The notes under the pieces were generated by a model. That model did not search any database. It had not been told where the DNA came from and was given only the letters and a program-made list of their open reading frames with translations. 64,000 nucleotides of DNA from Bacteroides pyogenes DSM 20611 = JCM 6294. GTDB lineage: Bacteria > Bacteroidota > Bacteroidia > Bacteroidales > Bacteroidaceae. Position numbers and translations under genes: made by a program. The stretch is from positions 1-64,000 of the forward strand of contig NZ_ATZH01000003.1 in assembly GCF_000428105.1 (NCBI RefSeq), written 5' to 3'. Below, piece after piece: positions 1-64,000 of this stretch; within the stretch, counting starts at the first letter, position 1, and each line of letters begins with the position of its first letter.

Positions 1-168
1 ATGGACTTTTCCTTCCTGGCCATTGCCTTCAATATAAAAAAGATGTGTGCAAAAATGACAAAAGAAGGCATGGATTGGCTAATTAGGCTGTTTTATGAGC
101 TTACTGCCGCTTTATTTAAGTGCTGGAAACACATAAATCAAAGAAATCTTCAAAATATCGCAGCTTAA
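1..168 (+). CDS. C-terminal end of an IS transposase (partial)
   Basis: Reading frame 1 is open from the window edge to a TAA at 166-168 and gives 55 residues. The stretch FLAIAFNIKKM resembles the conserved end of DDE transposases of the IS1182/DDE_Tnp_1 group, which close with a hydrophobic segment followed by an N-x-K-K motif and a basic tail. The N-terminal catalytic part lies outside the window, so completeness cannot be judged. The ATG at base 1 is probably internal. Only 99 bases separate its stop from the next gene, so the right end of the element should lie very close to the NAGLU start. Family assignment rests on a short segment and is tentative. Confidence 0.6.
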   Translation: MDFSFLAIAFNIKKMCAKMTKEGMDWLIRLFYELTAALFKCWKHINQRNLQNIAA

Positions 169-267
169 AGATAATGAACCGATTTGTATAGCGATGAACA
201 AAAAAGGAAGTGCATCGTGCATTACGACACACCTCCGTTCTTATTCGATATAATGTCTAGTGCAACT

Positions 268-2421
268 ATGAGGAAACAAATTCTTTTTTTTCTATTGTTT
301 ATAGCTTCTCAAATGTATGCAGCGCCGCCTATTAAAGGTTTATTGGAGCGTATTGATAAAGGAGCGTCGCAGAGGTTTGTCATCGAGCAAGTGAAATCGG
401 ACAAGGACTTCTTTGAACTCGATCAGCGGGGGAATAAAGTCGTTGTTCGTGGAAACAACTATATCAGCATTGCCACAGGTATCAACCGGTATCTGAAATA
501 TTATGCAGGGATTCACTTGTCTTGGAACAACATGCGCGCAAAACTGCCTGAGCAACTTCCTCCGGTGCTGAAAAAAGAGCGGTACGACACGGATTTGAAA
601 TACAGATATAACTTTAATTATTGCACGTATTCGTATACCATGGCTTTCTGGGATTGGGACCGATGGGAACAAGAAATCGACTGGATGGCGCTTCATGGTA
701 TTAACTTGCCGCTGAGTATTGTGGGTACCGGTAGCGTATGGCGCAATGTGCTGTCTCAATTAGGTTATAGCAAAGAGGAGATTAATGAGTTCGTAGCAGG
801 ACCGGCTTTTCAGGCTTGGTGGTTGATGAATAATCTTGAAGGCTGGGGCGGACCGAATCCTGAACAATGGTACAGCCATCAGGAACAGTTGCAGAAACGT
901 ATTCTGAAGCGTATGCGCGAATATGGCATCGAACCCGTACTGCCCGGATATTCGGGTATGGTGCCTGCCAATGCGAAAGAGAAACTCGGACTTAATGTCG
1001 CCGATCCGGGAAAATGGAACGGCTATCGCAGACCGGCCTTTTTGCAACCTTCCGATGAGAATTTCCGGCGCATTGCCCGTCTTTACTACAAGGAGATGAC
1101 CAGGCTTTACGGAAAGGCAAACTATTACAGTATGGATCCTTTTCATGAAGGCGGGAATGCAAGTGGGGTAGATCTCGAAGCTGCCGGAAAGAGTATTTGG
1201 GAAGCGATGAAAGAAGTCAATCCCAAGGCTGCTTGGGTAGTTCAGGCATGGGGTGCCTGTCCGTATGACGATATGATAAAGAATCTGCCTGCCGGCGATA
1301 TGATTGTACTCGATCTTTACTCGGAAAGCCGTCCGCAATGGGGGAATCCGAATTCTTCATGGTATCGGAGGCAAGGTTTCAGGCAACACGACTGGATATA
1401 CTGCATGTTGCTGAACTTCGGTGGAAACGTTGGGTTGTATGGTAAGATGAAACATGTGATCGATGAATTTTACCGAGCAAAAGGGAGTGGATTCAACAGT
1501 ACGCTGAAAGGCGTGGGGCTTACCATGGAAGGTTCTGAGAATAATCCCGTGATGTATGAATTGCTGTGCGAACTTCCCTGGCGCGGGAAACTTTTTTCTA
1601 AAGACGAGTGGTTGAAAGAGTACATCAAGGCGCGTTACGGCAAAACGACGCCGCAGGTGGATGAGGCTTGGCTGGAGTTGAGCAATACCATTTACAACAG
1701 TCCCGCATCTTCTACCCAGCAAGGAGCGCATGAATCGGTATTCTGCGCCCGTCCGTCGTTGGAGGTGTATCAGGTTTCCACATGGTCGGAGATGGCAGAC
1801 TTCTATGCGCCGATGGATATTATCCGTACAGCCGGCAAGTTGGTTGATGCGGCGGATGAGTTCCGTGGAAACAACAACTTTGAATATGACCTGGTGGATG
1901 TGGTTCGCCAAGCTGTTGCCGAAAAGGGAAGGTTGATTTACCCTGTTGTGGTAAGCGCTTACAAGGCTGCCGACAAAAAATTGTTTGAAGCCGCTTCCGA
2001 ACGATTCTTGAACCTGATAAGGCTGCAAGACAAGCTATTGGCCACACGCAGGGAGTTCAGACTGGGCACTTGGATAAATTTTGCCCGGAACATGGGTGAA
2101 ACGGATGCGCAAAAAGATTTGTATGAATGGAATGCACGTGTGCAAATCACTACTTGGGGCAATCGGGCTGCTGCGGATGATGGCGGGCTGCACGATTATG
2201 CCCACAAGGAATGGAACGGATTATTGCAAGATTTCTACTATATGCGGTGGAAAACCTTTTTTGACGAGTTGAACAGCAGGCTGAACGGCAACACGCCGAA
2301 AGAGATTGACTTCTATGCGTTGGAAGAGCATTGGACCAAGCAACGTAATGTTTATTCAGCCGCAGCAGAAGGTAACCCAACAGATGTAGCCAAAGAAGTG
2401 TATCGCGAAATTACAGACTAA
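268..2421 (+). CDS. Alpha-N-acetylglucosaminidase, GH89 (NAGLU family)
   Basis: Secreted exo-glycosidase expected to release alpha-linked GlcNAc, as found at the ends of heparan sulfate and some gastric mucin glycans. The 717-residue protein has a signal peptide (about residues 1-21, ending MYA-APP), then the NAGLU N-terminal, TIM-barrel and C-terminal helical domains. Visible motifs are MDPFHEGG with E294 as the likely acid/base and TMEGSENNPVMYEL with E421 as the likely nucleophile. The ATG at 268 is preferred because the signal peptide follows directly; an in-frame ATG at 253 would add five residues. It is a single-gene unit just behind a transposase end, so its native promoter may have been displaced. 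Family call is firm; the natural substrate is inferred. Confidence 0.93.
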   Translation: MRKQILFFLLFIASQMYAAPPIKGLLERIDKGASQRFVIEQVKSDKDFFELDQRGNKVVVRGNNYISIATGINRYLKYYAGIHLSWNNMRAKLPEQLPPVLKKERYDTDLKYRYNFNYCTYSYTMAFWDWDRWEQEIDWMALHGINLPLSIVGTGSVWRNVLSQLGYSKEEINEFVAGPAFQAWWLMNNLEGWGGPNPEQWYSHQEQLQKRILKRMREYGIEPVLPGYSGMVPANAKEKLGLNVADPGKWNGYRRPAFLQPSDENFRRIARLYYKEMTRLYGKANYYSMDPFHEGGNASGVDLEAAGKSIWEAMKEVNPKAAWVVQAWGACPYDDMIKNLPAGDMIVLDLYSESRPQWGNPNSSWYRRQGFRQHDWIYCMLLNFGGNVGLYGKMKHVIDEFYRAKGSGFNSTLKGVGLTMEGSENNPVMYELLCELPWRGKLFSKDEWLKEYIKARYGKTTPQVDEAWLELSNTIYNSPASSTQQGAHESVFCARPSLEVYQVSTWSEMADFYAPMDIIRTAGKLVDAADEFRGNNNFEYDLVDVVRQAVAEKGRLIYPVVVSAYKAADKKLFEAASERFLNLIRLQDKLLATRREFRLGTWINFARNMGETDAQKDLYEWNARVQITTWGNRAAADDGGLHDYAHKEWNGLLQDFYYMRWKTFFDELNSRLNGNTPKEIDFYALEEHWTKQRNVYSAAAEGNPTDVAKEVYREITD

Positions 2422-2505
2422 GCGATGAATGAAAATGCTTGGGATGTCAAATGAAAAAACTATTCCCTGACAGTATCCATCCGGAGGTCTTTGTTTGCGA
2501 GGAGT

Positions 2506-3315
2506 TTACAGGAGACAGAACTTCTCGATGGCTGCGGATACTCCGTCCTCATCGTTGGTCAGCGTGATGTAGTCTGCCGCTTTCTTCACCGGTTCTTGGG
2601 CGTTTCCCATGGCAATGCCCATTCCGGCGAACTGAATCATCGACAAATCGTTGTATCCGTCGCCTATCGCAATCAGCTCTTCGCGTGTCATCCCAATCTT
2701 TTCCAACAATACTGCGAGAGAACGGGCTTTGTCGATGCCTTGCGGTACCAGCTCGAGGAAATAAGGTTCGGAACGAAATACGTTGATTTCTCCTTGCAAC
2801 TGCACACTAAGTTCGGACTCGACGCTGATGAGTTTCTTCGGATCGCCTACAATCAGGCATTTGGGAGTGGGCAAGGGGAGGTCGGCAAGAAAATTGGCGG
2901 TTGCGCGTATCGGCATCTTGTTGAGCCAAGCCTCTTTCTTCACATATTCGTCGTCGGGATGTTCCGTGAGCACGTGATTGCCATGATAACCCAATATGCT
3001 GAGTCCGTGCGCTCGTGCAGATTGGTAGAGAATGGGAATTACATCGTTGGGGAGCAATTTGGCATGGATGAGTTCACCGGTTGCCCAATCAATAATCTCT
3101 CCTCCGTTGTAAGACAGGATGAAGCCTCCATGCTCTCTCATGCTCAGTTCGTCGGCCAAAGGCTTGATGCCGTATGTCGGGCGTCCCGATGCCAATGCCA
3201 GCCGTATGCCTTGCTTCTGTATGCGCATCAGTGTTTCCCGGTTGCGCGGTGTGATTTCTTTTCGAGAGTTGGTCAGTGTGCCGTCGAGGTCGAGCACGAT
3301 CATTCTGTACTTCAT
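2506..3315 (-). CDS. Cof-type HAD phosphatase
   Basis: Cytoplasmic HAD-superfamily hydrolase of 269 residues, the usual length of the Cof/YidA group that dephosphorylates sugar phosphates and similar metabolites. Motif I is DLDGTLTNS with nucleophile D9 and acid/base D11; motif II lies near LALASGRPT; the C-terminal GDGYNDLSMIQFAGMGIAMGNA carries the motif IV metal ligands and the typical Cof ending. The C2-type cap domain sits between them. It is transcribed alone, towards the GH89 gene, from a clear promoter at 3338-3367. The exact substrate cannot be read from sequence. Confidence 0.9.
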   Translation of the reverse strand: MKYRMIVLDLDGTLTNSRKEITPRNRETLMRIQKQGIRLALASGRPTYGIKPLADELSMREHGGFILSYNGGEIIDWATGELIHAKLLPNDVIPILYQSARAHGLSILGYHGNHVLTEHPDDEYVKKEAWLNKMPIRATANFLADLPLPTPKCLIVGDPKKLISVESELSVQLQGEINVFRSEPYFLELVPQGIDKARSLAVLLEKIGMTREELIAIGDGYNDLSMIQFAGMGIAMGNAQEPVKKAADYITLTNDEDGVSAAIEKFCLL

Positions 3316-3337
3316 ACGATTCTGTTTTTTTAGCGGG

Positions 3338-3367
3338 CAAAGATAAGGAAAAAAGAGATGGTGGCAA
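3338..3367 (-). promoter_or_regulatory. Bacteroides-type promoter for the HAD gene
   Basis: On the minus strand TTG (3367-3365), 19 bases, then TATCTTTG (3345-3338) match the Bacteroides -33/-7 consensus. Transcription would start near 3333, leaving a leader of about 18 bases before the ATG at 3315. Confidence 0.7.
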
Positions 3368-3373
3368 TCATAA

Positions 3374-3425
3374 AAAGAGCCATATCGGCTCTCAATTTGA
3401 GATTGAATATGGCTCTTTCTTTTAA
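3374..3425 (-). terminator. Intrinsic terminator of the lipoprotein operon
   Basis: A perfect 12-base inverted repeat pairs 3374-3385 (AAAGAGCCATAT) with 3407-3418 (ATATGGCTCTTT). Both sides are flanked by A/T runs, so it could work in either direction. It lies 21 bases past the stop of the fimbrillin-like gene and directly upstream of the HAD promoter, so its main job is probably to end the operon at 3439-9626. Confidence 0.75.
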
Positions 3426-3438
3426 AACTATTTACTTG

Positions 3439-5031
3439 CTATTGCCTCTTTTCTATTTTTATGTCTTTAATAAACAATTGATTGTTAAGAGCATAATTGT
3501 AGAAATAGATATTTATGCCTTTTACGTCTTCATCGGTTGTAGTGTTATATTCTGTTACTCCTGAAGATTTTCCTTCATTCAAGGCTTGTGTGAAATTCAG
3601 GTTGACTTTCTTTTCAATCCAATTCCCTCCAATACTTCCATAAGTGGTTACAGTTCTGTTCCAATCATTCCAATCGGGCTTGCACATTTGGAAGAATTTG
3701 TCGTCTCCTGCGGCAGATACTCCCAGACCGACAATGCCCTCGGCTATGGACGATTTCACTTTGAAGCTCAATGTGTAAAAAGCTCTTTCGAACAGTTTTG
3801 TACAATGATAGCCAATATTGGAGTTGTTCCAAGAACCTTTAACACCCTCTGTCTGTAATTGAATGGCCGGACCTTCCGCTTCGGAAACGATGCTGACCGT
3901 TGTAGCGGGCGTCACGTTTTCTCTGTGGAACCAGAATTCGGTATCGCCTGTTATTTTTTGCTTTGTAAAAATACCGGCAGACTGAAAAGCGGTTTCCAGC
4001 GTAAATTCAGGGCTGAAACTTGTTACGGTTTCAGGCGGTGTGGGAGGCTCTTCGGGGTTTACGGAAGAAGTTTCTTCAACAGTTCCTTCTCCTTCTACAG
4101 CGTCGCTAACTCCCCATTTTTCTATGGTAACATCCGATTGGGGTATATCCAGGTTGGATTTTCCGGATTCCCCTAACTGAGCATTGATAACGCGTAGCTT
4201 GGCGAATTCGTAAGGTACATCTGCCGAATATTTGAGCTGGAAAGTTTTATCATTCGACGCTACTGTCAGCAACACGTCACCTTTTTTTATAGTTTGAGCG
4301 GGCACAACGGCACGGTAAGCGTAGCGAACAGTATCTTCGTGCTGATTGCTCGGTAAGGCATACATTTTCACTTCACTCTTTGGTTCTGTGGTATTAGTTG
4401 TGGCTTCACCGCTTTTAACGTTGAGAGTTGCTGAAGAATGAATGTTCTGCAATGTTATAGCAGCGTCTTTAGTGGCATCCATTCCGTCGATGTTTACCTG
4501 TACCAGTGAGAAGATGTGCTTAAAAGCAAGCTTCACCACTTTAGCGCCTTTTCCGGTGGTTGTGTTTTGGGCGGCCAACGCATCGCTGATGTTATAGTTG
4601 GCTGCATCGCCGGCAGACTGGTCTGAGATGATTGTCAGGTTAATAGCTTCCGGATTGGTTGCTTGCTCGCTGTAGGGATAGTATGCATAATAATTGATGC
4701 TTCTTTTTGCATCTGCATAGACCGGCATGTGCCCTTCGGCAGCCTGCCAAGTGCCGTCAGTGCCGAGCGTATATTTGGTATTGCTCACCACCATCTTACC
4801 TTCACTTCCGTCGCTCATTCGCTCGTAAGCGAAAATCCCGACGGCATCTCCCGTGACAAATGTCGTTTCATAGTCTTCTCCCGTCGAAGTGCGGGTGAGC
4901 GAACGGGGCGACATCAGAAAGTAGACTTTCTCGTTTTGTGCGCTTTCTCCTTGCGCTTCTTCATCGGAACATCCTGCTATGAAGAGCGAAGAAGTCAGCG
5001 CTATAGCCCAAAAGAATAGATTCTTTCTCAT
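3439..5031 (-). CDS. Fimbrillin-like lipoprotein with a C-terminal jelly-roll-like domain
   Basis: A 530-residue surface lipoprotein. The signal peptide ends in the lipobox FIAGC with C21, followed by the acidic S-D-E-E stretch typical of Bacteroides surface-exposed lipoproteins. Residues about 30-315 look like the Mfa/FimA fimbrillin-type fold (FVTGDAVGIFAYER, YYAYYPYSEQ, FKHIFSLVQVNI are characteristic). After a Pro/Glu-rich linker (EEPPTPPE), the last 180 residues resemble a galactose-binding or CBM4/9 jelly roll. It is the last gene of a three-gene operon with two beta-helix lipoproteins, so a glycan-binding role is more likely than a fimbrial shaft. That role is inferred. Confidence 0.75.
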   Translation of the reverse strand: MRKNLFFWAIALTSSLFIAGCSDEEAQGESAQNEKVYFLMSPRSLTRTSTGEDYETTFVTGDAVGIFAYERMSDGSEGKMVVSNTKYTLGTDGTWQAAEGHMPVYADAKRSINYYAYYPYSEQATNPEAINLTIISDQSAGDAANYNISDALAAQNTTTGKGAKVVKLAFKHIFSLVQVNIDGMDATKDAAITLQNIHSSATLNVKSGEATTNTTEPKSEVKMYALPSNQHEDTVRYAYRAVVPAQTIKKGDVLLTVASNDKTFQLKYSADVPYEFAKLRVINAQLGESGKSNLDIPQSDVTIEKWGVSDAVEGEGTVEETSSVNPEEPPTPPETVTSFSPEFTLETAFQSAGIFTKQKITGDTEFWFHRENVTPATTVSIVSEAEGPAIQLQTEGVKGSWNNSNIGYHCTKLFERAFYTLSFKVKSSIAEGIVGLGVSAAGDDKFFQMCKPDWNDWNRTVTTYGSIGGNWIEKKVNLNFTQALNEGKSSGVTEYNTTTDEDVKGINIYFYNYALNNQLFIKDIKIEKRQ

Positions 5032-5066
5032 AATACTGTGTTTTAAATGGTTATTGATAAAATATG

Positions 5067-6995
5067 TTATTTGTTAAGATTTGATCCTTTGTCTGCGTAC
5101 ATGGGATCTTTGGTGAAAATGCCATCCGCAGTATTGATTTCAGTGAAAGGTATGTTTTCCACCTTATCCATGATGTTGTTCTCCGGTTTGGCTACATCCG
5201 TATTGGCATAGTTCCAATTTGTTTTGGTATCATATACGATATTGTCTGTAGCTGTTGCTGTAGAAGCGTTGTCCTTCAGCTCGTATAGGTAGGAGGTCAA
5301 AGTACTTTCCGTAGCGATACAGAAAATATTCTTTTCGTAATTCACCGCCGCTTTGTTAGTCTTTACAAACACATTCGACCCTTTAACATTGATAAAACTG
5401 TTGTTTTTGATATGTACGGTCATGTTACCCGTATCGTCGGTCGTAGTTTTTGTATTCCAGTTGAACAACTGTATAGATGCGACGCCGGTTTTGTGGTAAA
5501 CAATGTTGTTCTCCATATCCAGTTTTTTAAACAGGCTCGGGGTTAGTGTTCCGCTGATGTTGAAGAATGGTATGTTGCCCGTATTCACGAATTCGAAGAG
5601 CGAATTTTTCAGTGTAATTTTCTCTATTCCGACTGTGGTTTTGCCGACATAATACATCGCTTTGGTAAGGTTGGTCATTTTACAGTCTTCAATCGTCAAA
5701 TCAGTAAACAAAGCATCTCCGGTGGCCGGACTGTTGAATAGATAGTTGGCAGCCCTTGCTTTGATGTTGACGTTTTTAAACATCAGCTTGCCGCTTTTCA
5801 GCGTAAGGAATGCCGCTTCATCGAATGCAATGTTCTGCTTCTGTTTCGGGTCTTGTCCGATTATAATAATAGGTTTGGTGACAGCAGTTGTGCTTTTTAT
5901 GGTAAATTCCGTAGAGCCGGTTAAGAAAACAATGGTGGCCTCCGAAGCGCCAAGAAGGGCTGATAAGTCAGTTCCCGACTGTCCGTCAAGGATTTGCGCA
6001 GTATAATCCTCAGGATTGATGGTCTCTTCGCCTATCTTGAGTTTTCCGCTCTCGAACATGCTTTTGTAATCTTCAGACTCGGCATTGACTTTCACTTGCA
6101 TTTTGGCGATCATTGCATACTTTCCGTGAGTGGCAAGAATGGCTATTTCATTGCTATTGTCGGCAGTGGCACGCGTTACTGCTTTGCTTGTCGCAGGGGC
6201 TGTCACGGTCAGTTTGGCGTCATTCAGGACAGCAGTCCATCCTTCGGGCGCACTGATCATTGTGCTTTCCACACCGCGCAAGGTCATTTCGAACATGCGG
6301 GTTTCGCCGGCAGCAAACTCCTGAACGGTATTCCCGACTTCGCCGGCAAAGCTGAGTTCGAATTCGCTGACAATGGGAATTCGGATAACAGTATGGCTTT
6401 CGTTCCCTTTGAGAGTAAGCACCAGCTCATTGTCTGCTACTTCGACTTTCTCGAAGAAACTGTCGGTGGCAGCGGAACCTCCGCCTGTGGCGCTTACTTT
6501 CTCCGTCGTTCCTTCTTTATATACAAACCGGAATTCTTCTTCTTTCCCGTATCTGATTTTCCAGAATCCATCCGCATCCACAGTAAATTCCGGTGTCTTC
6601 CCGTCTTCTCCTTTGGCTTTTACTGGTTCTCCGTCGACTAAAAGCTGTTTGAATCCGGCTTCGGTATCGTAGCAAACAGTCCAATATCCGTCTTTATCGA
6701 TTCCAATGAGCGGACAAAGCAGGTTCTTGTCGTTTTTCATATAAAGACTGAGTGTTTTGCCGTTGTTCAGCGTCAGCGCGTAAGCATCCGCCTGTTCTTC
6801 TATCCGGGTAATGAATATTCCGTTTTGCACAAGTTCGCTTACGCTTTCTATGTTCTTATTGATGTCTCGTATTTGAGATTCGAGAGCAGTCACACGTATT
6901 TTCAGGGCGTCTACATCGTCTTGCAGGTCGTCCGTGTTGTTACAGCTTATCAGGCACAAGGCCAACAGCATAAGTATACTTCCGATTTTTTTCAT
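5067..6995 (-). CDS. DUF4988 lipoprotein with a right-handed beta-helix domain (DUF5123/DUF4957-like)
   Basis: A 642-residue lipoprotein with lipobox CLISC (C18). A short coiled coil (DDLQDDVDALKIRVTALE) precedes DUF4988-type repeats marked by aromatic modules such as DKDGYWTVCYD and DADGFWKIRYG. The C-terminal half (about 330-642) is rich in N-rich beta-helix turns (LKNSLFEFVNTGN, MENNIVYHKTG) and resembles DUF4957/DUF5123 parallel beta-helix proteins. No lyase catalytic residues are evident. The start lies 21 bases after the stop of the PL29-like gene, so the two are co-transcribed. A role as carbohydrate-binding partner on the cell surface is an inference. Confidence 0.72.
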   Translation of the reverse strand: MKKIGSILMLLALCLISCNNTDDLQDDVDALKIRVTALESQIRDINKNIESVSELVQNGIFITRIEEQADAYALTLNNGKTLSLYMKNDKNLLCPLIGIDKDGYWTVCYDTEAGFKQLLVDGEPVKAKGEDGKTPEFTVDADGFWKIRYGKEEEFRFVYKEGTTEKVSATGGGSAATDSFFEKVEVADNELVLTLKGNESHTVIRIPIVSEFELSFAGEVGNTVQEFAAGETRMFEMTLRGVESTMISAPEGWTAVLNDAKLTVTAPATSKAVTRATADNSNEIAILATHGKYAMIAKMQVKVNAESEDYKSMFESGKLKIGEETINPEDYTAQILDGQSGTDLSALLGASEATIVFLTGSTEFTIKSTTAVTKPIIIIGQDPKQKQNIAFDEAAFLTLKSGKLMFKNVNIKARAANYLFNSPATGDALFTDLTIEDCKMTNLTKAMYYVGKTTVGIEKITLKNSLFEFVNTGNIPFFNISGTLTPSLFKKLDMENNIVYHKTGVASIQLFNWNTKTTTDDTGNMTVHIKNNSFINVKGSNVFVKTNKAAVNYEKNIFCIATESTLTSYLYELKDNASTATATDNIVYDTKTNWNYANTDVAKPENNIMDKVENIPFTEINTADGIFTKDPMYADKGSNLNK

Positions 6996-7016
6996 GATTC
7001 TATTATTTTTAGGTTT

Positions 7017-9626
7017 TTATTTCAGTGCATTCAGCCATGCGGGTACATATCCTAAGCGCAAACGGAGTTGAGCTTCGTATAGCGAATAAGGATGTACGGC
7101 TTTGCCGGGCGATTCGTTACGCTTCATTTGGGTGTCGTCAAACGAAAGCGGACTTCCATGAAATCCGACTACAATAGGACGTACGAATTTCCACCAATAG
7201 CCGTCGCTATCCCACCATGTGAATTTTCCGTCTTTGTCAATGTCCGGATCGGTTTGTACATTAGTAGCGTTAAAATTCCAAATGGTAAGATTTTCCAAAT
7301 GGTTCGGCATCTGTGCCGAATCTCCTCCTTGCCGCCAATGCATGAATCCGCCCGAACAACAGTCTATCAATGTGGCTCGCGGTTGTGTGGCGTGCGACTC
7401 GAAGCAGGAATCGTCTCCCCATTTCACGTTCCATATCACCGCTCCCATGCTTTGTTTGGATACACCGCAGGCATGATATTGTCCGACATTATTCTTGTAT
7501 TCAATAAGAGTAGATTCCCCTTGACCCTTTCTTAATGTATATCCGTCGCTGTTTTCCACCACTTTCCCGATAAAGACGCGCGATGAGGCTTGCGAGCGGA
7601 TGGACGAATGCCCTCGATTTCCTCCGATCTGTATATCGTATGCCGAGCAGTTGGCAGAGCTGGTGATAGACATAGCCTCGCTGACGCTTTCGAAATTTAC
7701 ACGACGTATCCATGAATGGGTAAGCCGAACGAAGTCTATCAGCTTGAAGCCTCCGTCGTCTACGTCGGAACCGTGATGAATGAATTTTTCCTTGGCATGT
7801 CCCTTGAATGTAAGGTCTTCTACACCGACGTTGGAATAGTTGGCGAATTTATGCAGCTTCCAGCCCCAGTCTTTGTTGATGGCGTGCATGATGGGCTCTT
7901 TGAACGTGATTTTGCCGGCATCGGCTTTTTCCACCTGATGATATTCGTATACCTGTACGCCCTTTGATTTGATATTCAACTCTCCTGCACCCGGCAATAC
8001 CTTGATGTCCTGCCATTTGTAGGGGCTTAACGCTTGGTTGATCACGGTTTCGTTGTTGTTTACAAGCACCAGGCATACCCAGTCTCCCGATTTTATTCCA
8101 AGGGCGGTAGCTGCTACGGTTTTGCTGCCGACAGGCGCGTCTTCGGTAATGTTCGCGATAGGCTCTCCTAATCCCGTATTGTGTTTGAACTCCATCATTA
8201 CCGGAGCGTTCCACATTTGGGTGACCGGTTCAGGAGAATTGTTGGCAACTGTCATTTCCAGCGTGGTTTTGTTCCTTCCGGCTCCTTTGAGTACGATGTC
8301 GCCCATTGATATACGTATTCTGCGGTCTTTGGATGCTTCGTTTTGGAGGATATAGTTTCCTTCGGGGAAGTAGATAACGGCTTTTGCAGAGGGCCTGATG
8401 TAGCGGTCGGTCATGCCGTTATCCTCTTTTTTTATATTCTCCGGTTTCCCTGCAATCTCGGCAAGTACTTTCATAAAAGCTTCCCGGTCGGGTTGTCCGT
8501 CGTTAGGTATGGCGCCGTATTTCGTCACATCGTATACTTTATATCCTTTCGCTATCCATTCGTCCATTTCGGCGGGAGCTGATTCGCCGTGCATGTATCC
8601 CGCGTAAGAGAAATCGAGCAATACATTTTCATCGCTTTTCTCTTTGAATTGCTTCCATGCCGGTGTTTCGACACCCGAAGGCAATACTTTCACGCTCATG
8701 GAAACGATACGTATATAGTTTTTCGAAGAGGTCAGTACGATTTTGATTGTCTCCTCTTTATTTTTTGTTACATCGGGTAGCGGAGTGACGATAAGCTTCT
8801 CTTCCGTTAGTCTTACATTCCATCCGGGAAGCGGCTGTATCATAGCTTCTTTGATATCTGTCTGCCGCACGTTATATTCTTTAAATGGTTCGCTCTCGGC
8901 AAATTCCTCTATTTTGTCCGGGTTCCAGCCCTCGATGACGAGACCGAAACTGTCGTCTACCGGAAACGTATAGCTTTGCTCCGGATCCGTCCCCGCCAAG
9001 GTAAAAGAGAGTGTTTTCTTTTCTTCATCGTATACAACTTTACTGAAAACCGTTGTTCCGCCTTGCTTGCCTCCTTCGGCTTTGATGTCTTGCCCGTCGG
9101 CGTCTTTCAGGGTGGTAAACGTTGTTCCGCCATCGTAGCTCACTTGCCAATAGCCGGTGCTGCTGACATTCAGTTGAGGGGTGAGGATGGGGGTGCCGGC
9201 TTCCGTACGTGGGATGGCCGATATCTTTTCTTCTCCATCAGGCCCGGGTAAGTACCGGAAATCAGTTTCCGAAGCAGTCTTATACATCCAATATCCTTCG
9301 TCGTCTACCGAAAAGACGGGAACAGAGGCTGCAACGCTTTCACTGTTCATCACCCGGACGGTGGTGCCGTCGCTCAGTTCTACCGAGTATCCCTTGCCGT
9401 CTTTGGTAGGGGTAACTCCGATAATGGTTTTGTTGGCTTGTATCAAAGCTTGCAGGCTTGCAAAGGAGGTGTTCATTCCCTCTGTCGCTTTCTCTAAGGC
9501 AGCTACGCGGTCTTTAAGCCGGTTGATATCGGTTTTTAAATCGTCTGTTTCCTGGCACGATTGCATGAAAACAAACAAACTGCAAATGCTCCATAGCAGT
9601 AGATAGGTAATACTTTTGCTTTTCAT
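7017..9626 (-). CDS. DUF4988/DUF4955 lipoprotein resembling PL29 glycosaminoglycan lyases
   Basis: An 869-residue lipoprotein (lipobox MQSC, C24) with an N-terminal coiled coil (DDLKTDINRLKDRVAALEK), DUF4988-type modules (SVDDEGYWMYK, NVSSTGYWQVSYD) and, from about residue 330, a large pectate-lyase-like beta-helix beginning VYDVTKYGAIPNDGQPDREAF. This layout matches DUF4955 proteins, a family that includes the founding PL29 glycosaminoglycan lyase of B. thetaiotaomicron. Lyase activity is therefore plausible, but catalytic residues could not be confirmed by eye. The ATG at 9626 is chosen because it starts the signal peptide; an upstream in-frame extension has no signal sequence. First gene of the operon. 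Confidence 0.72.
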   Translation of the reverse strand: MKSKSITYLLLWSICSLFVFMQSCQETDDLKTDINRLKDRVAALEKATEGMNTSFASLQALIQANKTIIGVTPTKDGKGYSVELSDGTTVRVMNSESVAASVPVFSVDDEGYWMYKTASETDFRYLPGPDGEEKISAIPRTEAGTPILTPQLNVSSTGYWQVSYDGGTTFTTLKDADGQDIKAEGGKQGGTTVFSKVVYDEEKKTLSFTLAGTDPEQSYTFPVDDSFGLVIEGWNPDKIEEFAESEPFKEYNVRQTDIKEAMIQPLPGWNVRLTEEKLIVTPLPDVTKNKEETIKIVLTSSKNYIRIVSMSVKVLPSGVETPAWKQFKEKSDENVLLDFSYAGYMHGESAPAEMDEWIAKGYKVYDVTKYGAIPNDGQPDREAFMKVLAEIAGKPENIKKEDNGMTDRYIRPSAKAVIYFPEGNYILQNEASKDRRIRISMGDIVLKGAGRNKTTLEMTVANNSPEPVTQMWNAPVMMEFKHNTGLGEPIANITEDAPVGSKTVAATALGIKSGDWVCLVLVNNNETVINQALSPYKWQDIKVLPGAGELNIKSKGVQVYEYHQVEKADAGKITFKEPIMHAINKDWGWKLHKFANYSNVGVEDLTFKGHAKEKFIHHGSDVDDGGFKLIDFVRLTHSWIRRVNFESVSEAMSITSSANCSAYDIQIGGNRGHSSIRSQASSRVFIGKVVENSDGYTLRKGQGESTLIEYKNNVGQYHACGVSKQSMGAVIWNVKWGDDSCFESHATQPRATLIDCCSGGFMHWRQGGDSAQMPNHLENLTIWNFNATNVQTDPDIDKDGKFTWWDSDGYWWKFVRPIVVGFHGSPLSFDDTQMKRNESPGKAVHPYSLYEAQLRLRLGYVPAWLNALK

Positions 9627-9662
9627 ACGTTTGTAATTTCGGTTAATTTGAATTCGCATCGG

Positions 9663-9670
9663 CAAAGATA
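9663..9670 (-). promoter_or_regulatory. Likely -7 element of the lipoprotein operon
   Basis: The minus strand reads TATCTTTG at 9670-9663, a full match to TAnnTTTG, 37 bases upstream of the ATG at 9626. No good -33 TTG lies at the right spacing, so the promoter may need an activator. Confidence 0.5.
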
Positions 9671-9858
9671 GGGGCAATCATTCAGAGTATGTGGATAAAA
9701 AAATCCGGGAATACAGTGAAATTATACATTTCTGAAGATTTTTGTTTCATAGGGGAATAACTTCCGGTCGCTCCGATAAGAGTAATGATAGCCCGTCCTT
9801 ATGGCTAAGCGGTAAGCTTGCGCGATATGCAAAATTGTTCGACCGCATTTTCAGGCAA

Positions 9859-12800
9859 TTACTTCAGCAGTTCTGCCCACTCTTCGTTGGTCAGTTCGGG
9901 CAGGGTGCCGCTATCGGTAATGAAAGTCTCCGCCAGTTTTCGTTTGCTTTCTTGCAGATGAAGAATTTTCTCTTCAATGCTGCCCTGTGTGATGAACCGG
10001 TAAGCGATGACCTGTTTCTCCTGCCCGATGCGGTGGGCGCGGGCAATGGCTTGCGACTCTGCGGCGGGGTTCCACCACGGGTCGATGATAAAGACATAAT
10101 CGGCTTGTGTGAGGTTGAGACCTACTCCTCCGGCTTTCAACGAGATAAGGAAAGCCTGCACATCTTCTTGTTCGGTGAAATGGGCTATTTCTTTCGGTCG
10201 GTCGTTTGTCGCTCCTGTCAGTAAGGCATACTTCCATCCTCGCTCGCGAAACACATCGGCAAGTATCTCCAGGTGGCTGACAAACGAGGAGAAGATCAAC
10301 ACCTTATGTCCTTCGCTTCTCAACGTGCCGAAAGTGTCGATGATTTGTTCCGCCTTTCCCGAATATCCGTTGAATCCGGGGATGATGAGCCGCGGATGGC
10401 AAGCCAACTGTCGCAGGCGTAGGATGCCGTTCAGTATGCTGAACGTGTGTGTCCTCCCCGTCGCATGCGGTTGTTGAAGCAGTATGTTCCGCAGACTGTT
10501 CTTTTCCTGTTCGTAATATTCTTTCTGCTTCTCGCTCATGTCGCAATAGATGGTTTCTTCGGTGAGCGCAGGCAGCTCAGGCGCTACTTCGCGTTTGCTG
10601 CGGCGGAGAATAAAGGGAGCAATGAGTTGTTGCAGCCTGGCTTCCATGAGACGGTTCCCTTGCTTGACGGGAGCGATGAACCGCTTCTGGAAAACGCTTT
10701 CTTCTCCGAGTAGGTCGGGTTGTAGAAAGCGGAATTGAGCCCATAGGTCTTTGAGGGAGTTTTCAATCGGCGTACCCGTCAGTACCAGACGGTGCTTGCA
10801 TTCCAGCCGGATGGCCGCCTGGAAAGTGAGCGAATCGCTGTTCTTGATGTGCTGGCTTTCGTCGAGCACTACGTACTCGAAGCAATACGAACAGAGCAGG
10901 TCGATGTTGTTCCGCATCATTCCATAGGTTGTGAGAACGAGCTGGTAGCGTCCGAAGAACCGTTCGGGATGTTTGCGGGAGATGACGGTCGATCCGTTGT
11001 ATTCGCCTACGGAAAGTCTTGTGAAGCGTTTGGCTTCCCTCCGCCAATTGTGTAGTAAGGAGGTAGGTACGACGACCAGCGTGGCAGGTTTTCGGGCAGT
11101 CTTCCTTTGCCGAGGGGAATAGTCAGCCTTTGGTGATTCCTTTTCTCTGATTTCTTGAGCGGCGGGAAGCCAATCTTCCTCCGTGTCGAAAGAAAACAGT
11201 AGAAACTGCCCGTTTTCATCCGCTTCCGGCACTTTGACCGGCTCGACGGGTGGCGCGCACATCTCTGCCGTATCGCTTTCCGCCTGGGTGGAGGGCTGAT
11301 AGATGTATTGGAGCAGAGCCAATGTCTGTAAAGTTTTCCCCAGGCCCATATCATCTGCCAGACAACCGCCGAATCCCTGTTCGTACAGATGCACCAGCCA
11401 CGAAAAGCCTTTCTGCTGATACGGACGGAGCCGTGCGTCGAGTGATGCGGGGGCAGGTATTTCTTCAAGCTGTCTGAGCACGGGCGCTTGTCTCGTTCCT
11501 TCGCTTTCCAATGCCGATTGCACAACACCTGCGAACGAACGCTTCAGGCGGATTCCCGTTTCGGTCTGTATCCCCATCTCCAGCGCATTCGCGTATTTGC
11601 TGAACCACTCTTCCGGTAGAAGGATGATGCGCCCGTCGGGTAGAAGAAACTCTCTCTTTTCCTCGAGGATATGCTTCCGGAAGCGTGAAAAGGGGAGGCG
11701 AATATCTCCTATTACTACGGTAATGCGCAGCTCGAACCAGTCGGGAGTGTCGTCGACTCCCTGCTCGATGCGTATCTCATCGAGGCAATAAGGGCTTTTA
11801 CCCATATTGCCCGCCAAGCGAAAATGATTTTGCAGCAATTCCCGGTGGTTGCGGATCCATTCTTCCGCAGACTTTTCGAGAGCATCGGGCGACAGCCTGA
11901 AATGGGCTTCGCTGATACGTTGCAGTCCGGCATCGGCGAGCTGCTCCTGAAGCCACGCTTCTTTCGCTTCGTCTCGGCGAAAAAACACGATTTCATCGCT
12001 ACTCTTTCTTCGTACGATCTTTTTCAGTCCGGCGTCGCTTCCGGGAAGGAAAGTTTCCTCGCCGTAGTGAAAGCTCAAATGCAAAAGAGGCTCCTCGTAT
12101 ACGGTTTCTTCCACAGTCAGCCGCGCTTCGCAGTCGCACGGCTCTTCCGTGAACTTCAGCCCTTCGACTTCTATCTCGTGGTAGCGTGCCGTCGGGATAA
12201 GGATGTTTTGTATATATTTATCCGCTTGGGTCGCCTCGGCGCAGATTGTCTCTTTCTTGGTGAAAGGCAGCAACCGCGCGCTCTCGATATGAGGAAAAAA
12301 ATACAGTTCCATGCCCAGCAGCAGTGAAGCGGGAGAGGATGTGAGTACCACAGCCGGTTTCTGTTCGCGTATGGAGACAGCCTTTCCCTCGTAGATGCAC
12401 TGAAGCCGGTAGCAGAATACGGCTTCGTCCAGATGGAAGCAGAATCGGATTTCAACATCTTCCGGGTGTATGCGGTAGAGATGATGCGCGTACAACTGCT
12501 TGCTGCCCGAAAGCTTTTGATAGAGCGGTATGTCCGACCGGCGTATGAGCGCCAGCATTTCCTGCAACTTTTTCTCGATAAACGGACGGATGGAGCGCCT
12601 GACCTTTTCCGGTTCGCCGGAGAGTTTGCGAAGGAAGCGGGAAACTGTTTTCTCCCGCGAGTAGACCTCCATCAGGTACTTCTCTGTATAGTGCGAAGCG
12701 ATGGTGATGGCTTGCCGCTCGATCCCGCTCATGCGGGACATGGCTTCGGCAGAGGCATGAAAGGCCTGTTCGAGAAGGAGAACCGTTCCGTCGGCTCTTT

Positions 12801-12897
12801 TTTCGGAAGTATACGGAATCAGCAGCAGACCGAACACAGGGTGCTCTGTAAGAACGATTACGAGTTGTTCGGTAGGTGCGTATTCTTTCATTCTCAT
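9859..12897 (-). CDS. SNF2-family DNA helicase/ATPase
   Basis: A 1012-residue cytoplasmic SWI2/SNF2-type ATPase that should translocate on double-stranded DNA. The C-terminal half holds the engine: Walker A DDMGLGKT near residue 515, a large inserted charged segment, motif II DESQ near 677 (in place of DEAH), LTGTPIENSLKDLW, and the helicase C domain with GGVGLNLTQADYVF and AIARAHRIGQ near 930-950. The N-terminal 480 residues have no catalytic motif and probably bind the target. It is a single gene with its own promoter. Homologues are common in Bacteroides chromosomes. There is no methylase or nuclease neighbour that would suggest phage defence. Confidence 0.9.
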   Translation of the reverse strand: MRMKEYAPTEQLVIVLTEHPVFGLLLIPYTSEKRADGTVLLLEQAFHASAEAMSRMSGIERQAITIASHYTEKYLMEVYSREKTVSRFLRKLSGEPEKVRRSIRPFIEKKLQEMLALIRRSDIPLYQKLSGSKQLYAHHLYRIHPEDVEIRFCFHLDEAVFCYRLQCIYEGKAVSIREQKPAVVLTSSPASLLLGMELYFFPHIESARLLPFTKKETICAEATQADKYIQNILIPTARYHEIEVEGLKFTEEPCDCEARLTVEETVYEEPLLHLSFHYGEETFLPGSDAGLKKIVRRKSSDEIVFFRRDEAKEAWLQEQLADAGLQRISEAHFRLSPDALEKSAEEWIRNHRELLQNHFRLAGNMGKSPYCLDEIRIEQGVDDTPDWFELRITVVIGDIRLPFSRFRKHILEEKREFLLPDGRIILLPEEWFSKYANALEMGIQTETGIRLKRSFAGVVQSALESEGTRQAPVLRQLEEIPAPASLDARLRPYQQKGFSWLVHLYEQGFGGCLADDMGLGKTLQTLALLQYIYQPSTQAESDTAEMCAPPVEPVKVPEADENGQFLLFSFDTEEDWLPAAQEIREKESPKADYSPRQRKTARKPATLVVVPTSLLHNWRREAKRFTRLSVGEYNGSTVISRKHPERFFGRYQLVLTTYGMMRNNIDLLCSYCFEYVVLDESQHIKNSDSLTFQAAIRLECKHRLVLTGTPIENSLKDLWAQFRFLQPDLLGEESVFQKRFIAPVKQGNRLMEARLQQLIAPFILRRSKREVAPELPALTEETIYCDMSEKQKEYYEQEKNSLRNILLQQPHATGRTHTFSILNGILRLRQLACHPRLIIPGFNGYSGKAEQIIDTFGTLRSEGHKVLIFSSFVSHLEILADVFRERGWKYALLTGATNDRPKEIAHFTEQEDVQAFLISLKAGGVGLNLTQADYVFIIDPWWNPAAESQAIARAHRIGQEKQVIAYRFITQGSIEEKILHLQESKRKLAETFITDSGTLPELTNEEWAELLK

Positions 12898-12911
12898 TTT
12901 TCTTTAATCTG

Positions 12912-12919
12912 CAAACTTA
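12912..12919 (-). promoter_or_regulatory. Likely -7 element of the SNF2-family gene
   Basis: The minus strand reads TAAGTTTG at 12919-12912, matching TAnnTTTG. It is 14 bases upstream of the ATG at 12897, so the leader would be very short. No clear -33 element. Confidence 0.45.
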
Positions 12920-12997
12920 AATAAAAATATTGATTCATATCCTTTCTTTAGCGTGAAAATCACAGCTTCTGCAGAAAGTTCACATCGGAAAAATACG

Positions 12998-13005
12998 TAA
13001 TTTTG
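12998..13005 (+). promoter_or_regulatory. Likely -7 element of the mnmA-like gene
   Basis: TAATTTTG matches TAnnTTTG and ends four bases before the first of two adjacent ATG codons (13010 and 13013). If used, transcription would begin almost on the start codon, giving a leaderless or nearly leaderless mRNA. The -33 region is weak. Confidence 0.45.
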
Positions 13006-13009
13006 CGGC

Positions 13010-14077
13010 ATGATGGAAGAGAACAAACGCGTATTATTGGGAATGAGCGGGGGTACGGACAGTTCCGTTGCCGCCTTGCGTCTGCTTGAAGCCGGTTACG
13101 AGGTAACCGGAGTCACCTTTCGTTTCTACGAGATGGACAGCTCCACCGCCTCTTCGGACGATGCGCGCGAATTGTCGGAGAAGCTGGGAATCGCTCATAT
13201 CACGTATGATGCCCGCACGCTGTTTCGCGAACAGATTATGGAGTACTTCGTGCGGGAGTATATGGCGGGGCGCACGCCTGTCCCCTGCACGCTGTGCAAC
13301 AACTTCCTGAAATGGCCGTTGCTTGCCCGCATAGCCGATGAAATGGGAGTGTATCATATTGCTACGGGACATTATGCGCGTAAGGTGAAAATGGATGACA
13401 CCTATTATATTACATACGCCGCCGATGGCGATAAAGACCAGACTTTCTTTTTGTGGGGGCTTCCGCAGGAAATTCTCCGGAGAATGCTTCTGCCGATGGG
13501 CGACATAACCAAGGCAGAGGCGCGCGCTCAGGCGGCGGACAAAGGATTCCATGAAGTCTCGGTGAAAAAGGATAGCCTGAGCGTTTGCTTTTGCCCGATG
13601 GATTACCGGAGTTTTCTGAAAAGGTGGTTTGCCGATAAGGGGCAGTCGTTTGCCGAAGTTGTGGGGAGAGGGAAATTCATCGATGAAAACGGCGATTTTA
13701 TCGGTTGGCACGAGGGGTATCCTTTCTATACCGTCGGGCAGCGGCGGGGATTGGGTATTCATCTTAATCGTGCCGTGTTTGTGAAAGAGATCGTTCCGCT
13801 AAAGAATGAAGTGATGCTTGCCCCGTTGCAGTTGCTGGAAAAAACGGAAATGTTGCTCAAAGACTGGAACATGGTCTGTGCAGACCGCCTGTTGGGGCAC
13901 GACGATGTGATAGTAAAAATCCGCTACCGGAAGCAAGAAAATCATTGCACGGTGGCGGTGACTCCCGACAATCTGCTGCATGTGCAGTTGCACGAACCGC
14001 TGGCTGCCATTGCTCCGGGGCAGGCGGCAGCATTCTACAAAGACGGTTTGCTGTTGGGAGGAGGCATTATCGTATAG
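13010..14077 (+). CDS. mnmA: tRNA-specific 2-thiouridylase, MnmA family
   Basis: A 355-residue PP-loop ATPase expected to place sulfur at C2 of U34 in the tRNAs for Lys, Glu and Gln. The P-loop is MSGGTDSS (residues 12-19). The cysteines are C93 and C96 ([11 protein letters not shown]) and C193/C195 (VCFCPMDYR). C96 and C193 correspond to the two catalytic cysteines of E. coli MnmA. The GQRRGLGI motif of the central domain is present. The extra C93 makes a CxxC-plus-distal-Cys pattern like the iron-sulfur type described for Thermus thermophilus. Bacteroides species often have more than one MnmA paralogue, so this may be one of several. Confidence 0.88.
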
Positions 14078-14135
14078 GTTTCCTTGGAGGTTCGTTTCCA
14101 GCTTTTCCACGTTCGTTTTTTACCCCCTTCCATTT

Positions 14136-14250
14136 CTATATATATTCACCATGGTGAGTATATATGCCCAGCGTGGTAGCCATATATATCCACCATACAT
14201 GACCATATATATTCACCATACATGACTATATATGCCCACCATGCTGCCTG
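14136..14250 (+). repeat. Five imperfect 22-24 base tandem repeats, AT-rich
   Basis: Five adjoining units start at 14136, 14159, 14181, 14204 and 14227. The best-conserved pair (14181-14203 and 14204-14226) differs at one position. The common core is TATATAT, one or two variable bases, CACCAT. The first unit also contains the palindrome CACCATGGTG. The rest of the 371-base gap from 14078 to 14448 holds no gene that I can support, only AT-rich sequence. The same core recurs at 15881-15920. Confidence 0.8.
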
Positions 14251-14448
14251 TGATTGCCTGATTTTGGTTCACTATATTTATCTTATGCCTGATAATTAGG
14301 TTGTTCATGAGTTAATGATATCATAGGAAAAGACTGGATGAATAAAAAAGACAAAAAAACACTCCGGAAAGTTTAGCTGTTTCTGTTTTTATTTGTATTT
14401 TGGCAACGTTAAATAACACTTTTATGTTTAACTAATTAGATAAACTTG

Positions 14449-14580
14449 ATGAAAAATTTTCAATTAAATGTGACGGGTTTGGAACCCTTAGAAGAAGGAG
14501 AAGCTAAATCTGTGAATAGAGAAGTATCACCAGTCATTATGGGATTGGTCGTAGGACTTATAGTTTTCTTTCGTAAATAA
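14449..14580 (+). CDS. Small hydrophobic peptide with a leader-like N-terminus (bacteriocin-like)
   Basis: A 43-residue open frame. The first 23 residues (LNVTGLEPLEEGEAKSVN) resemble the amphipathic leaders of Bacteroidales secreted peptides (spaced Leu residues and an acidic motif near the cleavage site), but the usual Gly-Gly is replaced by N-R. The C-terminus PVIMGLVVGLIVFFRK is a single short membrane segment. It is the first of three tiny genes before a CPBP membrane protein and a decayed C39 leader peptidase. That context supports a real gene and a peptide-toxin or pheromone role, which remains inferred. No homologue is recognised. Confidence 0.5.
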   Translation: MKNFQLNVTGLEPLEEGEAKSVNREVSPVIMGLVVGLIVFFRK

Positions 14581-14609
14581 TTTCGGAGATATTAGAAAAG
14601 GAATTAGTG

Positions 14610-14774
14610 ATGGCTACGCAGGAAGGAAACCAAAACACTAAGGGCGGAAGAAAAAAAACGACATCTTTCATCTCTTTTTTGATCGCTGTAGTCGTAGGAC
14701 TTTTGGCCTATGTGATAATTACTGATGGTCCTGATATTGTTCGAGGAATCATTGGTGTTTTCTCTAAGAAATAG
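14610..14774 (+). CDS. Small single-TM peptide of the peptide locus
   Basis: A 54-residue open frame with an AGGA motif nine bases upstream. The N-terminus is polar and basic (GGRKKTTS), followed by a membrane segment (SFISFLIAVVVGLLAYVII) and an amphipathic basic end (RGIIGVFSKK). The segment VVGL is shared with the preceding peptide, suggesting a two-component pair or a peptide and its immunity partner. A Gly-Gly at residues 12-13 sits in a basic, not leader-like, context. It lies 29 bases after the first small gene and 54 before the third. Function unknown. Confidence 0.45.
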   Translation: MATQEGNQNTKGGRKKTTSFISFLIAVVVGLLAYVIITDGPDIVRGIIGVFSKK

Positions 14775-14828
14775 AATTAAAGATAAAGAAGAAAATGCTT
14801 TACGGTGAGATTAAAAGTAAAGAATATT

Positions 14829-14948
14829 ATGGCAAAATTAGATTTATCTGAAATTCCCAGGATGAAAGGTATTGAAGAATTCACTTTCAATGAAGTTGTT
14901 GAATGTAATGGAGGTGAATCTCTGTGGTATTGGGTTACATATAGATAA
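14829..14948 (+). CDS. Double-glycine leader peptide precursor (putative)
   Basis: A 39-residue precursor. Residues 1-29 look like a double-glycine leader: L-x-L near the start, then EEFTFNEVVECNGG, with G28-G29 as the cleavage site. The predicted product is the 10-residue aromatic peptide ESLWYWVTYR. C39 peptidases cut after such Gly-Gly sites, and a broken C39 gene lies 520 bases downstream, which supports the reading. The predicted product is very short and holds no cysteine, so a signalling peptide is as likely as a bacteriocin. The exporter in this locus is not functional, so secretion would need one elsewhere. Confidence 0.5.
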   Translation: MAKLDLSEIPRMKGIEEFTFNEVVECNGGESLWYWVTYR

Positions 14949-14990
14949 TAGCGTCATTTACAAGTGTTACTTGTAGGAAACATCCTATGT

Positions 14991-15473
14991 ATGAATAAGA
15001 TTTTTAAATGGCTGGCTGATGCACCAGTAGCATTATTTGTATGCATTTTTTGGTTTATCGGGTGCCTATGGAATGTTTTTTTTGATGCATTAGTTAGGAT
15101 TAGCGGTATACAGCTATCTTCGCAATATAACTTTGAGGCCCCTCAAAGTATCTACGATTATACAATCGTAATCCTCGTAGCACCGCTGATTGAAACGGCG
15201 CTTTTTCAAGCTCTCCCGTATCATTTATTGAGTAAGATTCATTTTCTGCAGAAACGATTATGGCTTATTATTGCTATTTCCGGTCTTTTTTTTGCGCTAC
15301 AACATTTTTACTCAATAGTGTATATTATGTTTGCCTTTATACCAGGTATTCTCCTTGTTGCCGGCTATCATTTACGTCAAGGTAACCATCCTTTTATTTC
15401 TATATTTGCGGTTCATTTTTCAATAAATGCCACGCCTCTTCTTTATGAATTTCTTTTTTCTGGAATTAAATGA
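14991..15473 (+). CDS. CPBP-family intramembrane protease-like protein, possible immunity
   Basis: A 160-residue membrane protein with about four to five TM segments. It shows the three CPBP (Abi/CAAX protease) motifs in reduced form: LIETALFQ in place of EExxxR, FALQHF, and HFSIN. The first glutamate and both histidines are kept, while the second glutamate and the arginine are changed, so proteolytic activity is uncertain. CPBP proteins next to bacteriocin genes often give self-immunity. The ATG at 14991 is chosen because it begins the first hydrophobic segment; an upstream TTG is unlikely. Its stop overlaps the next start as ATGA, indicating coupled translation with the former C39 exporter gene. 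Confidence 0.72.
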   Translation: MNKIFKWLADAPVALFVCIFWFIGCLWNVFFDALVRISGIQLSSQYNFEAPQSIYDYTIVILVAPLIETALFQALPYHLLSKIHFLQKRLWLIIAISGLFFALQHFYSIVYIMFAFIPGILLVAGYHLRQGNHPFISIFAVHFSINATPLLYEFLFSGIK

Positions 15474-15807
15474 GTACAATCGAGATAAAGCAACATGACA
15501 TAACAGATTGTGACGCAGCATGCCTTACTTCTATTGCTGCTTACTATGGGTTGACAATGCCTGTTGCTTGAATAAGGCAAATGGCTTCAACAGATAGAAA
15601 AGGAACAACTGTTGTGGGGGGGTGATCACTTCTGCTGAAAAAACTCGGTTCATGACTAAAACATGTAAGTCATTGAAGCAAGATGGCTCAACAGAAATGG
15701 CACCTTTCCATAAGATACCTTTACCCTCTATTGTACATACTATTATAGCAAGCCTTAGAAGCATGCATAGGTGTGCTGACTTGTTTCGCTTGTCGTCTGT
15801 GAGTACA
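15470..15807 (+). pseudogene. Decayed C39 peptidase domain of a peptide-processing ABC exporter
   Basis: The start (ATG 15470) reads IKQHDITDCDAACLTSIAAYYG, a good match to the catalytic cysteine region of C39 bacteriocin-processing peptidases (the D-C-x-A-C-L motif). A TGA at 15569 replaces the conserved Arg codon in A-R-I-R-Q. The frame then continues as IRQMASTDRKGTTVVGG to a second TGA. A shift of frame recovers ITSAEK and then KIPLPSIVHTI, the family's I-P-L-P-A-I-A-H region. The frame is degraded after about 15760. The TM and ATPase domains of the exporter are absent; the next gene starts at 16041. The locus has therefore lost its dedicated secretion protein. Confidence 0.82.
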
Positions 15808-15880
15808 TAGACCAAACCGTCATATCTCTTGCCTCAGTATTCGGTCTTGACCTCTTCTACCTTTTTCAGGCAAAGACAGA

Positions 15881-15920
15881 GTATATATACACCGTGCCGG
15901 GTATATATGGCTGCTGTAAG
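15881..15920 (+). repeat. Two further copies of the AT-rich repeat core
   Basis: GTATATATACACCGTGCCGG (15881-15900) is followed directly by GTATATATGGCTGCTG. These have the TATATA-x-CACC core of the array at 14136-14250, in the same orientation, so the repeat family brackets the peptide locus. Confidence 0.55.
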
Positions 15921-15960
15921 CGAGCGCACATTTGTTTGTGAAGATGAGTCCGTAAATAAA

Positions 15961-15978
15961 TATTTTTGTGTAAGTTTG
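15961..15978 (+). promoter_or_regulatory. Two overlapping candidate -7 elements
   Basis: TATTTTTG (15961-15968) and TAAGTTTG (15971-15978) each match TAnnTTTG, upstream of the gene starting at 16041. TTTG copies at 15931-15938 are at a slightly long spacing from the first. Confidence 0.4.
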
Positions 15979-16040
15979 TCATATCGTTGCAAGCGATTGT
16001 AAAGAACCGGTTTAAAAATAATAGTCATAAAGTATCCCGC

Positions 16041-19000
16041 ATGAGAACAAATATATCGTACGTCATTATCTTCCTTGTATGCGTTTTCGTAACTGCGAGT
16101 TGTGAAAAGGTTGAAAAGATAAACACGCTGGGCGAAACGGAATACTGCTTCGACGAGCGGCTGTCTTCTTTGTCGTCCGGAGCCGACAGTATAGTCTGGG
16201 TGGGCGGTGAAACGGGCGCTCTCTGGCGTTTGAGAGGCGATGAACGCCGCGTTTACGATATCGGAGAAGATCGTATCTATAAGGTTGTATCTGAAAAAAA
16301 CGACTCACGCAAAGAGATCTGCTGGATAGGAGTAAGAAACTCCGGCTTGCAGAAATGGGAGATGGATGAGCACGGGGGGCGGAATCTGAAGACCTATTTT
16401 ATTCCTCAGAAGAAAAACAGATATTCGCCTTATGACATAGCTTTGATACGCGATTCGGTTTATGTGGCTACCAGCCAGGGGCTCTACGTTCTTTCACCGA
16501 AAGCCTCTCCGGATTCGCTTCGCCTGCTTTACCCCTCTCAGGACGTTTGGGACAGTTTGTATAACAAGTCTTTCGTAGTCAATAATCTGTGTCCCTATAA
16601 AGACAGCATTTTGTTTGCTTCCACTGAGCAGGGAGTTTTTCTGTTCGATATGGTACGCCACGCCGGGCGTGTGATTCATCCGGGCCGTTTCGTCGACCAC
16701 GTGTCTGTCTGCAACGATACCCTCTTCGTCTTGTCCGATAACACACTCTTTCTGAACCGTACCGATGGCGGATTGTTGAAAGAAATACAACTGGAGTTTG
16801 CTCCCAAGCTCTGCTATCGGGCAGGAGGCGTCTACTATCTGGCAGGTACCGATAATCTGCTGCTGAGCGATGACCTCGAGAAGTTCGTTCTTATTCCGCT
16901 GCGCAGGAAAATTCCTGCCGGATGCCGGAATGTGGTAATGCCCGATCCTAACAAAGATTTTACCTTGCTGCTTACCGAACGCGCTCTTTGGAGGGTTCCT
17001 CATCATCTGGGCATTTTTAATGGAGATATTTCCGTGAAAGCGGCGTGTATGGAAGCCGACTTTCTCTATTACCTGACTTCCGGCAACGAGCTATACCGTC
17101 AGCGGAAAGGTGAATTTTCGGCATCGCAGATTTGTTCTTTTCCGAAAGAGAAACAGATCGTCTGGATGGACATGTCCGGGAATCGGCTTTATTATCGCAA
17201 CACCCGCCAGGAGGTGAAGCGGCTCAAAGTCTCCGGAAACCTGATGGAGAACCGTCTGTTTCATTCGCCGGCTACGGTGTATCGCTCCAAAGACAAGATA
17301 ACCGCCTCTTGGCTCAAGAAAAAGAAAGACGGCGACGAACTTCTCTTGGGAGTGCAGGACGGTCTGGTGATTGTCGGTGAGGACGGCGAGGCAGATACTG
17401 TTTCCGTTTTTAAAGACCGCTACGTGACTTCTTTCTTTGCTCCCAGGCATTCCGGCCTCTTATACTTGTCGACACTGAACGACGGCATATTTTATGTAAG
17501 TCCGGATACGGCATTCAAGCCGGTTCCCGGTACGGAAAAAAACTCGTTTATCAGAGACCTGATCGCTACCGAAGGTTATCGCTCCGCTCTTATTACTCTG
17601 ACCAATCATCATATTCTTTCGCAAAACCCTGATGATACCCTCCGGGTGAGGGGGTATAACAGATTGCTGTATGCCAACGATACGTTGTTCTACGCATTAC
17701 CCGAATTCGGAATCCGGAAATTTTCCATCAGCGGCGGGCGTATTTGCGACAAGGGGAAATATTATACCGATATACGCTTTAATCCCGCTGCTGCTTTTGT
17801 TTCTAACGGATGGCTCTGTCTCGGTTCGGATCTCGGTGTGCTTACCATCGGAATCGATCGCGAAGATATCCCCCGGTGGGTGGCGTTCGCTCCCGGAAGC
17901 ACTTTCAACTTGCGTTTTGTTGTCATTACAGCCATACTTGTTTTGGGTATTATCGCTTTGGCTGTGGGCGGTTACTTTCGGCGCAGGAGCAGTACGAAAA
18001 AGCAGATACTGCGGCGGGTGGAAGCTTTGAAGGCGCGGGTGGACGATCTGGAGTTGCTCTACGACTTGTCCGACCAAGCGTCGCGCGAGGAGGTGGCTTG
18101 CCTGAGGGCCGAGATTGAAACGATAGACCCCGACGCGCCTGAACGCAAGAAAACGTATGCGCTTATTACGCGGCTCACGAACGATATTATCAACCGGAAC
18201 CGCGAGGCTACATTGTGCCTGCTGAAAAAACTGAAAGAGCAAGCCGGATGGATAGCGGGTACGGAGGCTTTCGACAAGCCATTCATGCTCGCAGAGGCGG
18301 CCGAAGCCGAGAAATCGAACAATATCGAGCGGATAAAAAGTGCTGTAACCGGTAATGAGCAGTGGATGAATCTGCTTACCGGCTTGGAACGTGAATCCGC
18401 ACGCTATGCCGAAGATATGGAAGGCTGTCTGGAATTGGAAGGCGTAAATAAGGGTTTGAGGAATGAGTTCCTTCTTCTAAAAGAGAAGACGGCGCAAATG
18501 CCCCTTGATAAAGTAAATGACGAATTCCTTAAATTGAAGCGCGCTTACGGGCATGTTTTCTCCGGCGACGCACTGGCGCTTATTCTCCGGTATGTGGAGC
18601 AGATGCGTTGCCGCTTGGATGAGATCGCACAACCCGATAAAGTATCCGAAGGGTTGGGCGTCCGGATCGATGAAGCACTTTTGTGTACCCGCCGCGATGA
18701 GCGCATCCGCTTGCTGCGATTGCTGAAGCAGGCGGACGACAGGCTTTCTCTGCTGGAGATCAAAGAGGAAATAGCGGCGGGCATCGGTGAATACCGGCAT
18801 ATAAGAGAGGGAATAATTGCCGCGAACGAGCGGTTGGTGAATAAGAAGTTCGACAAGGAACTGGAAGTGGAGATAGCTTCCGGCGCGAAAGAAGTGGTAA
18901 GGCGGGTGGACCGTCTCATCATGTCCATGTACGAAGTGTTGAGCGTTACAGACCCTGTGCTCCTGAATGATATACTCCGGTTCTCCAGTTACGACCATCA

Positions 19001-19214
19001 GCAGGCCAGAGTGCTGGCGTTGCTTATTGCCAATCCACGTGTGAAGCGCACTGATGTTCCGGGTATATTGGGATTGTACGGAAACCTGAATCCTGTAATC
19101 AGCCGCTTGGTCAATAACAAAATTAAGGCGAATGAGCAGGAACTCAAGGAATACCTGAAAGAGGAATATCCGGCTGTGGGATTCGTTTATTATATATTGG
19201 GATTGATCGACTGA
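16041..19214 (+). CDS. Beta-propeller/TM/coiled-coil protein, likely envelope-spanning sensor
   Basis: A 1057-residue protein of unknown function. The start at 16041 gives a hydrophobic N-terminus ending VTASC (C21), which may be a lipobox or a signal peptide. Residues about 30-610 hold propeller-type repeats (IVWVGGETGALWRLRG, SVYVATSQGLYVLSP, SILFASTEQGVFLFD) like the ligand-sensing domain of Bacteroides hybrid two-component systems. One TM segment lies near 629-650 (ITAILVLGIIALAVGGYF), followed by basic residues and about 400 cytoplasmic helical, coiled-coil residues. The end (VLALLIANPRVKRTDVPGIL) could be a winged-helix-like DNA-binding segment. No kinase or phosphatase motif is seen. 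A role as one-component regulator is inferred. Confidence 0.6.
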   Translation: MRTNISYVIIFLVCVFVTASCEKVEKINTLGETEYCFDERLSSLSSGADSIVWVGGETGALWRLRGDERRVYDIGEDRIYKVVSEKNDSRKEICWIGVRNSGLQKWEMDEHGGRNLKTYFIPQKKNRYSPYDIALIRDSVYVATSQGLYVLSPKASPDSLRLLYPSQDVWDSLYNKSFVVNNLCPYKDSILFASTEQGVFLFDMVRHAGRVIHPGRFVDHVSVCNDTLFVLSDNTLFLNRTDGGLLKEIQLEFAPKLCYRAGGVYYLAGTDNLLLSDDLEKFVLIPLRRKIPAGCRNVVMPDPNKDFTLLLTERALWRVPHHLGIFNGDISVKAACMEADFLYYLTSGNELYRQRKGEFSASQICSFPKEKQIVWMDMSGNRLYYRNTRQEVKRLKVSGNLMENRLFHSPATVYRSKDKITASWLKKKKDGDELLLGVQDGLVIVGEDGEADTVSVFKDRYVTSFFAPRHSGLLYLSTLNDGIFYVSPDTAFKPVPGTEKNSFIRDLIATEGYRSALITLTNHHILSQNPDDTLRVRGYNRLLYANDTLFYALPEFGIRKFSISGGRICDKGKYYTDIRFNPAAAFVSNGWLCLGSDLGVLTIGIDREDIPRWVAFAPGSTFNLRFVVITAILVLGIIALAVGGYFRRRSSTKKQILRRVEALKARVDDLELLYDLSDQASREEVACLRAEIETIDPDAPERKKTYALITRLTNDIINRNREATLCLLKKLKEQAGWIAGTEAFDKPFMLAEAAEAEKSNNIERIKSAVTGNEQWMNLLTGLERESARYAEDMEGCLELEGVNKGLRNEFLLLKEKTAQMPLDKVNDEFLKLKRAYGHVFSGDALALILRYVEQMRCRLDEIAQPDKVSEGLGVRIDEALLCTRRDERIRLLRLLKQADDRLSLLEIKEEIAAGIGEYRHIREGIIAANERLVNKKFDKELEVEIASGAKEVVRRVDRLIMSMYEVLSVTDPVLLNDILRFSSYDHQQARVLALLIANPRVKRTDVPGILGLYGNLNPVISRLVNNKIKANEQELKEYLKEEYPAVGFVYYILGLID

Positions 19215-19364
19215 CGTTTGTTCCATTATGAACGGAGACAAACGATTCTTGCTTTCTTCCTGCCGCGCATCGGGTTATATTTGATTTCGCAAATTGCCCG
19301 ATGTTGCATCCGGCCGAACGGGTGAAATCAATAAACGCAACTTTTTTGCAGGAGTATTAATACA

Positions 19365-19372
19365 TACTTTTG
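19365..19372 (+). promoter_or_regulatory. Likely -7 element of the acid phosphatase gene
   Basis: TACTTTTG matches TAnnTTTG; a TTTG at 19345-19348 lies only 16 bases upstream, shorter than usual. The leader to the ATG at 19476 would be about 100 bases. Confidence 0.4.
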
Positions 19373-19475
19373 CTGCCGGTTCCGGTGAACGGGAAACCGT
19401 CCGGATGTGGGGCATCCGTATTGCCGGGGATAAACTAAAAACTAAACTATTTATTAACCGCAAAATTTGTTTATT

Positions 19476-20255
19476 ATGAAAGCAAAATTTTCGTTACTCG
19501 TACTCGTTTGTACTCTGTTTACAGTTAGCGTATTCGCGCAAGAAACCAAAATCAAGGACAAAAGGACTCATCCCGATTTGTACTTCCTCGAAATCTCCGA
19601 AGTGGCGAACAGCCTGAAACTTCTTCCTCCTCCTCCTGCTGCCAACAGTATTCTTTTTTTGAACGACAAAGCCCAATACGATTGGGGAAAATTGCTGAGA
19701 GACACTCCGCGCGGCGATCAGGCTGTGAGAGATGCCCGTGTAGGCGGGAACGGTGTGCCTATGGCTTTTTCTGAAGCTTTCGGCATAGAAATCAGCAAAG
19801 AAAAGACGCCCGAAATACATAAGCTCGTTATCAACATGAGAGAAGATGCCGGCGATTTGGCGACACGCCATGCCAAAGAACACTACATGCGTGTGCGTCC
19901 GTTCAGCTTCTTTAAAGAAAACACTTGCAATCCCGAACAGCAACAAGAACTTTCTACCAACGGTTCGTATCCTTCGGGACATACAGCTATCGGTTGGGCC
20001 ACCGCCCTTGTTCTGGCGGAAATCAATCCGGCGCGTCAGAATGAAATCCTCGAAAGGGGCTATGAGATGGGGCAAAGCAGAGTGATTTGCGGTTACCACT
20101 TCCAGAGCGATGTAGACGCAGCCCGTTTGGTGGCAAGTGCTGTAGTGGCACGTCTTCATGCCAACGAAGCCTTCATGAAGCAATTGGAAAAGGCGAAGAA
20201 AGAGTTTGCCCAACTGGAAAAAGCCGGTGCCGTGAAGCCGAGCGAGAATAATTGA
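19476..20255 (+). CDS. Class A acid phosphatase (PAP2 superfamily)
   Basis: A secreted or periplasmic phosphatase of 259 residues with a clear signal peptide ([21 protein letters not shown]). The PAP2 catalytic triad of motifs is complete: K-x6-R-P (KEHYMRVRP), PSGHTA, and SR-x5-H-x3-D ([12 protein letters not shown]). The mature length and the early Leu/Pro-rich helix (LKLLPPPPA) are typical of PhoN-type non-specific acid phosphatases, which release phosphate from nucleotides and phosphoesters. An intrinsic terminator follows. The downstream porin resembles phosphate-type porins, which fits a common theme of phosphate scavenging, although the two genes are separated by that terminator. Confidence 0.92.
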
Positions 20256-20280
20256 AACAAGATTTAAAAGCTGTTTCCAG

Positions 20281-20335
20281 AAACTGTTTCAGACTTTCCA
20301 GACAGCCTCGATGCAGAAAGTCGAAACAGTTTTTT
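20281..20335 (+). terminator. Intrinsic terminator after the acid phosphatase
   Basis: AAACTGTTTC-a-GACTTTC (20281-20298) pairs with GAAAGTC-GAAACAGTTT (20316-20332), one bulged base, followed by a run of T to 20335. It separates the phosphatase from the porin. Confidence 0.85.
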
Positions 20336-20366
20336 ACTATCAATCCCAAGAATAATTTTGATACTT

Positions 20367-21503
20367 ATGAATAGATTTGTGATGATAGGGCTTACGCTTG
20401 CTTTGGTATGTGGCAGTGTGAAGGCTCAGGATAAAATAGAGATAAAGCCGTCGGGGAGAATTCTGATGGATGCAGGGGTGTTCAGCACCGATAATGAAGA
20501 CTTGGTAAATGGTATGGCTATTCCCGACATGCGTGTGGGAGTGAAGGCAAGCTACGGAGCGTATAAAGCCAAAATAGATATAGGATATGCCTACGGGAAA
20601 GTGCGCATGAAGGATATTTTTGTAGAACGCCAGCTGGGGAAATATAATTTGGTACGTTTAGGCTACTTTGTTCACCAATACGGCTTGCAGAGTTCCACCA
20701 GTTCGTCAATGAAAATCTCGATGGAAGAACCGGCAAGTAATGAAGCCTTCTTCAATTCGCGTCTTATCGGTGCTATGTTTGTGCACAGCAAAGGCGATTT
20801 CTTCGGAACAATGAGCTTTCATGTCGAAGGCGAGGCGATGAAGAAAACCACCAATGAGAGTGGAAAGCAAGGTTACGGTATGATGTCGCGTCTGGTTTAC
20901 CGTCCTTTACGCCAAGACGGAAGTATCTTTCAGGTAGGTCTTTCGGGAGCGTTCGAGACTCCGCGTTACAACGACGACGAGGCATTGAACCACGAAAGTT
21001 TCGTGCTGAAGTCTAAGTTCCCGACAAGAATTGCGAAAGTCACCGCACAGGAAGCGAAGATATCCGATGCCGACTGGCTATATAAGTTTACACCGGAAGT
21101 ATGTGCCGCTTACGGAAGACTCGGCTTGGAAGCGCAGTACTTCTATGTGAATGTGCAGCGTAAGAACGAACAGCGGGATTTTAAAGCCAGCGGAGCGTAT
21201 GCCATGTTGAGAGGACTTTTGATTGGGAAAAACTATAAGTATTCGGAGAGTGACAGCGGAATTTCCACTCCGGCTCCGGGTTCGTTGGAATGCGTGCTCG
21301 GGTATAACTATACCGACTTGTCCGATCACAAGGCAGAAATATTCGGCGGGCGTCAGAATGATGCTTCGCTCACTCTGAACTATTACATCAATAAGTACAT
21401 GATCTGGAGGCTCAGGTATTCTTATACTCATGTTTCGGACAGAGCCGGGTTTGCCAACCAATCGGTGAATACATTTCAGACTCGTTTCCAGATATTGTTC
21501 TGA
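20367..21503 (+). CDS. OprP/OprO-like outer membrane porin
   Basis: A 378-residue outer membrane beta-barrel with signal peptide (ending VCGSVKA-QDK). Alternating aromatic/polar strands run through the whole protein, for example AKIDIGYAYGKVRMKDIFVERQL and LRYSYTHVSD, and the chain ends with an aromatic residue (FQILF) as barrel proteins do. The pattern IKPSGRILMDAGVF near the start and R-LGYFVHQYGLQ near residue 100 resemble the phosphate-selective porin O/P family. Selectivity cannot be read from sequence. A TAATTTTG at 20353-20360 lies so close to the ATG that it is uncertain as a promoter. Confidence 0.78.
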   Translation: MNRFVMIGLTLALVCGSVKAQDKIEIKPSGRILMDAGVFSTDNEDLVNGMAIPDMRVGVKASYGAYKAKIDIGYAYGKVRMKDIFVERQLGKYNLVRLGYFVHQYGLQSSTSSSMKISMEEPASNEAFFNSRLIGAMFVHSKGDFFGTMSFHVEGEAMKKTTNESGKQGYGMMSRLVYRPLRQDGSIFQVGLSGAFETPRYNDDEALNHESFVLKSKFPTRIAKVTAQEAKISDADWLYKFTPEVCAAYGRLGLEAQYFYVNVQRKNEQRDFKASGAYAMLRGLLIGKNYKYSESDSGISTPAPGSLECVLGYNYTDLSDHKAEIFGGRQNDASLTLNYYINKYMIWRLRYSYTHVSDRAGFANQSVNTFQTRFQILF

Positions 21504-21594
21504 TCGCCTCGTCCCGCTATCGTGCTGAAGCGAATTGGTGGTTTCGGAATGGAAAGCTGAGTTGGTCTTATTATAATATAAGTTGAAACATGGC

Positions 21595-21652
21595 GATCCC
21601 CTTGTTTTAATCTTGAACCGTAACGGTGCAAGACTAAAACAGGGGGATTTTA
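21595..21652 (+). terminator. Intrinsic terminator after the porin gene
   Basis: A 20-base arm from 21595 (GATCCCCTTGTTTTAATCTTG) pairs, with few mismatches, with 21629-21648 (CAAGACTAAAACAGGGGGAT), followed by TTTTATTT. Confidence 0.8.
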
Positions 21653-21891
21653 TTTAAAAGAGCCTTTTGTTTTCCATGCTATACGGTGGCAATACATCAA
21701 ATTGCTCTTCGCTTCTATCTTAAAGAGTTCCTCTCCTCCTGCCTTAAAAACATTCGTGTTTAGAAAGATCTTTTGTAATGAATGTACCGGTTTGGCAAAT
21801 TGGCAGGTTACTGCGCGGCATAAGCATAAGAGGGTATGCGTGTGCTTTAAAACCATCATTTTTAGGTATTTTATATCCGGACGGAACGGCA

Positions 21892-21899
21892 TAACTTTG
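21892..21899 (+). promoter_or_regulatory. Likely -7 element of the TetR gene
   Basis: TAACTTTG matches TAnnTTTG. Transcription would begin near 21904, which makes the ATG at 21930 a better start than the GTG at 21903. Confidence 0.45.
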
Positions 21900-21929
21900 T
21901 GAGTGGATAAGAAACCGGAGTTTACGCTC

Positions 21930-22544
21930 ATGCAAGTGATAAAGGAAAATACGAAAAATGCGATTCTTGAAACGGCGAAAGGAGAGTTCATTGCCTGCGG
22001 TTTCAAGGCGGCTTCCATGCGTAGCATTGCCCGGAAAGCAGATGTGAACCTGAGCAATATATACACCTACTTCCACAGTAAGGACGACATATTCCGTGCG
22101 ATGGTAGAACCGTTCATTTGCAGCCTTAACTCCTTTTTGAAGAAGCATCATAGCGGCGAGTATGTTTCTCTGGATGTCTTTGTGTCGGGAGACTACCAGC
22201 ACCATGTCATTGCTTCGATGATGAGGCTCGTCAGGCAATACAGGGATGTTATCTTTCTGTTGCTTTTCCGCGCAGGAGGCTCTTCGTTCGAGAACTTCAG
22301 GGAGGAAATCGTTGAAGAGAATATTTGCATAGGTGTGGAATATATGCAACTTATGAAAGAGAAGTACCCGCATCTCAATATCGAGGTTTCGGAACTCTTT
22401 GTCCGGATAACCGGAAGGTGGTGGGTGAGCGTGCTCGAAGAAATAGCACGGCACAATGATTTGAGTGATGATGACGCCGAACAGTTTATAGCCGACTATG
22501 TAAAGTTTGGTACTGCCGGCTGGGAAAAGTTGTTGGATGCATAG
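21930..22544 (+). CDS. TetR/AcrR-family transcriptional regulator
   Basis: A 204-residue cytoplasmic regulator. The N-terminal domain has the TetR helix-turn-helix: ILETAKGEFIACGFKAASMRSIARKADVNLSNIYTYF, then HSKDDIF. The C-terminal ligand-binding domain (about 60-204) is helical and family-specific. It lies 220 bases upstream of an MMPL transporter, separated by a strong terminator, and probably controls that transporter block. The ATG at 21930 is preferred to a GTG at 21903 because the latter sits at the expected transcription start. The inducer is unknown; hydrophobic compounds would fit an RND partner. Confidence 0.88.
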   Translation: MQVIKENTKNAILETAKGEFIACGFKAASMRSIARKADVNLSNIYTYFHSKDDIFRAMVEPFICSLNSFLKKHHSGEYVSLDVFVSGDYQHHVIASMMRLVRQYRDVIFLLLFRAGGSSFENFREEIVEENICIGVEYMQLMKEKYPHLNIEVSELFVRITGRWWVSVLEEIARHNDLSDDDAEQFIADYVKFGTAGWEKLLDA

Positions 22545-22636
22545 AATGAAAAAAGAAAAAATATTGGCAAGTCATAATTAAGCATAGTGTAATGATTCAT
22601 AAATTCTTTATAATAAGAGGTAGACTCTCTTGTTTG

Positions 22637-22674
22637 AAAGCGAGTCCGGCTGGGAAGCCGGGCTCGCTTTTTTT
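22637..22674 (+). terminator. Intrinsic terminator after the TetR gene
   Basis: A 15-base stem (AAAGCGAGTCCGGCT with AGCCGGGCTCGCTTT, one G-T pair) and a four-base loop, followed by seven T. It separates the regulator from the MMPL gene. Confidence 0.9.
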
Positions 22675-22764
22675 AGAACGTTTCGGTTTTTTGTTCGTTT
22701 TTGCCGTGGTTATGCCATGCGTGCTTTGCGCAGTTACTAACTTAATATATACCTTCTTTTTTAT

Positions 22765-25110
22765 ATGAATATCGAGAAAATAAATGTATGGTTCGCCCGT
22801 TTGGGCGAACGGATTGTACAGAGGCGCCGCTTGGTTCTTGCAGCTTTTGTACTCTTATTCGCTGTGGGTTTCTACGGCATACGGTTTATGAATATCAACA
22901 ACTCGTGGGACAGCTACTTCCTTGAAGACGATCCCATGCTGGTGAAGACGGAAGAATTCAAGGAAGTATTCGGCAACGATTATTTCGTGGCGGTACTTAC
23001 GTCGTGCGACAACACCTTTACTAAAAAGAACCTGGAGCTTATCCGCAAGCTGTCTGATGAAATGCTCGACAGTATTTCGTATGCCGATAAGATAACGTCC
23101 ATCACCGACCTTGAGTTTCTGATGGCTACCTCTGACGGAGTGGCTATCGAGCAGATAGTGCCTGACGAGATCCCTTCGGACAAAGCCGGCTTGGACGAGA
23201 TTCGCCGGAAGGCTTATATGAAACCTTACATTGCTGAGCGTCTGGTGTCGGCGGACGGTAAATTGAGCTGGATACTCCTGAAACTCCGTCCCTTCCCCAA
23301 TGAGAAGCTCCGGAATACAGGGAAAGGAGCTGTTCCGCCCGATGTGCAGACGGGGGAGGAATTGCACCGCATCATTACAAAACCCGAATACGCTCCGCTT
23401 CATCTGCGTGGAGCGGGGATGCCTTATACCACCGAGCGTAAAATGAAGTGGGTGGGAAAAGAGTTGCCCCGTGTGATGGGGCTTGCCTCCTTGTTGGCCA
23501 TCATTGTGCTTCTGTTTGCCACCCGATCGGTGCGTGGCGTTGTGGTTCCTCTCGTCACGGCCGTAAGCTCCATTGTCATCGTATACGGAGCTATGGGTTA
23601 CCTCCGCTATCCTATCGATAGCAGCATGATGCTCATTCCTATGCTTCTGGCTTTTGCCGTGGCTGTTGCTTACAACATACACGTGCATACTTATTTCCGG
23701 CGGCAGTTCCTGTTGCACGGCCGGCGCCGGAAAGCAGTTGTGGAAACGGTGGGAGAGATGGGATACCCGATACTATTCAGTGCTTTGACCACTTTTGCGG
23801 CTTTGCTCTCTTTTCTGGTTGTCCCGGTAGTTCCCTTGCATTTTGTAGGCATTACCACTTCTTCGAGCGTTATGCTCACGTTTGTCATTACTCTTACGGT
23901 AATGCCCATCATGCTTAGTTTCGGGAAAGACAGAGAACCGCATCCGCAGGTACGGGAGACGGGAGGCGGATGGCTCGACCGGAAACTTGTCGCGCTCGGC
24001 TCCGCAGTCTTGAACCACGCCAAGTGTGTGCTGTGGGTATCGGCTTTCATCACCGCCTTTTTAATCTATCAGTTTACCAAGTTGGAGACCACCTTCGATG
24101 TGGAGAAAACAATGGGGAGAAAGATTGAATACGTGCGCAAATTGCTTGAGATAGGAGAGAGCGAACTGGGGGCTATCTACGCGTATGACGTGATGATAGA
24201 CCTGCCCGGAGACGGAGACGCGAAAACTCCGGAGAATCTGATGAAACTCGATTCTCTTGCAAGCCATGCCGCCCGGTATCCGTTGACCAAGCGCACCACT
24301 TCCGTAATCAATATACTGAAAGACCTCCATTGTACGCTCAATGAAGGGAAAGAAGCTTACTATACGCTTCCCCGTAAGGCGGATGAAGTGGCTCAACTCC
24401 TGCTGTTGTACGAGAATGCCGGCGGGAGCGAAGCGGAATACTGGATGGATTACGAATACCGGCGTTTGCGATTGATGGTGGAAATCAGTACGTACGATTC
24501 GGGAGAGGCAGAGCGTAATATCAAAGACGTCACGGCTTTTGCCCAAAAACTATTTCCGGGAGCTTCGGTATCGGCTGTGGGCAATTTGCCGCAGTTCACC
24601 ACCATGATGCAATACGTAGCCCGCGGACAGATATGGTCGTTCGCTCTTGCCTTACTGGTGATAGGTGTGATGATGATGGCGGTGTTCGGGAGCGTACGTA
24701 TCGGATTGATCGGATTGATACCCAATATCATGCCTGCCATAGTGGTGGGAGGGCTGATGGGGTGGCTGGGCTATCCGCTGGATATGATGACAGCCACTAT
24801 CATGCCTATGATTTTAGGATTGGCAGTGGACGACACGATTCATTTTATCAATCACGGACATTTGGAGTTCGATCGCCAACAGAATTACCGTAAGGCGATT
24901 CTCCGGACTTTTTGTGTGGTAGGAACTCCTATTGTGCTTACGAGCCTTGTCATGTCTTTCAATTTCGCTATGTACGGAACTTCCGACAGCCTGTCGTTTT
25001 TCCACATGGGTATTTTGTCTGTTGCCGGAATTCTGGCCGCTTTGCTGGCAGACCTCTGTATCACTCCGGTACTGTTCCAATCCTGTCAGATATTCGGAAA
25101 AGAAAAATAA
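22765..25110 (+). CDS. MMPL/RND-family transporter
   Basis: A 781-residue inner membrane protein with the duplicated RND layout: one TM, a periplasmic loop (about 45-230), a five-TM sterol-sensing-like bundle, then a repeat of the same. It resembles the small HAE3/MMPL group that moves lipids or hydrophobic compounds without a classic adaptor. The proton-relay aspartates are present only in the second half (GLAVDDTIHFINH); the matching part of the first half reads AVAVAYNIHVH. The next genes encode a LolA-like carrier and an outer membrane protein, so a lipid-handling path across the envelope is likely. Substrate unknown. Confidence 0.85.
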   Translation: MNIEKINVWFARLGERIVQRRRLVLAAFVLLFAVGFYGIRFMNINNSWDSYFLEDDPMLVKTEEFKEVFGNDYFVAVLTSCDNTFTKKNLELIRKLSDEMLDSISYADKITSITDLEFLMATSDGVAIEQIVPDEIPSDKAGLDEIRRKAYMKPYIAERLVSADGKLSWILLKLRPFPNEKLRNTGKGAVPPDVQTGEELHRIITKPEYAPLHLRGAGMPYTTERKMKWVGKELPRVMGLASLLAIIVLLFATRSVRGVVVPLVTAVSSIVIVYGAMGYLRYPIDSSMMLIPMLLAFAVAVAYNIHVHTYFRRQFLLHGRRRKAVVETVGEMGYPILFSALTTFAALLSFLVVPVVPLHFVGITTSSSVMLTFVITLTVMPIMLSFGKDREPHPQVRETGGGWLDRKLVALGSAVLNHAKCVLWVSAFITAFLIYQFTKLETTFDVEKTMGRKIEYVRKLLEIGESELGAIYAYDVMIDLPGDGDAKTPENLMKLDSLASHAARYPLTKRTTSVINILKDLHCTLNEGKEAYYTLPRKADEVAQLLLLYENAGGSEAEYWMDYEYRRLRLMVEISTYDSGEAERNIKDVTAFAQKLFPGASVSAVGNLPQFTTMMQYVARGQIWSFALALLVIGVMMMAVFGSVRIGLIGLIPNIMPAIVVGGLMGWLGYPLDMMTATIMPMILGLAVDDTIHFINHGHLEFDRQQNYRKAILRTFCVVGTPIVLTSLVMSFNFAMYGTSDSLSFFHMGILSVAGILAALLADLCITPVLFQSCQIFGKEK

Positions 25111-25234
25111 CGGAATGTATTATTTGAAGTCGGCTGATGCATGCCATACGTGGCAAAGACCGGATGTGTCGGGAATGGCGGATATCGCCCGAAAATACAG
25201 TTTGAATATTAATTTATTTAGAATCTCATAAAAG

Positions 25235-26029
25235 ATGAAAACAAAACATTGGATAGCTGTCCTTGCCCTGAGTGCGACAGGGGCGGCGAGATTGAATGCC
25301 CAGACTCTTACGGGCAGGGAGATTGCACAACGCGTCAAAGACCGTCCCGACGGCGATACGCGCCGGTTGGAGATCATTATGAAGCTTATCAATAAGCGGG
25401 GCAGCTTGCGCGAGCGCCGGCTTGTTTCTTACTCTTTCGATACGGGTAAAGGCAAAAAAGACCGTAAAACGCTTATGTTCTTCCTTTATCCGGGCGATGT
25501 GAAAGGAACAGGCTTTCTCACCTGGGACTATGATGAGATAGGGAAAGAGGACGACAAATGGCTTTATCTGCCTGCGATGAAGAAAACACGGCGTATCAGC
25601 GGCACGTCTGCAAAGAAAGATTACTTCATGGGCAGCGATTTCACGTACGACGACATGGGTAGCCGGAATGTGGACGAAGATACGCATAAGCTGCTTGGTG
25701 AAGAAACGGTAGGCGGGCACAAGTGCTGGAAGCTCGAGTCTGTGCCGAAGGATAGCCGCGATATCTTCTCGCGCAAGGTGGCATGGGTGAGGCAGGACTG
25801 CTACATCGGCTGTCGTGTGGAGTATTACGACAAAATGGATAAATTGCACCGATTGCTTCTGATTTCAGATGTGCGCAAGGTGGATGGCTTCTGGATGGCA
25901 GGCAAGCTTGAGATGGAGAATGTGCAGACGGGGCATAAGACTCTGCTTGAAATCAAAGATCCGAAATACGATATACCGATGGATGAGGCCAAGTTTAGTG
26001 TGACCACGCTTGAAACGGGTAAATTTTGA
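25235..26029 (+). CDS. LolA-like outer membrane lipoprotein-sorting family protein
   Basis: A 264-residue exported protein with signal peptide (ending ARLNA-QTL). It belongs to the COG2834-type LolA-like family that accompanies MMPL transporters: after the early helix ([15 protein letters not shown]) come long beta strands with the typical [19 protein letters not shown] and [16 protein letters not shown], then [12 protein letters not shown]. The half-barrel fold binds acyl chains. It lies 124 bases after the MMPL gene and six bases before the next gene, in one operon. It probably takes a lipid or lipidated cargo from the MMPL protein; this is inferred. Confidence 0.85.
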
Positions 26030-26035
26030 TGCGTT

Positions 26036-27289
26036 ATGCGAAGAAAAAATCGAATAAAGAGTCTTTTTTGTCTGCTGGGATGCGGAGGCTTGCTGACTGT
26101 AAATGGACAGGAGACGGGTGAAGGCAGTTGGAAGATAAAGGGTTTTGCCGAGACCTACCATGCGCTTCGTATAGAGTCTCCTAACGATTGGATGAGCTCG
26201 CGAACCCGCTTTCGTGGCGAGGTGACGCATGATATGGGGCGCTCCTCGCTGTTCGTTTCTTTCAATGCTGTATACCATGCCTTGTTGAAAGACCGGACGG
26301 GCTTCGAACTTCGTGAAGCTTATCTCGACTATCGCGCAAAGCATTGGGGGGTACGTGCCGGCAGACAGCTTGTCATCTGGGGATCGGCAGACGGAGTACG
26401 TATTACCGACCTTGTCTCGCCGATGGACATGACCGAGTTTCTGACACGCGACTATGACGATATACGGATGCCCGTCAACGCACTCCGCTTCTTCCGGTTC
26501 AACGATAAAGTGAAGTTGGAAGCCGTATTGGTTCCGGTAGTCGAAGGTTTCCGCTTGCCTGTCGGAGCGCAGAATCCCTGGTCTGTGTTGCCGAAGAATC
26601 TTCCGCTCCCGGTGATATGGGACGGAGCGCACAATCATCCTGCCTTCAAACTGTCGAATGTGGAATATGGCGGACGCCTGAGTGTGACGTTGCCGGGAAT
26701 CGACTTCTCCATTGCCGCACTGCATACGTGGAACAAAATGCCGGTATTGGATTACCGGACTGAAGCGGACGGTGTGCGCATTACACCGCAATACTACCGT
26801 ATGGGATTCGTCGGGGGCGACTTCTCCAAACCGCTGGGACAGTTTGTGCTGCGGGGAGAGATAGCCTGCAACATCGGAAAGCATTTCGGCTATATGCCCT
26901 CAGCGGCTGCAACGCCCCAGAAAGGTTTCAACACCCTCAACTGGCTGGCGGGAGTCGATTGGTATGCGCCGCATGAGTGGACGGTAATGGCGCAATTCTC
27001 TGCCGAGCATATTTTCGGTTACCTGCCCTGCATAGCCCAGTCTGCATACCACTCGTTGCTCACCGTGAACATATCGAAGAAGCTGCTGAACAGCTCCTTG
27101 ACCCTTTCCGATTTCACTTATTTCGACATCCGCCACCGTGGATGGCTCAACCGTTTTGCTGCGAATTATGCCGTCAATGATCAGGTGTGTTTTGCTGCAG
27201 GATGCGACTGGCTCGGAGGTAAAGAAGGCATGTTCGGCATATACAGGCGAAATTCGGAAATATGGATGAAAGCTAAGTATAGCTTCTGA
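26036..27289 (+). CDS. DUF1302-like outer membrane protein
   Basis: A 417-residue exported protein with signal peptide (ending LTVNG-QET) and beta-barrel features to the final aromatic residue (MKAKYSF). The region GRQLVIWGSADGVRITDLVSPMDMTEF matches the WG-and-proline pattern of DUF1302/alginate-export-type barrels. It starts six bases after the LolA-like gene and is translated with it. In the MMPL/LolA-like/DUF1302 arrangement the barrel is the expected outer membrane end of the route. The family name is by motif only. Confidence 0.7.
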   Translation: MRRKNRIKSLFCLLGCGGLLTVNGQETGEGSWKIKGFAETYHALRIESPNDWMSSRTRFRGEVTHDMGRSSLFVSFNAVYHALLKDRTGFELREAYLDYRAKHWGVRAGRQLVIWGSADGVRITDLVSPMDMTEFLTRDYDDIRMPVNALRFFRFNDKVKLEAVLVPVVEGFRLPVGAQNPWSVLPKNLPLPVIWDGAHNHPAFKLSNVEYGGRLSVTLPGIDFSIAALHTWNKMPVLDYRTEADGVRITPQYYRMGFVGGDFSKPLGQFVLRGEIACNIGKHFGYMPSAAATPQKGFNTLNWLAGVDWYAPHEWTVMAQFSAEHIFGYLPCIAQSAYHSLLTVNISKKLLNSSLTLSDFTYFDIRHRGWLNRFAANYAVNDQVCFAAGCDWLGGKEGMFGIYRRNSEIWMKAKYSF

Positions 27290-27372
27290 GAGGCATCCGT
27301 AAACAAACGGGAAAAAAGAAAGGAGAGATACATTCCCATTGTTAAACTTTAATTTTTTTAAACAGGCTCTAA

Positions 27373-29124
27373 ATGAATACTCTTGGAAATTTGAAAAGAT
27401 ATATGGGCGGACGGAGGTTGCTGCTTCCGCTCTCGCTCGTTCTTTCAGGTATAAATAGCGTTGTGTCGCTATTGCCTTTTGTTTTTATCTGGCTCATAGT
27501 CCGTGTATTGCTGGTTACGGGCGGCACTATCGAAGGAACATCCGTTGGCGTTTATGCCTGGTGGGCTTTCGGGACGGCTGTGGCAGGCGTAGTTCTTTAC
27601 TTCTTCTCGCTCATGTTGTCTCATCTGGCTGCATTCCGCGTCGAGATCAATCTCCGGCGTGAGGCTATGCAGAGGCTCGTAGCCATGCCGTTGGGCTTTT
27701 TCGACCGGAACACCAGCGGAGAGGTGAGGAAGATAGTGGATGAAGGCGCTTCGGAAATCCATACCTTCACGGCGCACTTGCTGCCCGACCTTGTAGGCAG
27801 TATATTGTCGCCCGTTATCGTAATGGGGCTCATTCTCTTTTTCGACTGGCGTCTGGGCATCGCTTGCCTCATCCCCCTGTTGCTGGCTTTCGCCACCATG
27901 GCGTATATGATGGATCCGAAACGGAACAAGTTTCAGCGTATGTATCTTGACGCGCTTGAGAAGATGAGCACCGAAGCGGTGGAATATGTACGCGGTGTTC
28001 CGGTAGTGAAGGTGTTCCAGCAGACGGTATTCTCGTTCAAACGCTTTTACGACAGCATTGTCACCTATAGCGAGCTGGTAACCCAATATACGCTGGAGTG
28101 GCAGAAGCCAATGTCGTTCTATACCACCGTGATCCACGCTTCGGCATTCTTCCTCGTTCCTGCCGCCATTTTGCTCTTCGGGCGTTCGGGCGATTGGACG
28201 GAAGTGCTTGCTAATATGTTTTTGTATGTGCTTATCGCTCCTGTTTTTGCCGTAAACATTATGAAGATAATGTATTTGCAACAGGACCTTTTCCTCGCCG
28301 GAGAGTCTATCGACCGGATAGAACGGCTGACGATGCAACCTCCTCTACCACAACCCGAAGTGCCGGAAACGATGAAGGGGAAGCAGGTAGACTTCCGTCA
28401 AGTCCGTTTCCGCTATCCCGGCACGTCGGCAGATGTGCTTCGCGACCTCTCTTTCTCCATTCCCGAAGGAAAAACGTATGCGCTTGTAGGACCATCGGGC
28501 GGTGGGAAAACGACGATAGCCCGCCTTATCCCGCGCTTCTGGGATGTAACCGAAGGAGCTGTCCGCATCGGCGGGACAGACGTACGCAATATCGCTAAGG
28601 AAGAGTTGATGCGCAATGTTTCGTTTGTGTTTCAACATTCCGGGTTGTTTAAGACTACCTTGCTCGAAAACATAACCTACGGCAATCCGCATGCAACGCA
28701 AGAGGCCATTGAACGCGCCATCGACCTTTCTCAGAGCCGTGAGATCATCGACCGTCTGCCTGCCGGGCTGCATACCCGGATAGGATCGGAGGGAACGTTT
28801 CTTTCGGGAGGAGAACAACAACGCATCGCTTTGGCGAGGGCTATACTGAAAGACGCTCCGGTGGTGGTGCTCGACGAAGCTACCGCGTTTGCCGACCCGG
28901 AGAACGAACGGCTGATACAGAAGGCATTGAGAGGGCTGATGAAGGGAAAGACCGTGCTGATGATTGCTCACCGCTTGACGAGTGTGCAGGATGTAGACCG
29001 CATACTGGTGATCGAAGGCGGGCGGATCGTGCAGCAGGGCACACATAATGAACTGACAGCTATCGAAGGGACTTATCAGGCAATGTGGAAAGAATACCTG
29101 AAGTCTGTATCCTGGAAGTTGTGA
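27373..29124 (+). CDS. ABC exporter-type half-transporter (first of a pair)
   Basis: A 583-residue inner membrane protein with a six-TM type IV ABC domain (about 1-330) fused to an ATPase. Walker A is GPSGGGKTT near residue 374, the signature LSGGEQQR near 476, and Walker B VVVLDEAT near 497. The D-loop reads AFADPENE in place of the common SALD, a variant also seen in siderophore-type IrtA/YbtP-like transporters. It is followed 77 bases later by a second half-transporter, with which it should form a heterodimer. It is 83 bases past the DUF1302-like gene and may belong to the same transcript. Direction and substrate unknown. Confidence 0.87.
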   Translation: MNTLGNLKRYMGGRRLLLPLSLVLSGINSVVSLLPFVFIWLIVRVLLVTGGTIEGTSVGVYAWWAFGTAVAGVVLYFFSLMLSHLAAFRVEINLRREAMQRLVAMPLGFFDRNTSGEVRKIVDEGASEIHTFTAHLLPDLVGSILSPVIVMGLILFFDWRLGIACLIPLLLAFATMAYMMDPKRNKFQRMYLDALEKMSTEAVEYVRGVPVVKVFQQTVFSFKRFYDSIVTYSELVTQYTLEWQKPMSFYTTVIHASAFFLVPAAILLFGRSGDWTEVLANMFLYVLIAPVFAVNIMKIMYLQQDLFLAGESIDRIERLTMQPPLPQPEVPETMKGKQVDFRQVRFRYPGTSADVLRDLSFSIPEGKTYALVGPSGGGKTTIARLIPRFWDVTEGAVRIGGTDVRNIAKEELMRNVSFVFQHSGLFKTTLLENITYGNPHATQEAIERAIDLSQSREIIDRLPAGLHTRIGSEGTFLSGGEQQRIALARAILKDAPVVVLDEATAFADPENERLIQKALRGLMKGKTVLMIAHRLTSVQDVDRILVIEGGRIVQQGTHNELTAIEGTYQAMWKEYLKSVSWKL

Positions 29125-29201
29125 TTCATTGGGGCGGAATTTGCCCGAAATGAATCCGCGATGTTGTGATTGATGCATTATTTACTAAAAAAAACAATGA
29201 G

Positions 29202-30956
29202 ATGATAAAATATTTTCAGAACCGCTTCGCCTTATCCGAAAAAGGAGCGAAGTCTTTTCTCGTCAGCATCTTGTTGACTACGCTGCTCAACATCGCTATG
29301 CTGCTGCCCGCCGTTTTTGTTTTTCTGTTCCTTACGGAATATCTCCGTCCGGTGATGAGTCCCGGAGCTTCCATATCCAATGGCTTTTGGTACTATGTGT
29401 CGGTGGCCCTCGTCTTTATGGCGGTGATTTACATAATCTCGCTGTTTCAGTATACGGCTACCTACACCAAGGTGTATACCGAAAGTGCCAATCTGCGTAT
29501 CTCCGTCGCCGAAAAACTGCGTAAGTTGCCTCTGGCTTTCTTCGGCGAGAAGAATCTTTCCGACCTCACTTCCACCGTGATGGAAGATTGTACTGCCCTT
29601 GAGCGACTTTTCTCTCATGCCGTTCCGCAGCTTTTCGCTTCGGTGATAAGCGTATTGATTGCCACCGGACTGTTTTTCTACGACTGGCGATTGGCTCTGG
29701 CCCTGTTTTGGGTGGCTCCGGTGGCGGCTTTGCTTATCTTCTTTTCCAAGAAAGCGATGAACAAGTCTTTTGCCGCGCATTATGTTGTGAAGCGCGGTGT
29801 CACCGAGCAGATTCAGGAAGGGCTTGAGCAGATTCAGGAGATTAAAGCCTATAATGGCGAACGGGCGTATCTCGACAGGTTTGATGACGTACTCCGTGTT
29901 TTTGAAAATGGGCTTATACGCGGAGAATTGTTGATAGGCGTATTGCTCAACGGAGCGTACATCCTGCTCAAACTCGGTCTGCCTACAGTCATCGGCGTAG
30001 GTGCTTATTTGCTTTCGGTCGGAGAAGTGTCCATATTCTCTTACCTGATATTCCTCATGATTTCTTCCGCCATTTACAATCCTTTGATGGAGGTCTTCAA
30101 CAATCTGGCAATCCTGTCTTTCCTCGACGTGCGTATCAACCGGATGCGAGAGATAGAGGGCATGCCTGTTCAGCAGGGGAGAACGCAATGCAAGATAGAT
30201 AATTACGATATCGTATTCGATTGCGTGAACTTCTCTTACGAAGCAGGGAAGCAGGTGCTCTGCGATGTCTCTTTTACAGCCCGTCAGGGTGAAGTGACGG
30301 CTTTGGTAGGTCCTTCGGGCGGCGGGAAGACAACCTGTGCCAAGCTTGCCGCCCGTTTTTGGGATGTGGACAGCGGAACGATAACTCTTGGCGGACAGGA
30401 TATTTCGGAAATCGATCCGGAAGCTTTGCTGAAGAATTTCTCAATCGTTTTTCAGGACGTCGTGCTGTTCAACGCCACCATTGCCGATAATATCCGCATC
30501 GGGAAGAAAGACGCCACCGACGAAGAAGTGAAGTGGGCGGCGGAGCAGGCCCAATGCGGCGAGTTTATCGGCAAGTTGCCCGAAGGATATGACACCCTGA
30601 TAGGGGAAAACGGAGAAACCCTTTCCGGAGGAGAGCGGCAGCGCATATCCATAGCGCGGGCATTGCTGAAAGATGCTCCGGTGGTATTGCTTGATGAAGC
30701 TACCGCCAGCCTCGATGTGGAGAATGAAAGCAAGATACAGCAAGCCCTTTCGGTACTGGTGAAAAATAGAACGGTGCTTATCATTGCCCACCGGATGCGT
30801 ACGGTGGGCAATGCGCATAAGATAGTGGTGTTGAAAGAAGGGCGTGTGGCAGAGCAGGGTACGCCGTTGGAACTACTTGCCCGCTATGGTGAGTTTGCCG
30901 CAATGGTAAAGGGCTGTTATGGGTTGACGGAGGAATCTGCCCTTGCTTTACAGTAA
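29202..30956 (+). CDS. ABC exporter-type half-transporter (second of a pair)
   Basis: A 584-residue partner of the preceding gene, with TM domain (about 1-330), Walker A GPSGGGKTT near 373, signature LSGGERQR and Walker B VVLLDEATASLDVENE with a standard D-loop. The contrast with the variant D-loop of its partner fits an asymmetric heterodimer. The ATG at 29202 is chosen because MIKYFQNRF begins the protein proper; an upstream in-frame ATG at 29173 region gives a polar extension without support. A small hairpin at 30953-30969 overlaps the stop codon and may end the transcript, though its T run is weak. Confidence 0.87.
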   Translation: MIKYFQNRFALSEKGAKSFLVSILLTTLLNIAMLLPAVFVFLFLTEYLRPVMSPGASISNGFWYYVSVALVFMAVIYIISLFQYTATYTKVYTESANLRISVAEKLRKLPLAFFGEKNLSDLTSTVMEDCTALERLFSHAVPQLFASVISVLIATGLFFYDWRLALALFWVAPVAALLIFFSKKAMNKSFAAHYVVKRGVTEQIQEGLEQIQEIKAYNGERAYLDRFDDVLRVFENGLIRGELLIGVLLNGAYILLKLGLPTVIGVGAYLLSVGEVSIFSYLIFLMISSAIYNPLMEVFNNLAILSFLDVRINRMREIEGMPVQQGRTQCKIDNYDIVFDCVNFSYEAGKQVLCDVSFTARQGEVTALVGPSGGGKTTCAKLAARFWDVDSGTITLGGQDISEIDPEALLKNFSIVFQDVVLFNATIADNIRIGKKDATDEEVKWAAEQAQCGEFIGKLPEGYDTLIGENGETLSGGERQRISIARALLKDAPVVLLDEATASLDVENESKIQQALSVLVKNRTVLIIAHRMRTVGNAHKIVVLKEGRVAEQGTPLELLARYGEFAAMVKGCYGLTEESALALQ

Positions 30957-31106
30957 CGGTAGCCGTTACCATATTCTTCCTTGGGGCTCTTGCTAATGAA
31001 GCGCATGTTCTGCTTTCCTAAAAGGAGTCAATCTTAATTTGAATAATAAATGAGTGCAATCATTTGTCAACCCGAAAAGAATAGTTAAAAACATTCCTTT
31101 TAGGTA

Positions 31107-31137
31107 TTGCAAATGTCTGTCTATCATTTTACCTTTG
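31107..31137 (+). promoter_or_regulatory. Bacteroides-type promoter of zupT
   Basis: TTG (31107-31109), exactly 20 bases, then TACCTTTG (31130-31137), a full match to the consensus. The ATG follows at 31170. Confidence 0.75.
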
Positions 31138-31169
31138 TAGGGTAAATTATTAATTATGGGAGACATAGT

Positions 31170-31997
31170 ATGGAACAATCTGTATTGACCGCATTTCTTC
31201 TGACTCTTTTCGCCGGACTTTCTACAGGTATAGGCAGCGCTATCGCTTTTTTTGCACGGCGTACTAATACCTCGTTCCTTTCCGTTTCATTAGGTTTTTC
31301 GGCCGGGGTGATGGCGTATGTGTCGTTTGTCGATCTATTGCCTGCTGCGGTGAGTTCTCTCACTGACTTGTATGGTGTGAAACAAGGGACGCTCTACGCT
31401 ACCCTCTCATTTTTTGGTGGTATAGCCTTTATAATGCTTATCGACCGTTTCGTTCCGGAACAGGAAAATCCGCACGAGATGCATAAGGTGGAAGAAATGG
31501 TCGATGAGTCATCTTCCGGTGTAAAGGAAACGCCAGAACACAATCCGAGATTGCTTCGCGTGGGTATGGTAACTGCGCTGATATTGGCGATTCATAATTT
31601 CCCAGAGGGTATGGTTACTTTCCTTGCGGGACTGAAGGATGTGAGCATTGCCATTCCTATCGCTATAGCCATTGCTATACATAATATTCCGGAGGGGATT
31701 TCCGTATCTGTGCCTGTTTTCTATGCCACCGGAAGCCGTCGCCGCGCTTTTTGGCTTTCTTTCCTTTCGGGACTTACCGAGCCGTTGGGGGCGCTTGTCG
31801 GTTATTTCCTGTTAGCTCCATGGCTTACCGATGAGGCTTTCGGTCTTATATTTGCTGCCATAGCGGGTGTGATGGTGTTTATTTCGTTCGACGAACTTCT
31901 ACCCGCTGCCGAAGAATACGGTAAACATCATCATGCTGTGTATGGGCTGGTGGCGGGAATGGCAGTAATGGCTTTTAGCCTTATTCTGTTTGCTTAA
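31170..31997 (+). CDS. zupT: ZIP-family metal transporter ZupT
   Basis: A 275-residue inner membrane protein with eight TM segments of the ZIP fold, taking up zinc and related divalent metals. The two metal-site motifs HNFPEG (TM4) and HNIPEG (TM5) are present, separated by the expected 30 or so residues. A charged, His-containing loop (about 105-130) follows TM3. It is a single gene with a strong promoter. No Zur- or Fur-type operator was recognised near it. Confidence 0.93.
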   Translation: MEQSVLTAFLLTLFAGLSTGIGSAIAFFARRTNTSFLSVSLGFSAGVMAYVSFVDLLPAAVSSLTDLYGVKQGTLYATLSFFGGIAFIMLIDRFVPEQENPHEMHKVEEMVDESSSGVKETPEHNPRLLRVGMVTALILAIHNFPEGMVTFLAGLKDVSIAIPIAIAIAIHNIPEGISVSVPVFYATGSRRRAFWLSFLSGLTEPLGALVGYFLLAPWLTDEAFGLIFAAIAGVMVFISFDELLPAAEEYGKHHHAVYGLVAGMAVMAFSLILFA

Positions 31998-32068
31998 AAA
32001 CGGTCAGCTATTAATAGCAAACAACCGGTGTATGGGACGCTCGATGTCAACGCATTGAGTTCTTTTTG

Positions 32069-33586
32069 CTAATCAATACGGTTGTTCAGTGGAAGCATCT
32101 CTTCGATATATTCGCGGGTATTGCTCAAGCGGGGTATTTTATGTTGTCCGCCGAGTTTGCCTTTCTGTGCCAGCCAATCGTGAAACAGTCCGGGGCGCGC
32201 CACAATCACTTCGAGCGGCTGAAGAGCGATGTCTTTCCATCGCTTGGCTTCGTAGTCTGAGTTCACTTCCTTTAAGGTGGCATCCAGTACAGCGGCAAAC
32301 TTCTCCAGCGAGTCCGGTGTTTTGGCAAACTCAATCAGCCATTGATGGCGACACTTGGCATTCTCGTCCATAAAAACAGGAGCTGCAGAATACTCGCTGA
32401 CTTGTGCGCCTGTAGCAGCGCAGGCTTTTGCCAGCCCTTTTTCAGCATTGTCTACAATCAGCTCCTCGCCGAAGGCATTGATGAAATGTTTGGTTCTTCC
32501 GGTGATGACAAACTTATAAGGATTCTTGGAGGTGAATTTGACGGTATCGCCTATCATGTATCTCCATAAACCGCATGAAGTAGAAATCACCATTGCGTAG
32601 TTCTTGTTCAACTCCACTTCTTCCAGACAGTAAGCCCGAGGGTTCTCTTTGCCGACTTCTTCGAGCGGGATGAATTCGTAGAAAACGCCGTAGTCGATCA
32701 TTAGTAACATCGAAGGGTCGGAAAGATCGTTCTGCGTACCGAAATATCCTTCGGACGCGTTGTAAGTTTCTACATAATGCATTTTCGGCGAACGGATGAC
32801 CTGTTTGTACTGTTCACGATAAGGTGTGAAAGCTACACCGCCGTGAAAGAATACTTCGAGGTTGGGCCATACTTCTTCCAGTGTGCTCTTGCCGGTTTTC
32901 TCCAGAATATGTTTGATGAGCACGAGCATCCACGATGGAACGCCCGAGAGATTTGTCACATTGGATCTGACAGTACTGTTTGCAATCGCTTCTATCTTGC
33001 TTTCCCATTCGTCCATTAGCGCTATCTTCTTGTTCGGAATGCGGATCAGGTTCACCAATGGTGTGACATTCTGTATCAGGATAGCCGAAAGGTCGCCTAC
33101 CAAGCTGTGATTCGAGCTGAGGTTCGGACTATGGCTCCCTCCCAGAATCAGTCCTTTACCCGAGAACAGGCGGCTGTCTGGATTGATTCGAAAATAAAGA
33201 GCCACGGCATCTTTACCCCCTCTGTAATGAGTGTCTTGCAAAGACTCTTTGCTCACCGGGAGAAATTTACTTTTATCGTTTGTCGTTCCCGACGATTTGG
33301 CAAACCAGCGTATCTCCGAAGGCCAAAGCAGGTTTTGCTCACCCGCTCGGAGGCGCTCTACGTAGGGTTTGATATCTTCGTATGTCTGTATCGGGAGACG
33401 GTTTCTGAAGTCTTCATAGTCGCGTATGGAAACATAGTCGTATCTTTTCCCCCATTCCGTTTGTGCAGCTTGTGCGGTCAGCCTGCTTAATACTTGGCGT
33501 TGGAGTTCACCGGGGCAGCTACTGTAAAGGTCTATTTGTTTCAGGCGGGAATCGAAGATTCTGCTTATGAGCTTGGTTATATTCAT
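32069..33586 (-). CDS. GH3-family acyl-adenylate/amide synthetase-like protein
   Basis: A 505-residue cytoplasmic member of the GH3 (auxin-responsive, JAR1-like) branch of adenylating enzymes, common in Bacteroidota. The nucleotide-binding motif is KSSGTTNDKSKFLP near residue 97, with YNASEGYFG and MIGDTVKFTS further on, and the C-terminal domain TGRTKHFINAFGEEL. Plant members join amino acids to acyl acids; the bacterial substrate is not known. It is transcribed alone, away from pfkA. Confidence 0.9.
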   Translation of the reverse strand: MNITKLISRIFDSRLKQIDLYSSCPGELQRQVLSRLTAQAAQTEWGKRYDYVSIRDYEDFRNRLPIQTYEDIKPYVERLRAGEQNLLWPSEIRWFAKSSGTTNDKSKFLPVSKESLQDTHYRGGKDAVALYFRINPDSRLFSGKGLILGGSHSPNLSSNHSLVGDLSAILIQNVTPLVNLIRIPNKKIALMDEWESKIEAIANSTVRSNVTNLSGVPSWMLVLIKHILEKTGKSTLEEVWPNLEVFFHGGVAFTPYREQYKQVIRSPKMHYVETYNASEGYFGTQNDLSDPSMLLMIDYGVFYEFIPLEEVGKENPRAYCLEEVELNKNYAMVISTSCGLWRYMIGDTVKFTSKNPYKFVITGRTKHFINAFGEELIVDNAEKGLAKACAATGAQVSEYSAAPVFMDENAKCRHQWLIEFAKTPDSLEKFAAVLDATLKEVNSDYEAKRWKDIALQPLEVIVARPGLFHDWLAQKGKLGGQHKIPRLSNTREYIEEMLPLNNRID

Positions 33587-33617
33587 TTCTGTGTGATCAT
33601 CATAATGTTTAGGAGTG

Positions 33618-33625
33618 CAAAAGTA
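33618..33625 (-). promoter_or_regulatory. Likely -7 element of the GH3-family gene
   Basis: The minus strand reads TACTTTTG at 33625-33618, a match to TAnnTTTG, 32 bases upstream of the ATG. No clear -33. Confidence 0.5.
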
Positions 33626-33728
33626 GCCTTATTTATCTTTTTTTTCTATCTTTATGACGGAAATAATCGTTAAAAATGACGACTTTCGCAGGAACTCAGA
33701 AGATATTGATTAAAAATAAGGTAAGATT

Positions 33729-34739
33729 ATGAGAATTGGAATCTTGACTTCCGGTGGAGATTGTCCGGGCATTAATGCTACTATTCGTGGTGTTTGCAAG
33801 ACGGCTATCCACCATTACGGAATGGAAGTGATAGGTATTCACAGCGGCTTTCAGGGCCTGCTGACTAAAGACACGGAAGTTTTTACAGATAAATCGATGT
33901 CCGGTTTGCTTAATCTGGGAGGAACCATGTTGGGTACTTCACGCGAGAAACCTTTTAAGAAGGGAGGCATTGTATCCGATGTCGATAAACCGGCTCTGAT
34001 TATGAAAAATATCCGTGAAATAGGGTTGGACTGCTTGGTGTGTATCGGAGGAAACGGTACGCAAAAGACTGCTGCCAAGTTTGCCGCTTTGGGAGTAAAT
34101 GTTGTTTCTGTACCGAAGACTATTGATAATGATATTTGGGGAACAGATTTCTCTTTCGGATTCGATTCTGCGGTAAGCATTGCTACCGATGCCATCGATC
34201 GGTTGCACTCTACGGCCAGTTCGCACAAACGGGTAATGGTAATCGAAGTGATGGGACATAAAGCCGGATGGATTGCCTTATATTCGGGAATGGCGGGCGG
34301 AGGAGACGTGATTCTTGTTCCTGAAATTCCCTATAACATCAAGAATGTAGGAGCTACTATCTTGAACCGACTGAAAAAGGGTAAGCCTTACTCTATTGTA
34401 GTGGTGGCGGAAGGCATTGTGACGGACAGAGGAAAACGTGCTGCAGCTTATATTGCGCAGGAAATAGAATATGAAACCGGTATTGAAACTCGTGAAACGG
34501 TACTTGGATACATCCAGCGAGGCGGTTCGCCTACGCCTTTTGACCGTAATCTTTCGACTCGAATGGGAGGGCATGCCACGGAATTGATTGCCAAGGGTGA
34601 GTTTGGGCGTATGATTGCCTTGAAAGGGAATGATATTTCGTCTATTCCTCTTGAAGAAGTAGCAGGTAAATTGAAATTGGTTACCGAAGATCACGATTTG
34701 GTAATTCAAGGGCGGCGAATGGGGATTTGCTTCGGATAA
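33729..34739 (+). CDS. pfkA: 6-phosphofructokinase
   Basis: Converts fructose 6-phosphate to fructose 1,6-bisphosphate in glycolysis. The 336 residues are the normal length of a bacterial PfkA. Motifs are ILTSGGDCPGINATIR for the nucleotide site, PKTIDNDIWGTDFSFGFDSA with catalytic D133, and MGHKAGWIAL. At the phosphoryl-donor site it reads GGNGTQKTA (N109, G110) and has K130, where E. coli has D103, G104 and G124. Glycine at the 104 position favours ATP over pyrophosphate, while the lysine is shared with plant-type and pyrophosphate-type enzymes. ATP as donor is likely but not certain. Confidence 0.92.
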   Translation: MRIGILTSGGDCPGINATIRGVCKTAIHHYGMEVIGIHSGFQGLLTKDTEVFTDKSMSGLLNLGGTMLGTSREKPFKKGGIVSDVDKPALIMKNIREIGLDCLVCIGGNGTQKTAAKFAALGVNVVSVPKTIDNDIWGTDFSFGFDSAVSIATDAIDRLHSTASSHKRVMVIEVMGHKAGWIALYSGMAGGGDVILVPEIPYNIKNVGATILNRLKKGKPYSIVVVAEGIVTDRGKRAAAYIAQEIEYETGIETRETVLGYIQRGGSPTPFDRNLSTRMGGHATELIAKGEFGRMIALKGNDISSIPLEEVAGKLKLVTEDHDLVIQGRRMGICFG

Positions 34740-34893
34740 TTCGCAATTACAGACAGACTTGATGAAGAATAATGGGATTTTGTTCAGGTAGCTTTCTTTC
34801 AGGGGATGGTGTAGGGCTTTTTTCGCCAATCGGTTTGTTCGGTAGAGTATTTGATAGTTTTCATCAGTGCTGTGAAAAAGAAGTTGCTTCTGC

Positions 34894-35946
34894 TTACTTA
34901 GCCGTTTGTCGGTTTGTGGACAGCGAATTTTGTGGAACACCTGCTTCGTCAGTTTCTGCTTTTTCTCCCTGCAGGGAGGGTTCTGCTACGGATATTGTTT
35001 GGGGTATTTCTTTTTCTGAAAGTAAGGACCCTTCTCGGGTTTCCATTTCTGCATTTTCTTGCCTCGAATCAGTGAGAGCATATGAAAAACCGTCTGTTTC
35101 AGAAAGATTGTCCTTTTCTTCTTCGCCAATGATATCTTCTTTTTTTTCAGCTTCAGCTGTTGATTCGGCAGCGATTGTGCGCTGTGACTTTATTTCGTGA
35201 ACAGTCGATAGAAAAACGGTGTCTCTTACTTTTTTTATAGCCATTTGAGCGGCATTTTGTTGCGACTCTTTTTTAGAATATCCTGTGCCTGTTCCGGCCG
35301 AAAGCCCTTCAATATGGATTTCGGTCTGAAACACAGGGTTGCCGTCCTGGTCGACAAATTGTTCGATCAACTCGAATGAGACTTCCATTTTGTTTTTTTG
35401 GCTCCATTCGATGAGTTTCGATTTGAAATTCATCTCTTTGCGTGAAATCTTATCCAAATCAATATATCGGTCGATAATTTGCTCTTCTATAAACTGCTTA
35501 CAATGCTTGTATCCCCTGTCTAGATAAATAGCTCCGATGAATGCCTCGAAAGCATTCCCGTACATATAGCTGTTGTGGGAAGAAGAACGCGAAGAGTATT
35601 TGATGAGCTTGTCCAGCCCGATTTGAACCGCCAGCTTGTTCAGTGTCTCACGCTGTACGATTTTCGAGCGTGTGTTTGTCAAGAAGCCTTCCCTTTTCCC
35701 CTCAAAATGTTTGTAAACAATGTCTCCGATGATGGCATCCAGAATAGCATCGCCAAGAAATTCCAGTCGCTCGTTGTTCAGCATCCTGCCTTTTTCGGAA
35801 CGAATACCCGATGATTTATGGAGAAGCGCCTGCTCGTAGATTCGAATATCGTGCGGATAGAAACCGAGTATACGGTAAAAACAAAGATAAGACCCTCTGT
35901 CCTTGCGGAACAGGAGCCTTATCTTATCTATTTGGTTGCGTAACAC
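34894..35946 (-). CDS. rnc: Ribonuclease III with a long acidic C-terminal extension
   Basis: Double-strand-specific endoribonuclease that processes rRNA precursors and structured mRNAs. The GTG at 35946, four bases past the fabF stop, is chosen because the homologous N-terminus LRNQIDKIRLLF begins there; upstream frame overlaps fabF. The nuclease signature NERLEFLGDAILD is at residues 58-70 and AFEAFIGAIYLD near 120. The double-stranded-RNA-binding domain runs about 160-238. Residues 240-350 are an acidic, low-complexity tail absent from typical 220-250 residue RNase III. It completes an acpP-fabF-rnc operon. Confidence 0.92.
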   Translation of the reverse strand: MLRNQIDKIRLLFRKDRGSYLCFYRILGFYPHDIRIYEQALLHKSSGIRSEKGRMLNNERLEFLGDAILDAIIGDIVYKHFEGKREGFLTNTRSKIVQRETLNKLAVQIGLDKLIKYSSRSSSHNSYMYGNAFEAFIGAIYLDRGYKHCKQFIEEQIIDRYIDLDKISRKEMNFKSKLIEWSQKNKMEVSFELIEQFVDQDGNPVFQTEIHIEGLSAGTGTGYSKKESQQNAAQMAIKKVRDTVFLSTVHEIKSQRTIAAESTAEAEKKEDIIGEEEKDNLSETDGFSYALTDSRQENAEMETREGSLLSEKEIPQTISVAEPSLQGEKAETDEAGVPQNSLSTNRQTAK

Positions 35947-35950
35947 GATC

Positions 35951-37213
35951 TTACTCTGCGTATTTCTTGAAGATGACGCATGCGTTATGACCACCGAATC
36001 CAAAAGTATTGGACAAAGCAACGTTAACTTCGCGTTTCTGAGCTTTGTTGAACGTGAAATTAAGTTTGTAATCGATGTTTTCATCGTTGTCACCTTCTTC
36101 ATGGTTGATAGTCGGAGGAACAACACCGTCTTTGATGGCAAGTATGCTTGCTATTGACTCCACCGCTCCGGCTGCGCCGAGCAAGTGTCCTGTCATCGAC
36201 TTTGTAGAACTGATGTTCAGTTCGTAGGCGTGATCGCCGAATACTTCCTTGATGGCTTTAGCTTCTGAAATATCTCCTACGGGAGTAGATGTACCGTGTA
36301 CGTTGATGTAGTCTACCTCTTTCGGCTCCATTCCAGCGTCTTCCAATGCGTTCATCATCACGAGTTTGGCTCCCAGTCCTTCCGGATGGGAAGCTGTCAG
36401 GTGATGTGCGTCAGCCGACATACCTACACCGGCAACTTCCGCATAAATTTTAGCACCACGGGCTTTGGCGTGCTCCAACTCTTCAAGAATCAGGCATCCT
36501 CCGCCTTCACCCATAATAAAGCCGTCACGGCTTGAGCTGAAAGGGCGTGAGGCTTTAGCGGGATCGTCATTGCGGGTAGACAAGGCATGCATGGCGTTAA
36601 AGCCTCCTACTCCCGCGGGGAAAATGGCTGCTTCTGAACCTCCGGATACTATTACATTGGCTTTACCCAAACGAATCAGGTTAAAAGCATCGGCAATAGC
36701 ATTCGTAGAAGTTGCGCACGCCGAAGCTACGGAGTAGTTCGGGCCGTGAAAACCATACATGATCGAAATTTGTCCTGCTGCGATGTCCGAGATCATTTTC
36801 GGGATAAAGAACGGATTGAATCTCGGTCCCATTTCCTTGTGCAAGTAGTAATTGCCTACCTCCTCTTCGAAAGTGTGTATACCGCCGATACCGGCACCAA
36901 AGATGACGCCGACTCTGTTTAAATCTTCTGTTTCAATGTCAAGACCGGAGTCTTCTACCGCTTCTTTGGCAACAGCGATGGCATACTGAGTATACAAGTC
37001 CATCTTTCTGGCTTCTTTGCGGTCTATATATTTTGTCACATCGAAGTTTTTCACTTCACATGCGAATTGGGTCTTGAACAGTGATGCGTCGAAATGAGTA
37101 ATAGGCCCTGCTCCACTAACCCCGTTCACGAGATTCTCCCAAAATTCGGGAACTCCATTGCCAACAGGAGTAATGGCGCCAAGGCCTGTTACTACTACTC
37201 TTTTTAATTCCAT
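35951..37213 (-). CDS. fabF: 3-oxoacyl-ACP synthase II
   Basis: Condensing enzyme of type II fatty acid synthesis in the cytoplasm; adds malonyl-ACP carbons to acyl-ACP. The 420 residues are full length. The catalytic triad is visible: C166 in SVASACATST, the first histidine in NVHGTSTPVGD and the second in MTGHLLGAAGAVE. It starts 17 bases after acpP, whose product is its substrate carrier, and is followed four bases later by rnc. Confidence 0.97.
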   Translation of the reverse strand: MELKRVVVTGLGAITPVGNGVPEFWENLVNGVSGAGPITHFDASLFKTQFACEVKNFDVTKYIDRKEARKMDLYTQYAIAVAKEAVEDSGLDIETEDLNRVGVIFGAGIGGIHTFEEEVGNYYLHKEMGPRFNPFFIPKMISDIAAGQISIMYGFHGPNYSVASACATSTNAIADAFNLIRLGKANVIVSGGSEAAIFPAGVGGFNAMHALSTRNDDPAKASRPFSSSRDGFIMGEGGGCLILEELEHAKARGAKIYAEVAGVGMSADAHHLTASHPEGLGAKLVMMNALEDAGMEPKEVDYINVHGTSTPVGDISEAKAIKEVFGDHAYELNISSTKSMTGHLLGAAGAVESIASILAIKDGVVPPTINHEEGDNDENIDYKLNFTFNKAQKREVNVALSNTFGFGGHNACVIFKKYAE

Positions 37214-37230
37214 ATCAATGAAATCGATGA

Positions 37231-37467
37231 TTACTTAGCGTGTTCTTCAATGTAAGATACAGCATCGCCTACAGTGCCAATCTTTTCAGCTTGGTCATCG
37301 GGGATAGAGATACCGAATTCTTTTTCGAATTCCATGATAAGTTCTACAGTGTCAAGAGAATCTGCTCCCAAGTCATTAGTGAAGCTTGCTTCGTTGGTAA
37401 CTTCTGATTCTTCTACGCCTAATTTATCAACGATAATCGCTTTTACTCTTGATGCAATTTCAGACAT
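37231..37467 (-). CDS. acpP: Acyl carrier protein
   Basis: Small acidic carrier (78 residues) for fatty acid synthesis. The phosphopantetheine site is S37 in the invariant DSLDTVELI motif. It is the first gene of acpP-fabF-rnc, with a promoter at 37519-37550. Confidence 0.98.
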
Positions 37468-37518
37468 AACTTTAAGTTTTTAATTAATAATTAGTTTTAT
37501 TTCTTTAATTTTGCCGTG

Positions 37519-37550
37519 CAAAGGAATGAATATTTATCGTTTTGCGCAAA
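37519..37550 (-). promoter_or_regulatory. Promoter of the acpP-fabF-rnc operon
   Basis: On the minus strand TTTG (37550-37547), exactly 20 bases, then TTCCTTTG (37526-37519). It differs from the -7 consensus only at the second base. The leader to the ATG would be about 47 bases. Confidence 0.6.
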
Positions 37551-37615
37551 TTTTTGCTCAAATAAATGCTCTCTTTTGCACATTTTTTACTGTTTTGTGC
37601 ATAAAAACGTGTGCT

Positions 37616-38194
37616 ATGAAGAAAAATATCGCAATTTTCGCTTCCGGTTCCGGAACAAATGCCGAAAACATCATCCGTTACTTTCAAAGGAGTGAATTTG
37701 TTCGAGTTTCATTGGTAGTCTCTAATAAACCGGATGCCTATGTTTTGGAACGCGCTCATCGTCTGAGGATTCCCTCTTACGTGTTTTTGAATGAAGACTG
37801 GATAGCGGGTGATAAGATCCTGGCTGTGTTGCAAGCGCATCAGATCCATTTTGTGGTACTCGCCGGTTTTCTTCTTCGAGTTCCCCTTTTGTTGTTGAAT
37901 GCTTTCCCTCGTCGGATCATTAATATTCATCCGGCACTTCTCCCGAAGTTTGGTGGGAAAGGGATGTATGGCGACAGAGTGCATCGCGCGGTGGTCGATT
38001 CCGGTGAGACGGAGAGCGGCATTACTATACATTATATAAATGAGCGATACGATGAGGGAGATGTGATTTTTCAGACTGTCTGCCCTGTGTTTCCGGGAGA
38101 CAGTGCCGAAGATGTGGCGAAAAAAGTGCATGCTTTGGAGCATCACTATTTTCCGAAAGTGATTGAAGAGTTGTTGGAGTGCGGTCAGGATTGA
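37616..38194 (+). CDS. purN: Phosphoribosylglycinamide formyltransferase
   Basis: Third step of purine synthesis, moving a formyl group from 10-formyl-THF to GAR. The 192-residue product starts with IAIFASGSGTNAENI, the GAR-binding loop. The catalytic Asn and His are in IINIHPALLPKF and the Asp in INERYDEGDVIF. The ATG at 37616 matches homologues; the longer upstream frame has no support. It is divergent from acpP and single. Confidence 0.95.
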   Translation: MKKNIAIFASGSGTNAENIIRYFQRSEFVRVSLVVSNKPDAYVLERAHRLRIPSYVFLNEDWIAGDKILAVLQAHQIHFVVLAGFLLRVPLLLLNAFPRRIINIHPALLPKFGGKGMYGDRVHRAVVDSGETESGITIHYINERYDEGDVIFQTVCPVFPGDSAEDVAKKVHALEHHYFPKVIEELLECGQD

Positions 38195-38284
38195 GGGTGA
38201 TGAAGATAGCGTTATAGCTTGCGCGGGAGGATACGTCGGTCCGTAGAACCTTTCTGTTTAAAAGATTTTTTCGCGCTTAAAAAA

Positions 38285-38292
38285 TATTTTTG
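38285..38292 (+). promoter_or_regulatory. Likely -7 element of the esterase gene
   Basis: TATTTTTG matches TAnnTTTG, 65 bases upstream of the ATG at 38358. The -33 is weak. Confidence 0.4.
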
Positions 38293-38357
38293 TTCTTCTT
38301 AGCGTGTTTTTTAAGGGGAGGTAATTTAAAAATTGTTTGTTATTAAATGGGAAAGAG

Positions 38358-39770
38358 ATGAAATTTGTAAAGTTTGTATGCCTGCTATTAGTTGTCGCTT
38401 GCAGTTACTGTACAGCGAAAGATCCGGAATTGCAATTTCCTGAGGAAAAAGGGGAGTCCGGAAAGGAAACAGAACTTGATAGAGGGAAGTATCCGCCGAT
38501 GGAGGAAATCGTTTCGTTTTTCTCGGGAACTTTGTTGGGTAAACATGCGTTTTACGAAAAACAGAAGAATTTTGACATCTCGGAAATAGAGCACTATCGT
38601 TCGATGATCTGGAAGGCCTGGAAAGAAGCGAACGCCCGGTTTGATGAAGAAAAACTTATCGAATTAATGCCTTTGTCCGTTGCCCGTACAGGTAAATGGC
38701 ATCTTCCCACAAGTTTGGAACCTGACGCTGTAATGCCTTATTATTGGGGAACGAAGGGTGAAAAACCTGAAAAAGGTTATCCGCTTTATCTGTACATGCA
38801 TGGTTCGGGTGGCAAAGAATCGGAATGGGCAACGGGATTGAGTATTTGTCAACGTTTTGCAGATGCCCCATCGGTTTATTTTATCCCTCAGATTCCCAAT
38901 GAAGGAGCCTATTATCGCTGGTGGCAGAAAGCCAAGCAGTATGCTTGGGAGAAACTGCTCCGTCAGGCCTTTCTTTCGGGAGAAGTGGATCCCGACCGGG
39001 TTTATTTCTTCGGAATCTCCGAAGGCGGGTATGGCAGCCAGCGACTGGCTTCTTTTTATGCCGACTATCTGGCTGGAGCCGGACCGATGGCGGGTGGAGA
39101 GCCGTTGAAAAATGCGCCTGCTGAAAATTGCCGTCACATAGCTTTCTCATTGCGTACGGGTGATAATGACCGGATGTTCTATCGAAATACGTTGACTTCT
39201 TATGTGAAAGAAGAATTCGAACGCCTGCAGAGGCAGAACCCGGAGACTTATATTCACCGTGTCGAGTTGATTCCCGGTGCGGGACACAGCATCGATTACA
39301 CGCCTACTACACCTTGGTTGAGCCGGTATACGCGCAATCCATATCCCAAGCAGGTCAGTTGGGAGGATTTTGAGATGGACGGACTTCACCGGAGAGGCTT
39401 CTATAATCTGTACGTGAAAGAGCGTCCGGATGAAAATGCACGTACTTTTTATGAAATGAATATTTCGGGGAATGATATCGAACTGAAAGTGAGTGATGTC
39501 GTTTACGAAACCGTAGAAAGAGATCCGAGATGGGGAATAGAGATGAAGTTCAGGAAGAACTATACGCCTGTGAAAAAAGGAAAGTTGATTCTTTATCTAT
39601 GTCCGGAATTGGTCGATTTGAGCAGGAAAGTCACTGTCTCCGTCAATGGGCGGAAGGTTTATACGGGTAAAGTCCGCCCTGAATTGAAACATATCGTCAA
39701 CAGTTGTGCGGCATTCTGCGATCCTCGCCGTTTGTATCCTGCCGCTGTAGAAGTAACCCTCTCTGAATGA
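38358..39770 (+). CDS. Exported alpha/beta-hydrolase, esterase-like
   Basis: A 470-residue exported hydrolase. The N-terminus has a signal peptide with a possible lipobox (LLVVACSYC). Residues about 130-310 form an alpha/beta-hydrolase: oxyanion loop LYMHGSGG, nucleophile elbow GISEGGYG and a distal histidine in GAGHSIDYTPTTPW. A C-terminal beta domain (about 350-470) ends in a short sheet (KVTVSVNGRKVYTGKV). This layout resembles secreted Bacteroides esterases and PHB-depolymerase-like enzymes. Substrate unknown. Its stop lies four bases before the convergent pdxB stop. Confidence 0.75.
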   Translation: MKFVKFVCLLLVVACSYCTAKDPELQFPEEKGESGKETELDRGKYPPMEEIVSFFSGTLLGKHAFYEKQKNFDISEIEHYRSMIWKAWKEANARFDEEKLIELMPLSVARTGKWHLPTSLEPDAVMPYYWGTKGEKPEKGYPLYLYMHGSGGKESEWATGLSICQRFADAPSVYFIPQIPNEGAYYRWWQKAKQYAWEKLLRQAFLSGEVDPDRVYFFGISEGGYGSQRLASFYADYLAGAGPMAGGEPLKNAPAENCRHIAFSLRTGDNDRMFYRNTLTSYVKEEFERLQRQNPETYIHRVELIPGAGHSIDYTPTTPWLSRYTRNPYPKQVSWEDFEMDGLHRRGFYNLYVKERPDENARTFYEMNISGNDIELKVSDVVYETVERDPRWGIEMKFRKNYTPVKKGKLILYLCPELVDLSRKVTVSVNGRKVYTGKVRPELKHIVNSCAAFCDPRRLYPAAVEVTLSE

Positions 39771-39774
39771 ATAG

Positions 39775-40824
39775 TCAGTTTTGCCGGCAGCTGATATTGT
39801 AAGCTGCCTCTTCTCTCCGCAGCGGATACTCCTCTCGCAGCTTTTCAAATACTTCCGGCTGTGCTTTCAGCCGGTTGCTGTCGTTTCGAGGATCGTATAT
39901 CCGGAGCAGAGCTTCTTCATATGTTCGGGCTTCAACAGTGGGTGAAGCCGGGGGGGGAGGTGCGATGACGTATTCTTTCTTTATGGCGAAGAAGTCGCAA
40001 ACGGCGTCCAACGCCATCCGGGTGGCGTTTGCTTTCCCGTCTGCCGAATATCCGGCAATGTGAGGAGTACCGAGCAGTACCTTACCTAATAGTTCTCGAT
40101 CGATGGCGGGTTCGTTTTCCCATACATCAATGATGGCATCCGAAATCAGATGCTTGTCCAACGCCTTGGATAACGCGTCCGTTTCAATTACTTCACCCCG
40201 CGAGGTGTTAATCAGTAGCGGCGTTTGGCGCAATGAGTGGAAAAAAATTTCGTCTGCCAAATGAAAAGTCTTGTATGCTCCTTTTATATATAAAGGTACG
40301 TGGAAGCTGACGATATTGCATTCCTCTGCTATCTGTTCCAGCGGACAGAACTCTCTGCTCCCTTCCGCCGCTTCTCGAGGAGGGTCGTTGAGTAGCACGC
40401 GCATGCCGAAATGTTTGGCGACTTCGGCGACTTTTCGTCCCACATTCCCTACTCCCACAATGCCAATGGTCAGTCCTTTCAACTCTCTTTTTTTCATCCG
40501 GCTCCATACGATGAGCCCCGATTGTACATATTGTGCTACGGAAGCTGCGTTGCATCCCGGCGCATTTCTCCATTCTATACCCGCCTGCCGGCAAAACTCC
40601 GTATCTATATGGTCATAGCCGATGGTAGCAGTAGCGATTAGCCTCACACGGCTTCCCGCCAACAGTTCACTGTTGCAGTGTGTACGCGTGCGGATAATAA
40701 GAGCGTCGGCATCTTTCACCGTTTCGGGGGTAAAATTCCTACCCGCTAAGTAAACAGCTTCATCGGCTATCGATTCTATCGCCTCTTTTATATAAGGTAT
40801 TTTATCGTCGACAATAATTTTCAT
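39775..40824 (-). CDS. pdxB: Erythronate-4-phosphate dehydrogenase
   Basis: NAD-dependent 2-hydroxyacid dehydrogenase of the pyridoxal phosphate pathway, oxidising 4-phosphoerythronate. The 349-residue product has a Rossmann motif GIVGVGNVGRKVAEVAKHFGM and the catalytic region INTSRGEVIETDAL, DVWENEP and TPHIAGYSADGK with the catalytic His. The C-terminal extension after residue 280 with DUF3410-like EYPLRREE distinguishes PdxB from SerA. The ATG at 40824 is chosen from homologous starts (MKIIVDDKIPYI). Divergent from the DUF4254 operon. Confidence 0.93.
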   Translation of the reverse strand: MKIIVDDKIPYIKEAIESIADEAVYLAGRNFTPETVKDADALIIRTRTHCNSELLAGSRVRLIATATIGYDHIDTEFCRQAGIEWRNAPGCNAASVAQYVQSGLIVWSRMKKRELKGLTIGIVGVGNVGRKVAEVAKHFGMRVLLNDPPREAAEGSREFCPLEQIAEECNIVSFHVPLYIKGAYKTFHLADEIFFHSLRQTPLLINTSRGEVIETDALSKALDKHLISDAIIDVWENEPAIDRELLGKVLLGTPHIAGYSADGKANATRMALDAVCDFFAIKKEYVIAPPPPASPTVEARTYEEALLRIYDPRNDSNRLKAQPEVFEKLREEYPLRREEAAYNISCRQN

Positions 40825-40847
40825 ATACAAATTGGATATTGACCTTA

Positions 40848-40855
40848 CAAAGGTA
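40848..40855 (-). promoter_or_regulatory. Likely -7 element of pdxB
   Basis: The minus strand reads TACCTTTG at 40855-40848, matching TAnnTTTG, 24 bases upstream of the ATG. The -33 region overlaps that of the divergent promoter at 40879. Confidence 0.55.
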
Positions 40856-40878
40856 AAAAATAAAAAAGTAAGAAACGG

Positions 40879-40909
40879 TTGTCCGTGTGGAAAATATTCC
40901 ATAGCTTTG
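40879..40909 (+). promoter_or_regulatory. Promoter of the DUF4254/GT operon
   Basis: TTG (40879-40881), exactly 20 bases, then TAGCTTTG (40902-40909), a full consensus match. The ATG follows at 40941. It should drive the genes from 40941 to 46405. Confidence 0.75.
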
Positions 40910-40940
40910 CCTTATTATATACTTAATTTGGACTAAGATT

Positions 40941-41546
40941 ATGACATTTAGTAACCTGTGTAACGGTATTTTTTGGAAGTCGACAACCGATTACCATGTG
41001 ACGGATTCGGTAGATGCTCCCATGAACAATCCTTATGAGTTGAAGTCGATCGAGTATTATCTTTACCTGAAAAACTGGATCGATGCAGTTCAATGGCATT
41101 TTGAAGACATTATCCGTGATCCTCAGATAGATCCGGCGGAAGCATTGATGCTGAAGCGGAGGATAGACAAGTCGAATCAGGACCGTACCGATCTGGTGGA
41201 GCTTATCGACAGTTATTTTCTGGATAAATATAAAGAGGTGAATCCTTTGGCGGGCGCCACTATCAATACAGAGAGCCCGGCATGGGCGGTAGATCGCCTT
41301 TCTATTCTGGCTTTGAAAATCTATCACATGCAACAAGAGGTGGAACGTACCGATACCACAGAAGAACATCGGGCTAAATGTCAGGCGAAATTGGATGTTC
41401 TGCTTGAGCAGCGCAAAGACCTTTCGTCTGCAATCGATCAGCTGTTGGCTGATATCGAAGCAGGGAAAAAATATATGAAAGTTTATAAACAGATGAAGAT
41501 GTATAACGATCCGGCATTGAATCCGGTTCTTTATGCTAAAAAATAA
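40941..41546 (+). CDS. DUF4254 protein
   Basis: A 201-residue soluble, helical protein of the Bacteroidota family DUF4254; function not established. The N-terminal half contains NNPYELKSIEYYLYLKNWIDAVQWHFED and the second half long charged helices (LVELIDSYFLDKYK, LAVDRLSILALKIYHMQQEVERT) with coiled-coil character. It is the first gene of the glycan operon, three bases before the GT9 gene, and this linkage with a heptosyltransferase-like gene suggests a role in lipooligosaccharide assembly or its control. Confidence 0.85.
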   Translation: MTFSNLCNGIFWKSTTDYHVTDSVDAPMNNPYELKSIEYYLYLKNWIDAVQWHFEDIIRDPQIDPAEALMLKRRIDKSNQDRTDLVELIDSYFLDKYKEVNPLAGATINTESPAWAVDRLSILALKIYHMQQEVERTDTTEEHRAKCQAKLDVLLEQRKDLSSAIDQLLADIEAGKKYMKVYKQMKMYNDPALNPVLYAKK

Positions 41547-41549
41547 CGA

Positions 41550-42581
41550 ATGGCGCGTATTCTTATTATTCGTTTTTCAGCGTTGGGCGATGTCGCTATG
41601 ACTCTCCCTGTGCTGCATTCGCTGGCTGTGCAATATCCGGAGCATGAAATCACACTGTTGAGTCGTGCTCCGTGGCAGCCTCTTTTTGAAGGGCTGCCCG
41701 AGAACGTTCGCTTTGTCGGCGCCCATTTGGCAGACAAACATAAAGGCTTTCTCGGACTGAACAGGCTATATGCCGAGCTGCAAGCGATGCGTTTCGATTA
41801 TGTAGCCGATTTCCACAATGTACTTCGTTCTCAATACCTCTCTTTGAGGTTTCGATTGGCAGGCATGCCTGTGGCATCCATTTGCAAGGGACGTGCAGGT
41901 AAGCATAAACTGATACGTCCGAACCGTAAGGTATTCGAAAATCAAAAAAGCTCTTTCCGTCGATATGCAGATGTGCTGGAGAAATTAGGTTTTCCGGTTT
42001 TAATGAATTTCTCTTCCATTTATGGAGAGGGGAAAGGCGATTTTTCCGAAATAGCACCTATAACAGGCGTTAAAGGGGATGAGAAATGGATTGGTATCGC
42101 TCCTTTTGCCAAACATGCCGGAAAGATTTATCCGATAGAACTTCAAGAACAGGTGGTAGCTCATTTTGCCGCCAATCCCAAGGTCAGAGTATTCCTTTTC
42201 GGCGGAGGAGAAAAAGAAGCGGATATTTTTAATAAGTGGACTGCCAAATATCCTGCGGTTACCTCTATGATTGGCAAACTTAATTTACGCACGGAACTCA
42301 ATCTGATGAGTCATTTGGATGTGATGCTGTCGATGGACTCCGCCAATATGCATCTGGCATCGCTGGTCAATACACCCGTCATATCCATCTGGGGAGCCAC
42401 CCATCCTTATGCCGGATTCATGGGTTGGAAGCAGTTGCCTGTCAACACCGTACAGCTCGATATGCCCTGTCGTCCATGCTCGGTATACGGAGAGAAGCCT
42501 TGCCGCAGAGGAGATTATGCTTGTTTGCGAGATATCAGGCCGGAACAGGTGATAGAGAAAATAGAGGGAATTATTAATTAG
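41550..42581 (+). CDS. Glycosyltransferase family 9 (heptosyltransferase-like)
   Basis: A 343-residue GT-B glycosyltransferase that would add a heptose or similar sugar to the inner core of lipooligosaccharide at the cytoplasmic face. The N-terminal ILIIRFSALGDVAMTLP is the GT9 acceptor-domain signature; the C-terminal donor site has SMDSANMHLASLVNTPVISIWG and a Cys-rich end (MPCRPCSVYGEKPCRRGDYAC). It sits between DUF4254 and a GT4, with eight bases to the next start. Confidence 0.92.
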   Translation: MARILIIRFSALGDVAMTLPVLHSLAVQYPEHEITLLSRAPWQPLFEGLPENVRFVGAHLADKHKGFLGLNRLYAELQAMRFDYVADFHNVLRSQYLSLRFRLAGMPVASICKGRAGKHKLIRPNRKVFENQKSSFRRYADVLEKLGFPVLMNFSSIYGEGKGDFSEIAPITGVKGDEKWIGIAPFAKHAGKIYPIELQEQVVAHFAANPKVRVFLFGGGEKEADIFNKWTAKYPAVTSMIGKLNLRTELNLMSHLDVMLSMDSANMHLASLVNTPVISIWGATHPYAGFMGWKQLPVNTVQLDMPCRPCSVYGEKPCRRGDYACLRDIRPEQVIEKIEGIIN

Positions 42582-42588
42582 ATGGTTG

Positions 42589-43647
42589 ATGAATATACTA
42601 ATTACTCACCGGGGAACCGACTTGGTAACCTATAAAATGCTGGGTATTTTGTCCCGGAATAAGTTTTTTAAGATTTACATCGCAGTCTCTTCTGAAAAGG
42701 AAGAGTCAATGCTTGAAGGTGATTGTATTCCGCTAAAAATCCCAGGTATAAACTCTAAATTTTCATGGAAAGTAATTAAAGCGCTTCGCGGGCACATACG
42801 TAAGTATCAGATAAATCTTATTTTTTCTCCCAGTACTTCGGGCCTGTCAAATTCGCTGTTTGCTTCGTTGGGTATGCGGGTGAAGAATGTCGGTTACAGA
42901 GGTACGCAAGCTAAGGTGAAAAGATTCGACCCTACTTATTACATGGGGCTGCTGAATCCGCGGGTAGACCATATCGTGTGCGAAACGGCTGATATACAAG
43001 AGTATTTATCTCACTACATAGATCGCAATAAATTGTCAGTCAGTACTAAACCTTTCGATGTGGAATGGGTAGCCGATGCTTGTCTTAATCCTAAGCAGGC
43101 GGATGGAGTTCCCGAGAATGCTTTTAAGTGTATCTATATCGGTGCAACGAAAGGTCGTCCTTTCAAAGGGCTGACTGATTTGATCAAGGCCTTCCGGATA
43201 TTGGATTCCAAAGACGCCCACTTGGTAGTGATTGGTGATTATGACGATTCGGACTATCAATTGGCTCAAAAAGGAGCGTGTGCAAATCGTATTCATTTTT
43301 TGTGGAACCGGGAAGATGCCATATCTTTTTTGCCCAAGCAAGATTTGTTTATTTTACCGGCTTTACGTGATGCTTCTCCGCGTGTAGTGCGTGAAGCTAT
43401 GGCTTGCGGTGTGCCTTGCATCGTAACCGATATTCCCGGTGCGCGCGATTTGATTGTGGACAATGTTTCCGGTATTTTGGTTCCGTCCCGTTCACCGGAG
43501 AAAATAGCAGAGGCCATTCGGGGATTGATGAATGACAGGAAGAAGCTGAAGACTTTGGGTGTTGCCGCCCGTGAACGTATCATCAATGATTTCAGTGTAG
43601 ATGCTTACGTTGCTTATTTTGAAAAACTGTTTGTTAAATTATCTTGA
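42589..43647 (+). CDS. Glycosyltransferase family 4
   Basis: A 352-residue retaining GT-B enzyme with a Rossmann-type N-terminus (MNILITHRGTDLVTYK) and the C-terminal donor domain typical of GT4, with CIYIGATKGRPFKGLTDLIKAF and LPALRDASPRVVREAMACGVP containing the E-x7-E element. The ATG at 42589 is preferred to a TTG three bases upstream. It follows the GT9 by seven bases. The sugar it adds is unknown. Confidence 0.87.
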   Translation: MNILITHRGTDLVTYKMLGILSRNKFFKIYIAVSSEKEESMLEGDCIPLKIPGINSKFSWKVIKALRGHIRKYQINLIFSPSTSGLSNSLFASLGMRVKNVGYRGTQAKVKRFDPTYYMGLLNPRVDHIVCETADIQEYLSHYIDRNKLSVSTKPFDVEWVADACLNPKQADGVPENAFKCIYIGATKGRPFKGLTDLIKAFRILDSKDAHLVVIGDYDDSDYQLAQKGACANRIHFLWNREDAISFLPKQDLFILPALRDASPRVVREAMACGVPCIVTDIPGARDLIVDNVSGILVPSRSPEKIAEAIRGLMNDRKKLKTLGVAARERIINDFSVDAYVAYFEKLFVKLS

Positions 43648-43656
43648 TTTTTTGTT

Positions 43657-45429
43657 ATGAAACAAATGAAGTCGCGTAAAATTCTATCTTTGTTTATTGG
43701 GTGTTTATTTTTAAAGTTTCTGCTTTTTGATTTAGATTGGTGTCTGAACACGACTTTCTCCTCTTTTTCCTTCCCTCAGACTTATTTCAGCAAATTCTTG
43801 TTGGCTTCTTTGCTGGCTGTCCCTCTTACGTTCATTCGCACCCGTTGGTATTGTGCCATCGTTGCATCCTTGGTAGATATACTTCTGGTTGTCAATCTGA
43901 TGTATTTCAGAACTTACTTCACTTCCATTCCGTGGGATAGTTACTTCCTTGCCGGCAATCTTGCCGACTTCAGCGATAGCGTATTGAGCTCTTTGCGATG
44001 GTCGGATTTGCTCTTTCCGCTTTCTACCGTTTTGTTTTTTGTGTTGATCCGCGGGCAGAAATTGGGCGACCGGTTGAAAGAGAACCTTTCCCGCAGCCTG
44101 AAGTTTTTGGCTGTCTGTATAGGCGCTCCGGCTTTTGTTCTGGGAGTCATTTTCGCTTTTTATGGCGGCTATAAAAAAGCTTACGAGGCTCTGCTTATTG
44201 ACTATCAGACATGCGGTACTCCAATCTATACCATACCCGGTTCTTTGTATTACGAGCATATACAGGATAAAACAGAGTATACCCCTGAAATAAAAAAAGA
44301 AATTGAAGACTGGCTGAGCAAACAACCGCGTAGGCAAGAACTACCTTATAAGATAGAGGCCCGCGATAATTGCATTATTATTTTGGCGGAATCTTTCGAG
44401 AGCTTTGTGCTCGAGAAAGTGGTGGAAGGAAAGGAAATCACTCCTTACCTGAACCGGTTACTGAAAGAAGACAATGTGTTGTATGCCCCTTATGTGCAAA
44501 GCCAGGTGAAAGGCGCGCGTTCTATCGACGGCCAACTGTTGCTCCATACAGGCTTGCTGCCGGTTAATTTCGGCGCTTACAGCGCCCGCTTTCCGCATCA
44601 TACCTACTATACCATAGATAAAGCTTTCAAAGAAAAGCACGATGGAGGGGTGACCCGTTGTTTCACTGTAGACAAGAAGGTGGTTTGGAACGTGGCGATT
44701 GTGGCTCAGGACTTCGGTTATGACAAGCTGCTGGATAAACCGTTCTTTGTGTTGGATGAAAAAACCGGTCCTCGAAAACGCTTGGGGGATGTTTCTTTCC
44801 TCAGGCAGTGCGGAGAGAAGCTGCTGACGGAAGAGCTTTTCCAAACAGGAGGGCATACGCTTGTGCAGTGTGTCACTTATTCCGGACACGGACCTTTCAT
44901 TATTCCCGAGAAAAGTAAGCGAGTGCATTTTTCAGAACGCATACCTACACTGCTGAAGAATTATATAGAGGTGGCCAATTACACAGACTACGCAATCGGA
45001 AAGTTTGTGGAATTTCTTCGTTCTCACCCGAAATTCGACAGTACGATGATTGTCATTACCGGCGATCACGAAGGGTTCGGGACGAGCAGGAGCGGTTTGT
45101 ACGCCGATCCTGTGGGGAAAGATATCATTTCTCCGCAGCGTTTTACTCCTTTCATTGTGCTAAACTCTCCGGTTTCTCTTCGTTATGAGAAAGTGATGGG
45201 GCAGATAGACATGTATCCTACCTTGCTCGATCTGATCGGCGCCGACGATTATCCGTGGAGAGGATTGGGAAGAAGTATTCTTTCGCCCGACAAGAAAGGG
45301 TTCGCGATCTCTTCGCAGATGGAGATTATCGGAGATACTACGGGCGTGTCTCCTGCCGAGCTGCAACATGCGCGAGATGCTTGGCGAGTATCCGATTTGA
45401 TGATTTGCTGCGATTATTTTGCGAGATAG
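43657..45429 (+). CDS. LTA-synthase-like membrane phosphotransferase (alkaline phosphatase superfamily)
   Basis: A 590-residue inner membrane protein with about five N-terminal TM segments (to residue 180) and a periplasmic sulfatase-fold domain. Metal and catalytic elements are IIILAESFES near 238, a likely Ser nucleophile in KGARSIDGQ near 288, YSGHGPF near 410 and TGDHEGFG near 468. Relatives transfer phosphoglycerol or phosphoethanolamine from phospholipids to glycans. Between a GT4 and an LPS kinase it probably decorates lipooligosaccharide or a related glycan. The transferred group cannot be read from sequence. Confidence 0.83.
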   Translation: MKQMKSRKILSLFIGCLFLKFLLFDLDWCLNTTFSSFSFPQTYFSKFLLASLLAVPLTFIRTRWYCAIVASLVDILLVVNLMYFRTYFTSIPWDSYFLAGNLADFSDSVLSSLRWSDLLFPLSTVLFFVLIRGQKLGDRLKENLSRSLKFLAVCIGAPAFVLGVIFAFYGGYKKAYEALLIDYQTCGTPIYTIPGSLYYEHIQDKTEYTPEIKKEIEDWLSKQPRRQELPYKIEARDNCIIILAESFESFVLEKVVEGKEITPYLNRLLKEDNVLYAPYVQSQVKGARSIDGQLLLHTGLLPVNFGAYSARFPHHTYYTIDKAFKEKHDGGVTRCFTVDKKVVWNVAIVAQDFGYDKLLDKPFFVLDEKTGPRKRLGDVSFLRQCGEKLLTEELFQTGGHTLVQCVTYSGHGPFIIPEKSKRVHFSERIPTLLKNYIEVANYTDYAIGKFVEFLRSHPKFDSTMIVITGDHEGFGTSRSGLYADPVGKDIISPQRFTPFIVLNSPVSLRYEKVMGQIDMYPTLLDLIGADDYPWRGLGRSILSPDKKGFAISSQMEIIGDTTGVSPAELQHARDAWRVSDLMICCDYFAR

Positions 45430-45475
45430 GAGCGGCTTTCGATGATATTAGGTTATAGATTAAAATGTTTTTAAG

Positions 45476-46405
45476 ATGAAGTGTGTCGTAAACTCTAAGT
45501 ATAAGGAGTTTGAAGAGTATGTCAGACAGCTTCCTTTTTCCTTTGATACGGAGGGGGAAGTGATTTACGATGAGCGCAATGTACTGAAACGGATAAGAGT
45601 GAAGGATATGGATTGGGTGGTAAAGCGATTCAAGAAGCCCAACGTAATCAACCGCATTGTATACTCTTTCTTCCGTAAATCGAAGGCTTTACGTTCTTTC
45701 GTCTATTCGGAGGAAATTCTCCGGCGGGGGTTTGATACTCCCGATCCGGTTGCGGCTTTGGAAGAGTACACATTCGGCTTGCTGGGATATAGTTATTACA
45801 TTTGCGCACATGAAGAGGGAGAAACCGTGCGTGCCCTGATGAAGGGCGAGGTGTCCGGAAATGAATCTGAGTTGCGGGCCTTTGCCGAGTACACCGCTTC
45901 GCTGCATCAGAAAGGAGTGATACATTTGGATTACTCGCCGGGCAACATTCTCATTTCCCGTGTGAATGGCGGATATTCGTTCTCGTTGATAGATGTGAAC
46001 CGGATGAAGTTCATAGACGGGGAGGTGGATCGTGAGACGGCGGCCTTCAACTTGCGCAGGCTTTGCATCTCCCGTGACGTTTTAGGCTATGTGGCTACCT
46101 GTTATGCTGCCTTCCGGGGATGGGCGGATGCCTCTTGGGTGAAGAAGTGCGAGGAGATGAGCGACCGTTTCTTCGCCGGATTGATGTATAAGATTGCGTT
46201 CCGCAACCCTGTCGGCAGGGCCTCTGCCCGCACGGTTTTCCGCTTTAAGCTATACCGTTCGCTGCGCCGTATGCTTCCGTCCGCTTCTTCTGCCGCCCGA
46301 CGCTTGTTTGCCAAAGAAAGCGAGCTCTACAACCGCTACTTTGCCGCGAGTGATTTGAGGGCTGTTTACAAGGAGCTCTATGCGCGGCCGGGTTCTGCGC
46401 AGTGA
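45476..46405 (+). CDS. Lipopolysaccharide kinase family protein (Kdo/WaaP-type)
   Basis: A 309-residue cytoplasmic kinase-like protein. The N-lobe has VKRFKKPNVINRIVYSFFRKSKALRS (a lysine for ATP binding), and the C-lobe holds the catalytic loop IHLDYSPGNIL near 149 and IDVNRMKF near 168 in place of DFG. This is the pattern of Kdo kinases and WaaP, which phosphorylate the inner core. Beyond its TGA the same frame stays open for 22 codons and repeats the AYKERYAP motif of its end, so the original reading may have been longer. Last gene of the operon. Confidence 0.83.
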   Translation: MKCVVNSKYKEFEEYVRQLPFSFDTEGEVIYDERNVLKRIRVKDMDWVVKRFKKPNVINRIVYSFFRKSKALRSFVYSEEILRRGFDTPDPVAALEEYTFGLLGYSYYICAHEEGETVRALMKGEVSGNESELRAFAEYTASLHQKGVIHLDYSPGNILISRVNGGYSFSLIDVNRMKFIDGEVDRETAAFNLRRLCISRDVLGYVATCYAAFRGWADASWVKKCEEMSDRFFAGLMYKIAFRNPVGRASARTVFRFKLYRSLRRMLPSASSAARRLFAKESELYNRYFAASDLRAVYKELYARPGSAQ

Positions 46406-46464
46406 AACTGTCTGCCGGATTTTGACGGAGCCTACAAGGAACGCTATGCACCGGATGCCGGCAA

Positions 46465-47601
46465 CTATGAGTGAAGCACTTTCCTGTAAATCTCCATGAG
46501 TTGTTCCGCCTGTTTCTCTTCGGAGAAAGAGGCGGCAAACCTTTTTCCCTTTTCAATCATCTCTTTTCTTTGGGCTTCATCGGTACATAGCAGGCGGAGA
46601 GCTGCGGCCGTTTCTTCCACGTTGTCGGGGTCGACGTAGATGGAGTACGGGCCTCCTGCTTCTTCCAGACAAGAGCCTGTGGCAGCCACCACAGGCACAC
46701 CGGAGTGAAGAGCTTCGAGAATCGGGATGCCGAATCCCTCGAAACGCGAAGGATAGATGAACACCGTTGCCATTTGGTACACTGCCGGCAGGTCGGCAAA
46801 AGGAAGGTTGTGTATGAAATGTATGCGGCGGGCAAGCCCTTTCTCATCCGCATAACTCTTTATCTTATCGGTATACGGCGTATGCTTTCCTACGATGACC
46901 AGATGTACCTCATCGGGAAGTCCCTCCATTGCCTTTATTGCCAGCAACGCGTTTTTGCGCTCTTCTATGCTCCCCACGTTTAAAACATATTTTCGGGGAA
47001 GTGAATAACGTTGCCGCACCTCCTGCTTCTGCTGTTCGGTTGCTTCGTGTGAGAAACAAGCGTCGCACCCTTGATATACGACCTCTATTTTGCCCGGGTC
47101 TATGTCGAAAAAAGAAACGATGTCGCGTTTCGTGCATTCGCTGATGGCGATGATCCGGTCGGCATTCCGGCAGGCTTTGCGAAACTTGAATGAATAGATG
47201 CCCCTGTCTATCCGCTTATAGAATCGCGGATAGCGGAGAAAAATCAGGTCGTGTATGGTAACGATGCTTTTTATCTTCTTGCGGCGGATGTTGAGCGGGA
47301 GTTCGTTGCTCAGTCCGTGGAAGAGATCCGTATGCTCTTTCTCCATCTGACCCGATATCCCCCATACGCGCCATAGCGAACGGGCTTTTCGCCATAGAAA
47401 CCCCGCCGGGAGCTTGAGCGACAGCTGCGGATGTCTGTTCAACAACCTGTCCGTCTGCTTATTCTCTATCCGCTTGGGTGCGTATGCGATATACTCGTTG
47501 TCCGGATAAAAACGGCACAGTATATCGATGACATAGCGGCTGTAATTTCCCAAACCTGTGAAGTTCTGCACGGCTCTTTTGGCGTCGAATCCTATTCTCA
47601 T
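46465..47601 (-). CDS. Glycosyltransferase family 4
   Basis: A 378-residue GT-B enzyme starting MRIGFDAKRAVQNFTGLGNYSRY, the acceptor loop of mannosyl- and related GT4 enzymes. The donor domain has NVGSIEERKN and FIYPSRFEGFGIPILEALHSGVPVVAA with the E-x7-E element. It is transcribed against the kinase gene, sharing a ten-base overlap region with its 3' readthrough frame, from the long repeat-bearing gap. Sugar unknown. Confidence 0.9.
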   Translation of the reverse strand: MRIGFDAKRAVQNFTGLGNYSRYVIDILCRFYPDNEYIAYAPKRIENKQTDRLLNRHPQLSLKLPAGFLWRKARSLWRVWGISGQMEKEHTDLFHGLSNELPLNIRRKKIKSIVTIHDLIFLRYPRFYKRIDRGIYSFKFRKACRNADRIIAISECTKRDIVSFFDIDPGKIEVVYQGCDACFSHEATEQQKQEVRQRYSLPRKYVLNVGSIEERKNALLAIKAMEGLPDEVHLVIVGKHTPYTDKIKSYADEKGLARRIHFIHNLPFADLPAVYQMATVFIYPSRFEGFGIPILEALHSGVPVVAATGSCLEEAGGPYSIYVDPDNVEETAAALRLLCTDEAQRKEMIEKGKRFAASFSEEKQAEQLMEIYRKVLHS

Positions 47602-47685
47602 GGCATACTTATGTTATATTGCACTATCTGTTCTCGTCGGGTGACAACATGTTTTCGTATGAACACCTTGTTTTCATCCGTCGGG

Positions 47686-47693
47686 CAAACTTA
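47686..47693 (-). promoter_or_regulatory. Likely -7 element of the minus-strand GT4
   Basis: The minus strand reads TAAGTTTG at 47693-47686, matching TAnnTTTG, 85 bases upstream of the ATG. No clear -33. Confidence 0.4.
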
Positions 47694-47892
47694 CGGAAAA
47701 TCTCCGGAATAAACGAATATCTGCTCTATTTATGATGTCCGGCAGGGACAGGCAGAGTAATCGGGAAGACGGAAATGGCGGATTGAGTATTTGCCGCGCA
47801 GAGGCATGCCGGCGTGAATGGGAAGTAAGGAGAAGAAGGGTAAGGAAATCGAACGTGCATACTTCCCGGACAAAGGAATAATGTTTCGCTTA

Positions 47893-47976
47893 GTTTCCCA
47901 CTATTGAAACAAAAGTTTCCCACCGGGGAAACTTTATTTTCCCACTTGGGAAACTTTTGTTTCCCCAATGGGAAAC
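47893..47976 (+). repeat. Four 18-base palindromes at an exact 22-base period
   Basis: Units at 47893-47910, 47915-47932, 47937-47954 and 47959-47976 are separated by four A/T bases each. Units 2 and 4 are GTTTCCCACCGGGGAAAC and GTTTCCCCAATGGGAAAC, with seven-base arms around four bases; unit 3 has TTTCCCA/TGGGAAA arms; unit 1 is degenerate on the right (GAAAC). A period of 22 bases is about two helical turns, so all sites face the same side. The 693-base gap 47602-48294 holds no gene that I can support. Confidence 0.85.
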
Positions 47977-47997
47977 TGCACCCCCCTCTATATACAT

Positions 47998-48100
47998 ATT
48001 GTGCCTGCCCTCAATCTGCCTGTCATCCGCAGCGTCTTTCGGGAAACTTTCCACTATCTGCCATTGTGCTTGCCGTCGATATGCCTGTCATCCGCAGCGT
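47998..48100 (+). repeat. Two direct repeats of 38 bases, period 65
   Basis: Copies at 47998-48035 and 48063-48100 share the identical 19-base core TGCCTGTCATCCGCAGCGT and most of the preceding ATTGTGC-TGCC segment. They lie 21 bases past the palindrome array and between the two divergent glycan genes. Confidence 0.8.
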
Positions 48101-48263
48101 TTGCTTCTTCCGCAAAGTTCGCGCATCCCTCATTCCGGACATCGCGGTTTACCCGTTCGGGCATGCTCGGCTTCTTGTTCGTTCATGTTGCAGGCGGGCA
48201 TGCAAATATGCCCGTGCAATGATTTTTTACGGCACTCCTCTGCATTGGTATTCTGTTTTTTAT

Positions 48264-48271
48264 TACTTTTG
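48264..48271 (+). promoter_or_regulatory. Likely -7 element of the deacetylase operon
   Basis: TACTTTTG matches TAnnTTTG; a TTG at 48245-48247 is at a short spacing of 16. The ATG follows at 48295. It should drive 48295-51642. Confidence 0.5.
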
Positions 48272-48294
48272 CCGGATAATTATACAAATGCGCA

Positions 48295-49080
48295 ATGATA
48301 CTTTTGAGTTTTGATATAGAAGAGTTTGACGTGCCTTTGGAGCATGGAGTCGATCTCGCTATGGAAGAGCAGATCCGCATATCGACTGCCGGCACGGAAA
48401 CCATACTCGATATTTTAAAAGCAAAGGGAGTGAAAGCGACTTTTTTCTGTACCGCCAACTTCGCCCTGAGGTCTGCCGCCGTGGTACGGCGTATTGTAGA
48501 CGAAGGCCACGAACTTGCTTCGCACGGCTATTATCATTGGACTTTCCATACCGAAGACTTGCTGCGTTCCAAGCAAGCGCTCGAAGAACTTTCGGGAAGA
48601 GAGATACGCGGCTATCGCCAGGCGCGAATGATGCCCGTGCCCGAAGCGGAGGTGTTTAAGGCGGGATATGCCTATAATTCGTCGTTGAACCCCACTTTCA
48701 TTCCCGGCAGATACATGCACCTTTCCGTTCCACGCACTTTCTTTATGAAAGCCGGCGTGTGGCAGATTCCGGCTTCGGTCAGTCCGTGGCTGCGTTTTCC
48801 GTTGTTCTGGCTGTCGTGCCATAATCTTCCGTTTGCTTTGTACCGTTGGTTGTGCCATCGCACACTCCGTCACGACGGTTACTTGACCACTTATTTCCAT
48901 CCGTGGGAATTCTATCCGCTGAACAACCACCCCGAATTCAACTTGCCTTTCATCGTACGCAACCGCTCCGGTGAAGAAATGGCAAAGCGCTTGGCGGACT
49001 GGATCGATTTTTTTAAGGGTAAAGAAGCAGTATTTGCGACCTTCTCTCATTTTGTGGATAAACATTGTCACACTACATAA
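48295..49080 (+). CDS. Polysaccharide deacetylase family protein (NodB fold)
   Basis: A 261-residue CE4-type protein without a signal peptide, so cytoplasmic. The NodB pattern is SFDIEEFD (D7, with E9/E10) for the catalytic base region, ATFFCTANFA, and SHGYYHWTFH near residue 75 for the metal-binding histidines. The C-terminal part has TYFHPWEFYPLN, as in DUF3473-type members found in exopolysaccharide clusters. It probably de-N-acetylates a lipid-linked sugar precursor. First gene of a four-gene operon with GT2, GT87 and GtrA. Confidence 0.88.
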   Translation: MILLSFDIEEFDVPLEHGVDLAMEEQIRISTAGTETILDILKAKGVKATFFCTANFALRSAAVVRRIVDEGHELASHGYYHWTFHTEDLLRSKQALEELSGREIRGYRQARMMPVPEAEVFKAGYAYNSSLNPTFIPGRYMHLSVPRTFFMKAGVWQIPASVSPWLRFPLFWLSCHNLPFALYRWLCHRTLRHDGYLTTYFHPWEFYPLNNHPEFNLPFIVRNRSGEEMAKRLADWIDFFKGKEAVFATFSHFVDKHCHTT

Positions 49081-49092
49081 AAAAAGAGCATT

Positions 49093-50082
49093 ATGATCAA
49101 GCTGGGCTTCGTGCTTCCTTGCTATAATGAGGAGGAAGTTCTTCCTTCATCCATAGCACGCCTCACTTCTTTGCTGGACGAACTGGTCGGAAAAGGGAAA
49201 TTGTCGCCGGACAGCTTCCTGTTTCTGGTCAATGATGGCAGCAGAGACCGCACATGGCAACTCATCTCCCGTTTTTTTCGTGAGAACCGTTATGTACGGG
49301 GAATGAATTTAGCCGCCAATGCCGGGCATCAGAATGCAATTATGGCGGGAATGATGACTGTGAAAGATCGTTGTGATGCCGTCATTACTATTGATGCCGA
49401 TTTGCAGGACGACCTCTCTGCCGTTGAAAAAATGATAGACCGCTACGAAGAAGGGTACGATGTGGTGTACGGCGTGAAAGTATCGAGAAAGGGAGACAAC
49501 CTGATAAAACGTACTACGGCTCTGACTTTCTATAAAGTGCAGCAGGCTATGGGAGTGAAAGCCGTATATAACCACGCCGACTTCCGCCTGCTGAGTCACA
49601 GGGCTTTGGAAGAGCTTTCACGCTACAAAGAGCGCAACCTCTATTTGCGTGGGCTCGTACCTCTGATGGGGTATCCTTCCGCCACGGTAGACGATGTGAT
49701 AAGCGAGCGCGAAGCCGGGCAGTCTAAGTACAGCATCCGGAAAATGCTTGCTTTGGCCGTCGACGGCATTACGTCGTTCTCCACCAAGCCCATCTCCCTG
49801 ATATTGGGAGCCGGTTTTTTCTTTTTGTTTGTAAGCATCCTCATGACCGTCTACGTCCTGATTTCCTATTGGGAACATCTCGCCGTGCCCGGATGGACAT
49901 CGCTCATGCTTTCCGTATGGTTTATCGGCAGTGTTTTGCTGCTTGCCATCGGTGTTGTCGGCGAATACATCGGGAAAATATATGTGGAGGTGAAAAACCG
50001 TCCGTCTTATACGGTAGACGAGATACTGTGGGATGAGCCGGATCCGGATGCCGAAGTTGATTCTAAGAGAAGGAAAAGTTAA
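49093..50082 (+). CDS. Glycosyltransferase family 2, polyprenyl-phosphate type (GtrB/ArnC-like)
   Basis: A 329-residue GT-A enzyme: N-terminal LGFVLPCYNEEEVLP, DxD region TIDADLQDD with D101, and a C-terminal pair of TM helices (about 225-290) as in GtrB, ArnC and Dpm1-like enzymes. These put a sugar on undecaprenyl phosphate at the cytoplasmic face. The gtrA-like gene three genes on fits a lipid-linked sugar that is flipped and transferred outside. It starts 12 bases after the deacetylase gene. Confidence 0.92.
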   Translation: MIKLGFVLPCYNEEEVLPSSIARLTSLLDELVGKGKLSPDSFLFLVNDGSRDRTWQLISRFFRENRYVRGMNLAANAGHQNAIMAGMMTVKDRCDAVITIDADLQDDLSAVEKMIDRYEEGYDVVYGVKVSRKGDNLIKRTTALTFYKVQQAMGVKAVYNHADFRLLSHRALEELSRYKERNLYLRGLVPLMGYPSATVDDVISEREAGQSKYSIRKMLALAVDGITSFSTKPISLILGAGFFFLFVSILMTVYVLISYWEHLAVPGWTSLMLSVWFIGSVLLLAIGVVGEYIGKIYVEVKNRPSYTVDEILWDEPDPDAEVDSKRRKS

Positions 50083-50084
50083 TT

Positions 50085-51290
50085 ATGAAATATCTTCAAC
50101 CTGTCACGCTCTTTCTGACGAAGCCTTTCTTCAGCGACCGGCGCACTTTGCTGGGCTTATGGCTGTTGCTGCCGGTCGTTGCCGCTTTGATGAAGATAAG
50201 CAAGCACAACAATTTCCTTATTTTCAGGTATGTGTATTGGCATACGGTGGAACAGTTGCCCCTTTATATTCCATATCCCGACCAATACGCCGACACCAAT
50301 CATTACGGACCGTTTTTCAGCCTCGTCATCGCCCCTTTCGCTTTACTTCCCACATGGTGGGGACTGCTTTTTTGGGAAGTGGCGCTTTCGCTGTTTCTTT
50401 TTTATGCCGTCAAGTCCCTGCCTTTGCCTCACCGCAAGCACGTGTTCCTGTATTGGTTTTGTGCGCACGAATTGCTCACGGCGCTTTTCATGTCGCAATT
50501 CAATATTGCCATTGCGGCAATCATACTGATGTCATATTGCTGCATTGAAAAGGAGAAAGAAGGATGGGCGGCGTTTTTCATCATGTTCGGAACGTTTGTC
50601 AAACTTTACGGTATCGTGGGACTTGCTTTCTTCTTTTTCTCAAAACACAAAGCCCGCCTCGTTGCATGGCTGCTCGTGTGGGCGGCGATTATGTTCGTTG
50701 CCCCCATGCTGTTGAGCAGTCCCGGCTATGTGTTGGAGCAATACTCCGGATGGTGGGAAAGCCTTGCGTCGAAGAATGCCGACAACCTGTTCGCCACCCA
50801 TCAGAATATCTCTCTGCTGGGCATGGTTCGTAAAATATCGGGCAGCGCTTCTTATTCCGACTTCCCGCTCATAGCCGCCGGGCTTGTATTGTTCGGCCTT
50901 CCCTATTTGCGGGTATCGCAATATAGAAACGAAGCCTTCCGCTATGCCCTTCTTTCCTCTGTTTTGCTTTTTGTCGTACTCTTCAGTACGGGGAGCGAGT
51001 CGAGTTCTTATATCATTGCTTTCGTCGGAGTTTCGCTTTGGTATGTCACGGCTCCTTGGCAACGTACCCGTTGGGATATCGCGCTGCTTGTTTTTGTGTT
51101 TGTGCTGACAAGTATGTCGTCTTCCGACCTCTTTCCCGCCTGTCTGCGCCGGGAGTGGGTGCGACCCTACGCGCTCAAGGCTCTCCCTTGCGTGTTGGTC
51201 TGGATGAAGTTGATTTATGAAATGTGTGTAAGAGATTATTCTGTAAATCAAACAACGGTTGCCCATGTGGAGAAAAGGGAAAATAGCTGA
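50085..51290 (+). CDS. Polytopic glycosyltransferase, GT87/DUF2029-like
   Basis: A 401-residue inner membrane protein with about ten TM segments, resembling GT87/DUF2029 polyprenyl-phosphate-mannose-type transferases (GT-C fold). Loop 1 contains YPDQYADTNHYGPFFS, the position of the acidic catalytic residue of this class. It begins two bases after the GT2 stop, and its end overlaps gtrA by 26 bases. Together they suggest transfer of a lipid-linked sugar to an acceptor on the periplasmic side. Acceptor unknown. Confidence 0.8.
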   Translation: MKYLQPVTLFLTKPFFSDRRTLLGLWLLLPVVAALMKISKHNNFLIFRYVYWHTVEQLPLYIPYPDQYADTNHYGPFFSLVIAPFALLPTWWGLLFWEVALSLFLFYAVKSLPLPHRKHVFLYWFCAHELLTALFMSQFNIAIAAIILMSYCCIEKEKEGWAAFFIMFGTFVKLYGIVGLAFFFFSKHKARLVAWLLVWAAIMFVAPMLLSSPGYVLEQYSGWWESLASKNADNLFATHQNISLLGMVRKISGSASYSDFPLIAAGLVLFGLPYLRVSQYRNEAFRYALLSSVLLFVVLFSTGSESSSYIIAFVGVSLWYVTAPWQRTRWDIALLVFVFVLTSMSSSDLFPACLRREWVRPYALKALPCVLVWMKLIYEMCVRDYSVNQTTVAHVEKRENS

Positions 51291-51642
51291 ATTCATGCGC
51301 TACTGTTTTGTGGGAGGCATTGCGGCGGCTATTCATTATGCGGTTTATTATATTTTGCAGTTTTACATGAATGTAAATTTGGCTTATACCATAGGTTATG
51401 CAGTGAGCTTGACGGTAAATTTCTTTTTGACCTCGTACGTCACTTTCCGTGCAGCCCCTTCGTTGAAGAGAGCGTTCGGTTTTGGCGGAAGCCATCTTCT
51501 GAACTATCTCAACCACATCTGGCTGTTCAATCTTTTTTTATATCTGGGCTTATCGAGGGCCATTGCTCCCATAGCGGTGCTCGCTGTTGTGGTTCCTGTC
51601 AATTTTGTGTTCCTGCGTTGGGTGTTTAAACGTGTGAAGTAA
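51265..51642 (+). CDS. GtrA family protein
   Basis: A 125-residue protein with four TM helices and the GtrA signature FMRYCFVGGIAAAIHYAVYY and LAYTIGYAVSLTVNFFLTSYVTF. GtrA proteins help flip undecaprenyl-phosphate-linked sugars. The ATG at 51265 is preferred to a TTG at 51259. It overlaps the GT87 gene by 26 bases and closes the operon. Confidence 0.9.
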   Translation: MWRKGKIAEFMRYCFVGGIAAAIHYAVYYILQFYMNVNLAYTIGYAVSLTVNFFLTSYVTFRAAPSLKRAFGFGGSHLLNYLNHIWLFNLFLYLGLSRAIAPIAVLAVVVPVNFVFLRWVFKRVK

Positions 51643-51670
51643 GGATGTGCTACGTTTTTTATCGTAATAA

Positions 51671-51701
51671 TTGGGGAGAAAACATTATATTCTTAACTTT
51701 G
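51671..51701 (+). promoter_or_regulatory. Bacteroides-type promoter of the second GT operon
   Basis: TTG (51671-51673), exactly 20 bases, then TAACTTTG (51694-51701), a full consensus match. It should drive 51761-55254. Confidence 0.75.
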
Positions 51702-51760
51702 CCTGTAAATAATATTAAAACAAAACTCCTTTTACGAATATCGGTTGCAGCAAAAAAAAT

Positions 51761-53017
51761 ATGAGTAAAGTAGAGAAAGAGAAAATAGCTTTTGTTGTAG
51801 TAAGATACGGACTGAATATAAATGGAGGTGCCGAGTATCATTGCAGAATGCTGGCCGAAAGACTGGTAGAAGACTACGAAGTGGAAGTGCTGACTACATG
51901 CGTGCAGGACTATAGAACCGGCGAGAACGTGATGTCTGCTGAGTCAGAATGTATCAACGGAGTGCTGGTCAGGCGTTTTGAAGTGGCTCCTGTCAGCTCG
52001 GTTCTGGGGAGTTTCTCACACCTTTGCGTGTCGTTCACAAAGAAGTTCCGGATGTTTCTTTATGGGATCAATGTTTTGTCCACCATTAACCGCTTCTTTC
52101 CCAAGTGGAGTTGGTTCGACAAACTTGAGGAGAAAGCGCTGCAAGCCACGAAATTCTACTCTCCGCTACTTAACGAATATATACAGGCGCATAAGAATGA
52201 ATATAAAGCTTTCATCGCCATTTCTATCGACTATGCTCCTTTCTATTACGCAGGAATTCATGCAGGCGAGAAAACCATCGCCATTCCTACCATGCATCGG
52301 GCAAAAACCTCTTTCCGCCTTCAGTTGAATAAAGTATTTGCCAAATTCGCTTATGTGGGGTATAACTCCGAAGAAGAACGGAAGCTCGGACAGCGAATCT
52401 TTGGCAATATCATCAAGCGGGAAGGAATTATCAGCGTAGGGATAGAAGATTTTGAACCGGCTCCATGGGAAGAAACGCGCCGGAAATTCAATCTGCCGGA
52501 AGAATATTTGTTATATGTGGGAAGGCTCGACCGCTCGAAGGTGTCGAATATTCATGCTTACTTCCTTGCCTATAAAAAGAGATATCCGCACTCGAACCTG
52601 AAGCTTGTGATGGTGGGTGCGCTGTTTCTCTCCCGTAAGCCGTTTACTCATCCCGACATTATATACACGGGCTTTGTGAGCGATGAGGAGAAGACTGCCA
52701 TTATTCAGCACTGTATGGCTACGGTCAACCCTTCGAAATACGAGAGCCTTTCGCTTATTCTGCTGGAATCCTTGAAGCAAGGGAAGATGATGCTGGTGAA
52801 TGGACGCTGTGCCGTATTGAAAGACCATTGCCGTAAGAGCGGCTATGCTGCCGATTACTATATGAATAAAAGGCAATTTGTAAGCAAACTTCACCGTATC
52901 GCTTCTTCCGAAAAGCTGCGTAGTGAAAAAGCCTCGGCAGGTAAACGGTATGTAAAGGAGAATTACGACTGGGATTTAATCATGTCTCGTCTGCGGAACG
53001 CCATAGAATCGATATAA
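51761..53017 (+). CDS. Glycosyltransferase family 4
   Basis: A 418-residue GT-B enzyme. The N-terminus reads IAFVVVRYGLNINGGAEYHCR, a common GT4 acceptor loop, and the donor domain YVGRLDRSKV and VNPSKYESLSLILLESLKQGK with the E-x7-E element. It leads a three-gene set of glycosyltransferases behind a strong promoter and is followed 24 bases later by another GT4. Sugar and acceptor unknown. Confidence 0.88.
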   Translation: MSKVEKEKIAFVVVRYGLNINGGAEYHCRMLAERLVEDYEVEVLTTCVQDYRTGENVMSAESECINGVLVRRFEVAPVSSVLGSFSHLCVSFTKKFRMFLYGINVLSTINRFFPKWSWFDKLEEKALQATKFYSPLLNEYIQAHKNEYKAFIAISIDYAPFYYAGIHAGEKTIAIPTMHRAKTSFRLQLNKVFAKFAYVGYNSEEERKLGQRIFGNIIKREGIISVGIEDFEPAPWEETRRKFNLPEEYLLYVGRLDRSKVSNIHAYFLAYKKRYPHSNLKLVMVGALFLSRKPFTHPDIIYTGFVSDEEKTAIIQHCMATVNPSKYESLSLILLESLKQGKMMLVNGRCAVLKDHCRKSGYAADYYMNKRQFVSKLHRIASSEKLRSEKASAGKRYVKENYDWDLIMSRLRNAIESI

Positions 53018-53041
53018 CAAACCCCTAAAAGAACAAGAATA

Positions 53042-54220
53042 ATGCCCTCTTTGCAAAGAAAAAAAAGAATACTCTTTTATCATATAGACTTTCCATGCGG
53101 TGGTGCGGAAAGGGTTACCCGTGATATAGCTCAATGGGTTCGAAATTTTGATTATGAAGTTTATATAGCAGCGTGTCATAAGAAAGGAGAGGCGGAGAAT
53201 GTTTCTTTAATAGAATTGCCTCACGAAGACTATCACTCGAAAGAAAATGCCGACGCTATTGTTGACCTGATTCGTACCTTATCTATTGATATATTTGTGC
53301 TACCGGGAATCCAATGCAGGCAATTTGCTTATATAAGAAGCGCATGTACCTCCTGTAAGTTCGTGTATATATTGCATAATGTGCCTTTTTGGGAGGTAAT
53401 AGGCAACAGTGAACATAAAAAGCATGCGGCAAAAGGCTCTTTTTGGAAAACCTTGGAATGGCATCTCCTGACCAACCCCAAAGCTACTTGGCTAAAAGTG
53501 TACGAGAAAAGGTTGATGAAAGAGTATAAGAAAACATATGATTTGGTAGATGCATATGTTGTGCTTTGCGAGGGATATAAAAGCGAACTGGAGAAGAAAC
53601 TTCGCCTGTCTGATTTGAACAAGATAACTGTCATTCATAATGCGGAGTATGAGGTAGAGAATATCTCTATGGACAAGAAAAAACAGTTGCTTTTTGTGGG
53701 AAGAATGACCTATGAGCACAAGCGTGTGGATCGCTTGCTCGACATCTGGAAGATGATTTACAAGAAAGTTCCCGGCTGGGAGCTTATTTTAGTCGGCAGC
53801 GGTTCTGAAGAGAGAGCTTTGCGGCAGAGGGCAGAGAAAATGAAGCTGGAGCGGGTCACCTTTACAGGCTGGAGTTTAAACCCTTCTGTCTTTTATAAGC
53901 ACGCGTCTGTTTCTTGTCTTACGTCTACATTTGAAGGTTGGCCGCTTTGTCTGACTGAAGCGCAGGCAAACGGAGTAGTTCCCATTGCTTTCGACTGTTG
54001 TGCAGGAATCAGGGAGATTCTTTCTCCTTCGGGAGAAAACGGTATATTGATACCTCCTTTCCGGAAGAGAATATATGCCGATGAACTATGTAAATTGCTG
54101 TTAGATCCTGAAAAATTGGCTTGCATGCGTGAGAATGTGATTCGCAAATCGCAAGAATATTCTGTTGAGGAGGTCGGGAGGAAGTGGTTGCAACTATTCG
54201 ACCGGTTAACCGGAGAATGA
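53042..54220 (+). CDS. Glycosyltransferase family 4
   Basis: A 392-residue GT-B enzyme: YHIDFPCGGAERVTRDIA at the N-terminus, and LFVGRMTYEHKRVDRLLDIW and CLTSTFEGWPLCLTEAQANG in the donor domain with the E-x7-E element. The region is AT-richer than the genes before it, consistent with a variable part of the cluster. It is 65 bases upstream of a GT2. Confidence 0.88.
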   Translation: MPSLQRKKRILFYHIDFPCGGAERVTRDIAQWVRNFDYEVYIAACHKKGEAENVSLIELPHEDYHSKENADAIVDLIRTLSIDIFVLPGIQCRQFAYIRSACTSCKFVYILHNVPFWEVIGNSEHKKHAAKGSFWKTLEWHLLTNPKATWLKVYEKRLMKEYKKTYDLVDAYVVLCEGYKSELEKKLRLSDLNKITVIHNAEYEVENISMDKKKQLLFVGRMTYEHKRVDRLLDIWKMIYKKVPGWELILVGSGSEERALRQRAEKMKLERVTFTGWSLNPSVFYKHASVSCLTSTFEGWPLCLTEAQANGVVPIAFDCCAGIREILSPSGENGILIPPFRKRIYADELCKLLLDPEKLACMRENVIRKSQEYSVEEVGRKWLQLFDRLTGE

Positions 54221-54285
54221 AAAACTTATATTTTATAAGTTGAGAGAAAGTGTGTATTCAGGCAAACCTTCTTATGGATTAACGT

Positions 54286-55254
54286 ATGAATGAAAAAAAA
54301 TCGTTAGTTTCTGTTATTATTCCGGTGTATAATGGAGAGAAGTATCTGGAGGAGTGCATTCAGAGTGTCATCAATCAAACTTATAAAAACATAGAAGTGA
54401 TAGTAGTGAACGATGGCAGCACTGACGGCAGCCTGTCCATTATATACCGGTATGCGGAGAAAGACGGCAGAATTAAATATGTGAACAAAGCGAATGAAGG
54501 GCTTGTAAAGGCTCGAAAAACAGGGCTTTCTTTAGCTGTTGGGAAATATATACAACATCTTGACAGCGATGATATACTCTGTGCCGATGCTATTGAGATT
54601 TTGTTAAACAAGGCAGAACAAACCGGAGCGGATGTTGTCTCTTTTCCTTTTGTTTTTCGTGATGGTGAAGAGAATGAATTTGCTGAATTCTTCGATCCGG
54701 ACGAAGCCCCGGGAGTTGAGTTTATCAGGAGGTATTTAAACTTTAAAGGTTATTGGATGGTTTGGTCGAAGTTTCATTTGCGTTCTTTGTATTCAAATCC
54801 GATAGAAACAATCGATATATCTTTTGGAGAAGATCTTGTGCTAACCACACAGCTTTTGTATTACTCCGAGAAAGTGGTGTCTGTGGATATCCCATTATTA
54901 TATTACAGGGTACTTCCTGCTTCAATGTCCCATTCTATGAGTGAGAGAAACTATCGGGATATGAATGCTTACTTGCGATGGATACTCGGCTTTATGGAAA
55001 GAGTCGGATGGAAAGAAGTGCTTAAAAAAGATTTGGGCTATTTTCACTTAAAGACTATTTTCCGGAGGCGACAATGGGGGAAAGTGTGGGATGTGTATAG
55101 AGATTTGAAATATGTAGTGGAGTATCTCCGGCTTTTCCCCGAATTTAGAGATAGTCTGTCCGGAAGAGAACGAAAGATTGTAAACTTATATGAGAAGTGC
55201 AGTTGTTTGGCTTATTTCAAAATGTGGTATTATAAAAGAAAAGGAAAAGTTTAA
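54286..55254 (+). CDS. Glycosyltransferase family 2
   Basis: A 322-residue GT-A enzyme without TM segments: VSVIIPVYNGEKYLEECIQSV, NDGSTDGS, and the DxD element HLDSDDILC near residue 92. The C-terminal half is variable, as in enzymes that extend surface glycans. It ends the glycan block, 113 bases before a regulator gene of the next locus. Confidence 0.92.
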   Translation: MNEKKSLVSVIIPVYNGEKYLEECIQSVINQTYKNIEVIVVNDGSTDGSLSIIYRYAEKDGRIKYVNKANEGLVKARKTGLSLAVGKYIQHLDSDDILCADAIEILLNKAEQTGADVVSFPFVFRDGEENEFAEFFDPDEAPGVEFIRRYLNFKGYWMVWSKFHLRSLYSNPIETIDISFGEDLVLTTQLLYYSEKVVSVDIPLLYYRVLPASMSHSMSERNYRDMNAYLRWILGFMERVGWKEVLKKDLGYFHLKTIFRRRQWGKVWDVYRDLKYVVEYLRLFPEFRDSLSGRERKIVNLYEKCSCLAYFKMWYYKRKGKV

Positions 55255-55367
55255 AGACTTCTTTGTTTCTTACTAATAACCGGCTTAATACTCAGTGGGG
55301 TATTGTTGCTGCTCTAAGTACAAAATATATGCAAATACGTTATCTGCATAATACGATATGGTTCGCT

Positions 55368-57136
55368 ATGAAAAAACAATTATATCTTTTCTTCATGATT
55401 TTATTGCTTTGCTCCGGACTTAAAGCGGGTAATCCGGAGAAAGCCCGGGTGTGGATGGAACAGGCTCAGAAATCACTGTTTACGAATCCGAAACAAGCTT
55501 CATACTATGCTACTCAGGCAATCGAATTGTTTCCCAAGAATAGTTCGGACAAGCTGCGGGTGGAGGCTATGATTATGTATAGTCAGGCAGAACAGTTGCT
55601 GGGTAACTTTGATTTAAGTATCAAAAACTTGTATGATGCTCAAACGTATATCAACCCTGCCGACAGGCAGTTGAATGCCCGTTTGTACGCTTTGATGGGG
55701 CGTGTTTACAGTAAATTGGGCGACCATAATAAGGCTATCGAGCTGAATGACAGGGCGACTTCCATCTATAAATCGCTGGCAGACTCATTGGCTATCGCTC
55801 AATGTTATAATGAGCGGGGCGTAACGCACTACCTGCTTAATGAATTTCAGGTAGCCGAACGGTTCTTCCGTCAGGCTTTGCTGATTAACCGCGCACAACG
55901 GAACCTGAAAGGGGTGGCGGCAAACCTGAACAATCTTTGTCTTTACGAGGGAGATACGCAGGAAAAGTTGGTCCTTATTCGTGAAGCTATTGTTATCAAC
56001 AAACATTTGGAGGCACAATGGTCGTTGGGGGAGAATTATAACAACATGGGGAAACAGTATTTCTTTGCCAAACAGTATCCTCAGGCATTGGAAGCATTGA
56101 GGCAAGCATACGGGTATGCCACCGGAATAGGGGCCCGAGAATTGATTTGCGATAATTATGAATATTCTTCGTGGGTGTATGCCGCCATCAGCGATTATGA
56201 GCGGGCGTATCGATGTCTCGAAAAGATGAGCGTGCTGGGCAGGGAACTGCAGAGCAACAACAAACTGCGTAATATCGAACAGGAAATATCTTATAAGAGA
56301 TATCAGGATCAGAAGCATGCCACGGAGATGAAAGAGAGAGGGTATGAAATAGAATTGCTGAAGCGTAACGTCTGGCTGTTGAGCAGTGTGCTTATACTCG
56401 GTGTAATAGCGGGCGTCTTTATATCGAACAGGAAATATCTTATAAGAGATATCAGGATCAGAAGCATGCCACGGAGATGAAAGAGAGAGGGTATGAAATA
56501 GAATTGCTGAAGCGTAACGTCTGGCTGTTGAGCAGTGTGCTTATACTCGGTGTAATAGCGGGCGTCTTTTTATATAAGTGGTATAAACGGAGGAAGGACT
56601 TGCAACTGGTAGAAGCGCGTTACCGGTTGGAACAGTCGGAACATGAACTGTCGGTTTTGAAAGTGCATCAGCAGGAAATGAAACTGCAAAATGTGCAAAA
56701 TGCGTTAGAAAGCAGCCGGCAGGAACTTACCAGCTTTGCCGTATTCTTGCAAAGCCGGAATGAGTTGCTGAATAAAATACGTGAAATGATCAAAGAAGGA
56801 TACAAGATGGATGAACAAAGTCTTGTACCCCATTTAAAGAAAATCAATGCTTTTATTTGTCAATACCAGAGTGGGGATAAAACAAATACGGCTTTGCTCC
56901 TGAATATAGATGAGAAGAGCAAAGAATTTGTTGACCGGCTTATGAAGCGCCATCCCGATCTGACGCAAGGCGAAAAGTATTTGGCTACTTTGTTAAGAGT
57001 AAATTTATCGACCAAAGAGATTGCTATGATTACGGGCAGCAATCCTAAAAGCGTTAATATGAATCGTTATCGTCTTCGTAAATCGCTCGGACTGTCGACC
57101 GAAGAAGATCTGACAGCATATCTTCAAGGGGTTTAG
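55368..57136 (+). pseudogene. TPR-TM-HTH regulator split by a 149-base tandem duplication
   Basis: Would encode a membrane-bound regulator with signal peptide (MKKQLYLFFMILLLCSGLKA), TPR repeats (about 25-300), a TM segment (NVWLLSSVLILGVIAGVFLY), a coiled coil, and a C-terminal LuxR/SpoIIE-like helix-turn-helix (STKEIAMITGSNPKSVNMNRYRLRK). Bases 56272-56420 and 56421-56569 are identical copies of 149 bases, not a multiple of three, so the frame is lost after the first TM and ends at 56480. Removing one copy restores one frame through 57136. An ATGA overlap at 56477-56480 gives a second frame with its own TM and the HTH. It precedes a SusC/SusD pair, so it probably controls that locus. Confidence 0.85.
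56272..56569 (+). repeat. Exact 149-base tandem duplication inside a regulator gene
   Basis: Two head-to-tail copies, 56272-56420 and 56421-56569, identical by eye, covering the region from before the coiled coil through the TM segment. The lack of any difference suggests a recent event or continuing loss and gain. Confidence 0.92.
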
Positions 57137-57348
57137 TTTCTCTTTCTTTTATCCCCGTTTTGTAGATATATATTTATTTTTAATATACTGATTTAATTCG
57201 TTTTACAATTTATTCTGTAGATTATAAAAGAGTATTTTCCTTCTTTTTGTAGATTCGGTATAGATGCTTTTCTTGATAGGAATTCATAAAATTCTTCCTT
57301 ATTTGCAGTGTGAAAAACATTTTTGTATCAACCTTAAAATAAACACAC

Positions 57349-60300
57349 ATGGGTAGAATTGCTAAGAATTGCCACATGAAAAGAGTATGGAAGCTTGCCT
57401 TACTCTTTGCGTTTCTGATTCCGCTAAGCTCTTTAGCGCAGAATATCCAACTGACAGGAACAGTGACTGATGTAAAAGGCGAAGGCATCATAGGTGCCAG
57501 CGTACTTGAAAAAGGAACAACGAATGGGGTGATTACCGACATGAACGGTAACTTCACGCTTAATGTCGCCCGAAATGCGAGAATCATAATCTCTTACGTC
57601 GGTTATGTTGCTCAGGAGTTAGCTCTTAATGGACAGCGAAGTGTTAAAGTTGTGCTGAAAGAGGACAACGAAATGCTCGATGAAATCGTTGTAATCGGTT
57701 ATGGTACGATGAAGAAAAGCGACATGACAGGCGCTATTTCATCGGTAGACGTAGAAGAACTTGCCAAACGTGCTACAACTAACCCGGCGGAAGCCCTGCA
57801 AGGGAAAATTGCAGGTGTCAATATCATGAAGTCGGGTGGTAACGCAGGCGCCGGTGTCCGTGTTAAAATACGCGGAGTGAAGACGTTCGGCGATAACGAA
57901 CCTCTGTATATTATCGACGGATTCCCGGGCAGTATTGAAAATGTGAACCCTCAGGATATTCAGGCAATGGAGGTCTTGAAGGATGGAGCCGCAGCTGCCA
58001 TTTACGGTTCGGTAGCGGCGAATGGCGTAATTATCGTGACAACCAAGAATGGCAAGAAAGGCGAAACCAAGTTCGATTTCAGCTCGTATGTAAGCATGAC
58101 CAAGGTTGCCAAAACACTCGATTTGCTGAATGCGGATGAATATAAGGAGGTGCACAAGCAGATGTACGAGAATTGGAACTCGCATGTGGAATTGCATAAA
58201 GCTCAATACGACCCCGAAGGTAAGGGAGCTTGGAAAAACCAATTGGTGAACATGAAGCCTTATATAACAAATAATACGGGTGTCGATACCGACTGGCAGG
58301 ATGCGATGTTGCGTACGGGAGTTTCTCAGAATTATATGTTTAGTGTAAGAGGCGGAGCCGAAAACATACAGTATTCCGTTTCTTACAATCGGGCGAACGA
58401 TAAGGGTATTTTCCTCGGCAACAACTTCCGTCAAGACAATGCCCGTCTGAAAGCCCACATCAAAAAGAGCATCTTTGACATAGATGCCAATATGGCTTTT
58501 AAGTATACCGACAGCAAGCAGCCGGAATATCAGCTGAAAGAGATGTACATGATCTCTCCGCTGGTTCCTATTTACAATGAAGAAGAAAAATATGGTTTCG
58601 GTCTGACTAATTTTGACGAATTGCCTAATAATCGTAACGTGATGGCGGATCATCACTACGAGAGATCTACCGATAAGCGCTATCATACGGGTGCTAATGT
58701 TGCTCTGACTACCAATTTCACTCCGTGGCTCAACTTTAAAACCAGCTATTCTTATCGGGGCGAGCACGGTCGGCAGACTTATCATACCCCTCCGTATATA
58801 GCCGATGAGAAATCGAAAAGAGATTACACGTATCATAGTGAAACAAGCTCTTATTGGGAAGAACATGTATGGGAAAACGTGCTCAGCTTCAATAAGGAAT
58901 TCGGTAAACATTCAATCAATGCAATTGCCGGAACATCGACGATGGCACGCAGGTATACCTGGAACTCGGTAGGTGTTGAGGGAAAAACAATTACTTATAA
59001 AGTGGAAGACGGAAAGCTTGTAGTGGGAGAGCAACCGGGCGGATTCCTCGATCCGGGCTTTTCCACTATCGGTGCGGGAGCCGGCGGTACTTACAATGGA
59101 GACGGAAGTAAATGGGATTACAGACGAGCTTCTTTCTTCGGTCGTTTGAACTATAATTATGATAACCGTTATTTGTTCCAAGCCACAGTGCGTTATGACG
59201 GATCTTCCAAGTTTGGTGCGGACAGCCGTTGGGGATGTTTCCCGTCCATTGCCTTGGGGTGGAGAATCAGTGAAGAAGAATTCTTCCCCAAAGATATGGC
59301 GCTAAATAACCTGAAGCTGCGGATGAGCTGGGGACGTCTGGGTAACGAGAATGCTTTGGGGTTGTATGATTTCCTTGCTTTGATCTCTACCTATAATAAT
59401 AAGTATCAGGGATATGTGAGAGGAAATGGAGATAATGCCTGGTCGGGAAGTATTGCGCGCGGACTTGAGAACCGTTCGTTGAAATGGGAAACAACGGATA
59501 CTAAAAACATTGGTATCGACTTCGGTTTCTTCGACAATAAACTGACCGGTGCGCTCAACTATTACTATAATCAGACGGAAGACCTTTTGATTACAAAGGC
59601 GCTGCCTCCTTCAGCCGGTCTTGCCAATCCTATTCTGAATGTAGGTAAGATACGCAATAAAGGTATCGAGTTTGAACTGAACTGGGCGGAGAATAAAGGA
59701 GATTTCGATTATAGCATCGGGTTTAACTTCGCTACGACTCACAATAAGGTGGTTGAGTTGGCGGATGCGGAACAGGTGCTTTATGGAGAAGGGTTGAAGT
59801 ACGGAACCGAACACTTCCCTACTCAGACACGTGTAGGCAAACCTATCGGCGCTTTCTATCTGTATAAAACTGCCGGTATCTTCCAGTCTAACGAGGAAGC
59901 ACGTCAATATGTGAATAGCGATAATGAGGAGTATCAACCATTTGCCGATGCCGGAGATATTCGCTTTGTAGACGTGAACGGCGACGGTACGATAGACGAT
60001 GGCGATAAAGTATATGCCGGTTCGGGCATTCCTAAGGTGGAAGCAAACTTGAATCTTTCTGTCGGCTATAAAGGTGTGGACTTCTCGTTAGTGCTGGGAA
60101 GCGCTTGGGGGCATAAAATCTACAACGGGAACAAATATTTCTACGAAGGAATGAACTCCGGTTCCAACTTCTTGAAATCTGCTTTGACGGCGTGGACACC
60201 GCTTAACTCAGGAACGAGCGTTCCCCGTGCTATTTATAATGATCCAAACGGGAATATGAAGGAATCAGACCGCTTCCTGGAGAAAGGCGACTTTATCCGT

Positions 60301-60525
60301 CTTCGTCAGCTTCAGTTGGGTTATACGCTGCCGAAATCGTTGATGCAGAAAGTTTCTGTAGAAAAGCTGCGTTTCTATGTGAGCGGTGAGAATCTCTTTA
60401 CGATTACCGGATACGATGGTATTGATCCCGAGTTTTCCCGCGGCAGTGTGTTGAATGCCGGTATCGATAAGCTCATCTATCCGTTTACACGCTCATTTAC
60501 AGTGGGAGCTCAACTTACATTCTAA
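57349..60525 (+). CDS. SusC/RagA-family TonB-dependent outer membrane transporter
   Basis: A 1058-residue outer membrane transporter for glycans. It has a signal peptide (ending SSLA-QNI), a carboxypeptidase-regulatory-like domain (TGTVTDVKGEGIIGASV, about 32-110), the SusC motif EIVVIGYGTMKKSDMTGA, a plug with IRGVKTFGDNEPLYIIDGFPG, and a 22-strand barrel ending SFTVGAQLTF. The ATG at 57349 is kept, but the ATG at 57376 (MKRVWKLALLF) is an equally good signal-peptide start. Paired with SusD 20 bases downstream. Confidence 0.96.
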   Translation: MGRIAKNCHMKRVWKLALLFAFLIPLSSLAQNIQLTGTVTDVKGEGIIGASVLEKGTTNGVITDMNGNFTLNVARNARIIISYVGYVAQELALNGQRSVKVVLKEDNEMLDEIVVIGYGTMKKSDMTGAISSVDVEELAKRATTNPAEALQGKIAGVNIMKSGGNAGAGVRVKIRGVKTFGDNEPLYIIDGFPGSIENVNPQDIQAMEVLKDGAAAAIYGSVAANGVIIVTTKNGKKGETKFDFSSYVSMTKVAKTLDLLNADEYKEVHKQMYENWNSHVELHKAQYDPEGKGAWKNQLVNMKPYITNNTGVDTDWQDAMLRTGVSQNYMFSVRGGAENIQYSVSYNRANDKGIFLGNNFRQDNARLKAHIKKSIFDIDANMAFKYTDSKQPEYQLKEMYMISPLVPIYNEEEKYGFGLTNFDELPNNRNVMADHHYERSTDKRYHTGANVALTTNFTPWLNFKTSYSYRGEHGRQTYHTPPYIADEKSKRDYTYHSETSSYWEEHVWENVLSFNKEFGKHSINAIAGTSTMARRYTWNSVGVEGKTITYKVEDGKLVVGEQPGGFLDPGFSTIGAGAGGTYNGDGSKWDYRRASFFGRLNYNYDNRYLFQATVRYDGSSKFGADSRWGCFPSIALGWRISEEEFFPKDMALNNLKLRMSWGRLGNENALGLYDFLALISTYNNKYQGYVRGNGDNAWSGSIARGLENRSLKWETTDTKNIGIDFGFFDNKLTGALNYYYNQTEDLLITKALPPSAGLANPILNVGKIRNKGIEFELNWAENKGDFDYSIGFNFATTHNKVVELADAEQVLYGEGLKYGTEHFPTQTRVGKPIGAFYLYKTAGIFQSNEEARQYVNSDNEEYQPFADAGDIRFVDVNGDGTIDDGDKVYAGSGIPKVEANLNLSVGYKGVDFSLVLGSAWGHKIYNGNKYFYEGMNSGSNFLKSALTAWTPLNSGTSVPRAIYNDPNGNMKESDRFLEKGDFIRLRQLQLGYTLPKSLMQKVSVEKLRFYVSGENLFTITGYDGIDPEFSRGSVLNAGIDKLIYPFTRSFTVGAQLTF

Positions 60526-60545
60526 TCATTAATACTATAAAGAAT

Positions 60546-62057
60546 ATGAAAAAACTGACATATATAGCCGGTATTTGTCTTGCATCGCTTTTTGCAAGCT
60601 CATGCGATGACTTTCTGACTGTGGATTCGCCCGACCAATTGACTTCCGGCAACTTCTGGCGTAATGAGAGTGACGCGCAAGCCGGCATTTCCGCTGCGTA
60701 TTCTCAATTGGAATATTACATTGATACATGGGAGTTTGCCGAAGTGAAATGGCCGGTGGAAGCCTATCGTGAGGATATCATCAATATGGGAAATGATGCC
60801 CGCAACTATCCCAACTGGCTCGAACTGTATAACTTTACTTATACAAATGGTAACTCGCAGTTCAATAACTATTGGTGGAACAATTATAAGGGGATCAGCT
60901 TTGCCAATCAGGTGATAGAAAAGGTGGCTCAGATTCCTGCCGAGAAAATAAATGAGGCTGTACGCACGCAAATAATTAATGAAGGACACTTTCTGCGGGC
61001 TTATTATCATTTGAAGTTGTTGCTCAACTGGAAAGAAATTATCATACGCGACAAGTATATCACCGGCCAGGCTGAGATGAGTAAGCCTCTATCATCCCGT
61101 CCCGATGCTTGGGAGTTTATTATTGAAGACTTGAAGAAAGCGGCAGCTTTGCCGGCAACTTATGATACGGACAATACGGGAAGAGCTACATGCGGAGCAG
61201 CCTATGCTTATCTGGGTTTTGCTTATTTGACCCGCGCTTACGAAGAACCGGAGAAAAAAGAGGCTTTTCTGAAGGAAGCTCTTGAAGCATTAAATAAGGT
61301 AACGGGCTATGAATTGGTGAAGAAGTTCTCGAGCATGTTCGATGCCAGTAATAAGAATAGCAAGGAGTCTGTATTTGAATTGCAGACCTCTATGAGCACT
61401 GCTAACGGAGCCAATTACCGCACTCAGTTTCATCGTTGGATAGGAGTGTCGGAATTGAAGGGATGGGACGAGATTCTTCCCAGCAACATACTGGTGGATG
61501 CTTTTATGAAAGAAGGAAAAATCGCTACTACCGGACGTTATGACTCGCGTTTGTATGAAACGCTGTTCTTCAAATGCGATTATTATAACGATGGTAACGG
61601 ACGGGTTTATGGAAAGAACTATGACGACTGGTTTGCTACCCCACGTCCTGCTTTTCGCAAATTCATGCCTGCCGATCTCGAAGGGTTGTCCAACAACTAC
61701 TGCGCTATCAACATTCCTTTGATGCGTTACGCCAATGTGTTGCTGATGAAAGCGGAAGCGCTGAACGAACAGGGACATCCGGAACAGGCTATTCCTCTGA
61801 TCAATCAGGTCAGAAGTGTGCATGGCGATATGCCTGCCATGAAAGGGAAGACACAGAATGAAGTACGTGCCCAGATAGAACACGAACGTATGATTGAGTT
61901 TCCGTTGGAAAACTGGCGTTGGTACGATTTGCGTCGTTGGGGTAAACTGGCTTCTACCTTGGCTGCTGCCGGACGTGCCGGCTTTACTGAAGAAAAGAAT
62001 GCTTTCTATCCTGTTCCGCTGACAGAAATAAATGCCAATAACCAAATTCAGAAATAA
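60546..62057 (+). CDS. SusD/RagB-family surface glycan-binding lipoprotein
   Basis: A 503-residue lipoprotein (lipobox LFASSC, C20) that lids the SusC barrel and captures glycan. The N-terminal CDDFLTVDSPDQLTSGNFW and TPR-like helical core are family features, and the C-terminus has ALNEQGHPEQAIPLINQVRS and RMIEFPLENWRWYDLRRWGKL, the SusD/RagB signature. The target glycan cannot be read, but a GH2 enzyme downstream suggests beta-linked galactose or a related sugar. Confidence 0.96.
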   Translation: MKKLTYIAGICLASLFASSCDDFLTVDSPDQLTSGNFWRNESDAQAGISAAYSQLEYYIDTWEFAEVKWPVEAYREDIINMGNDARNYPNWLELYNFTYTNGNSQFNNYWWNNYKGISFANQVIEKVAQIPAEKINEAVRTQIINEGHFLRAYYHLKLLLNWKEIIIRDKYITGQAEMSKPLSSRPDAWEFIIEDLKKAAALPATYDTDNTGRATCGAAYAYLGFAYLTRAYEEPEKKEAFLKEALEALNKVTGYELVKKFSSMFDASNKNSKESVFELQTSMSTANGANYRTQFHRWIGVSELKGWDEILPSNILVDAFMKEGKIATTGRYDSRLYETLFFKCDYYNDGNGRVYGKNYDDWFATPRPAFRKFMPADLEGLSNNYCAINIPLMRYANVLLMKAEALNEQGHPEQAIPLINQVRSVHGDMPAMKGKTQNEVRAQIEHERMIEFPLENWRWYDLRRWGKLASTLAAAGRAGFTEEKNAFYPVPLTEINANNQIQK

Positions 62058-62074
62058 ACTTCTCACACCCCGGC

Positions 62075-62118
62075 AAACAACGGGGCTCTGAGTCTGTCGA
62101 TCTCAGGTCCCGTTGTTT
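62075..62118 (+). terminator. Hairpin after SusD, probable terminator
   Basis: AAACAACGGG (62075-62084) plus CTGAG pairs with CTCAG plus CCCGTTGTTT (62109-62118), with a small internal loop. The T run is short, so readthrough into the next genes is possible. Confidence 0.6.
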
Positions 62119-62131
62119 CATTTAAATGATT

Positions 62132-62139
62132 TATCTTTG
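62132..62139 (+). promoter_or_regulatory. Likely -7 element of the lysO-like genes
   Basis: TATCTTTG, a full match to TAnnTTTG, 24 bases before the ATG at 62163. The -33 is weak. Confidence 0.5.
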
Positions 62140-62162
62140 CTTTTTTAAAAAAAGACATTTAT

Positions 62163-62441
62163 ATGTTTACGATTATCGGACTTATGCTGACAGGTATGTT
62201 GGCGGGATATTTGTTGCGGAAGCGCAATCTGGCACGTATCCAATCGGTTATAACCGGGCTTATCTGGCTATTGCTTTTTTTTCTCGGTGTAGAAGTGGGA
62301 AGCAATGAGGCGATTATCCGGGGCTTGCATACCATCGGGCTGGAGGCTGTGGTCTTGACTTTGGGAGGAACGCTGGGCAGTGTGGTTGCTGCTTGGGCTT
62401 TGTGGAAGACGTTGGGCGGTAAAAAGGAGGAGAAGGCATGA
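62163..62441 (+). CDS. LysO-like exporter, N-terminal part
   Basis: A 92-residue inner membrane protein with three TM segments (FTIIGLMLTGMLAGYLLRKR, SVITGLIWLLLFFLGVEVG and a third at 58-80). It matches the N-terminal third of LysO (DUF340), the lysine exporter that is one chain of about 300 residues in E. coli. Its TGA overlaps the ATG of the next gene (ATGA), so the two halves are translated together and likely form one transporter. Confidence 0.82.
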   Translation: MFTIIGLMLTGMLAGYLLRKRNLARIQSVITGLIWLLLFFLGVEVGSNEAIIRGLHTIGLEAVVLTLGGTLGSVVAAWALWKTLGGKKEEKA

Positions 62442-63040
62442 AAGGAAGTCTGATTATTGTCGCCTTTTTTGTGTTAGGAACGGTTGTCGGTTTAACTGAT
62501 CTGTTTCCTTTTGATTTGGCAGATACGGACATCAGTTATTACGCGCTTTGCGCGCTCATGTTTTGTGTAGGGCTGGGCGTGGGGAATGACCCGCAAACAT
62601 TGAAGAACTTCCGTTCTTTGAATCCCCGGCTCGTGTTTCTTCCCGTGATGACCATAGTGGGTACATTGGCAGGCTCAGCCGTTGTAAGTATGCTGTTGTC
62701 TCATCGTTCCGTAGCCGATTGTCTGGCCGTCGGGTCGGGGTTCGGGTATTACTCGCTTTCAAGTATCTTCATTACAGAATCCAAAGGTCCCGAATTGGGA
62801 ACGATAGCATTGTTGGCTAATATTTGCAGGGAAATACTGACATTGCTGGCAGCTCCTCTATTGGTGCGTTGGTTCGGCAATCTGGCTCCTATCTCTGCCG
62901 GAGGGGCTACGACGATGGACACTACGCTACCTATCATTACCCGGACAGCCGGACAGGAATACGTCGTTTTGTCTATCTTTCACGGCTTTCTGGTCGATTT
63001 CAGCGTTCCTTTTTTAGTCACCCTGTTTTGTTCGATATAA
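62438..63040 (+). CDS. LysO-like exporter, C-terminal part
   Basis: A 200-residue protein with about five to six TM segments matching the larger C-terminal part of LysO: ALCALMFCVGLGVGNDP, VGSGFGYYSLSSIFITESKGPELGTIALLANICREI and GGATTMDTTLPIITRTAG. The GSGFGYYS and TMDTTLP loops are the conserved family segments. It exports lysine or a related cationic compound by homology. The pair appears to be a natural split, not a mutation, because both starts and the overlap are clean. Confidence 0.85.
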   Translation: MKGSLIIVAFFVLGTVVGLTDLFPFDLADTDISYYALCALMFCVGLGVGNDPQTLKNFRSLNPRLVFLPVMTIVGTLAGSAVVSMLLSHRSVADCLAVGSGFGYYSLSSIFITESKGPELGTIALLANICREILTLLAAPLLVRWFGNLAPISAGGATTMDTTLPIITRTAGQEYVVLSIFHGFLVDFSVPFLVTLFCSI

Positions 63041-63060
63041 ACTTTATACGATATAGTATC

Positions 63061-64000
63061 ATGAAAACTCCGTTATACACATTCCTTTCCGTCTTTCTGT
63101 TTTTTACCGCCACGCTTTCGGCCGAAAATGTGCCTTGGCAGAATCCGCAGGTGAACGAAATCAACAGGGAACCGATGCATGCGCATTTCATCCCTTTTGT
63201 CAACGAATCGTATGCGTTGAAGCAACGTTCGCTTCCTGCCGAAGTGCGGTTTGATGTCAACCCCGCTGCCGAACGTCGTATTTCTCTCGACGGTACCTGG
63301 CAATTCCTTTATTCCCGAAACGACGGGCTTGCTCCCCGCGACTTCCATAAGACGGATTATTCCACCCGAGGATGGAAACGGATACAAGTGCCGGGAAGTT
63401 GGGAGTTGCAGGGCTTCGATGCGCCTATCTATACAGATACCCGTTATCCTTTTCCGGCGAATCCTCCGCATGTACCGTCCGATTATAATCCGGTAGGAGC
63501 TTATGTCAGGGAGTTTACCGTGCCGGCTGATTGGAGAGGCCTGGACGTATTCCTCGATTTCGAAGGTGTGGAATCGGCCTACTATGTATGGGTAAACGGA
63601 GAATTGGCAGGCTATGCTGAAGACAGTCGGCTGCCTTCTCATTTCAACATTACGAGGCTGTTGCGGAAAGGGCGGAATAAGTTGGCGGTGAAAGTGTTCC
63701 GTTACAGCGATGGTTCATATTTAGAGGGGCAGGACTATTGGAAGTACAGCGGTATCGAACGGAGCGTTTATCTGTATGCCCGTCCGCAAAGCCGTGTCAA
63801 AGACTTTAAGATGACAGCCGGATTGACAAATAGTTACCAAGACGGTGACCTTTCGCTGGATGTTTTTCTTCACCGTCCGCAAGCGGGAATGGAAGTGGAA
63901 GTGAAAGTGCTCGATGGTGAAGAGGTGATTTACCGTCGGAGAAAAGCGGTTGCTTCCGAGCTTGATACTTTGATGGCCGAACGGCACGTCTTCCCTGCTG
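63061..64000 (+). CDS. GH2-family beta-galactosidase, N-terminal part (runs off the window)
   Basis: Open from ATG 63061 to the window edge, 313 codons. The signal peptide is MKTPLYTFLSVFLFFTATLSA, followed by the GH2 start WQNPQVNEINREPMHAHF and the sugar-binding jelly roll with SLDGTWQF, VPGSWELQGFDAPIYTD and YYVWVNGELAGYAEDSRLPSHFNIT. The immunoglobulin-like domain begins near residue 240; the catalytic TIM barrel lies outside. Secreted GH2 enzymes in such loci usually act on beta-galactosides, but other GH2 activities cannot be excluded. It probably serves the SusC/SusD pair upstream. Confidence 0.9.
   Translation, partial: MKTPLYTFLSVFLFFTATLSAENVPWQNPQVNEINREPMHAHFIPFVNESYALKQRSLPAEVRFDVNPAAERRISLDGTWQFLYSRNDGLAPRDFHKTDYSTRGWKRIQVPGSWELQGFDAPIYTDTRYPFPANPPHVPSDYNPVGAYVREFTVPADWRGLDVFLDFEGVESAYYVWVNGELAGYAEDSRLPSHFNITRLLRKGRNKLAVKVFRYSDGSYLEGQDYWKYSGIERSVYLYARPQSRVKDFKMTAGLTNSYQDGDLSLDVFLHRPQAGMEVEVKVLDGEEVIYRRRKAVASELDTLMAERHVFPA

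Follow-up and report, generated by a model that had tools for sequence, protein, structure and literature searches.

Reversible intragenic tandem duplications have been described in the capsule genes of Streptococcus pneumoniae, in the type 3 capsule locus, cap8E/wchA and tts (Waite et al. 2001, 2003, as cited in PMC4022640 and PMC13410964). In the lrp gene of Xenorhabdus nematophila, three tandem duplications of 26-116 bp caused loss of function and no genetic reversion was seen (PMC6786866). Phase variation of SusC/SusD genes in Bacteroides fragilis follows a different route and is driven by an invertase (Nakayama-Imaohji et al. 2009, cited in PMC11868660).

Here we describe a 149-bp tandem duplication in a regulator gene beside a SusC/SusD pair, located in a window of 64,000 nucleotides, the whole stretch of DNA that was analysed, from Bacteroides pyogenes DSM 20611. 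As in the pneumococcal capsule genes, a head-to-tail duplication lies inside a coding gene and breaks it, and the break is in principle reversible by the loss of one copy. However, the pneumococcal duplications and their phase variation were demonstrated experimentally, whereas the present case concerns one genome, a regulator beside a SusC/SusD locus and sequence data only. The similarity to lrp lies in a duplication of comparable size in a regulator gene, with function putatively lost by ordinary mutation, although the lrp duplications were found in variants of known phenotype. Variation at the window locus would, like the inversions in B. fragilis, affect SusC/SusD output, but nothing resembling site-specific DNA inversion was found there. 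At most, the window duplication would work like the pneumococcal intragenic duplications, and it appears to be one more case of an already known type of mutation.

Our preferred interpretation, to which we assign a probability of about 0.62, is that of a recent, strain-private loss-of-function tandem duplication in a membrane-bound regulator with TPR, TM and LuxR-type HTH parts (TPR-TM-LuxR-HTH). As an unexceptional class of mutation, tandem duplications within genes can silence the regulator of a nutrient locus in one strain and later be undone. They also call for caution, since short-read draft assemblies may create or hide them.

Geometry of the duplication and reading frames

The two copies adjoin exactly and are identical at 149/149 bases (Table 1), for which the chance expectation in the 64,000-nt window is about 1e-81. 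As 149 bases do not make up a whole number of codons, the frame that opens at 55368 stops at 56480 after 370 residues, and its TGA overlaps with the ATG of a second frame at 56477 as ATGA. Counted from the first base of each copy, the reading frame is identical in both, and a locus with one copy therefore forms one continuous frame. Besides the duplication, neither regulator frame contained any other lesion. The predicted split products are thus a 370-aa protein with TPR and TM parts versus a 219-aa protein with TM and LuxR-type HTH parts, as compared to 539 residues for the intact type. At the joint, GCGTCTTT is followed by ATATCG and there is no microhomology; if the adjacent T5 run also became T3, the joint could pass through a shared ATAT.

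A preliminary description of this DNA had reported the adjoining copies, the shifted frame and the ATGA that opens a second frame; all of its coordinates were right and both ORFs were recovered. It had also taken the identity of the copies as a sign of a recent or active event; a recent origin agrees with the 0/149 differences between them, which bound the divergence between the copies at about 2% (95%).

Table 1. Coordinates of the duplication, the regulator frames, the adjacent genes and the divergent tract in the window.
Feature	Position	Strand	Basis or remark
Copy 1 of the 149-bp tandem duplication	56272..56420	+	
Copy 2, identical to copy 1; exact 149-nt alignment gap in B. pyogenes DSM 19673	56421..56569	+	
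ORF1, regulator cut short at 370 aa, with signal peptide, TPR domain, TM helix and 18-19 out-of-frame residues	55368..56480	+	Ortholog alignment; AlphaFold model of intact ortholog
ORF2, predicted frame of 219 aa: internal ATG, TM helix, long helix and C-terminal LuxR/NarL-type HTH	56477..57136	+	
SusC-family TonB-dependent receptor, putatively under control of the regulator	57349..60525	+	Conserved beside regulator
SusD-family lipoprotein	60546..62057	+	
Tract divergent from DSM 19673, probably a swapped allele, holding the duplication	55600..57330	.	Mostly 8-18% difference per 100 bases

Domain structure of the regulator

The intact ortholog in B. pyogenes DSM 19673 (locus L012) is one uninterrupted protein, with 539 residues when counted from the corresponding start. 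Searches against Pfam identified only TPR repeats, in the N-terminal part. The AlphaFold prediction (22 orthologs, mean pLDDT 82.6) consisted of a TPR superhelix at residues 23-294, a continuous helix of about 95 residues (297-391) that carries the hydrophobic membrane segment, and a helical domain at the C-terminus. The C-terminal part showed a weak sequence match to LuxR/GerE (10/20 members, best E 3e-4), and in Foldseek it resembled the NarL-type DNA-binding domains of DosR, VraR and LiaR (about 2 A across some 60 residues), with weak E-values. The regulator is most likely a one-component membrane protein with a periplasmic TPR sensor, a TM helix and a cytoplasmic LuxR-type HTH. The three parts are those named in the preliminary description, and the type of the HTH can be specified as LuxR/NarL. 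In the orthologs, a signal peptide, the periplasmic TPR domain, one TM helix and the C-terminal HTH are combined in one chain, which in the window genome is split by the duplication. A protein search for paralogs of the regulator in the same genome gave none.

The duplicated segment is part of the uninterrupted predicted helix that links the TPR domain, via the membrane, to the DNA-binding part. Over residues 298-362, which correspond to the duplicated region, the 22 aligned orthologs contained zero insertions or deletions, suggesting that the protein, where it is needed, probably does not tolerate a lengthening or breaking of the helix in this region.

One-copy state in related genomes

B. 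pyogenes DSM 19673 is mostly 95-97% identical to the window genome over the stretch compared. The alignment of the two contained a single insertion in the gene, of exactly 149 bases on the window side, and the TPR, TM and HTH parts are seen directly as one frame in DSM 19673, as had been anticipated for the loss of one copy. Sampling a genome collection with one genome per species, we obtained 26 orthologous loci, 23 of which have an intact single frame (DSM 19673 and 22 others). The remaining three, in a MAG (L026) and two drafts (L036 and L037), have no tandem copies and owe their broken frames to small frameshifts, possibly sequencing errors, and recurrent breakage of the gene by duplication was rejected on these grounds. 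In the Bacteroidia MAG, the frameshift (L026:6846-6974) is situated near an A-rich run in the same juxtamembrane helix.

Neither the same nor any other tandem duplication in the gene was present in the 26 ortholog loci or in 29 further whole-genome loci, which are mostly orthologs; runs in one of the latter (L091) are probably N stretches that were unmasked in the scan. Among 51 family genomes, the joint sequence occurred only in that of the window, and an exact search of viral contigs for the joint gave no match. Since the loci of the relatives lack a second copy and the joint is unique to the window's genome, the one-copy form is, as judged from these comparisons, the intact ancestral form.

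Divergence and selection

To estimate the selective constraints on the gene, we calculated dN/dS ratios against DSM 19673, which were 0.07 for the TPR part, 0.11 for the repeat part and 0.02 for the HTH part. Changes polarised with three outgroups were distributed fairly evenly over the two B. pyogenes-group branches (21 vs 16, and 8 vs 4). The dN/dS values of 0.02-0.11 and the balanced changes on the branches indicate that the gene was kept functional by purifying selection until recently, and the low ratios in all three parts that the break is young. An old, decayed pseudogene was ruled out by the same two observations, together with the lack of further lesions; if the gene is inactive, it was inactivated only very recently.

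The duplication sits inside a tract of about 55600-57330 that diverges from DSM 19673 (Table 1), while the flanks at 54700-55600 and 57900-58600 differ by 0-1%. Correspondingly, dS was 0.33-0.45 in the regulator gene versus 0.06-0.11 in its neighbours. These differences are most simply explained if the two strains carry different regulator alleles through homologous recombination, the tract probably being a swapped allele.

Origin of the duplication and alternative explanations

Under either version of the joint, the 149-bp duplication most likely arose as an ordinary product of replication slippage or illegitimate joining. It interrupts the frame within the helix through which the periplasmic TPR sensor would signal to the cytoplasmic HTH. 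ORF1 would retain the sensor and membrane segment without the HTH, and ORF2, if translated, the membrane segment and HTH without the sensor. Regulation of the adjacent SusC/SusD pair would then likely be lost or severely reduced, although ORF2, with its TM and HTH, could keep some activity, such that function was altered and not lost. As with any perfect tandem repeat, slippage or recombination may remove one copy and so rejoin the frame, at low frequency.

The second copy could also be an assembly artefact, generated if two contig ends or read paths that overlap by 149 bases were joined unmerged, in which case it would be absent in the cell and the gene intact. The size of the unit is near a common read length (150), the joint is without microhomology on either side and falls in a T-run, a typical spot for assembly trouble, and the draft assembly comprises 72 contigs and has scaffold gaps filled with N; the intact gene is, moreover, otherwise under strong purifying selection. 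On the other hand, the 754 kb sampled (22% of the genome) contained no further exact tandem duplication whose period exceeds 44 bp, and the longest other near-tandem copies that we inspected there were tRNA genes, low-complexity or coding-type repeats, so that a systematic overlap error of the assembler was not seen in this sample. Nor is there an N run at the joint, the assembly is of high quality by completeness and contamination, and real intragenic tandem duplications of similar size are documented (PMC6786866; pneumococcal work cited in PMC4022640). An artefact is thus unlikely in our judgement, but it has an appreciable chance of being correct. That the split instead yields a TPR sensor in the membrane and an HTH protein anchored there, both functional and the latter made by termination-reinitiation at the ATGA, with regulation becoming independent of the signal, we regard as doubtful. 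The overlap of stop and start would suit such coupling, ORF2 retains a TM segment with positive-inside charges as well as a complete HTH, and a GGAG is located just upstream of its ATG. However, the GGAG directly adjoins the ATG, which leaves too little space for it to be used in the ordinary way, and it lies, like the ATGA overlap, in copied sequence, where both arise automatically and need no selection. The methionine at this place varies among the orthologs without being conserved as a start codon. The split itself is also very young. The separate sensor and free-running HTH protein suggested in the preliminary description are hence possible on paper, but the split into functional parts finds no support. 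An RNA element at the overlap of the ORFs was likewise considered and rejected, as a search of Rfam at this site gave no match and the folding there was not unusual.

It was also proposed that the duplication could be a reversible on/off switch for the SusC/SusD locus. Under this hypothesis, loss and regain of one copy would toggle the regulator as a contingency switch, without a recombinase, and the use of the locus would be subject to bet-hedging, with the window representing one state. Perfect tandem repeats can by their nature revert to a single copy, which here would restore the frame, and the locus combines exact, frame-breaking tandem copies with an intact one-copy frame, as in duplication-type phase variation. 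In the pneumococcus, tandem duplications that arise spontaneously within genes cause a reversible loss of the capsule (work cited in PMC4022640 and PMC13410964), and SusC/SusD families of Bacteroides are phase-variable, but by another route, DNA inversion (cited in PMC11868660). At the window locus, no flanking inverted repeats and no recombinase site were found, arguing against site-specific recombination or an invertible element, and the inverted pairs that we detected at the repeat represent a local near-palindrome within the unit. Recurrent duplications in independent strains were not observed (26 + 29 loci; joint in 1/51 family genomes), the one-copy allele lacks repeats or microhomology that would make the ON-to-OFF step recurrent there, and the duplicated segment is conserved and free of indels. 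Given that the duplication was seen once, did not recur in these loci and has no sequence feature by which the forward step would be repeated, a switch is very unlikely, and the claim was not upheld. The reversibility expected here is that of perfect tandem repeats in general, which are unstable by their geometry, and it does not point to a dedicated system. A clone in which cells with one copy and cells with two were present together would nevertheless represent a recombinase-free route to variation in glycan-uptake loci.

Neighbouring genes and other repeats

The regulator gene is located directly upstream of the SusC/SusD pair, for which the preliminary description was again correct, and is followed after the pair by a LysO gene. 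The gene order is conserved, with SusC directly downstream of the regulator in 23 of the 26 ortholog loci and somewhat farther downstream, at up to about 4 kb, in two others. This position suggests that the regulator controls the adjacent pair. The LysO-family lysine exporter at 62163-63040 consists of two overlapping frames (62163-62441 and 62438-63040), and the LysO gene is kept downstream of the SusC/SusD pair in many relatives.

Elsewhere, at about C3:70740-71544 (L099, G000 C3), there is a scaffold gap filled with 685 N bases and with 60 identical bases on both flanks. This gap is near an array with a period of 813 bases and is probably an unresolved assembly repeat. Imperfect tandem arrays of 22-23-base units that are rich in short palindromes, such as TTTCCCAC...GGGAAAC, recur at several places in the genome and were found at 47890-47977 and 14138-14242 as well as at G000 C1:104143-104270.
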